33,263 nt of DNA from Gelidibacter maritimus (GTDB taxonomy: Bacteria; Bacteroidota; Bacteroidia; Flavobacteriales; Flavobacteriaceae), in the NCBI RefSeq assembly GCF_014062315.1, contig NZ_JACGLT010000024.1, forward strand, positions 1 to 33,263. Direction: 5' to 3'. The position numbers and the translations under genes are program-made. Positions 1-33,263 of the stretch are shown one piece after another (the stretch's first letter is position 1; every line of letters starts with the position of its first letter). The notes under the pieces were generated by a model. That model was not told the origin of the DNA, did no database searches, and saw only the letters and a list, made by a program, of their open reading frames with translations.

Positions 1-3
1 TGT

Positions 4-1861
4 GTGTGCCCAGTATGGGCATCTTTACCTTACTGCAAAGTAAGATATTAATTTAGAGGGTGCAAGTCCCTTATGCGCTGGAGTAACTTCTGGAAGCATT
101 AGTAAGTCGCAAGGGCGGTAACCGTGAGGTTATGTCTGAAGAAAGCGAGACTACAAAACTCGGTACTGACGAACAGGAACCGTATACAGAGGCATATTTA
201 CCTGGGTAAGCAAGCACATCATTGTAACGCCCAACGATTATCAAAAGGGTAAATATGTAGATACGGCAGGGATTGAGTGAAAGAAGATGTTCTTACCTGG
301 GGAGGTCTCCATAGCCACGTGTTGGCATAATGGAGAAGTCAGCAGAGGTCATAGTACTTATAGGAAACGAGCTGTGAAAACAAACCACAGAAGTCTCACA
401 GATAAGGAAGGACTGAACATTAGATTATGTTGGAATTTGATTGGGAAGCCTAGCTAGCCCCATCTTAGACCAACAGGAGTATTTACATTTTACTGACCCT
501 ATGATTGAAAAGGTATTAGAAGCAAAGAATCTTTATAAGGCGCAACGTAAAGTTGAGCGCAATAAGGGAGGGTGCGGAGTAGATGGTATGAAGACAACGG
601 AATTGGCTGCTTACATAGCAGAACACCGTGACGACCTACTATCTTCTATACGCACACACCGCTATGTACCAGACCCGATTTTAGGGGTTTCCATTCCAAA
701 AGGTATGGGTAAGACCAGACTTTTAGGGATTCCAACAGTAGTGGATCGATGGCTACAACAATCGGTAAACCAACAGTTGATGGTTGAGTTCGAATATGAA
801 TTTGAACCGCTCAGCTATGGTTTCCGCCCCAATAAGAACCTGCACAAAGCAGTACTACAAGCCCAGCAGTATATCAATACTGGATATCAGGACATTGTAG
901 ATATTGATTTACAAGGGTTCTTTGACGAGGTAGACCATATGCGATTACTGCAACTTATTTACAATAAGGTAAAATGCCCAACTACCTTGCGTCTAATCCG
1001 AAAATGGCTACGAGCGCCCATACGTATCAATGGACGGCTCGAGAAACGCCGAAAGGGAATACCGCAGGGAAGCCCTTTGAGTCCATTACTATCTAATATT
1101 TTGTTAGATGTACTGGATAAGCATATGGAGTCGAAAGGACTGCTCTATGTTCGCTATGCGGATGATTTTAGTGTTTACACTAGGAGCAAGAGCGAGGCAA
1201 AAAGGATAGGTAATGAGCTGTATATCTTTTTAAGGGATGCACTCAGGTTGCCTATTAACAAAGCCAAGAGCGGAATTCGCAGACCTGTACATTTCGAACT
1301 GCTTGGACACGGTTTTGTACCTGTCTACAAAAAGGGAACAAAAGGGCAGTATCAATTAGTTGTATCACAAAAGAGTTGGGGCAAGTTTAAACGCACGTTA
1401 AAGCGTATTACGCAGAAGACCAGGCCTATATCGCTGTTAGAACGGCTTGGACGGCTCAATGAAGTCTGTCGGGGATGGATTAACAACTATCGGCTGACCC
1501 AGAGTTATGCTAAACTTAAAAAGCTAGATGCTTGGTTAAGAAACCGATTGCGATATTGTATTTGGCACGATTGGAAAAAGCTGGAACGTAAACGTAAAAA
1601 CCTTATTAGATTGGGGATAGAGCAAGGGCAAGCGTATGCTTGGAGTAGAACCCGAATGGGAGGATGGGCAACAGCCCAAAGCCCTATTTTAAAAACTACC
1701 GTAACCATCTCCAGACTCAAACGAAAAGGCTATAAACCGCTAGGAGATTACATCGATAGAGCGCAAACTTTAATCTGGTGAACCGCCGTATACGAGACCC
1801 GTACGTACGGTGGTGTGAGAGGCGCAGTGGCGACCGTTAGGTCGTCACCCGTCTACTCGAT
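4..1861 (+). mobile_element. Group II intron, chloroplast-like (CL) type, apparently full length
   Basis: A self-splicing retroelement RNA. The 5' end reads GTGTGCCCAGTATGGGC from base 4, matching the GUGYG start of group II introns; base 2 is a possible alternative. About 435 nt of structured RNA (domains I-III) precede the maturase ORF, which lies in domain IV. Domain V follows at about 1781-1814, with a stem of CCGCCGTA against TACGGTGG. Domain VI has a 9-bp hairpin (GTGGCGACC, loop GTTA, GGTCGTCAC). The likely branch-point A is at 1855, and the 3' end CTACTCGAT closes at 1861. The domain V sequence and this 3' end are typical of CL-class bacterial introns. The 5' exon is outside the window, so the target site cannot be read. 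All expected parts are present, so the element may still be active. Confidence 0.9.
441..1781 (+). CDS. ltrA: Group II intron-encoded reverse transcriptase/maturase
   Basis: The protein helps the intron RNA fold and splice, and copies it into DNA during retrohoming. The RT domain covers about residues 60-290, with the fingers motif LSYGFRPN (124-131), IPQGSPLSP (207-215) and the catalytic YADD (239-242). The maturase X domain is at about 310-430 and contains RGWINNYR. No HNH endonuclease domain follows X, so mobility would depend on target nicking by another route or on replication forks. The length of 446 aa fits an endonuclease-less protein. The start is uncertain: 441 is TTG directly after an in-frame stop, ATG 501 (residue 21) is an alternative, and an ATG at 427 in another frame meets a stop after eight codons. 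The stop codon overlaps the start of domain V, as is common in compact introns. Confidence 0.93.
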   Translation: MGSLASPILDQQEYLHFTDPMIEKVLEAKNLYKAQRKVERNKGGCGVDGMKTTELAAYIAEHRDDLLSSIRTHRYVPDPILGVSIPKGMGKTRLLGIPTVVDRWLQQSVNQQLMVEFEYEFEPLSYGFRPNKNLHKAVLQAQQYINTGYQDIVDIDLQGFFDEVDHMRLLQLIYNKVKCPTTLRLIRKWLRAPIRINGRLEKRRKGIPQGSPLSPLLSNILLDVLDKHMESKGLLYVRYADDFSVYTRSKSEAKRIGNELYIFLRDALRLPINKAKSGIRRPVHFELLGHGFVPVYKKGTKGQYQLVVSQKSWGKFKRTLKRITQKTRPISLLERLGRLNEVCRGWINNYRLTQSYAKLKKLDAWLRNRLRYCIWHDWKKLERKRKNLIRLGIEQGQAYAWSRTRMGGWATAQSPILKTTVTISRLKRKGYKPLGDYIDRAQTLIW

Positions 1862-1874
1862 TGTGCAAAGTATT

Positions 1875-2690
1875 TTACGTCCCAAATTGTATTTTTCCTA
1901 CCTTAAAATTTCGCAAATATGGTAAAGCATTTAACCATTCTCCTTCTATATTAGAGGTTGATTGTTGTAATAATAGGAAGAAAAATAATAAGTTCCCATT
2001 ATTAGTGTCAGATAAAATCCATTTCAAATCTGGGTTTTTAACTCGTTGGGTTTGATTTGAAAAACCAATTGGTAAATTATCGAAGTAGACAAATCCTTTC
2101 TTTAAAACAAAAGCAGCATCGATTGTTTTTGATGCCGTTTGTATCCTTTTTTCTTCTTCTAATGGCAATCTGTCAACTTTAATATTTAGTTCGTTGTGTA
2201 TCTTTGGAATCCATTTGTAAACCGTTGACATATTTGAAGGTCCATTATAAGCAATTACAAAACAAAGAATTGAAGGTGGAATATATCCTGTACTAAAACT
2301 TCGACTTGTGTTTTTTGTAAGACTCTTGGCGTTTTTGGCAGCGTTAATAGACTGTTTCATATCCTTTTCAGTGAGTGTTGATTTAATTTCTATCGTAGCT
2401 ATCACAGATTCCACTAAAAAGGCTTTTATTCCACCACCGAAGTCAAGTTTCGGATAGTTTTTCTTATATAATATAAGGTCAAATTGATTTCGTTGTACAT
2501 TTGGTTTAGAATCTGCATCAATAATTTCGCCTGTTCCAATTGCTATATGCTCAGGTAGATGTTGCTCAAGAAATTCTTTAATAAATGCTTCTCTTGGTGT
2601 GCCTTTGTGTAGGGGATGACCGCTATTTGCAGGTATTTTAGATATTGCAATAAGAGCATCTTCACGTGCATCCATATGGCTCTTTATCAT
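1875..2690 (-). CDS. DUF6602-like protein, possible PD-(D/E)XK-type fold
   Basis: A 271-aa soluble protein. The N-terminal half resembles DUF6602: a conserved GHPLHKGTPREAFIKEFL stretch (24-41), an LP..IAIGTGEI segment, an acidic residue in QFDLILY (D71), and then VIATIEIKSTL with E101-x-K103. The spacing D71 ... E101-I-K103 is what a PD-(D/E)XK nuclease core would show, but no activity is established and the assignment is from memory of the family. The C-terminal ~130 residues show nothing I recognise. The stop codon lies only 14 nt from the group II intron boundary, so the intron sits immediately downstream. Short inverted repeats flank the gene, suggesting it may have arrived as a small unit. 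No promoter is evident. Confidence 0.6.
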   Translation of the reverse strand: MIKSHMDAREDALIAISKIPANSGHPLHKGTPREAFIKEFLEQHLPEHIAIGTGEIIDADSKPNVQRNQFDLILYKKNYPKLDFGGGIKAFLVESVIATIEIKSTLTEKDMKQSINAAKNAKSLTKNTSRSFSTGYIPPSILCFVIAYNGPSNMSTVYKWIPKIHNELNIKVDRLPLEEEKRIQTASKTIDAAFVLKKGFVYFDNLPIGFSNQTQRVKNPDLKWILSDTNNGNLLFFFLLLQQSTSNIEGEWLNALPYLRNFKVGKIQFGT

Positions 2691-3077
2691 AAATTTCTTA
2701 GATTAAATTATTAAATGTAACGAGGTTTTTTTAATATTTTGCACAACTTGCGTATACAATCACTAAAAGTATTCATATCTGCCCAAAGTATGCCCTTGGA
2801 AGCAACTTCATTTACTCAACTATATCGTAATCATAGTTAGCCCTCCAAATTTGCAACCCCCAATCTACCACCTTTCCCTCAACTTTCCAATAAGTAGAAC
2901 TACGTATATTTCACATCAAAACCCTGTTTTCCTTGTGATCTCTCAAAATCGGCCTACAATCCTCCACAAAAACCGCATTTAAAGAACCCAAACCAATGTC
3001 AAACACAGAGGGAGAACACCGCTTAAAAACCATCTAAAAAACTCCCTACATGGGCAAATAAAGATGACCTCCCGAAA
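2691..3077. other. Non-coding stretch with one inverted-repeat arm
   Basis: No ORF of useful length is visible. Bases 2730-2746 are a reverse-complement near copy of 1861-1877, placing the two arms on either side of the DUF6602-like gene. The remainder, notably 2850-3000, is pyrimidine-rich on the plus strand and shows no repeat or hairpin I can support. Confidence 0.5.
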
Positions 3078-4127
3078 TCAAGACCGTTTTTTAAAATAGG
3101 CTTTGATCTCCCTCGCCGTGTCACGTGCCGTTTTCCCTACGCCGTAAATGGTGCCAGAGGCAAAGCCGGTCCAATAGCCATAGCCCACCAACCAAAGCCG
3201 AGGTTCTTTTACGGAGCGGGTGCCTTTGGTGGCGATGCGATGGTCTTCCACCACCTCCAAAACTTCCAAATGTTTGAGGTTGGGTTTAAAGCCAGTGCAC
3301 CAGATCACGGCGTCAAAAGCTTCCTTGTTGCCGTTGTCCCAGATCACGCCGTCTATGTAAAATGAGGCAAAGGGTCTGACATCGTGGTACACATCGCGCT
3401 CTAGGCCATCGACCACACTTTCCACAAGGACGATATCACTTAAAGACACCCGCCGATTAAAAGCGTCGGTGGTCTCATCAAAAAAACTGGCATTGGCTTG
3501 GTGGAATAGGTAGCGGCCATCGATATTTTCAGGAAGAAACCGCGGGGGATCCAAAGTGACCCAAGTCGTGTCTGCCACCTTGGAGACTTCCGAAAGGATC
3601 TGGGCACCGGAGTTGCCGCCGCCTATGACCATGACGTTTTGGTCTCTAAATGTGTCGGCATTGCGATAGTCTGCCGTATGCAATTGCACGCCTTGGTAAG
3701 CCTCCTGATTGGGGTAGTGGGGCAGGTACGGATTTTTAGCCGTTCCCGTAGCACTGACCACGGTCTTGGCATAAAAATCCCCTTGATTGGTTTCCATCTT
3801 AAAAAGATCGGCTTCCTTGCTGACTTGTACGACTTGGGTGTTTCTTTGCACCGGAAACTCGTAACGGGCCTCGTAGGCTTTGAGATAGGCGATAAACTCA
3901 TCCCTAAGCGGGTATTCGTCCTTGGTGTCTGGCATTTTCCACCCGGATAAAGAACTGTAATCGGTGGGTGAGAATAATTTTAGACTGTCCCAATACTGCA
4001 ACCAGGCGCCACCAGCTTCGTTTTGATCGTCTAAAATGAGATAATCCAGGCCGCTTCGTCTTAAAAAATACGCCACAGAAAGTCCGGCTTGTCCGCCGCC
4101 AATGATGATGAGATCGTAACTTTTCAC
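3078..4127 (-). CDS. Flavin-dependent monooxygenase/oxidoreductase, ArsO-like
   Basis: A 349-aa two-dinucleotide-binding flavoprotein. The N-terminal FAD Rossmann motif is IIIGGGQAG (residues 7-15), an ATGT linker is at 126-129, and a second nucleotide-binding motif VIGGGNSG (167-174) would take NAD(P)H. This layout is that of the flavin-containing monooxygenase / ArsO group, whose members often sit in arsenic operons. ArsO is thought to oxidise or detoxify arsenicals, but its exact reaction is poorly defined. The gene starts 51 nt after the ArsC-like gene on the same strand, so the two probably share a transcript. It could be a generic FAD oxidoreductase; the neighbour is what makes ArsO more likely. 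Confidence 0.75.
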   Translation of the reverse strand: MKSYDLIIIGGGQAGLSVAYFLRRSGLDYLILDDQNEAGGAWLQYWDSLKLFSPTDYSSLSGWKMPDTKDEYPLRDEFIAYLKAYEARYEFPVQRNTQVVQVSKEADLFKMETNQGDFYAKTVVSATGTAKNPYLPHYPNQEAYQGVQLHTADYRNADTFRDQNVMVIGGGNSGAQILSEVSKVADTTWVTLDPPRFLPENIDGRYLFHQANASFFDETTDAFNRRVSLSDIVLVESVVDGLERDVYHDVRPFASFYIDGVIWDNGNKEAFDAVIWCTGFKPNLKHLEVLEVVEDHRIATKGTRSVKEPRLWLVGYGYWTGFASGTIYGVGKTARDTAREIKAYFKKRS

Positions 4128-4178
4128 TTTAGATGTCGGTTTTATAAGTTAAAGACAGGTTTCGGTTTTGGTTTGCTC

Positions 4179-4799
4179 TCATGAGTGGCTTTCGATTTGT
4201 GAAAATACATAAAACAATTCGGTGGCAATCTGTAAACTTCGTTCCTGATATTTTTCGGCTTGTTGTGGCGTATCATCAAAGGCCTTCGGATCGGCATAGG
4301 TGATGGGGATGCGCAAGTCCGAACCGGGTACGAAGGGGCAGGCCTCATTGGCCGAATCGCAGGTCATGATGGCGGCAAAGTCAGATTCTGGATTAAAATC
4401 GTCATCCAAGCGTTTTGAAAAGCCAATGATGGGATGGGCATTGGCGGCATATTTGATGCTGTAAATGGGATTCCTGCCTTCGGAAAGCTGCGCAATCTGA
4501 AACCCAGAATTCCGCAAGGTCTCCACAACCATGGGAAACAAGGCGGTGCTTTCTGTACCACCCGAATAGCAGAACACCTGTTTCAACTGAAAGTGATGGG
4601 CCATGGTCTGCGCCCAGACTTGCGATAAGTGGCTCCTCCGCGAATTGTGGGTGCAGATAAAATGTAGGTTCACCACTTGATCCTGATCCGCTTTCGCCTG
4701 AATATAGGCCACCAAAGGCTGTAAAATGGTTTTACGTTCTGCGGCTAGTGTTTCTGGCTTTAATTGGGCAATGAAACTTTCAATTTTTGAGAAGGTCAT
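4179..4799 (-). CDS. Arsenate reductase / low-molecular-weight protein tyrosine phosphatase family (thioredoxin-type ArsC)
   Basis: A 206-aa protein with the LMW-PTP P-loop CTHNSRRS: nucleophile C49, then CX5R ending at R55, and the general-acid Asp in the YADP motif (D170). C147 and C154 form a C-x6-C pair, the same spacing as the two resolving cysteines of staphylococcal thioredoxin-coupled ArsC. Arsenate reductase activity is therefore more likely than simple phosphotyrosine phosphatase activity. An N-terminal helical extension of about 40 residues precedes the P-loop, making the protein longer than the ~130-aa classical ArsC, as is common in Bacteroidota members. It is upstream of the ArsO-like gene. 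No ArsR regulator and no ArsB/Acr3 arsenite exporter are present nearby. Confidence 0.82.
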   Translation of the reverse strand: MTFSKIESFIAQLKPETLAAERKTILQPLVAYIQAKADQDQVVNLHFICTHNSRRSHLSQVWAQTMAHHFQLKQVFCYSGGTESTALFPMVVETLRNSGFQIAQLSEGRNPIYSIKYAANAHPIIGFSKRLDDDFNPESDFAAIMTCDSANEACPFVPGSDLRIPITYADPKAFDDTPQQAEKYQERSLQIATELFYVFSQIESHS

Positions 4800-4893
4800 A
4801 GTGATTTAATTTGGTGGAATACGATTTGATTTTTTAAGAGGACCGGTGAGGGTGAGTCATTGGTTTAAATGTTTATTTGTTGTTGCCATAACA

Positions 4894-5349
4894 TCATAGG
4901 AAAAACGCAAAGATGTACACAATCAATGCGGTAATGGCCGTGTAAAAAAGGCCGATAATGGAGACATAACCGAGTCTTTTATGGGCGATCGAAAAGCTGC
5001 CTGGCAGGGTTTCTCGCTTTTTGTATTTTTTATTGGAGGCGAAAATGGTAATGCCCCAAATGATATAGGTCAACACGGCTCCGATGATATGGGCCACCAG
5101 CACCGTCTTGAAAAATGACGTATGGGTATATGCGCTATTGGCGACCAAACTCCCCGAACCTCCTGCAACCCGAATCTGAATTTCAAGAATGAGCACGGCA
5201 ATCACACAGGTCCAAAAGAGTCGCTTTTGAATTTTAATGTGGGTGCGATAGTCCTTTTTCTTGATAAAGGAGACGGCATATAGTGAAATAAAAGGGGCCA
5301 ATAAAGACAGGATAAGGATGCCAAGGGTAATAATAAAGGTGGTTGTCAT
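4894..5349 (-). CDS. DUF420 family membrane protein
   Basis: A 151-aa integral membrane protein with four predicted helices (about residues 5-27, 45-65, 83-105 and 125-148). Conserved histidines are spaced as in DUF420: THIKIQKRL after helix 1, AHIIGAVLTYIIW in helix 3 and AHKRLGY before helix 4. The histidines near membrane faces suggest a haem- or metal-linked role; members of this family often lie near cytochrome oxidase assembly genes, but none is seen here. Function is not established. It is 113 nt downstream of the next gene on the strand and 94 nt upstream of the ArsC-like gene, so it may be a separate unit. Confidence 0.8.
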   Translation of the reverse strand: MTTTFIITLGILILSLLAPFISLYAVSFIKKKDYRTHIKIQKRLFWTCVIAVLILEIQIRVAGGSGSLVANSAYTHTSFFKTVLVAHIIGAVLTYIIWGITIFASNKKYKKRETLPGSFSIAHKRLGYVSIIGLFYTAITALIVYIFAFFL

Positions 5350-5462
5350 GCGTTCTATTGGTTTCTTTTGAATAGAGACGCTAACTTAAACAAAAATGAG
5401 TTAAAATTTAGCGCATAGCCTTTATAATCGTACAGTTGCACCGCACTGTTAACCCTTGTGGC

Positions 5463-5795
5463 TCATCTTCCGGAAAACCCCGGAATATTAAAAATGCCCA
5501 TGGCAAGATCGATCCAAACCAATAGAACGATTAAGAGAATTATTCCAAAACAAAGATATCGGTTGGTCTTGTTTTTTACTTTCCTCAAAATGAATTCAAT
5601 TGATAATGCAGTACTGAAAATGAGAATTCCAAAGGATATAAAATCATTGATTTTCCAATTAAATCCTTTGCCATCGATGCCCGTACCAACGGTCAATTGC
5701 AGGATCAGCGGAATCATTAACAAAAGAGTGCCACCAAGTAAAATATCAATAAGCCTTTTGTTGGGATATATTGTTGGTTTTTGATTTGTTTTCAT
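5463..5795 (-). CDS. Small integral membrane protein, unnamed family
   Basis: 110 aa with three predicted transmembrane helices (about 15-36, 50-68 and 79-100). The pattern DFISFGILIF ... LLVWIDLAMGIF resembles a widespread small membrane protein whose last helix carries a VWxNLAVGI-type motif, but I know no function for it. It starts 12 nt after the DUF4199 gene, so the two are almost certainly co-transcribed. Shared expression with another small membrane protein suggests a membrane or stress role, which is inference only. Confidence 0.7.
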   Translation of the reverse strand: MKTNQKPTIYPNKRLIDILLGGTLLLMIPLILQLTVGTGIDGKGFNWKINDFISFGILIFSTALSIEFILRKVKNKTNRYLCFGIILLIVLLVWIDLAMGIFNIPGFSGR

Positions 5796-5807
5796 TTCTG
5801 CCTCATT

Positions 5808-6299
5808 TTATAGTTTGTTGTCTTTTGTTTGAAGAAAAACCATAATGACCGCCGTAGTGATGACTCCCATGAGCAACGCACCAACGGTACTTTGAATGAT
5901 ATAGTTTTGAAGATTGAAGTAGGCTTCCGCTTCTGCGACAGATTTATGATACCCGGTTGCTACGGAATAGGCAATGACGTTTGGGAAATATTCAGGAGTG
6001 ATGATGGTGGAGGTAATCCATTGGGTCAATGGACTCAGCACCGCGATAAATACCGAGAGGATCAACCCAGACACAAAACCTTGTTTATAGCTCATCTGTC
6101 CCTTATAGAAGTTTTGTTTTTTATCTTTCAGGGCCAGCACCAGCACAATAATTGCCGGGATGGCAAATAGGTTGGTGAGGTACATGTGCTTGTCAATATG
6201 TGTGCTGTGCAGACCGACCAATTTTTCTAACAGCATCCAAAGCAAGCCAACAATAGAAAAGATGATGGCCCATTTAATTTCGATGGCTCTGGTTTTCAT
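5808..6299 (-). CDS. DUF4199 family membrane protein
   Basis: 163 aa with four hydrophobic segments (about 9-28, 41-57, 72-93 and 135-156). The N-terminal basic segment IEIKWAIIFSIVGLLWMLLEKLVG and the mid-segment YKQGFVSGLILSVF are typical of DUF4199, a Bacteroidota family of unknown function. It is the middle gene of a tight minus-strand trio: 7 nt after the DUF4287/DUF5655 gene and 12 nt before the small membrane protein. No catalytic residues are evident. Confidence 0.82.
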   Translation of the reverse strand: MKTRAIEIKWAIIFSIVGLLWMLLEKLVGLHSTHIDKHMYLTNLFAIPAIIVLVLALKDKKQNFYKGQMSYKQGFVSGLILSVFIAVLSPLTQWITSTIITPEYFPNVIAYSVATGYHKSVAEAEAYFNLQNYIIQSTVGALLMGVITTAVIMVFLQTKDNKL

Positions 6300-6306
6300 A
6301 GGTCGG

Positions 6307-6861
6307 TTATTTTGCGTTATCGTAAGCGGTCTGTAGCCAATCTATTACCTCTTGATCAATGTCTTCGAGTTCGGTCAGCTTTATTTTGTGAGAGCACATG
6401 GCATTAGGTTTTTCGGCTTCTAATTTACCTTTTGGATCCTGGCCTTTTAAATTAATTCCGATTTCAAATCGGGTCTTCGTAGCCGGGTTAAGTGTAGCGA
6501 ACTGTTTTTTGCGCCTTAAACTGACATAGGCCTTTTTGGGTGCAATGTCAATGTCATTGCCAAAGCTCTGTATGGTGGAAATTAGCTTGTCGTAAATGGG
6601 TTTTAAGTGTTCTTTGCCTTGGTACTGACTGCTGATGAGATCATCTTGGTTTGCAACTGATCCGGCATCCGATTTGTTGGCTTTATGGGCCACTAAATTC
6701 GCAAAACCGTAGGTAAAATCGTGCTCTTTCTTTAAAAAGGTGATAATGGCATTGTGCTTGGTCAGCTGCTGCTGTTTTACAATGTCTATCCATTGTTCCA
6801 AGGTCTTGCCCGTGTTTTTATGCAGATTGTCAATCATTTTTTGGGCTGGATCCATAGGCAA
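6307..6861 (-). CDS. DUF4287 and DUF5655 domain protein
   Basis: 184 aa, soluble. The N-terminal ~60 residues (TGKTLEQWIDIVKQQQLTKHNAIITFLKKEHDFTYGFANLVAHK) are a DUF4287 module. The C-terminal ~110 residues (PIYDKLISTI ... APKKAYVSLRRKKQFATLNPATKTRFEIGINLKG) are DUF5655, a small domain often described as a predicted nucleic-acid- or transport-associated module with no proven function. It heads the trio with the DUF4199 and small membrane genes. The two domains commonly occur together in this order, so nothing suggests truncation. Confidence 0.82.
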   Translation of the reverse strand: MPMDPAQKMIDNLHKNTGKTLEQWIDIVKQQQLTKHNAIITFLKKEHDFTYGFANLVAHKANKSDAGSVANQDDLISSQYQGKEHLKPIYDKLISTIQSFGNDIDIAPKKAYVSLRRKKQFATLNPATKTRFEIGINLKGQDPKGKLEAEKPNAMCSHKIKLTELEDIDQEVIDWLQTAYDNAK

Positions 6862-7019
6862 GAGTATATGTAAATGTAAGTGAAATGACCTTAGAAAAAT
6901 CGAATGGACCTATTTTGAATGAAGGTAACGACGGTTTCTATGTTTAAAAATACAAAACTATTTTTAAATATATAAGATATTGGGCTTTTGGATGCGATAA
7001 AATATTACCAGTAATATAA

Positions 7020-7478
7020 TCAAGGCTGACCTTTAGCACCTTGATACTGCGGTCGTTTTTTGGTAATTTTGATTTCGGGATTGAGTTCTAACAAGTCGGC
7101 AATCAATGCTTCATTATTTTCAGGCGCAATATAGACCTCGTCGTAGTTGTTGAACTTAATGAGCAGTCCTTTTGTGGCCATGGCTGGTTTAATGCCGCTC
7201 CACTTCGTTTTACCAACCACGATTTCTTTGATTTTGGGAAGGTCAATACGGCCTCTTAAAAATCCGGAACGATAAACCAATTGGTTCTTTTCAGTTTTAT
7301 AGACCGTATCCAAATAAATCCAAAATATGAGCACAATCGGACTCAGTAAAGGCAGCAAAATGAATGGGTTTTCGGTAAATGTATGCTTATCGAGAAAGAA
7401 GATGGCAATGGGTAATACTAGTGCACCAATCAGCAGATAATTGATCAATCCTTTTCTTCTGGCTTTATATATTTTCAT
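7020..7478 (-). CDS. Bacterial PH-domain membrane protein
   Basis: 152 aa. Two hydrophobic segments (about 12-29 and 40-57) form a hairpin, followed by a cytosolic beta-rich domain from about residue 60 (YKTEKNQLVYRSGFLRGRIDLPKIKEIVVGKT), which has the strand pattern of bacterial PH domains: a phrase like LVYRSGFLRG followed by an IxLxxIxxI strand. Such proteins anchor at the cytoplasmic membrane; the ligand and role are unknown. It stands alone, 158 nt upstream of the DUF4287 gene and 59 nt downstream of the quinone oxidoreductase gene. Confidence 0.72.
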   Translation of the reverse strand: MKIYKARRKGLINYLLIGALVLPIAIFFLDKHTFTENPFILLPLLSPIVLIFWIYLDTVYKTEKNQLVYRSGFLRGRIDLPKIKEIVVGKTKWSGIKPAMATKGLLIKFNNYDEVYIAPENNEALIADLLELNPEIKITKKRPQYQGAKGQP

Positions 7479-7537
7479 GCGATAGGTTCTGTTATATCGT
7501 GTTAGGTTTTATAATTATATGTATTAGTCAAAATGGT

Positions 7538-8512
7538 TCAATCCGTAGTCAATAAAATTTTTCCAATATGGGTGCTGCTTTCCATCAGACGATGGGCTTC
7601 TGGGGCCTCTTGTAATGGAAAGGTTTTATAGACGACAGGTTCAATTTGCTTTGAACTAAAAAGCGGCCAAATGTTCTTTTGCACAGCATTGGCAATCCTC
7701 GTTTTGACCTGGTCCGATTGCGGCTTTAAGAGGCTTCCGGTCAAAGTGAGATTCTTTTTCAGCACCGTGAACAGGTTAATTTGGACGTCCATACTTTTCA
7801 TGCCGTTAATATTGATGAGTCGGCCCTTGTCATTTAAAATATCAAGATTCTTTTGCGTGTAGTCGCCCCCAACCATATCTAAAATGACATCTATTTTTTC
7901 ATCCTTTAAAACCGTTTCAAAGGCTTGTTTTTTGTAATTGATGATCATGCCGAGGTCCAGGTCATTTAAAAATGCCATCTTTTTATCGCTGCCCACGGTG
8001 CTGTAAACTTTGGAGCCTAAGGCCTTGGCCATTTGCAAACCCATGGTGCCAATGCCACTAGTGCCGCCGTGGATCAATAATTTCTCCCCAGGTTTCAACT
8101 GACCCTGATGAAAGACGTTGAACCACACCGTAAAAACCGTCTCTGGAATGGCGGCGGCCTCTATTAAACTGATGCCTTCGGGTATGGGGAGGCAGTGCGA
8201 ACTGTTTACAGCAACATATTCAGCATAGCCGCCGCTGGAAATAAGGGCACAGACCTTATCGCCAATCTCTTTATCTTTTACAGCCATGCCGACGTCGACT
8301 ACTTCACCTGAAACTTCCAGGCCTGGGATCAAAGTTCCTATCGCGCCATGGCCATAGGCCGCCATGTTTTCTCTGGTACTGATATCGCTCCGATTGATGC
8401 CCGCTGCCTTTACTTTTATTAAAACTTGATGTTTTTCCGGTTTAGGTTTTGGAGTTTTCTGCAGCTGCAATACTTCAGGCCCCCCAGATTTTGTAATATG
8501 TATGGCTTTCAT
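7538..8512 (-). CDS. NAD(P)H-quinone oxidoreductase, PIG3/QOR-type medium-chain dehydrogenase
   Basis: 324 aa, the usual length for zinc-independent medium-chain reductases. The GroES-like N-terminal domain has KAAGINRSDI (35-44) and an LEVSGEVVDVG segment. The Rossmann domain begins at LLIHGGTSGIG (145-155), the nucleotide-binding motif of the quinone oxidoreductase / PIG3 branch. The cysteine and histidine ligands of zinc alcohol dehydrogenases are absent, so it should reduce quinones or reactive enones with NADPH. It is transcribed away from the esterase at 8745, with 232 nt of shared upstream DNA. Confidence 0.87.
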   Translation of the reverse strand: MKAIHITKSGGPEVLQLQKTPKPKPEKHQVLIKVKAAGINRSDISTRENMAAYGHGAIGTLIPGLEVSGEVVDVGMAVKDKEIGDKVCALISSGGYAEYVAVNSSHCLPIPEGISLIEAAAIPETVFTVWFNVFHQGQLKPGEKLLIHGGTSGIGTMGLQMAKALGSKVYSTVGSDKKMAFLNDLDLGMIINYKKQAFETVLKDEKIDVILDMVGGDYTQKNLDILNDKGRLININGMKSMDVQINLFTVLKKNLTLTGSLLKPQSDQVKTRIANAVQKNIWPLFSSKQIEPVVYKTFPLQEAPEAHRLMESSTHIGKILLTTD

Positions 8513-8744
8513 GCGTTCGTTTTCATTAAAGAAGCATAAAGATAATATATATTGAATTGATGTCCATATTACATAGTATATTGGTCCTATTATTTGCTCA
8601 AATTGGAGTATTCATTGCGGTCCATTTATGACTTCCAAAGCGCGTGCCATCAGAATCTTATGACATCTTTATTAATATATTATGATGATTTTATGTATTA
8701 TAATTCTATAAAAATGTATTTTCGTTTTTCCTAAATCAAATGAA

Positions 8745-9512
8745 ATGACAGTGACGGAGTTTAGACCCATAATAAAAGTAATTGAAGAAGCGTATGAGAT
8801 CCCGCATCTGAAGGCCACACGTAAGATTTCGGCCTTGTTGCCACACGATTATTACACCACAGATAAGCACTATCCGGTGTTATATCTTCAGGACGGACAG
8901 AATTTGTTCAACCCCATGGCCCCATTTGGCGATTGGGCGATTGATAAATCTTTGGAAAAATTGGCGCAGGACGGTTTTAGCGATGTAATTATTATTGCCA
9001 TTGACCACGGTAATCATGAGCGCATCAATGAATATTTGCCGTATTACCATCCGCGTTATGGCGAAGGGAAAGGTAATTTCTACATCCAATTCATCATTGA
9101 GAAACTGATTCCGTACATCAATAAAAATTACAGAACGCTCACCGATTTTGAAAATACGGGTATTGGCGGCAGTTCTTTGGGCGGGTTGATCAGTTTGTAT
9201 GCAGGTTTGCAGAATCCAGGCGTGTTTGGGAAGATGATGATCTTTTCACCAAGCCTTTGGATTTCAAAAACCATATTCAACCAGACCACATCGTTTAAGC
9301 CTTTACGAAAATCAAAAATCTACCTTTATTCTGGTGGCATGGAAAGCTCTGAGCATTTGCCAAATGCCCAAAGATTAGAGGCCATTTTTAGAGAAAAAAT
9401 GGAACAGAACCACGATATTGAGTTTAAATTCTCAGTCAATGAAATAGGCGTTCACGCCGAAATATACTGGAGACATGAGTTTCCGAAAGCTGTTAAATGG
9501 CTTTATTTTTAG
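8745..9512 (+). CDS. Esterase D-type alpha/beta hydrolase
   Basis: 255 aa without signal peptide. The fold markers are YPVLYLQDGQNLF (43-55), the nucleophile elbow GGSSLGG with Ser144, an acidic candidate at E200 in SGGMESSE, and the catalytic His candidate H237 in GVHAEIYW. This is the putative-esterase (Fes/EstD-like) family that cleaves small carboxyl esters and, in some members, siderophore or formyl-glutathione esters. It leads the plus-strand half of the ligase cluster, 71 nt before the aminopeptidase gene. A second, unrelated-sequence esterase is the first gene of the facing operon, which suggests hydrolysis of an ester or amide intermediate is part of the pathway. Confidence 0.85.
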   Translation: MTVTEFRPIIKVIEEAYEIPHLKATRKISALLPHDYYTTDKHYPVLYLQDGQNLFNPMAPFGDWAIDKSLEKLAQDGFSDVIIIAIDHGNHERINEYLPYYHPRYGEGKGNFYIQFIIEKLIPYINKNYRTLTDFENTGIGGSSLGGLISLYAGLQNPGVFGKMMIFSPSLWISKTIFNQTTSFKPLRKSKIYLYSGGMESSEHLPNAQRLEAIFREKMEQNHDIEFKFSVNEIGVHAEIYWRHEFPKAVKWLYF

Positions 9513-9583
9513 AACAAAGTACTAAGTATCAAAAATTAAGTGCTCAGTATCAAGTGTCCAAATATTGAGAAATATTAAATGCT
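9513..9583. repeat. Short degenerate direct repeats of AGTACTAAGTATCAA type
   Basis: The 71-nt gap contains AGTACTAAGTATCAA and then AGTGCTCAGTATCAAGTG, two copies of one degenerate motif. A related stretch, TTAAGTATTAGGTGTCAAG, is at 21059-21077. These look like dispersed non-coding filler rather than an operator. Confidence 0.4.
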
Positions 9584-10996
9584 ATGATTTTTAAACACGT
9601 TTCAAAAGTAAATACAAATCAGGATGTGATTGTGCCTTGCAGAAAGGACCAATTGGAACATCTCAAACAATTTATAACTATTGAAAAGCCGGATTTTGAT
9701 GGCGAATTCTCAACCGTTCAAATGCTTTATGGTGCGGAAGGGAACAGGGTTTATCTGTTGGGTCTGGGAGAAGAAAAAGATGCTGTAAAAATTGATGAGG
9801 CCTTTAGAAAACTCAGCTTCGATCATAAAAAATATTGGAAAACTGCTATACAGGTGGTTGCAACCGATCTATCGGATGCAGAACTTCAGAAAGCAATCAT
9901 CGGACTTGAAATGTCGGCCTATGAGATAGGTACGTTTAAAACAAAGAAGGACGAGGTCAATGCCATTACTTTCGAGATTGTCAATTCAAAAGATATTACA
10001 ACAATTCTTGAAGAAGCAAAAGCCATTGGTGCAACCATTAATCGGATCAAAACTTTGGTAGATGCTCCCGCGAATCAGAAAACACCTGAATTCTTGGGCC
10101 AATGGGCTAAGGATTCCGCAACGGATTCAAATTATAAATGTACCGTTCTTGACGAAAAAGAACTCAAGGCACAGGGTTTCAATGCAGTTTTGTCGGTAGG
10201 GCAGGGCAGTGTCAATCCGCCAGTAGTCATCGTAACGGAATACATGCCAAAAAAGGACAGTGCAGTGGATATTGGTTTGGTCGGTAAAGGCATCACCTTT
10301 GATACAGGCGGTCTGTCCATAAAACCCTCCACAAATTTACACTATATGAAGAGTGATATGGGTGGCGCTGCAGTGGTGTTGGGTGTTGTGGAGTTGGTGG
10401 CAAAATTAAAGCTTAATGTCAATCTTGTAGGGATTGTCGCTTCCGCGGAAAATGCTGTGGATAGTAATAGTTACAGGCCTGGCGATGTCATTGACAGTTA
10501 TTCAGGGAAAACTATTGAAATCATCGATACCGATGCTGAAGGCCGATTGGTGCTGGCTGATGGTTTGAGTTATATGATCAAAGCATTTCAACCAAAACAA
10601 CTGATTGACTTGGCCACCTTGACAGGAAGTGTGGTACAGACCTTGGGCTATTCGGCTGCGGGCATGTTTACCAATAACACACAAATGGCCGAAAAACTCT
10701 CCAAAATAGGCTTTGATACCAACGAGCGGGTGTGGCCATTGCCATTGTTTGCCGATTATGAGAGCGATTTGCACAGTGATATTGCCGATTTGAGAAACTT
10801 TAGCGGGAAGCCTGTGGCAGGTGCCATTACCGCTGCTAAATTTTTAGAAGCATTTACCGACGAGCACAAGGCCTGGATGCATTTAGATATCGCAGGGGTT
10901 TCTTTTGGCGATTCTCCGTATTCAAAAATGAAAAGTGCCAGTGGATTTGGTGTGCAATTAATTACAAATTATATTAAGGAGATAGCGGGGAATTAA
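9584..10996 (+). CDS. pepA: Leucyl aminopeptidase, M17 family
   Basis: 470 aa cytosolic dimetal aminopeptidase that removes N-terminal residues from peptides. The signature NTDAEGRL-type motif is present as IIDTDAEGRL. All active-site residues are visible with the spacing of E. coli PepA: metal ligands K235, D240, D258, D317 and E319, and catalytic K247 and R321. The N-terminal regulatory domain (about 1-150) is shorter than in PepA. M17 enzymes also hydrolyse Cys-Gly and other dipeptides, so its place between an esterase and an ATP-grasp ligase fits trimming or recycling of the cluster's peptide product. The gaps of 71 and 122 nt make co-transcription plausible but not certain. Confidence 0.93.
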   Translation: MIFKHVSKVNTNQDVIVPCRKDQLEHLKQFITIEKPDFDGEFSTVQMLYGAEGNRVYLLGLGEEKDAVKIDEAFRKLSFDHKKYWKTAIQVVATDLSDAELQKAIIGLEMSAYEIGTFKTKKDEVNAITFEIVNSKDITTILEEAKAIGATINRIKTLVDAPANQKTPEFLGQWAKDSATDSNYKCTVLDEKELKAQGFNAVLSVGQGSVNPPVVIVTEYMPKKDSAVDIGLVGKGITFDTGGLSIKPSTNLHYMKSDMGGAAVVLGVVELVAKLKLNVNLVGIVASAENAVDSNSYRPGDVIDSYSGKTIEIIDTDAEGRLVLADGLSYMIKAFQPKQLIDLATLTGSVVQTLGYSAAGMFTNNTQMAEKLSKIGFDTNERVWPLPLFADYESDLHSDIADLRNFSGKPVAGAITAAKFLEAFTDEHKAWMHLDIAGVSFGDSPYSKMKSASGFGVQLITNYIKEIAGN

Positions 10997-11118
10997 GGCT
11001 TTATTTTGTATTTTGTATCAAAATATAGATGTATAACTTTTTAGCTTCACTTTTTTAAATCTTAAATCATTTTTGGTTTTAGAGGTTCAAAAATCCGCTA
11101 GTCAAACTCCATAATACT

Positions 11119-12321
11119 ATGTCAAATAAACGACCACTTAATTTTTTATGCGTAACCACGTATCACAAAGGCGCTGATTTTATTAAAAGCTGTAAGGCCG
11201 AAGGTAACAATGTCTATCTCTTGACCAAGAAACAGCTCGAACATGAGGTTTGGCCGTGGGAAGCTATTGATGATGTGTTTTATGTGGATAACTGGAACCA
11301 AAGTGATGTGACCAAAGGGATTGCCTATAAATTCAGAACGATCAAATTTGACCGATTTGTAGCCTTGGACGATTTTGACGTCGAAAAAGTAGCATTGTTG
11401 CGTGAGCATTTTAGAATGCCTGGTATGGGTCGGACCACCTCACATTATTTTAGAGATAAATTGGCCATGCGTACCAAAGCATTATCCGAAGGCATTAATG
11501 TGCCGGAATTTACGGCCTTGTTTCATGATGTGGATATCAATGCTTATGCCGATCGTGTGAGTCCGCCTTGGTTGTTGAAGCCCCGTTTGGAAGCTTCGGC
11601 CACTGGAATCCGTAAAATCAATAGCAGGGAAGAGTTGTGGCAAATTGTCAATGTGCTGAAAGATGAGCGCGATAATTACTTGATCGAAAAATTTGCGCCC
11701 GGTGATGTGTATCACGTGGACAGTTTGATTGTTGATGGGAAGGTTGTTTTTTCTCGAGCCAGCAAATATTTGGACACGCCATTTGAGGTTGCTCACGGTG
11801 GTGGTGTCTTTAGATCGGCTACTTGCGAAATAGGATCTAAAATTGATAAGGCCCTTAATAAAATGAATGCTGATGTTATGAAGGCCTTCGGGATGCAGTT
11901 TGGGGCGTCGCATACAGAATTTATTGCATCAAAGGAAACTGGGGAACTGTTTTTTCTGGAAACATCTTCAAGAGTCGGTGGTGCGAATTTAGCCGAAATG
12001 GTGGAGTTTGCTTCAGGAATCAATCTCTGGGGCGAATGGGCACGGATTGAATCAGCGTCCCTTAGAAAAGAAACTTATACACTGCCAAAAGTTAAGAATC
12101 AACACGCGGGAATCGTCGTGTCTCTAAGCAAATTCGAGAATCCTGATACATCCAGTTTCAACGATTCTGAGATTGTTTGGAAAATGGATAAAAAATGGCA
12201 TATCGGGATGATTGTGGCATCAGACAGTAGCGACCGCGTTATGGAGCTACTGGATAACTATACCCAACGGATTGCTTCAGATTTTCATGCAAGTATCCCG
12301 GCCCCGGATAAGAGTCTGTAG
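11119..12321 (+). CDS. ATP-grasp carboxylate-amine ligase
   Basis: 400 aa. A pre-ATP-grasp Rossmann-like domain (about 1-100) is followed by the ATP-grasp fold: FRDKLAMRTKALSEG with K114, WLLKPRLEASATGI with K154 contacting ATP, YLIEKFAPG with E190, and the metal-binding pair E267 (HTEFI) and E281 (FLETSSRVGG). The ETSSRxGG ending resembles the ExNxRxGG motif of carbamoyl-phosphate synthase-like and D-Ala-D-Ala-like ligases. The enzyme should activate a carboxylate as acyl-phosphate and join it to an amine. The C-terminal ~90 residues form an extra small domain. Substrates cannot be read from the sequence. It is the last gene before the convergent repeat region. Confidence 0.85.
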   Translation: MSNKRPLNFLCVTTYHKGADFIKSCKAEGNNVYLLTKKQLEHEVWPWEAIDDVFYVDNWNQSDVTKGIAYKFRTIKFDRFVALDDFDVEKVALLREHFRMPGMGRTTSHYFRDKLAMRTKALSEGINVPEFTALFHDVDINAYADRVSPPWLLKPRLEASATGIRKINSREELWQIVNVLKDERDNYLIEKFAPGDVYHVDSLIVDGKVVFSRASKYLDTPFEVAHGGGVFRSATCEIGSKIDKALNKMNADVMKAFGMQFGASHTEFIASKETGELFFLETSSRVGGANLAEMVEFASGINLWGEWARIESASLRKETYTLPKVKNQHAGIVVSLSKFENPDTSSFNDSEIVWKMDKKWHIGMIVASDSSDRVMELLDNYTQRIASDFHASIPAPDKSL

Positions 12322-12579
12322 TTTAGTTAAGGATTAGGGATTAGGTGTTGAGATTAGATACTTCATAGTTCAAAAGAAGGTCACAATAACATTGGAGTGT
12401 CATTGCGATATGAACGTTCTGCATTGTATTGCTCTGCGTAAATCTGCGAAATCTACGAGAAATTAACCGATATAACATATCTGACTACACCCATGTTTTC
12501 GAGATTGGAAGGCTAATGTCTGAAGTTATTCAATCTGTGGTGATTACTGTTGGGAGGTGACTGAAAAAAGTAGATCTCA
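12322..12579. other. Non-coding DNA at convergent operon ends
   Basis: No ORF or stable terminator is visible. The segment contains short simple repeats (GGATTAGGGATTAGGTG at 12331) and CTGCGTAAATCTGCGAAATC at 12433, which resembles the repeat vocabulary of the next 800 bp. Confidence 0.4.
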
Positions 12580-12612
12580 ATTTGTTGAGGTTCTTACGCA
12601 GAGTTACACAAA

Positions 12613-12644
12613 CCTAACTGCCGGCGAGGCAGGGGAGGCACAAC
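12613..12644. repeat. Small hairpin insertion in a repeat leader
   Basis: Thirty-two bases containing the stem CTGCC/GGCAG (618-622 with 628-632 of the 12000s) interrupt the leader. They are bracketed by the identical 10-mer GTTACACAAA at 12603 and 12645. The second leader copy (13070) has the 10-mer region only once and lacks the insert, so this looks like an inserted REP-like element with target duplication. Confidence 0.55.
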
Positions 12645-13331
12645 GTTACACAAAGAGATTTTGCTGTATATAGACGAATTAACGTAATTTTTCAATCCGT
12701 GAAAATCCGTGTAATTTGTGTCTAAAAAAAATCAATGTAAATCATAAACAATCCGCGTCTTCTGCGATCCAAAAGATGAGAATTCTAACTTATTAAAGCG
12801 ATAAGTTTAATCTATATCTCAATTTAAAATCGGTGAAATTTTTCAACCGGTAAAAATCCGTGTAATTTGTGTCTAAAAAAATCAGTGTAAATCATAAACA
12901 ATCCGCGTCTTCTGCGACCCAATAAGATGAGAATTCTAACTTATTAAAGCGAAAAGTTTATTCTATATCTCAATTTAAAATTGGTGAAATTTCTCAATCC
13001 GTGAAAATCCGTGCAATTTGTGTCTAAAAAAAGGTAAATCTCAATTAGTTGAGATTGAGTTCTTACGCAGACTTACACAAAGAGATTTTGCTGTATATAG
13101 AGGAATTAACGCAATTTTTCAATCCGTGGAAATCCGTATAATTTGTGTCTAAAAAAATCAGTGTAAATCATAAACAATCCGCGTCTTCTGCGATCCAAAA
13201 GATGAGAATTCTAACTTATTAAAGCGAAAAGTTTATTCTATATCTCAATTTAAAATCGGTGAAATTTCTCAATCCGTGAAAATCCGTGTAATTCGTGTCT
13301 GAAAAAATCAGTGTAAATCATAAACAATCCG

Positions 13332-13361
13332 CATCACCCGCCTGAACATACGAGCAGGTCC
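13332..13361. repeat. Second hairpin insertion in the last repeat unit
   Basis: In other units ATCCGCGTCTTCTGCGATCC is continuous. Here the GTCTTCT segment is replaced by a longer stretch containing CCTG ... CAGG arms around AACATACGAG. The sequence differs from the first insertion but its place within a repeat unit is analogous. Confidence 0.45.
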
Positions 13362-13374
13362 GCGATCCATCAAA

Positions 13375-14574
13375 TCAAGGCTCAAAAAACCCCGTACTAC
13401 CGCCAACCCAAGTTTTATCCTTATTGTATTTGACTCCCACCATTTCTCCTTTACTGAGACGTATCAGATTACTGACAATTTGAGTCGTGTTGGTTTTGCT
13501 ATTATGAAGCAACATCATTCGGATTTCACATTTCGCAGGGTCATCCATAGTTTCGATAATGGGCGCATAGGCCACTTTTTCCTGCAACAGATAATTCGAT
13601 TTATCTTCAACAGCAGCAATCATTGCTTTATCCACATGAATCTGCACCCCGGCACCCGCAAAAGAATAGAGAGGTTTGAGCACATAATTCTCTAAATCGG
13701 TGGGAATGGTTTCAAGCTTGTCCAAATAGTAGGACTTCGGCACATAATCGCCCTTTAGCAATGGCATTGTGTACTTACTAATCCTGAAAAACCAATTCGG
13801 ATGTCCAATCCATTCAATATCGACCTCGTCTTTAAAGTCGAATTCGCGAACTAAATCCGGTCGTTGGTCCAATTCGTCAAAAATAATGCGGTTGTAAATC
13901 TTAAGTACCTGAACTTCGGAGCCATTATCATCTTTGTAAAATAATTGCTTACCTCTTTTAATCAGTTTGGAAATACACAATACCTTGATGTCCAATAAGG
14001 CTTCAGTAGCGAAAAAATCAATGGCCGTGGCCTGTTTTTCAGGTTCAATCTCTAAAAGAATAACCTGTTTTGGGTCGGTGTCGCCAACAATTTCTGTACG
14101 CAATAATTCGATATAATCTTCTGAAGACAAACCCTTAAGATGCTGTGAGAAATTTTCGGGAATGCCGTCATAATGCTTACGATACATACTGCCTACCAGT
14201 TCTTGGAAGAAATAGAGCGAAGGAAAGCCTTGAAGTTCTATCAACTTTGGTGTTAACTTGCCATTGTCATCCAAACAGACACCAAAATCCAATTGTATAA
14301 ATTTGGAATGGTCATCTTCATTGGGCACTCTCATACTGTCCTTAAAAAATGCACCTTCCGTCAGTTCCTTAAAATTGGGCTGATTGATGACTTTCATAAT
14401 GTCCTCACAAGCTTCCACCAATTTCGTTTTCAATTCCTTGGGAATGAATACTGGTGTTTCGGCAATTTTGAACTGTGGTGTATAGTCAAATTGGTCGATG
14501 ATATCTGCCAACATTCCGGCATATTTTTCTTCAGAAAATTGAGCGTTAAACGCCTGGCGTAAGGAAGCAATCAT
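13375..14574 (-). CDS. ATP-grasp-like ligase, family unnamed
   Basis: 399 aa that I cannot assign to a named family. The second half shows ATP-grasp features: HPNWFFRISKYTMPLL (258-273), a vPksyyLdkl segment, NYVLKPLYSFAGAGV with K300 in the position of the ATP-binding lysine, YLLQEKV with E332, and CEIRMMLL with R352. The first half contains LDFGVCLDD and LIELQGFPSLYFF (111-123), reminiscent of the pre-ATP-grasp part of glutathionylspermidine-synthase-like proteins. The C-terminus ends abruptly at GGSTGFFEP without a clear second metal-binding Glu/Asn pair, so it may be a divergent or partly inactive ligase. It starts 6 nt after the amidotransferase stop, so the two are translated from one transcript. 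It is the last gene of the minus-strand operon. Confidence 0.65.
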   Translation of the reverse strand: MIASLRQAFNAQFSEEKYAGMLADIIDQFDYTPQFKIAETPVFIPKELKTKLVEACEDIMKVINQPNFKELTEGAFFKDSMRVPNEDDHSKFIQLDFGVCLDDNGKLTPKLIELQGFPSLYFFQELVGSMYRKHYDGIPENFSQHLKGLSSEDYIELLRTEIVGDTDPKQVILLEIEPEKQATAIDFFATEALLDIKVLCISKLIKRGKQLFYKDDNGSEVQVLKIYNRIIFDELDQRPDLVREFDFKDEVDIEWIGHPNWFFRISKYTMPLLKGDYVPKSYYLDKLETIPTDLENYVLKPLYSFAGAGVQIHVDKAMIAAVEDKSNYLLQEKVAYAPIIETMDDPAKCEIRMMLLHNSKTNTTQIVSNLIRLSKGEMVGVKYNKDKTWVGGSTGFFEP

Positions 14575-14580
14575 AATATA

Positions 14581-15399
14581 TTATGAGATTAATTGAGGTG
14601 AAAGTTGTTTCATGGCCCGTTCAATGAACTTTGGTAGAATGATTTTATGGGTCCTGATGATTTTATCTGGATCATCCATCTTCTCCATCATATCATCGTA
14701 TTTCTCTTCGCCAAAATTGGCAATCACTTTTAACTTATTGGCATCTGCAAGAAAATGGGCTCTCATGCCGACGGGATCAGCCTCCGGATGAAATTGCGTG
14801 CCAACAAATTCTTTAGAAAAACGAACCGCCATTATGGCACGTTCATAACTGACGTGACTTCGGATCTTTTCAAGGCTTAAAATGGAAGCGCCTTGTTCTT
14901 TAAAAACCTTTAACCTTGGCTGTACCAACTGCCAGTCGCGCGAATCTACCGCATAAAACGGATCGTCCAAGCCTTCTAGGAGTGGGTCTGTTAAGCCAGC
15001 TTTTGTTTTGTGAATGGGTAAAACACCAAAGGAAGTGCTCCGTCTTGGTTTCATTTCTCCCAATTTAAAATAGTCGCACACTACCTGAAACGAGTAACAG
15101 ATAAAGAACATATATTTCTTTTGGTGCTGTGAGGATTTATTAAAATCCCACAGGTCCTGTACCAAATTCAGATATGGAATCCGCCATGGTCCATCTTCCA
15201 GCGGACTGTCAGGTCCACCACTCGAAATATAAATATCAAAAGAGGTGTCAGGTATTTCCTCTGCACCTCTGACGTTGAATATGGTATAATCCACTTCATC
15301 TTTAAAGCCACTAACGATATCGGCAATACAACGCAAACCCTGATTGGGTTGGTTGTTGTTCATATCAAGAATGGCTACTTTAAATTTTTCTTTAAGCAT
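14581..15399 (-). CDS. Class I glutamine amidotransferase (GMP synthase-type GATase)
   Basis: 272 aa. The triad can be placed: nucleophile C101 in FFICYSFQ, and H204 and E206 in TQFHPEAD. An SSGGPDS oxyanion-type loop (59-65) precedes them. The elbow is unusual: ICYSFQ replaces the usual GxCxGxQ, with both glycines lost. The domain should release ammonia from glutamine, or be a peptidase-like relative acting on a gamma-glutamyl bond. A ~65-residue helical C-terminal tail follows the domain. It lies 10 nt after the GCS2 gene and 6 nt before the ATP-grasp-like gene, so ammonia or a gamma-glutamyl product could be passed between them. Confidence 0.83.
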   Translation of the reverse strand: MLKEKFKVAILDMNNNQPNQGLRCIADIVSGFKDEVDYTIFNVRGAEEIPDTSFDIYISSGGPDSPLEDGPWRIPYLNLVQDLWDFNKSSQHQKKYMFFICYSFQVVCDYFKLGEMKPRRSTSFGVLPIHKTKAGLTDPLLEGLDDPFYAVDSRDWQLVQPRLKVFKEQGASILSLEKIRSHVSYERAIMAVRFSKEFVGTQFHPEADPVGMRAHFLADANKLKVIANFGEEKYDDMMEKMDDPDKIIRTHKIILPKFIERAMKQLSPQLIS

Positions 15400-15409
15400 G
15401 TAATTTTTT

Positions 15410-16549
15410 CTAAGTTCCTAAAATGGTCTGGTCAATAACATAGTCCACCACTTTAGTTAAATCCTTGGTCTCCTCGAAAACGGCGAGCTGCCTGTCGGCT
15501 CCTGTACCGTTTTTGATCATGGTTTTAACGTGTTCTATTTCCTTTCGGGAACCGAGCTCATCCACAACATCATCTACGAAATCAAGCAATTCGAGCATTA
15601 AATCTTTTGTGTTTACTTCACATTCCTTGCCAAAGTCGATCATACTGCCATCAAGTCCGTATCTGCTGGCGCGCCATTTGTTTTCATTGATCAAGGCACG
15701 ATGGTAGAGCATGAAATTGAGATTTTGTTTTCTCAGCTTATAAAGTTTAGCGACCAAGGCTTGAATTAATGCGGCAATGCTTAGGGTTTCCTCGATGGTC
15801 ATTGGGACATCACAAATACGTACTTCCAAAGTTGGGAAGAACGGATGCATACGGATGTCCCACCAAATTTTCTTGGGATTGTCAATACATTTCGTTTTGA
15901 TTAATATGTCTATATAATGCTCATATTCGGCAACAGTTTGGAAGACTCCTGGAATTCCTGTTCTCGGAAATTTATCAAAAACTTTTGAACGAAACGATTT
16001 GAAACCCGTATTGCGGCCTTCCCAAAACGGCGAATTGGTTGATAAGGCATATAAATGTGGTAAAAAATAACGCATGGCGTTGGTTAAATGTAAGGACAAT
16101 TGCTTGTCTTCAATCCCCACATGTACATGGAGCCCAAAAATTAAGTTAGAACGTGCCGTATCTTGAAGTTCGTTGACAATCTCATCATAACGCGGGTTGG
16201 GCGTTATCAGCTGGGTCTGCCATTTTGTAAATGGATGTGTTCCCGCAGCACCAATCTTGAAACCCAAAGAGTTGGCAATTTCAGAAATGGATTTACGCAA
16301 ATGGGTAAGGTCCTCTCTGGCCTCATGAATATCCTGACAGATATTGGTGCCAACTTCCACTACTGCTTGGTGCATTTCTGCCTTGACCTGGTCATTTAAG
16401 ATTTTTGCCGCTTGGGAAACAATTTGTTGGTCATGCGAGATGAGCTCTCGCGTATCTGGACAAATGACCTGGTACTCCTCTTCAATGCCTAATGTGAATT
16501 TCATAAAATTGGATGAATTATTTGATAGTTTCCAGTCCCGAAACGTCAA
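15410..16549 (-). CDS. Carboxylate-amine ligase, GCS2/YbdK family
   Basis: A glutamate-cysteine ligase type 2 relative that joins an amine to a carboxylate, classically gamma-glutamyl bond formation. Motifs are LGIEEEYQV (20-28), SNLIFGLHVHVG (134-145), PFWEGRNTG, WWDIRMHPFFPTLEVRICD (209-227) and NKWRASRYGLDG. The whole family length is present. The longest frame opens at 16549, but the family normally begins with FTLGIEEEYQ, so ATG 16504 (residue 16) is the likelier start; this would leave 66 nt after the ATP-grasp gene. YbdK of E. coli has weak glutamate-cysteine ligase activity, and the natural substrates of most members are unknown. Confidence 0.9.
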   Translation of the reverse strand: MTFRDWKLSNNSSNFMKFTLGIEEEYQVICPDTRELISHDQQIVSQAAKILNDQVKAEMHQAVVEVGTNICQDIHEAREDLTHLRKSISEIANSLGFKIGAAGTHPFTKWQTQLITPNPRYDEIVNELQDTARSNLIFGLHVHVGIEDKQLSLHLTNAMRYFLPHLYALSTNSPFWEGRNTGFKSFRSKVFDKFPRTGIPGVFQTVAEYEHYIDILIKTKCIDNPKKIWWDIRMHPFFPTLEVRICDVPMTIEETLSIAALIQALVAKLYKLRKQNLNFMLYHRALINENKWRASRYGLDGSMIDFGKECEVNTKDLMLELLDFVDDVVDELGSRKEIEHVKTMIKNGTGADRQLAVFEETKDLTKVVDYVIDQTILGT

Positions 16550-16570
16550 GACGGATAGCTTATTGAATTT

Positions 16571-17533
16571 TTATTTATAAACGGTCTTTTTACCCGTAAT
16601 CTGATCTTTGACAAAGGTGCCCCATGTCAGGTTCATTTTATCTTTTTTATATTGTTTGGCCTTGTCAATGGCCATATTGGCAGCATTTTCAACAATCCAG
16701 TCGAAATTTTCCTGGCCTACAGAATTGATATCCGCATCCGGCGCAGGATTGCAAAAATCAATAGCATACGGGATGCCATCGCGAATGGCAAATTCTACCG
16801 TATTGAAATCGTAGCCCAAAGCCTTATTCAAACGAATACAATATTTTTTGACCAAATCTAAAATTTCTTGCTTCACCGGAGGGCCGTCAATGACATAGCG
16901 CAAATGATGTGGGTTTCTCGGTTCGTATTGCATGATATGGACGTTATCCGTATTCAAGACATAACATCTGAAATATTCCGTAAAATTGATTTCCTCTTGG
17001 AGCATCATGACCAAGTTTTCTGTCTCGCCATGTTTTTTCCATAAATCTTGCGGATTCTCAACACGGTACACACTCTTCCAACCCCCGCCGTCATGAGGTT
17101 TCATATAGGCCGGAAAGCCAATGGTATCAAACATGTGTTCCCAAGCAAATGGGAATTTCATATTTCTAAAGGAGTTTTCATCGGTGTCCGGTGGACGATG
17201 AGAGGTTGGTAAAATGAAGGTTTTCGGAACAGGAACACCAACTTTCTCAGCCAGTGCGTTGTTGAAAAACTTTTCATCTGCACTCCACCAAAAAGGGTTG
17301 TTGATGACCGCAGTTCCTGAAATGGCCGCATTTTTAAGATAAGCGCGATAAAATGGAACGTCCTGAGAAATCCTATCTATAATAACTGCGTAATCTGTTG
17401 GCTTAGCCTGCTCTACCATGTCAATAGTAACAGCTTCTGCCATAATGCCTTTTGCCTTTTTTTCATTAACACGATCTATAAATGCTTGTGGGAACGTGTT
17501 TTCTTGTCCGAATAGGATGCCTATTTTTTTCAT
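16571..17533 (-). CDS. ATP-grasp ligase, RimK/D-Ala-D-Ala-like
   Basis: 320 aa. The pre-ATP-grasp domain (1-80) is followed by ADEKFFNNALAEKVGVPVP with K88, GFPAYMKPHDGGGWKSV with K145 and a glycine-rich loop (149-151), MMLQEEINF with E180/E181, and the metal site E247 (TVEFA), D259 and N262 (IDFCNPAPD). All ATP and Mg contacts needed for acyl-phosphate chemistry appear intact. It is clearly distinct in sequence from the ligases at 11119 and 13375. It is followed closely by the GCS2 gene and preceded by the esterase gene with a 70-nt gap. Acceptor and donor substrates are unknown. Confidence 0.87.
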   Translation of the reverse strand: MKKIGILFGQENTFPQAFIDRVNEKKAKGIMAEAVTIDMVEQAKPTDYAVIIDRISQDVPFYRAYLKNAAISGTAVINNPFWWSADEKFFNNALAEKVGVPVPKTFILPTSHRPPDTDENSFRNMKFPFAWEHMFDTIGFPAYMKPHDGGGWKSVYRVENPQDLWKKHGETENLVMMLQEEINFTEYFRCYVLNTDNVHIMQYEPRNPHHLRYVIDGPPVKQEILDLVKKYCIRLNKALGYDFNTVEFAIRDGIPYAIDFCNPAPDADINSVGQENFDWIVENAANMAIDKAKQYKKDKMNLTWGTFVKDQITGKKTVYK

Positions 17534-17603
17534 AAATTAGAGTTTTATTCATTTCCTTATTGGAGGAAATCTATTTAATATCTGGTTGTTTGTTTTTTTG
17601 TGT

Positions 17604-18308
17604 CTAAAGTTTTGAGAGATATTCCGGGAACATTTGACGCCATAAGGGCCAATCGTGTTTTGCCCATTTACGTACATCATACCAAAAAGGTATATTCTTA
17701 TCGCGCAGTATTTTAGCCATCTGATCATTGGCTTCCAAACAAATATCCCATTCGCCAACGCCGAGAATAATTTTCATCTTCCATAAGTCTGGGTGATTAT
17801 TGCCCGGGAGATAGTCTATGGGGTTGTTAAAAAATACGTTGTCATCATAATGACGCCCAACAAACGAGGTAATGTCAAATGCACCGCTCATACTGAACAT
17901 ATGGCTGACTTTCTCAGGATGTTTAAATGCGAAATTTGACGCTTGATAACCGCCAAAACTCGGACCTGCGACCGCCACTTTTGGCAAACCTTTCTGATGA
18001 CAAATCGAATTGACCACTTCATTCAATATAAACTGATCGTACCAATTATGGTTTTTGGCCCGTTGTGCGGGATGGATTTGTTTGTTGTACCAACTCAGTT
18101 CGTTAATGCCGTCTGGACAGTAAATCTGTACTTTGCCTTGTTCAACAAACCATCGGACGGATTCCACAAGTTTCATGTCTTTACATTCATTGTGTTTGCC
18201 CATAGTTGTAGGGAAAAGTATGACAGGATACCCTGAATGCCCAAAAACAAGCATTTCTATGTCTTTACTGAGGGTTGGCGAATACCATTTGTGATGTTGT
18301 TCTTTCAA
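17604..18308 (-). CDS. Esterase-family alpha/beta hydrolase (COG4947-like)
   Basis: 234 aa, no signal peptide. The nucleophile elbow is AVAGPSFGGYQ with Ser117; likely partners are D188 in GVGEWD and H218 in WAKHDWP. The early MLVFGHSGYPVILFPTTMG segment supplies the oxyanion-hole region. It resembles the small esterases grouped as COG4947, of unknown substrate. It is the promoter-proximal gene of the five-gene minus-strand set, so a hydrolytic step is co-expressed with two ATP-grasp proteins, a GCS2 ligase and an amidotransferase. Confidence 0.83.
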   Translation of the reverse strand: MKEQHHKWYSPTLSKDIEMLVFGHSGYPVILFPTTMGKHNECKDMKLVESVRWFVEQGKVQIYCPDGINELSWYNKQIHPAQRAKNHNWYDQFILNEVVNSICHQKGLPKVAVAGPSFGGYQASNFAFKHPEKVSHMFSMSGAFDITSFVGRHYDDNVFFNNPIDYLPGNNHPDLWKMKIILGVGEWDICLEANDQMAKILRDKNIPFWYDVRKWAKHDWPLWRQMFPEYLSKL

Positions 18309-18358
18309 TATCTTATTTTTTAATAGGTTAGGCTAAAGTTGAAAAATGTGAACGGATG

Positions 18359-18376
18359 CTTCTTACAGTGTAGAAG
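18359..18376. promoter_or_regulatory. Near-perfect palindrome in the ligase operon leader
   Basis: CTTCTTACAGTGTAGAAG reads as CTTC-TACA-G-TGTA-GAAG with one extra T. It lies 51 nt upstream of the esterase start codon at 18308, in the expected leader or promoter of the minus-strand operon. It may be a repressor operator or an RNA hairpin; nothing identifies the binding protein. Confidence 0.4.
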
Positions 18377-18450
18377 TTGTGTTGGCTTCTTTGTATTTAA
18401 ACAAGTACATCAATATACTTTTTTTAATTATAAATACAATAGCATCCAAT

Positions 18451-18520
18451 AGGAATCTTAAATTTTTGTGAAAATCTTAAAGAATACGGAGGAATCTTAA
18501 TTTTTTGGAATCTTTTTTAA
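18451..18520. promoter_or_regulatory. Array of four AATCTT boxes, roughly helically phased
   Basis: AATCTTAA starts at 18454, 18473 and 18493, and a partial copy AATCTTTT starts at 18509. The spacings are 19, 20 and 16 bp, close to two helical turns. Two copies carry the longer form AGGAATCTTAAATTTTTG (18451) and AGGAATCTTAATTTTTTG (18490). The array is between the divergent ligase and sensor operons, which suggests a shared regulator site, although AT-rich filler cannot be excluded. Confidence 0.45.
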
Positions 18521-18700
18521 GAATAAGAGTGGATTAATTTCATAATAAGTCTATTGTTTAAGCTCGTCCAATTTGGATATGAATGCATTGGTAGTCATTA
18601 AATTACAATTCATCCATCAAATATGACAGTTCAGACCAACAGATTTTAAGAATTTAAAGAGTAAATGGATATTTGCTTCCATAAACCAATATCTAATACA

Positions 18701-19324
18701 ATGAAACATTTAATTATTATTACCGTATTATTTGTGACCGGAATTTTATCTGCACAAAGTTCTTATGACAAAGGCATGGAAAAAGCTTTTGAGCTTTGGA
18801 AAAACAATCAATGGGACGAGGCTGAGCAACTTTTTGAACGCATTGCTGCCGCTGAACCTGAAGCATGGTTGCCCAATTATTATGTAGCCCAAATGAACAG
18901 TTTAAAATCTTGGGAAGAAAAGGATCCCAATACATTAAAAGCCCAATTGGAAAAAGCGCAAAACTTTCTCAATGATGCGATGGCTATCGAAAAGGAGAAC
19001 GCCGATTTGTTGGTCATGCAGGCCCAAATCTTAACCAATTGGGTAGCCTTTGACGGGATGACCTATGGGATGAAGTATTCTGCAAAGATATCGGATCTTT
19101 ATGAAAGGGCCTTTGACATGGCTCCAGAGAACCCAATGGTGGTACTTGGTAGAGCCGAATGGAATATGGGGAGTGCACGATATTTTGGAAAAGATACCAC
19201 GCCGTTTTGCAAGGATATAGAAAAAGCCATTGAACTTTTTGCTAACTTTAAGCCCGAATCCTCCTTTCACCCCAATTGGGGAAAGCAGCATGCCCAAACT
19301 GTACTGAAATCCTGCACTGACTAA
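18701..19324 (+). CDS. Exported TPR-like protein upstream of histidine kinase
   Basis: 207 aa from ATG 18701; an upstream in-frame ATG at 18665 would add 12 residues ahead of an otherwise clean signal peptide (MKHLIIITVLFVTGILSAQS), so the later start is preferred. After the signal, YDKGMEKAFELWKNNQWDEAEQLFERI and YERAFDMAPENPMVVLGRAEW are tetratricopeptide-like helix pairs, and a central LEKAQNFLNDAMAIEKENADLLV adds another. The protein should sit in the periplasm or on the cell surface. It precedes the kinase by 42 nt and is probably a co-expressed envelope component, perhaps a sensor accessory. No enzyme motif is visible. Confidence 0.75.
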   Translation: MKHLIIITVLFVTGILSAQSSYDKGMEKAFELWKNNQWDEAEQLFERIAAAEPEAWLPNYYVAQMNSLKSWEEKDPNTLKAQLEKAQNFLNDAMAIEKENADLLVMQAQILTNWVAFDGMTYGMKYSAKISDLYERAFDMAPENPMVVLGRAEWNMGSARYFGKDTTPFCKDIEKAIELFANFKPESSFHPNWGKQHAQTVLKSCTD

Positions 19325-19366
19325 TGCACGTTCACTGACTAACACACGATAAACAGATACAAACTC

Positions 19367-20701
19367 ATGACCATTAAATCTATTAAAAGTTTATACCTCA
19401 CGTTTTTTATAGGATGCGCTGTATATGTCGTAGGGAACCTTCTATCAAACGGATTTAATTATAACACAGTCAACGACTTTTTTATTGACTTTGGGTTTTA
19501 CCAACTCTATGCCTTCCTTTTAGGATATACCAATTATTTCTACTTTGCCTATCTTGAGAAACTGACCTGGAAAAAAGAGGATGGCTTAAAACGAATTATC
19601 GTTGGTATTACCGGATCAGTTGTACTGACCATGGGCGGTTTGTTTATTTTGAACGGTTTGCAATATTATCTCTATAGAGGGGGCTCATGGATTGAATTTA
19701 TGCAAACACAACGTTGGAGCAACTACAGTTTCGGACTTTGGATTACCCTGACCATTGTTATCATTTTTCATTTTGTTTATTTCTATAACCGATACCAACA
19801 GAATAAAATTAAGGAGCAAAAAGTCATTGCCCATGCCGCCAGCGCCCAATTTGAAAGTCTGAAAAAACAAATCGATCCTCATTTTTTGTTCAATAGCTTG
19901 AATGTGCTGACCTCGTTAATTGAGGAGAACCCAGATAACGCACAACGGTTCACGGTGTCTTTGTCAAAAATTTACAGGTATGTATTAGAACAAAAAGATA
20001 AAGAATTAGTGACGGTTGCCGAGGAATTGGATTTTGCAAAAACCTATATGAATCTTTTGAAAATGCGTTTTGAAAACAGCCTTACTTTTGAGATTTCGGA
20101 ATATGCAAACATTGAGGAGGCCAAGGTGGTGCCCTTGTCTCTGCAACTGCTTTTGGAAAACACCATTAAGCATAATACCGTGAGCGAATCAAAACCCTTG
20201 CACATCAAAATCACGGTGGAAGATAACTATTTGGTGGTGCAGAATAATTTACAGAAAAAAGAAGTTCTTCAAACCAGAAAAGGCGTGGGACTGCAAAATA
20301 TTGTCAATAGATATGATATTTTAACCAAACGCAAGGTGTTGATTGACGAATCAAATGCCTTCTTTAAGGTGAAAATACCCATCTTGACCAAACAAATTTC
20401 AATCATGGAAACAAAACATCAATATAACGAAGAAGATGCCTATTATCGGGCAAAAAAGAGAGTGGAAGACATCAAAGGGTTCTTTGGAAACCTCGTGGCC
20501 TATTGTGTTGTCATCCCATTTTTAATATTTATCAACTACAAAACCTCATGGGACTATCAATGGTTCTGGTTCCCAATGTTGGGCTGGGGGATGGGCGTCA
20601 TCTTTCATGCCTTTGGTGTATTTGGCTACGGAAAAGAATGGGAAGAACGTAAAATAAAGGAAATATTGGAAAAGGAACAACACACTAAAACATGGAACTA
20701 A
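19367..20701 (+). CDS. LytS/YehU-type sensor histidine kinase with C-terminal 2TM domain
   Basis: 444 aa. Four N-terminal membrane helices (about 8-28, 40-62, 76-98 and 121-141) are followed by the His_kinase domain with KKQIDPHFLFNSLN (phosphoacceptor H172), an N-box LLLENTIKHN (N265) and the G-box GVGLQNI. A further module (about 356-438: AYYRAKKRVEDIKGFFGNLVAYCVV ... WEERKIKEILEKE) is a 2TM domain, also found as the separate protein downstream. LytS-type kinases normally pair with LytTR regulators; none is adjacent here, the nearest being the regulator at 26813. The stop codon overlaps the next gene's start as TAATG. Confidence 0.88.
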   Translation: MTIKSIKSLYLTFFIGCAVYVVGNLLSNGFNYNTVNDFFIDFGFYQLYAFLLGYTNYFYFAYLEKLTWKKEDGLKRIIVGITGSVVLTMGGLFILNGLQYYLYRGGSWIEFMQTQRWSNYSFGLWITLTIVIIFHFVYFYNRYQQNKIKEQKVIAHAASAQFESLKKQIDPHFLFNSLNVLTSLIEENPDNAQRFTVSLSKIYRYVLEQKDKELVTVAEELDFAKTYMNLLKMRFENSLTFEISEYANIEEAKVVPLSLQLLLENTIKHNTVSESKPLHIKITVEDNYLVVQNNLQKKEVLQTRKGVGLQNIVNRYDILTKRKVLIDESNAFFKVKIPILTKQISIMETKHQYNEEDAYYRAKKRVEDIKGFFGNLVAYCVVIPFLIFINYKTSWDYQWFWFPMLGWGMGVIFHAFGVFGYGKEWEERKIKEILEKEQHTKTWN

Positions 20702-21015
20702 TGGAACCAAATTATTTTGAAAAGGAACGTTACGAACGCGCAAAAAAACGTGTCCAGAGAATTACTGGGTTTTACAGTCACCTCTTAGTTTATGTGGTGA
20801 TTAATTTGATGATTGTTGTTGTGAATGTTCAGCAATTGGATCCCGGCGAGAGTTATTTTAAATGGCAGAATTTTACAACCCTGTTTTTTTGGGGTATCGG
20901 AATCTTGGCACATGGACTCTCGGTATTTATGCCATATATCGTCTTAGGTAAAAATTGGGAGGAACGAAAAATAAAAGAACTCATGGAGAAGGAACGTAAG
21001 AGTAAATGGGAGTAA
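20701..21015 (+). CDS. Small 2TM-domain protein
   Basis: 104 aa from ATG 20701, which forms a TAATG overlap with the kinase stop; ATG 20692 would overlap the kinase by 10 nt and add three residues. The protein is a single 2TM module: an amphipathic RYERAKKRVQRITGFYSHL start, two membrane helices (about 28-45 and 63-88), and a KNWEERKIKELMEKERK tail. It closely parallels the C-terminus of the kinase, so the two modules likely arose by duplication and may pair in the membrane. The charged tail could be a signalling or docking helix. Function is not established. Confidence 0.8.
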   Translation: MEPNYFEKERYERAKKRVQRITGFYSHLLVYVVINLMIVVVNVQQLDPGESYFKWQNFTTLFFWGIGILAHGLSVFMPYIVLGKNWEERKIKELMEKERKSKWE

Positions 21016-21110
21016 CCATTTAGCGTAGGGCTCAGAATTAAGGAAGATGGAAACTATTATTAAGTATTAGGTGTCAAGTAGCCATTGTTAAGATGGAGAG
21101 ATAAGGCATC

Positions 21111-21227
21111 ATGATTGTTGTACACCTCGAACCTATAGATCCTAATAAAGATTGGATGTCTAAATTAGAGGCCTCGAGATTTGATATTAGCCTTAAGCAA
21201 AAAGATAACTTTAAGCTTATTTTATGA
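21111..21227 (+). CDS. Possible 38-aa small ORF
   Basis: An ATG-initiated frame encodes MIVVHLEPIDPNKDW followed by a charged tail and ends before hpf. It is the only open stretch in the 276-nt gap between the 2TM gene and hpf. No motif or membrane segment is present; chance occurrence is quite possible. Confidence 0.2.
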   Translation: MIVVHLEPIDPNKDWMSKLEASRFDISLKQKDNFKLIL

Positions 21228-21291
21228 TGTATGTCAGCTTTTCTTTCTTTTTAAACCCGTAATTTAGTCTTATAACCAAAAAACTATAATT

Positions 21292-21591
21292 ATGACAATA
21301 AATATTCAATTCGTAAACTTGGATTTTAGCGATTCACTAGCCGAGCATACTACCAAAAGACTAAATAAAATGGCCGAAAAGTATGATTGGCTGATCAATG
21401 CCGATGTGTTTTTTAAAGAAGAAGGCACCAATCCTGAAAAAGGAAAGATTTGCAATATCAAATTGAGTCTGCCAGGACCACAAATATTTGCTACTTCTGA
21501 CGAGAAAAACTTTGAAATGTCGGTTAAGGAGACCATCAACGATTTGGAAATCCAGTTAAAGAAGAGAAAACAGGCTTTTATGACACATTAA
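21292..21591 (+). CDS. hpf: Ribosome hibernation promoting factor, short form
   Basis: 99 aa, the length of the short HPF/RaiA family. The sequence begins MTINIQFVNLDFSDSLAEHTTKRLNKM and has the beta-alpha-beta-beta-beta-alpha pattern, with the helix-strand junction LPGPQIFATSDEKNFEMSVKETINDLEIQLKKRK matching the family core. It binds the 30S decoding region in stationary phase and silences ribosomes. There is no long C-terminal dimerisation domain. It is a single gene facing rlmH tail to tail. Confidence 0.9.
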   Translation: MTINIQFVNLDFSDSLAEHTTKRLNKMAEKYDWLINADVFFKEEGTNPEKGKICNIKLSLPGPQIFATSDEKNFEMSVKETINDLEIQLKKRKQAFMTH

Positions 21592-21677
21592 AGTAAGGGA
21601 TGAGGTTTGAGGTGAGCGTCTATACACATTGAAATTAAATTATCATTCATTCGAAAGCCCCAAACTTTAAACCTATT

Positions 21678-22151
21678 TCAGCGATGATGATAAGGTTCAT
21701 TCCTTAAAATAGTAAATGCGCGATACAATTGTTCTATCATGAACAAACGGATCATCTGATGGGAAAATGTCATTTTAGACAATGATATTTTCCCATTTGC
21801 TTTTTGATAGACGTCTTTTGAAAAGCCGTAAGGTCCGCCAATGACAAAAACCAATTGTTTGATCCCAGAATTCATGTGTTTTTGCAGATATTCGGAAAAG
21901 GCCACAGAGTCGTATTGTTTTCCGTTTTCATCCAACAAAATAAGCAGGTCTGAAGTGCCCAGTTTTGCCAAAATCAACTCGCCTTCTTTTTGTTTTTGCT
22001 GCGCTTCACTTAAATTCTTTGCTTTTTTAAGATCGGGAATGATCTCAAATTCAAATTTTATGTAAAATCCTAAGCGTTTTTGATACTCGTTAATCAGTAT
22101 TTGAAGTTGCTGATGATCGGTTTTCCCGATGGCTAAAAGTTTTATTTGCAT
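21678..22151 (-). CDS. rlmH: 23S rRNA pseudouridine(1915) N3-methyltransferase
   Basis: 157 aa, the usual RlmH size. It shows the SPOUT trefoil-knot methyltransferase features: LLILLDENGKQYDS, the SAM-binding LVFVIGGPYGFS, and the C-terminal KISLSKMTFSHQMIRLFMIEQLYRAFTILRNEPYHH. RlmH methylates Psi1915 in helix 69 of 23S rRNA using SAM, late in 50S assembly. It is divergent from nadC, with 98 nt between the start codons. Confidence 0.95.
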   Translation of the reverse strand: MQIKLLAIGKTDHQQLQILINEYQKRLGFYIKFEFEIIPDLKKAKNLSEAQQKQKEGELILAKLGTSDLLILLDENGKQYDSVAFSEYLQKHMNSGIKQLVFVIGGPYGFSKDVYQKANGKISLSKMTFSHQMIRLFMIEQLYRAFTILRNEPYHHR

Positions 22152-22199
22152 GTCGTAAATTTACAAATTTGTCGGGATTTTGAATTTCAGATTTGGAAT

Positions 22200-22231
22200 T
22201 TGAGTATTTCGATTATCAATTAGTATTTTTA
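22200..22231 (+). promoter_or_regulatory. Candidate Bacteroidota promoter for nadC
   Basis: TTG (22200-22202) is separated by 21 nt from TATTTTTA (22224-22231), which differs from TAnnTTTG at the last base. It lies 19 nt before the nadC start. The match is weaker than those before rpsF and hisS. Confidence 0.4.
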
Positions 22232-22249
22232 CATTAAATATTCCTAACA

Positions 22250-23107
22250 ATGATTTCAGAAAAACAATTCAATATAGAAATAGACAACATTATTGCTAAT
22301 GCCGTTAGAGAAGATGTTGGCGATGGCGATCACAGTTCCTTGGCGTGTATTCCTGCTTCAGCTCAGGGGAAGGCCAAGCTTTTGGTCAAGGACGATGGCG
22401 TTATTGCGGGGGTTGCATTTGCCAAGCGTGTCTTTCAATATATAGATAAAGACTTAAAAGTAGAAACTTTAATTGAAGATGGCGCCGAAATAAAATACGG
22501 TGATATCGTGTTTTACGTGGAAGGGTCATCGCAATCCATTCTTAAGGCTGAGCGCTTGGTGTTAAATGCGATGCAGCGTATGAGTGCCATTGCCACAAAG
22601 ACAAAAACCTTTGTGGATTTGCTAGCAGGTACCGGAACCCAAATTTTGGACACCAGAAAGACCACGCCTGGCATTCGGGCCCTCGAAAAATGGGCTGTGA
22701 AAATTGGCGGTGGCGAAAATCATCGGTTTGCCTTGTATGATATGGTCATGTTGAAAGACAATCATATCGATTTTGCAGGCGGAATCACCAAGGCCATCAC
22801 CAAAACGAAAGCCTACTTAAAAGAAAAGAACTTAGACTTGAAAATTATTGTGGAAGCCAGGAATCTTGATGAGATTAGAGAAATCCTCAAAAACGATGGC
22901 GTTTACAGAATTTTGATAGATAACTTCAATTATGCAGATACCAAGAAAGCAGTCGCGCTCATTGGCGACCAATGTCTGACCGAATCGTCGGGGGGAATCA
23001 ATGAAGACACCGCACGTGAATATGCCTTATGTGGTGTGGATTATATTTCTTCGGGAGCATTGACCCACTCGGTGTATAATTTGGACTTAAGTTTAAAAGC
23101 CGTTTAG
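22250..23107 (+). CDS. nadC: Quinolinate (nicotinate-nucleotide) phosphoribosyltransferase
   Basis: 285 aa. NadC converts quinolinate and PRPP to nicotinic acid mononucleotide, CO2 and pyrophosphate in de novo NAD synthesis. Family motifs are EDVGDGDHSS (21-30), LDTRKTTPG (133-141), KIGGGENHRFAL (151-162) and VMLKDNHI (166-173). The length is standard. The next gene starts directly after the stop, and priA follows 8 nt later, so nadC-yihY-priA is one operon. No nadA or nadB is in the window. Confidence 0.96.
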   Translation: MISEKQFNIEIDNIIANAVREDVGDGDHSSLACIPASAQGKAKLLVKDDGVIAGVAFAKRVFQYIDKDLKVETLIEDGAEIKYGDIVFYVEGSSQSILKAERLVLNAMQRMSAIATKTKTFVDLLAGTGTQILDTRKTTPGIRALEKWAVKIGGGENHRFALYDMVMLKDNHIDFAGGITKAITKTKAYLKEKNLDLKIIVEARNLDEIREILKNDGVYRILIDNFNYADTKKAVALIGDQCLTESSGGINEDTAREYALCGVDYISSGALTHSVYNLDLSLKAV

Positions 23108-24103
23108 ATGTCTGAACACACTGATGATAATATTGAGGATGATATCGAGGATAAGCTCGAAAAAATCCCCGTTGTAAAATATATCATCAAACTTCTCAAA
23201 AAAATTAAATTACCTGCCTTAGAAGGTTTGACGCTATATTACTTTCTAAGGCTTTATGGCAAAGGCATTATTAAAGGAGCGGTAACCAGTAGGGCAAGTG
23301 CCATTTCTTTTAGCTTTTTTACGGCCATATTTCCTTTTTTATTATTCATCATCATCCTGATTCCCTATATTCCAGTAGCAGGATTTGAATATGAGTTTAA
23401 AGGGTTTTTGAATTCGGTCTTGCCACCACAAACCTCCGATTTCTTTTTTGATAATATTTTTCAGAATATTTATACAAAAGCAAGTGGTAGCTTAATCTCA
23501 ACAGTATTTTTATTGTCCATTGTTTTAATGGCCAACGGGATCAGTGCGCTTTTTTCGGGATTTGAAAGTTCCTACCATCAGCAACTGACGCGCAGTGTGG
23601 TTAAACAATACCTATACTCTATGTTTGTGGCGCTTATTTTGGTTCTTTTATTGATAATTACCATTGCAGTTATTGGTTATTTTCAAATTTATGTCATTCA
23701 AAAGGTGCTTTATTATATGGACAAGCAGGGCTATGAAACCTATGAACAGGGCTTGTTTATGGTGGCAGTTGCCAAATATATATTTTTTGTGATTATGGTC
23801 TATATTGCCACGGCCACTTTGTATTATTTTGGTACCAGAGAGGGTAAGAACTCAAAGTTCTTTTCTGCAGGGGCGCTGTTGACAACCATTTTAATTATTG
23901 TATTTTCATATTTATTCGGAATTTATGTCACTTATTTTTCAACGTATAACGAGCTTTATGGGTCTATTGGTGCCTTGTTGATTTTATTATTCTATATCTG
24001 GCTAAACTCCAATATCTTGCTATTGGGCTTTGAATTGAACGCCACCATTCAACTTCTAAAGAAATTTAATCTTCAAAAGCAAATTGCTAAAGAAAACTCC
24101 TAA
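23108..24103 (+). CDS. YihY/BrkB-family inner membrane protein
   Basis: 331 aa. A charged, acidic N-terminus (EHTDDNIEDDIEDKLEKIP) is followed by the YihY/BrkB pattern: SRASAISFSFFTAIFPFLLFIIILIPY, a segment SGSLISTVFLLSIVLMANGISALFSGFESSY, and four further membrane helices ending LIILLFYIWLNSNILLLGFELNATI. About six transmembrane helices are expected. The family was once misnamed ribonuclease BN; a transport role has been suggested. It follows nadC with no gap and precedes priA by 8 nt. Confidence 0.9.
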   Translation: MSEHTDDNIEDDIEDKLEKIPVVKYIIKLLKKIKLPALEGLTLYYFLRLYGKGIIKGAVTSRASAISFSFFTAIFPFLLFIIILIPYIPVAGFEYEFKGFLNSVLPPQTSDFFFDNIFQNIYTKASGSLISTVFLLSIVLMANGISALFSGFESSYHQQLTRSVVKQYLYSMFVALILVLLLIITIAVIGYFQIYVIQKVLYYMDKQGYETYEQGLFMVAVAKYIFFVIMVYIATATLYYFGTREGKNSKFFSAGALLTTILIIVFSYLFGIYVTYFSTYNELYGSIGALLILLFYIWLNSNILLLGFELNATIQLLKKFNLQKQIAKENS

Positions 24104-24111
24104 TTTATTCC

Positions 24112-26565
24112 ATGCAACATTTTATAGACGTCATACTTCCCGTTCCACTTGAAAGGTTGTTTACCTACAGCATCACCCAAGCCGAATCAGAGTTTTTAAA
24201 AGCGGGGATGCGGGTGGCGGTACCTTTCGGTAAAAGTAAAATTTACACTGCATTGGTATTTAAAGTTCACCAGCAACAACCTGTCGCTTATGAGGCCAAA
24301 GAGATTCATCAAATATTGGATGATGCACCTATCATTACGCAGACGCAGTTAACCCATTGGCAGTGGATTTCAGAGTACTACCTTTGCACTTTAGGCGATG
24401 TGTTAAGAGCGGCATTGCCGAACTCGTTTTTGTTGGAAAGCGAAACCATCATCACCAAAAACAACGATAAGACCATCAATGATGCGGATCTAAAGGATGA
24501 AGAGTTTTTGGTGTATGAGGCACTGCATCATCAATCGTCTCTAAAACTTCACGATTTGATCAGTATTCTCGATAAGAAGAATGTGTTTCCAGTAATCAAT
24601 TCCTTGTTGGATAAAGACGCAATTGTGCTTCAGGAAGAGGTCTATGAGAAGTACAAGCCAAAATTGGTGCGCTATGTCAAGCTGAATTCGCAGCATTCAG
24701 AATCGGGAAAATTACAGGATTTATTGGAGGAATTAAGTCGCGCGCCAAAACAGAGGGACGTGATCATGACCTTATTCTCAATTTCGGCCCAAACAAAAAA
24801 ACCAATAAAAGTTTCGGAATTATCGGAAGCCAGTGATGCGTCTCCGGCCATTATCAAATCCTTGATCGATAAGGAGATTTTAACCGAATATCATTTACAG
24901 GAAGATCGTGTTGCCTATTCAGGAGATCCCAATGAGGCATCAAAGACACTAAACATCCACCAAGAGAAAGCTCTTAGGGAGATTCAGCAATCTTTTGAGA
25001 AATACAACATTACTTTACTTCATGGAGTGACCTCTTCCGGTAAGACGGAAGTTTATGTTAAACTTATAGAAGAGGTCATTAGCACTGGAAAACAAGTGTT
25101 GTATTTGCTTCCTGAAATTGCTCTGACCACGCAATTGGTCAGCCGGTTGGAAACTTATTTTGGCGGAAAGGTTGCTGTCTATCATTCCAAATACTCCTCA
25201 CACGAACGCTTGGAACTTTGGAACAACGTTTTAGAAAACCAACCTAAGGCGCAGATTGTATTAGGCGCACGTTCTTCAATATTTTTGCCATTTCACAATC
25301 TCGGTTTGGTCATTGTTGATGAAGAGCACGAAACCTCCTTCAAGCAATTTGACCCTGCGCCAAGATATCACGCTCGTGATGCTGCCATTGTATTGGCGTC
25401 TCTTTTTAAAAGCAAAACCTTGTTGGGTTCGGCTACACCAAGTTTGGAAAGTTACTATAATGTCAAGCAGGGCAAATATGGTTTGGTGGAAATTACCCAC
25501 CGATTCAATGATGTCATGATGCCCGATATTGAGTTGGTTGATATTCAGGATAAGCGTAAACGTAAACGCATGACCGGGCATTTTAGCGACCGATTGATTG
25601 AAGAAATGACCGAAGCATTGCGGGTGGGCCATCAAATTATTCTGTTCCAAAATCGGCGTGGATTCTCGCCCATTGTAGAATGTACTACTTGTGGTCATGC
25701 GCCACAGTGCCCTAATTGCGATGTCAGTTTGACCTTTCATCAATTCAAGAATGAATTGCGCTGTCATTATTGTGGTTATTATACAGCAATGCTCAAAAAC
25801 TGTATGGCCTGTGGCAGTGTGGAGTTGGATACTAAGGGTTTTGGTACGGAGCAGGTTCAGGATGAAGCCCAGGAATTGTTTCCAGAGCACAAGGTAGGAC
25901 GGATGGACTTGGATACCACCCGGGGTAAATTTGGGTATGATAAAATCATCACCGCTTTTGAACAAAAGGAGATTGATATTTTGGTGGGCACCCAAATGTT
26001 GACCAAGGGTTTGGACTTTAGAAACGTGAAGCTTGTGGGTATTATGAATGCTGATAATATGCTCAATTTTCCCGATTTTAGAGCGCTTGAGAGGAGTTTC
26101 CAATTAATGCTACAGGTGTCGGGTAGGGCAGGGCGCACGGATGAAAGAGGAAAGGTGTTGATACAGACCTATAATCCGCACCATAGGATCCTGCACCAGG
26201 TTTCAACCAATAATTATGCAGAGATGTATTTGGAGCAGATGGATGAACGGCATAATTTTAAATACCCACCAGTTTACAGGTTGATCAAGATTACCTTAAA
26301 GCATAAAGACTATAATAAAGTAAATATTGGTGCCGAATGGTACGCCACGGGCTTAAGGCAGGTTTTTAAAAGTCATATTTTAGGACCGGAATTTCCACCA
26401 ATTTCCCGAATCAGGAACCAGTTTCATAAAAACATCCTTGTTAAGATTCCACCACAGCAGTCGCTATCAAAAACTAAAAAAGCCATTGTTAAGATTAACA
26501 ATAGCTTTTTAAGTATTAAAGAATTTAGGTCGGTTAGGGTGATTCTAAATGTCGATAACTTTTAG
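24112..26565 (+). CDS. priA: Primosomal replication protein N' (replication-restart helicase)
   Basis: 817 aa, somewhat longer than E. coli PriA (732). PriA binds stalled forks and loads the replisome outside oriC. The N-terminal 3'-DNA binding domain (VILPVPLERLFTYSI, RVAVPFGKSK) is followed by a winged-helix region, then the helicase: Walker A GVTSSGKTEVY (about 305-315), Walker B VDEEHE (about 402-407) and GSATPSLES. A zinc region has eight cysteines as four CxxC-type pairs (about 524-568), and LVGTQMLTKGLDF and QVSGRAGR are the later helicase motifs. The C-terminus is intact. Co-transcribed with nadC and yihY. Confidence 0.96.
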   Translation: MQHFIDVILPVPLERLFTYSITQAESEFLKAGMRVAVPFGKSKIYTALVFKVHQQQPVAYEAKEIHQILDDAPIITQTQLTHWQWISEYYLCTLGDVLRAALPNSFLLESETIITKNNDKTINDADLKDEEFLVYEALHHQSSLKLHDLISILDKKNVFPVINSLLDKDAIVLQEEVYEKYKPKLVRYVKLNSQHSESGKLQDLLEELSRAPKQRDVIMTLFSISAQTKKPIKVSELSEASDASPAIIKSLIDKEILTEYHLQEDRVAYSGDPNEASKTLNIHQEKALREIQQSFEKYNITLLHGVTSSGKTEVYVKLIEEVISTGKQVLYLLPEIALTTQLVSRLETYFGGKVAVYHSKYSSHERLELWNNVLENQPKAQIVLGARSSIFLPFHNLGLVIVDEEHETSFKQFDPAPRYHARDAAIVLASLFKSKTLLGSATPSLESYYNVKQGKYGLVEITHRFNDVMMPDIELVDIQDKRKRKRMTGHFSDRLIEEMTEALRVGHQIILFQNRRGFSPIVECTTCGHAPQCPNCDVSLTFHQFKNELRCHYCGYYTAMLKNCMACGSVELDTKGFGTEQVQDEAQELFPEHKVGRMDLDTTRGKFGYDKIITAFEQKEIDILVGTQMLTKGLDFRNVKLVGIMNADNMLNFPDFRALERSFQLMLQVSGRAGRTDERGKVLIQTYNPHHRILHQVSTNNYAEMYLEQMDERHNFKYPPVYRLIKITLKHKDYNKVNIGAEWYATGLRQVFKSHILGPEFPPISRIRNQFHKNILVKIPPQQSLSKTKKAIVKINNSFLSIKEFRSVRVILNVDNF

Positions 26566-26570
26566 TGAGA

Positions 26571-26692
26571 TAGAAATTTGGAACAAATTTCGTAATCGAA
26601 CCAATCCCGCTCCTCGGCGGGATCTCTTCTTGTGCTTACTTTACTCGTTATAGAAATTTGGTACAAATTTGATAATCGAACTCATCCCGCTC
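26571..26692. repeat. Two direct repeats with an 80-bp period
   Basis: TAGAAATTTGGAACAAATTT (26571) recurs as TAGAAATTTGGTACAAATTT (26651), and homology runs on through TAATCGAAC and ATCCCGCTCC to 26612 and 26692. Each copy ends at the start of a GC-rich hairpin. The duplicated module lies just after priA. Confidence 0.75.
26604..26630 (+). terminator. Hairpin after priA, possible terminator
   Basis: ATCCCGC and GCGGGAT form a perfect 7-bp stem around TCCTCG, ending 58 nt after the priA stop and followed by the pyrimidine run CTCTTCTTG. The tail lacks a strong U tract, so it may act only weakly or be a REP element. A second hairpin (TCCCGA TACT TCGGGA, about 26691-26706) ends the second repeat copy. 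Confidence 0.45.
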
Positions 26693-26812
26693 CCGATACT
26701 TCGGGATTAGCGGAACCTCACTATGTAGTTTAATTATATGGTGTTTTAAAACTTGGTGTACTGTATTAATACTTCCGCTTACCACTACTTTGGATTTGGA
26801 GCTTAAGTGTGG

Positions 26813-27508
26813 TTAGATATTGTTTAGTGCATCTACAAGTTCTGTCTTTTTATTCCTGCTCAAAGGAATTTCATAGGCTCCAACTTCAACATTTTTACTG
26901 TTAAAGCGGTCCACTTTATCCAAGTTGACAATGTAGGATTTGTGAATTCTTAAAAATTTACCTTCTGGCAATTCCTGCTCAAAGGCTTTCATGGTTGAAA
27001 GTACAACCAAGCTGTTCTCTTCGGTAACCAATTTAACGTAGTCGCCAAGGGCTTCAATCCATTTGATGTCCTTAATATAGACTTTACGCTTTTTTAAATT
27101 GCTTTTAACAAAGATGTGCTCGCCATCAGCTTCGTTGAAGTCGAGTTTTAGTTTGTGCTGTTCGAGCGCTTTATCTACGGCGGTATTAAATCGTTCTCTG
27201 GTAATTGGCTTTTGTAGATAATCGGTGGCGTCATAATTAAAGGCCTTAAACGCGTATTCCGTTTTGCCTGTCACAAAAATAATTTGGGGTTTATTGTTGA
27301 GAACGTCAAGTAGCTCAAAACCATTAAGAACTGGCATTTCAATATCCAAGAAGATGAGATCTACTTTATGGGTATTTAAGCCATTTTTGGTTTCAAGTGC
27401 GCTACTGTATTCTGCAATAAGGTTAAGTGATGAATGATTTTCAATTAACTTTACAATCGATAAGCGTTGTATCGCAGAGTCATCTACTACTACACAGTTT
27501 AAAGTCAT
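26813..27508 (-). CDS. LytTR-family response regulator
   Basis: 231 aa from ATG 27508; the open frame reaches 27577, but the 23 extra residues are unlike a receiver and MTLNCVVVDDS is the normal start. The receiver has VVVDD, phosphoacceptor D in LIFLDIEMP and K in YLQKP. The LytTR DNA-binding domain begins near HIFVKSNLKKRKVYIKDIKWIEALGDYVKL and runs to the C-terminus with FLRIHKSYIVNLDKV. It would bind paired direct repeats and act with a LytS-type kinase. The nearest such kinase is at 19367. It is divergent from rpsF, with about 200 nt shared. Confidence 0.92.
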   Translation of the reverse strand: MTLNCVVVDDSAIQRLSIVKLIENHSSLNLIAEYSSALETKNGLNTHKVDLIFLDIEMPVLNGFELLDVLNNKPQIIFVTGKTEYAFKAFNYDATDYLQKPITRERFNTAVDKALEQHKLKLDFNEADGEHIFVKSNLKKRKVYIKDIKWIEALGDYVKLVTEENSLVVLSTMKAFEQELPEGKFLRIHKSYIVNLDKVDRFNSKNVEVGAYEIPLSRNKKTELVDALNNI

Positions 27509-27645
27509 AACATTTGATTTATTTAGGTTAAGATATCGACAATAGTACGAATAATTCGGACAAAAACCAAATAACATCGATAAACTGTTGAAATTAACAT
27601 TATTTTTAATACCTGAATTTTGATGGAAAATTACTCAAACTTTTG

Positions 27646-27676
27646 TTGTAAGAACCATTAATAATGGTTATTTTTG
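27646..27676 (+). promoter_or_regulatory. Promoter for the rpsF operon
   Basis: TTG (27646-27648), a 20-nt spacer, and a perfect TAnnTTTG box TATTTTTG (27669-27676), followed by CAGC. The element lies 31 nt before the rpsF start codon. The same 12-mer TATTTTTGCAGC is present before hisS. Confidence 0.75.
27653..27669. promoter_or_regulatory. Perfect palindrome inside the rpsF promoter spacer
   Basis: AACCATTA-A-TAATGGTT has 8-bp arms and a 1-nt centre. It fills most of the spacer between the TTG and TATTTTTG boxes, where a bound repressor or a melted hairpin would interfere with sigma contacts. No known Bacteroidota factor is assigned. Confidence 0.5.
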
Positions 27677-27707
27677 CAGCCATTTTTAATTATTAAATAT
27701 ACATTAT

Positions 27708-28046
27708 ATGAATCATTATGAAACTGTTTTCATCTTAAATCCCGTTTTATCTGAGACCCAGATAAAGGAAACAGTAGAGAAATACGAAGATTTTCTTGTT
27801 TCTAGAGGAGCAAAGATGGTATCCAAAGAAGATTGGGGCTTAAAAAAATTGGCCTATCCAATCCAGAACAAAAAGAGTGGATTTTACCACTTGTTTGAGT
27901 TTACTGTAGATGGTAAAGTCATCAATGAACTAGAAGTAGAGTTTAGACGTGACGAGCGTTTTATGCGTTATTTAACGGTGAAATTGGACAAACATGCCAT
28001 TTCTTGGGCGGAAAGAAGAAGAACTAAACTTAAACAAAAAGCGTAA
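27708..28046 (+). CDS. rpsF: 30S ribosomal protein bS6
   Basis: 112 aa, with the bS6 pattern [53 protein letters not shown] and [18 protein letters not shown]. bS6 binds 16S rRNA with bS18 on the platform. It is first in the rpsF-rpsR-rplI operon, with 2 nt before rpsR. The ssb gene often found between these genes in other phyla is absent, as is usual in Bacteroidota. A strong promoter with an internal palindrome is upstream. Confidence 0.97.
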
Positions 28047-28048
28047 TT

Positions 28049-28345
28049 ATGTCATCAATAGAACAACAAGCTAAAGGAAAAAAAGATGGTGAGATCAGAT
28101 ACCTGACCCCATTGAATATTGATACTAGTAAAACGAAAAAATACTGTCGTTTCCAAAAGTCTGGTATCAAATATGTTGATTACAAAGACGCCGATTGGTT
28201 ATTGGGCTTTGTAAATGAGCAAGGTAAATTGTTGCCAAGACGTTTAACGGGAACCTCGTTAAAATATCAAAGAAAAGTATCTGTAGCGGTAAAGAGAGCG
28301 CGTCACCTTGCGTTGATGCCTTATGTAGCAGATTTATTAAAATAA
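28049..28345 (+). CDS. rpsR: 30S ribosomal protein bS18
   Basis: 98 aa, standard for Bacteroidota bS18, with an N-terminal extension ([22 protein letters not shown]) before the conserved IDYKDxxxL-like core ([52 protein letters not shown]). bS18 partners bS6 on the 30S platform. It is 2 nt after rpsF and 13 nt before rplI, so translation is coupled or closely spaced. Confidence 0.97.
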
Positions 28346-28358
28346 TAAAAACATAACT

Positions 28359-28820
28359 ATGGAACTTATATTAAAACAAGACGTTGAAAATTTAGGATTT
28401 AAAGACGATGTGGTAACGGTTAAGAACGGTTATGGTAGAAACTTTTTAATTCCTCAAGGATTAGCGATAATGGCAACGGTTTCAGCTAAAAAAGTATTGG
28501 CTGAAAACTTGAAGCAACGTGCTTATAAAGAGAAACAAATTATTGAAGACGCTAAAAAAGAAGCGGAAGCAATAAAAGAATTGGATATCAAATTAACTTC
28601 TAAAACGAGTGCTGGAGCAACTGCAGGCGATAAAATATTTGGTTCTATTACCAATATTGATTTGGCAAATGCATTGAACAATGAAGGCATTTCAATTGAT
28701 AAGAAATATATCGCCATTACAGGTGGTAATATCAAGCGATTGGGTCAATACGATGCGGTTATCAGACTACATAGAGATGTCACCGTTGATTTGACTTTTG
28801 AAGTTATTGCAGAAGCATAA
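28359..28820 (+). CDS. rplI: 50S ribosomal protein bL9
   Basis: 153 aa. The N-terminal rRNA-binding domain carries the family signature MELILKQDVENLGFKDDVVTVKNGYGRNFLIPQG; a long connecting helix and the C-terminal domain (AGDKIFGSITNIDLANAL ... HRDVTVDLTFEVIAEA) follow. bL9 bridges the base of the L1 stalk and helps keep frame. It is the last gene of the operon, followed 19 nt later by an intrinsic terminator. Confidence 0.97.
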   Translation: MELILKQDVENLGFKDDVVTVKNGYGRNFLIPQGLAIMATVSAKKVLAENLKQRAYKEKQIIEDAKKEAEAIKELDIKLTSKTSAGATAGDKIFGSITNIDLANALNNEGISIDKKYIAITGGNIKRLGQYDAVIRLHRDVTVDLTFEVIAEA

Positions 28821-28839
28821 TTTTCAAAACAAATTTTTT

Positions 28840-28875
28840 AAAAAGCCTCAATCCTTATTGGAATGGGGCTTTTTT
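28840..28875 (+). terminator. Rho-independent terminator of the rpsF-rpsR-rplI operon
   Basis: AAAAAGCCTCAATCC pairs with GGAATGGGGCTTTTT around a TTATT loop: 14 of 15 positions pair, including one G-T wobble. A run of six T residues closes it, and the A-tract on the left would allow it to work in reverse too. It is the clearest terminator in the window. Confidence 0.9.
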
Positions 28876-28999
28876 CATAATTATTAATCTTTATTTTAAA
28901 GAATCATTGGCTATTCTATGGCTATTATGCTTGACAGAGCAAGCTTTAGATGTCGACTAAAATAGGCTCCCATTTTAGGGAAATCTTGAGACAACAACT

Positions 29000-29476
29000 A
29001 TGAAATATACAAGACTTACTAAAGAACAATTTGAAGAACTGCACCAGGAATTTATTAATTTTTTGGCCACACAATCCATAACTGCCGAAGAATGGGCCGA
29101 TATTAAAGCCAATAAGCCCGAAGTTGCGGAAGAGGAATTGGATGTGTTCAGCGATCTGGTTTGGGAGGGTGTGTTAAGTAAAGTAGTTTATTTAGAACAT
29201 ATTTCGCCACAACAAATGCACTTGTTCCATTTAAAGGATAAGGAGATGCAGTTAATTGCCATAAAATTAAAAATTGATACGGTTGATCTGACCACGTCTG
29301 AAGGGTTCCAATGGTTTAGGGAAAATCTTCTTTCTGATGACGTCGAATTCTTAACCGCCAATAAAGCCTATTCAGAAGATAAGGCCTTAGATAAATTTAA
29401 GCTTATCCAACAAGGCGGGGTAATCACCAAAGGCGAACTGTATAAGTATTTTGAAAAACTGGTTTTGAAGGAATAG
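29000..29476 (+). CDS. DUF6495 family protein
   Basis: 158 aa, soluble, acidic. It opens MKYTRLTKEQFEELHQEFINFLATQSI and keeps the order SDLVWEGVLSKVVYLEHISPQQMHLFHL typical of the Bacteroidota family I know as DUF6495. No catalytic motif or membrane segment is present. The gene stands alone after the ribosomal-protein terminator, and its place downstream of rplI is, as far as I recall, seen in related flavobacteria. Function is unknown. Confidence 0.72.
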   Translation: MKYTRLTKEQFEELHQEFINFLATQSITAEEWADIKANKPEVAEEELDVFSDLVWEGVLSKVVYLEHISPQQMHLFHLKDKEMQLIAIKLKIDTVDLTTSEGFQWFRENLLSDDVEFLTANKAYSEDKALDKFKLIQQGGVITKGELYKYFEKLVLKE

Positions 29477-29721
29477 CTTGAGTAACACCAAGCACGCGGT
29501 GTGCAAAGTTATTACCTTCAAATTTTTTCCGATGTCTTCTGATTACTCCATCGCGGTCAATCTCAACTTTAACTTCCCATCTTCACAAGTGGTATGGATG
29601 GGAAAGCAATATCATGTTCATCAACCGATAAGGCTTCACATAATTTGTAAAAACTTGTTGGATGGAAGTGTGGTTACGATATCTGTGGGAAAATTAAAAG
29701 CGCAGTGGTCCACATTGTTTT

Positions 29722-30963
29722 CTACTCATAGCGCAACGACTCCACCGGGTCCAATTTAGCAGCTTTTACAGCAGGAAGCAATCCCGCAACCACGGCGACA
29801 ATAAAGGCAATGGTGAAGGCACTAAACATAGCCAACCATGGTGTTGAGAATTGAAAATCGGCAGCCGCCGAAACGCCATACCCGATAAGCACACCCAATA
29901 CAATTCCGATGATACCTCCCAATTGTCCGATGATGATAGCTTCCATAAAAAATTGCGACGCAATCACTTTTCTTTTAGCGCCCAATGCTTTCCTAACCCC
30001 AATCTCCCGAGTACGTTCGGTCACGGATACAAACAATATATTCATCAACGCAATAGACGACCCTAAAATGGTAATTAAGCTAATCACCCATGCAGCCACA
30101 TACAAATATTCTGTGATGGACCCGATACGGTTGATGAGGTCGTCACTACGTTCAATTCCAAAATCGTTCTCTTCAATCGGATTTAGATTTCTTATATTTC
30201 TAAAAGTCAATATAGCGTCATCTTGCGCGCCTTCCAGCATGTCTTTATTATCGGTTTTTACGCTCAGACTGTAATTGATGTTTGGGCCGGTAAATAAGGT
30301 TCTTGCTTTTTGAAGGGGAATCATCATGCGTAGATCCTGATTGTTCCCAAAACTCGAGCCTTTTTCTTTTAATACTCCGATCACTCTAAATTTTGCTCCT
30401 CTCACACTGATGGTTTGCCCAATTGGGTTGACATCGCTCAAAATGGCTTTGGCTAAATCGCTTCCAATAACACAAAGGTTTGTGCTGTTTTCAATATCGA
30501 AATAATTGAACTCCCGACCTTCGCTAACTTCCAATCCAGAGTTCTGGATATAGTTTTCATTCACCCCTAAAACCATGACCTCCGGGTCTGTTTTTTTATT
30601 TTCGTATTTCACTTCAGCAGCTTGAGTACCGACAAAAGAAACAGATACTTGCGTGAATGGAAAATTATATTGGTCTTCAAAGTCCTTCACATTTCTATAG
30701 GAAATGATGGGATTGATTTTCTGAACCTCTTTACCGCTCTGGCGTTGGGTAGTAAATTCGTAGCGTTGAAAGTTAAAAGTATTAGCGCCCATTGATGAGA
30801 AATCGCTTGAAATGGTATTCTCCAATGCCGATACAGCACTTAAAATCCCAACCAAAGCCGTGATTCCAATCGCAATGATCAGAATGGTCAAAATGGTACG
30901 TAACAGCTGGGTGCGGATGGAATTAAGGGCAATCCGAATATTTTCTCTGAATAATGAAAACAT
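29722..30963 (-). CDS. MacB/FtsX-family ABC transporter permease
   Basis: 413 aa with the MacB layout. TM1 (about 18-42) follows a basic start (FRENIRIALNSIRTQLLRTILTILIIAIGITALVG). A periplasmic core of ~230 residues comes next, and three helices (about 287-312, 336-365 and 375-400) form the FtsX domain, with SVTERTREIGVRKALGAKRKVIASQFFMEA between the first and second. Relatives export peptides, lipoproteins or macrolides by mechanotransmission, driven by a separate ATPase. No ATPase or membrane-fusion gene adjoins it, so its partner must be elsewhere. The ~245 nt between this stop and the DUF6495 gene contain no convincing gene. Confidence 0.9.
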   Translation of the reverse strand: MFSLFRENIRIALNSIRTQLLRTILTILIIAIGITALVGILSAVSALENTISSDFSSMGANTFNFQRYEFTTQRQSGKEVQKINPIISYRNVKDFEDQYNFPFTQVSVSFVGTQAAEVKYENKKTDPEVMVLGVNENYIQNSGLEVSEGREFNYFDIENSTNLCVIGSDLAKAILSDVNPIGQTISVRGAKFRVIGVLKEKGSSFGNNQDLRMMIPLQKARTLFTGPNINYSLSVKTDNKDMLEGAQDDAILTFRNIRNLNPIEENDFGIERSDDLINRIGSITEYLYVAAWVISLITILGSSIALMNILFVSVTERTREIGVRKALGAKRKVIASQFFMEAIIIGQLGGIIGIVLGVLIGYGVSAAADFQFSTPWLAMFSAFTIAFIVAVVAGLLPAVKAAKLDPVESLRYE

Positions 30964-31340
30964 AAATACTTAGGTGTTCTTGTTATGGTTGAATGACTAT
31001 AAGACTACAAACATTCAATAAAGTTACTATAAATTTGAAATAAGCAGGCTATTTTTTTATTTTGCCCTGATAAATCCTGTGGACACCTGTTGATGGCTGG
31101 CGAATAATGTAGATGACGCAGATGCTTGGTGCGTAAATCTAATTTCGTACGATACCTAATTTTACCTTCACATTTTTTAATACCAAAACAGCGATGTCTC
31201 TTTGAGGCGGCATCTATTGCCCTGATATAGCGAAAATATGCAGCTCTTTAATAGGAAACCAATTACAACTGATAGGACGAGCCATTATAATCAAAAAATA
31301 CAACACTCCTTGGCTGCGCGGACTAAAGAATAAGCTCACT
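30964..31340. other. Non-coding upstream region between permease and hisS
   Basis: No ORF of usable size is seen. A weak inverted repeat GATGTC ... GGCATC lies near 31192-31213. The minus-strand promoter of the permease should be at the left end, but no clear TAnnTTTG match was found. Confidence 0.4.
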
Positions 31341-31345
31341 ATTTT

Positions 31346-31378
31346 TTTGTCCTAATTCCTATAATTATGATATTTTTG
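31346..31378 (+). promoter_or_regulatory. Promoter for hisS
   Basis: TTTG (31346-31349), a 21-nt spacer, and a perfect TAnnTTTG match TATTTTTG (31371-31378). The box is followed by CAGC, as at rpsF. The predicted RNA would have an unusually long leader of about 135 nt before the conserved hisS start. Confidence 0.7.
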
Positions 31379-31470
31379 CAGCAATACAAGTATTAAGAAA
31401 AAGATTCCTGCTGGAGTTCATTTGGAGCGTAATTGACAGCGAGGAATTATGAATATAATTTTAACGAAAT

Positions 31471-31514
31471 CCCCGCTTACGCGAGGAATAAAGAGATTCC
31501 CGTATTCGCGGGAA
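31471..31514. repeat. Pair of REP-like hairpins at the 5' end of hisS
   Basis: CCCCGC TTAC GCGAGG (31471-31486) pairs at five of six positions, and TTCCCG TATTCG CGGGAA (31497-31514) is a perfect 6-bp stem. Both are of the CCCGC/GCGGG type found elsewhere in the window. They lie between an upstream in-frame ATG (31449) and the conserved HisRS start (31521). Confidence 0.6.
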
Positions 31515-31520
31515 GTTGAT

Positions 31521-32891
31521 ATGGCAAAAAAACCAAGCATCCCAAAAGGCACACGCGATTTCAATCCCGAAGAAGTTGCAAAACGTAATTATATTTTCAA
31601 CACCATCCGTCAGAAATTTGAGCGATTCGGATTTCAACCTATTGAAACGCCGAGTTTTGAAAACTCAGAAACCCTTATGGGAAAATATGGCGAAGAAGGT
31701 GACCGCTTGATTTTTAAGATTTTGAATTCAGGCGATTTTCTGAGCAAGGCCAATCAGGAGGCTTATGCCGCCAAGGATGCGCTTAAATTAACACCCTCGA
31801 TTTCTGAAAAAGCGCTTCGCTACGATTTGACCGTGCCGTTTGCCAGGTACGTGGTTCAGCACCAAAATGATATCGAAATGCCTTTTAAACGCTACCAAAT
31901 CCAACCGGTTTGGAGGGCAGACCGCCCACAAAAAGGCCGATTCAGAGAGTTTTTCCAATGTGATGCCGATGTGGTTGGATCGCAATCTTTATGGCAGGAA
32001 GTAGAATTTGTGCAATTGTATGATGCTGTATTTACGGCCTTGAAATTGGACGGCGTGACCATTAAAATCAACAATCGTAAGATCTTGGCGGGAATTGCAG
32101 AAGTCATCGGCGCACAAGATAAATTGATCGATTTTACCGTGGCCCTCGATAAGTTGGATAAAATAGGAGAGGCGAAGGTCAAGGAAGAAATGTTGGGCAA
32201 GGGGATTCCTGAGTCCGGGATTGAAAAGTTACAGCCCTTGTTTAGTTTATCAGGGACATTCGAATCGCAAATTGCTCAATTAAAGACCATATTATCCACT
32301 TCTGAACAAGGTAAAAAAGGTATTGAAGAATTGGAGTTTATAGACAAGGCTATTTGCGAGTTGAAATTGCAATCGGCTAGCTTGGAACTGGATGTCACTT
32401 TGGCGCGTGGCCTTAATTACTATACCGGCGCGATTTTAGAAGTCTCGGCTCCAAAGGAGGTTGCCATGGGCTCCATTGGAGGTGGTGGTCGTTATGACGA
32501 TCTTACGGGAATTTTTGGATTAAAGGACGTGAGTGGTGTAGGCATCAGTTTTGGACTCGATCGTATTTACTTGGTATTGGAGGCCCTGAATTTGTTTCCA
32601 GAAACCATCACCAATACGGTAAAAGCTTTGTTCATTAATTTCGGTGAAACAGAAGCCCTTGCTAGTATGAAAGCCATTAAAGAACTCAGAGAAAATGGCA
32701 TCAATGCCGAATTGTATCCCGATAATAAAAAAACCGTACGACAGTTTAATTATGCCAATAAACGCAACATTCCGAATGTTGTTTTAGTGGGGGCATCAGA
32801 ATTGGAGGCCGGAACCTACACGCTTAAAAACATGGATAGTGGCGATCAGCAGTCGGTGGACTTAGAAACTTTGGTGGCATTGTTGAAATAG
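31521..32891 (+). CDS. hisS: Histidyl-tRNA synthetase
   Basis: 456 aa from ATG 31521 (MAKKPSIPKGTRDF, the expected class IIa N-terminus). The frame is open upstream to ATG 31449, which would add 24 residues encoded by REP-like DNA. Motif 1 surrounds GFQPIETPSFE; motif 2 is RPQKGRFREFFQCDADVVG; the histidine-specific LARGLNYYTGAI and the motif 3 GGGGRYDDL ... GVGISFGLDR are intact. The C-terminal anticodon-binding domain (KALFINFGE ... NVVLVGASELEAGTY) is complete. It charges tRNA-His in the cytoplasm. Confidence 0.96.
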   Translation: MAKKPSIPKGTRDFNPEEVAKRNYIFNTIRQKFERFGFQPIETPSFENSETLMGKYGEEGDRLIFKILNSGDFLSKANQEAYAAKDALKLTPSISEKALRYDLTVPFARYVVQHQNDIEMPFKRYQIQPVWRADRPQKGRFREFFQCDADVVGSQSLWQEVEFVQLYDAVFTALKLDGVTIKINNRKILAGIAEVIGAQDKLIDFTVALDKLDKIGEAKVKEEMLGKGIPESGIEKLQPLFSLSGTFESQIAQLKTILSTSEQGKKGIEELEFIDKAICELKLQSASLELDVTLARGLNYYTGAILEVSAPKEVAMGSIGGGGRYDDLTGIFGLKDVSGVGISFGLDRIYLVLEALNLFPETITNTVKALFINFGETEALASMKAIKELRENGINAELYPDNKKTVRQFNYANKRNIPNVVLVGASELEAGTYTLKNMDSGDQQSVDLETLVALLK

Positions 32892-33263
32892 CTGGCCCAT
32901 GCTTAGGTTGACAGCCAACTGTCAGGGTGAGCGCTTCCGACTATTCGGAACGACTATTCGGAACGAACCCCTTTGTTCTCACATATTACATTTATCTAAT
33001 CTTTTATAACGGGCTGGGGGAGGTCAAATTACAAATTCTTATTCTATCTTGTTCTATCTTGACCCCAGCCCCTAAAGGGGAGAATCGGGATTTGGCTTTT
33101 GAATTTGGCTCTTTTTTTGGACTTTTCTTAGGTTGACAGCCAAATGTCAGGGTGAGCGTAGTCGAATTCTATTATGATGATCAATTATATTTTTGCGTTT
33201 CAAGCCCTTCGACTGCCCTTCGTCTGCGCTCAGGACAGGCTGTTCAGGGTGACAGTATGATGT
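32892..33263. repeat. Cluster of dispersed intergenic repeats downstream of hisS
   Basis: No convincing gene is present. TTAGGTTGACAGCCAA continuing through GTCAGGGTGAGCG occurs at 32903-32933 and, with one change, at 33128-33158. CGACTATTCGGAA is repeated in tandem near 32938-32964, and its copies form TTCCGA/TCGGAA hairpins. GGGCTGGGGGAGGTCAA (33011) and TTGACCCCAGCCCC (33059) are an inverted repeat, next to CCCCTAAAGGGG (33069-33080). A GTTCAGGGTGACAG variant is near the end (33242). Confidence 0.7.

Follow-up and report, generated by a model that had tools for sequence, protein, structure and literature searches.

A set of amide-ligase genes coupled by order and phyletic distribution in Gelidibacter maritimus and other Bacteroidota, a probable pathway to a small peptide or peptide-amine conjugate

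At a locus of Gelidibacter maritimus and in other Bacteroidota, genes for several amide ligases are coupled by their order and their phyletic distribution, and their obligatory core consists of the ATP-grasp ligase AGc and a ligase of the glutathione-synthetase superfamily, either AGb or a circularly permuted (CP) ATP-grasp. We consider it probable that they constitute an amide-ligase pathway independent of ribosome, carrier protein and precursor, by which one small peptide or peptide-amine conjugate is built and, probably, turned over; the main ligases are kept together even when their genes are scattered, and it is therefore one small molecule that would be made.

Organization of the locus

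The window, i.e. the whole stretch of DNA analysed (33,263 nucleotides of contig NZ_JACGLT010000024.1), contains the eight ORFs listed below, all verified at these coordinates and strands and all with family matches. They form the two convergent sets described by an earlier sequence-only reading of this DNA, Est1-PepA-AGa on the plus strand converging on Est2-AGc-GCS2-GAT-AGb on the minus strand.

8745 to 9512, plus strand: Est1, putative esterase (PF00756, by Pfam), with a conserved GGSSxG stretch that we take to be the nucleophile motif
9584 to 10996, plus strand: PepA-like aminopeptidase (Peptidase_M17 profile match; TDAEGR stretch conserved)
11119 to 12321, plus strand: AGa, ATP-grasp ligase (ATP-grasp_4, 27.5 bits for a cut-off of 27)
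12322 to 13374: intergenic stretch separating the convergent halves, holding a 151-bp tandem repeat (12686-13032)
13375 to 14574, minus strand: AGb, ATP-grasp with a predicted glutathione synthetase / glutathionylspermidine synthetase / YgiC fold (structure model and weak GSP_synth match)
14581 to 15399, minus strand: GAT, class I glutamine-amidotransferase-like protein (Pfam GATase class I)
15410 to 16549, minus strand: GCS2 carboxylate-amine ligase of the PRK13515/YbdK family (GCS2 and PRK13515 profiles), which more probably starts at an ATG at 16504
16571 to 17533, minus strand: AGc, RimK/D-Ala-D-Ala-ligase-like ATP-grasp (RimK and R2K_2 matches, all sub-threshold)
17604 to 18308, minus strand: Est2, esterase-type alpha/beta hydrolase, which opens the minus-strand operon and is listed among the ORFs with a TTG start

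Residues C101, H204 and E206 of GAT are invariant across 31 aligned sequences. As the sequence-only reading had stated, no carrier-protein family was recognised, here among the 28 proteins of the window scanned with Pfam. The PADLOC models of anti-phage defence matched none of the eight proteins at E ≤ 0.001, and a tblastn search of a plasmid collection with AGb and AGc gave no match.

Conservation of gene order and neighbourhood

The gene set is more than a product of chance. Among 120 loci (L002-L121), comprising the best 80 of 593 and 40 chosen for spread from 72 places, AGc, GCS2, GAT and AGb occur together in 74 and all eight families in 12; eight genes make too narrow a unit, PepA and Est1 being optional. 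The operon order is Est2, AGc, GCS2, GAT and AGb, successive genes being separated by medians of 33, 33, 46 and 6 bp (n = 84, 95, 75 and 80), and in one locus (L089) all eight genes are co-directional in a single run.

A scan for precursor genes covered 269 ATG-started ORFs of 19-91 aa located in gaps of 60-3000 bp. No group of these ORFs is common to more than three loci, which agrees with the absence of a ribosomal precursor claimed beforehand, and the six largest groups sit in gaps holding M29 or CP genes. Since ORF calling was crude (longest frames), a gene missing from a locus is a less reliable observation than one that is present. The AGc model resembles PsnB and MdnC, from which graspetide (RiPP) clusters come to mind; a conserved precursor ORF is however missing from the scanned gaps, and the assignment to a graspetide cluster was rejected on this test.

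Apart from the genes of the set and another esterase (Est3), no recurrent family is found in more than 19 of the best 80 of the 593 loci, and these neighbour families mostly reflect genus-level synteny. The one present in 19 loci, a MiaB-type methylthiotransferase by eye, occurs in several genera and lies several kb off in the example. No polyamine gene was recognised by eye among the recurrent neighbours, and GAT loci without AGc nearby share no partner across families. A thioredoxin-like gene is present in 9 of the best 80 loci, mostly from Dyadobacter and several kb off in the example. In six loci of the f23 lineage, a ResA/TlpA-like thiol-disulfide oxidoreductase (family tested on L167) is encoded on the strand opposite to AGb, at a distance of 4-34 bp. 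In the same lineage AGc adjoins a histidine-ammonia-lyase-like gene and GCS2 an S10 carboxypeptidase, and in the f20 lineage GCS2 adjoins bshA (L202-L204); these differences between lineages were counted against a single pathway.

Co-occurrence in 198 Bacteroidota genomes

Five ligase/GAT genes were searched, of which AGc is found most widely, in 72 of 198 genomes, followed by GCS2 (62), AGb (60), GAT (50) and AGa (43), at thresholds of E ≤ 1e-60 for AGa and 1e-20 or 1e-25 for the others. The distributions are nested, AGc being absent from none of the 43 genomes with AGa, one of the 50 with GAT, two of the 60 with AGb and four of the 62 with GCS2; the hypergeometric p-values for co-occurrence ignore phylogeny. 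One exception (G154), whose genes lie well within a 21.6-kb contig, has GCS2, GAT and AGb but no AGc, another (G144) has GCS2 and AGb, and the two further AGc-less genomes with GCS2 (G004 and G167) hold GCS2 relatives of 36-41% identity.

The cut-off for “true” AGc, at least 48% identity, was set after the data were seen and retains 69 genomes, since the matches in G007 and G087 (32%) and in G160 (42%) were treated as paralogues. These genomes represent 24 families of the sample (25 counting weaker relatives), and the linkage and absence counts that follow cover them, the four AGc-less genomes standing outside. All 69 possess either AGb (58) or a CP-ATP-grasp (11), and GCS2 is missing from 11, GAT from 20 and AGa from 26. 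The obligatory core therefore excludes GCS2, and because each of GCS2, GAT and AGa is missing from some genomes, the products of the sets may be related rather than identical, or more than one pathway may be served. Of the ribosome-independent gamma-glutamyl synthesis initially proposed, the ligase set lacking precursor and carrier is retained, and the gamma-glutamyl chemistry is kept as plausible.

Scattered genes occur in several families, for example in genome G137: AGc and AGb lie within 6 kb of each other in 34 of 58 genomes, AGc and AGa within 40 kb in just 10 of 43. The sequence-only reading had named two observations that would speak against it, genes lying apart in relatives, which is half the case here, and unrelated distributions of the two halves, which is clearly not; its view that a number of amide ligases work together is upheld by the coupled order and the nested co-occurrence. 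In family f15, every genome with AGc (7 of 7) carries AGa, GAT, AGb and GCS2, and none of these genes is present in the six without AGc (Fisher 5.8e-4 for each gene); AGa and GAT lie away from AGc there. This comparison is the sole within-family test of unlinked genes, and its six AGc-negative genomes are those visible in one M29 search listing. Scattering would suit a chance neighbourhood of unrelated housekeeping enzymes, a very improbable reading already contradicted by the near-perfect nesting despite scatter, the CP-ATP-grasp standing in for AGb in exactly those AGc genomes that lack it (see below) and the co-directional run of L089, and which a biased genome sample alone could restore.

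M29 relatives of 62-100% identity were found in two of the 198 genomes, both belonging to module genomes without GAT; M29 was rejected as a general substitute for GAT, the other 20 matched genomes holding paralogues of 27-31%.

AGc, GCS2 and AGa

AGc scores 22.4 bits against Pfam R2K_2, below the cut-off of 26.2, and could not be assigned to the R2K clade. Among the structures matched by its model are RimK with RpsF and LysX/ArgX with LysW, which would fit a tagging system where a cellular protein receives amino acids or peptides from AGc and its partners and loses them again through GAT and PepA. D-Ala-D-Ala ligases are nevertheless equally among the matches, no conserved small protein partner occurs in the scanned gaps, and four different ligases exceed, to our knowledge, the number used by known tagging systems, so we regard protein tagging as improbable.

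GCS2 belongs to the PRK13515/YbdK family, with a full-length match of 538.8 bits (curated NCBIfam cut-off 371) and E 3e-50 to PDB 1r8g; we know of no such neighbours for ybdK in E. coli. The nearest PDB entry to AGa is an L-amino acid ligase (4wd3, E 5e-21, a relation in sequence). The RizA/BL00235 ligases, closest solved relatives of AGa, are stand-alone dipeptide makers; AGa, unlike them, is nested in the AGc distribution and adjoins PepA in 8 of 35 AGa loci.

AGb and its circularly permuted replacement

Previously described as ATP-grasp-like, AGb is, judging from its structure model (mean pLDDT 92.9), a real ATP-grasp ligase with the glutathione-synthetase fold: all 22 PDB chains matched at E ≤ 0.001 belong to the glutathione-synthetase superfamily. 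They include YgiC, YjfC, E. coli glutathionylspermidine synthetase (Gss) and trypanothione synthetase; synthetases of glutathione and homoglutathione, whose added residue is glycine or beta-alanine, are also among them. AGb shares with this group the fold and a similar ATP-loop stretch (KPLYSFAGAGV, for KPIFSREGANV in YgiC). It differs by an identity of 10-18%, by its position among other ligases and by having no second domain detectable by Pfam. Moreover, the profile match with YgiC is weak (E 0.02; hhalign probability 31%), and the Arg of the R-x-D stretch common to YgiC, YjfC and Gss, where it has a catalytic role, is missing by eye. By its Pfam score AGb falls outside the glutathionylspermidine synthase family in the strict sense, with 15.9 bits against GSP_synth for a gathering score of 29.3 (E 0.008).

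These matches raise the possibility, a sub-case of the amide-ligase pathway, of a peptide-polyamine conjugate, in which GCS2 would make a gamma-glutamyl peptide, to be extended by AGc and AGa, capped with (homo)spermidine by AGb and cleaved by GAT or M29. The names given to YgiC and YjfC are in its favour, peptide--spermidine ligases in RefSeq and peptidylpolyamine synthetases in PMC12568646. It is rather unlikely in view of the glutathione and homoglutathione synthetases in the same match list, the sub-threshold GSP_synth score, the lack of polyamine genes recognised by eye among recurrent neighbours and the dispensability of GCS2.

GCS2 together with a glutathione-synthetase fold also evokes the two-step logic of glutathione synthesis. 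In a glutathione-like low-molecular-weight thiol pathway, GCS2 would make gamma-Glu-Cys or similar, AGb add the last residue, the M17 PepA degrade the product and the PF00756 esterases hydrolyse thioesters; bshA beside GCS2 and the redox and thioredoxin-like genes described above are consistent with it. Conversely, GCS2 cannot be its obligatory first enzyme in the genomes lacking it, and bshC is present in all 19 module genomes checked (G. maritimus and 18 of 18 others), which makes a glutathione substitute less likely. The occurrence of N-methyl-bacillithiol in a Polaribacter, reported in PMC6282198, was likewise counted against the thiol pathway, which we hold to be quite unlikely.

The CP-ATP-grasp is found in 12 of the 198 genomes, and 11 of these are exactly the 11 with AGc (at least 48% identity) and without AGb, where it always lies between AGc and GAT. 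The protein matches 3n6x (E 1e-9), the third match of the AGb model. Among 12 genomes (that of G. maritimus and the 11 with the CP variant), 11 lack the Alpha-E partner (PF04168) and the single match is on a contig other than that of the module; an Alpha-E / circularly permuted ATP-grasp peptide system was rejected on this test.

Proposed pathway

The best reading is an amide-ligase pathway in which two ligations are obligatory, one by AGc and one by AGb or the protein replacing it; GCS2 usually and AGa often take part as well, together with exchangeable hydrolases. From the chemistry of their families, AGc and AGb would each activate a carboxylate as an acyl phosphate for condensation with an amine, and GCS2 may form one further carboxylate-amine bond, gamma-glutamyl by family precedent; a gamma-glutamyl chemistry of the product is plausible. 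AGa, where present (43 of 69 genomes), would add an L-amino acid, and GAT (or an M29 metallopeptidase instead), PepA and the esterases would hydrolyse the product, conjugates or intermediates. Most speculatively, AGb might add an amine, for instance a polyamine, as a cap to the peptide, like its fold relatives glutathionylspermidine synthetase and YgiC/YjfC.

Amidoligase neighbourhoods combining ATP-grasp and other amidoligases with peptidases, the same general idea, were reportedly predicted by Iyer et al. in 2009. No assigned product for this gene set was found in the literature searched, which did not cover that work.

Conclusions

It is possible, although we advance it tentatively, that the set represents an undescribed pathway distributed across Bacteroidota and their relatives, in which four different amide ligases, two of them constant and one of these exchangeable for a permuted analogue, make a new peptide-amine metabolite or cofactor from dispersed yet co-retained genes. 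Searches for natural products and cofactors mostly need physical clusters, whereas these ligases are co-retained though often unlinked; if confirmed, genome-cluster mining would miss such a pathway. The nested distribution and the exact exchange between AGb and the CP-ATP-grasp single out a short ordered list of genes and enzymes. The presence of AGc in 24 families and the co-retention of unlinked ligases suggest that steady selection maintains a metabolite in many Bacteroidota.

The eight genes of the set

The sequence-only reading had claimed eight ORFs within 8745-18308, all of which were found in place, in two convergent halves:

Est1, plus strand, esterase
PepA, plus strand, M17 aminopeptidase
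AGa, plus strand, ATP-grasp
Est2, minus strand, esterase (minus-strand genes in transcription order)
AGc, minus strand, RimK/D-Ala-D-Ala-ligase-like ATP-grasp
GCS, minus strand, GCS2 (YbdK/PRK13515)
GAT, minus strand, class I GATase-like
AGb, minus strand, ATP-grasp

The genome that contains the window is flavobacterial and near Gelidibacter. The AGc of the window shows 97-98% identity with those of two Gelidibacter species, and AGc, AGa, AGb, GCS and GAT each have a single match in their own genome at the cut-offs used. Judging from residue conservation, the enzymes look active, since Cys101, His204 and Glu206 of GAT are kept in 31/31 aligned sequences and the other members conserve stretches that we take to be ATP-loop and nucleophile motifs. 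The gap between the convergent halves (12322-13374) contains a tandem repeat with no long ORF (12686-13032, period 151, 2.3 copies); for two further Gelidibacter genomes (loci L002 and L003), tblastn coordinates suggest a gap of about 300-360 bp. A group II intron reverse transcriptase/maturase (RVT_1, GIIM) lies near the left end of the window (441-1781).

Gene order and linkage

The 120 loci compared comprise the best 80 of 593 and 40 chosen for spread from 72 AGc places; three of these 40 hold an AGc of 32-42% only, and many of the 120 stop at contig ends. Their recurrent arrangement is Est2>AGc>GCS>GAT>AGb, with AGc, GCS, GAT and AGb together in 74/120.

Median gaps between neighbouring operon genes (120 loci and the window)
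Est2-AGc, 33 bp, n=84
AGc-GCS, 33 bp, n=95
GCS-GAT, 46 bp, n=75
GAT-AGb, 6 bp, n=80

Several loci (e.g. L002-L008, L011, L017, L044 and L064) share with the window the convergent placement of AGa, PepA and Est1 relative to the operon, and L089 has all eight genes co-directional (Est1, PepA, AGa, Est2, AGc, GCS, GAT, AGb). Among 35 loci fetched around AGa, PepA adjoins it in 8, five of them also with Est1, and AGc shares the stretch in only one (L154). In two related genomes (G064 and G158; L164-L166 and L122), a block resembling by eye a polysaccharide-utilisation locus, with SusC/D-like proteins, a sugar ABC transporter and a GH130-like protein, separates the convergent halves. One copy of the operon (L068) sits on a contig attributed to a Bifidobacterium breve MAG, probably through mis-binning.

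Co-occurrence among Bacteroidota

Every gene was searched in the same 198 Bacteroidota genomes (completeness of at least 90%), which revealed AGc in 72, GCS in 62, AGb in 60, GAT in 50 and AGa in 43. AGa never occurs without AGc (0/43), and such occurrences are limited to 1/50 for GAT, 2/60 for AGb and 4/62 for GCS. The genes are coupled even where they are unlinked: AGa is within 40 kb of AGc in 10/43 genomes, and AGb is no more than 6 kb from it in 34/58. Because related genomes are not independent, a comparison was made within one family (f15), where each of AGa, GAT, AGb and GCS is carried by 7/7 genomes that have AGc and by 0/6 that lack it, the latter six being those among the matches listed in one search (Fisher 5.8e-4 each). 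AGa and GAT are away from AGc in this family (e.g. 1.3 and 1.8 Mb off in genome G124). Its unlinked GAT lies, in L209-L212, near an ORF resembling by eye an M24 (Xaa-Pro aminopeptidase type) protein.

Of the 19 genomes in the family of the window, four have AGc, and the same four plus G154 have AGb, GCS and GAT, which makes the set an accessory trait in this family; two of the 19 have AGa.

Replacement of AGb and of GAT

REPLACEMENTS. Of the 69 genomes whose AGc reaches 48% identity or more, 11 lack AGb. Exactly those 11 carry a circularly permuted ATP-grasp (CP-ATP-grasp; 52-100% identity to the query from L114), always between AGc and GAT, and the sole further match in the 198 genomes is one of 37% in G137, an AGb carrier. 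As CP-ATP-grasp fills the 11 AGb-less genomes and matches by sequence (E 1e-9) the structure 3n6x, also matched by the AGb model, AGc is accompanied by a ligase of the AGb superfamily in 58 + 11 = 69/69 genomes. GCS is missing in 11/69 and GAT in 20/69; in two of these 20 (G093 and G055) an M29 metallopeptidase takes the place of GAT, and L039 and L058 have an ORF of M29-like look there. Identity with the Alpha-E/CP-ATP-grasp system was rejected, Alpha-E being absent in 11/12 genomes; a PADLOC-type defence system was rejected as well, none of the eight proteins matching a PADLOC model at E<=0.001.

Relationships of the ligases

Sequence barely places AGb (GSP_synth E 0.008, YgiC E 0.02). The AlphaFold model of AGb, of high confidence (pLDDT 92.9), matches 22 PDB chains at E<=0.001, every one from the glutathione-synthetase superfamily: glutathione and homoglutathione synthetases, glutathionylspermidine and trypanothione synthetases, YgiC/YjfC, nematode glutathione-synthetase-like proteins, the fungal ligase Cp1B and 3n6x (putative glutathionylspermidine synthase). 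The AGc model (pLDDT 84.4) is about as similar to D-Ala-D-Ala ligases as it is to RimK, LysX/ArgX and graspetide ligases, and the nearest relatives of AGa are L-amino acid ligases.

Lineage-specific neighbours and the thiol question

In family f23 the module genes are unlinked, each with its own lineage-specific partner, whose family was assigned from one tested protein: an Amidohydro_3 enzyme for AGb (9 loci, 8 in f23 and one in f26), an S10 carboxypeptidase-like protein for GCS (9 loci, 8 genomes), and, for AGc, an LpxH-like phosphoesterase (5 loci, including one of f21) and a histidine-ammonia-lyase-like gene (5 loci). The latter gene is near AGc in L103, L104, L107, L108 and L113 (TIGR01225 over cut-off in L103, the one tested), several of which have the phosphoesterase on the other side of AGc. 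In f20 (L202-L204), a GCS2 relative of 46-47% identity lies about 107-122 bp after a bshA-like gene, a bacillithiol glycosyltransferase as tested on L202. The f23 and f20 partners may hint at substrates or reflect local synteny.

Replacement of glutathione by the module would fit the ResA/TlpA-like thiol-disulfide oxidoreductase facing AGb from the opposite strand, 4-34 bp away, in six f23 loci (L162, L167 and L170-L173; family tested on L167), and the thioredoxin-like gene in 9 of the best 80 loci, mostly of Dyadobacter. This role is nevertheless less likely, bshC being present in 19/19 module genomes picked, own included (a count covering module genomes only).

Proposed pathway and product

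The chemistry of the ATP-grasp and GCS2 families is to convert a carboxylate into an acyl phosphate and condense it with an amine. Two ligations would be common to all 69 genomes, by AGc and by AGb or its replacement; that of GCS2 would be usual and that of AGa would occur in 43. No conserved small precursor ORF was found in the gaps between module genes of the loci, and no carrier-protein family among the 28 window proteins scanned. With the two constant ligations, this makes a small peptide or peptide-amine conjugate built from free building blocks the likely product. A graspetide cluster was rejected by the same precursor test.

GAT, M29 and PepA belong to families of enzymes that cleave amides or peptides, and they probably trim the product or turn it over. 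The exchange of GAT for M29, in few cases, makes an amidase or peptidase role of GAT more likely than ammonia supply. Polyamine capping by AGb may be suggested by analogy with YgiC and YjfC, named peptide--spermidine ligases in RefSeq and termed peptidylpolyamine synthetases in PMC12568646.

No assigned product was found in the literature searched, which did not extend to Iyer et al. 2009, a work that may mention some parts of the neighbourhood. A new product is a real possibility.
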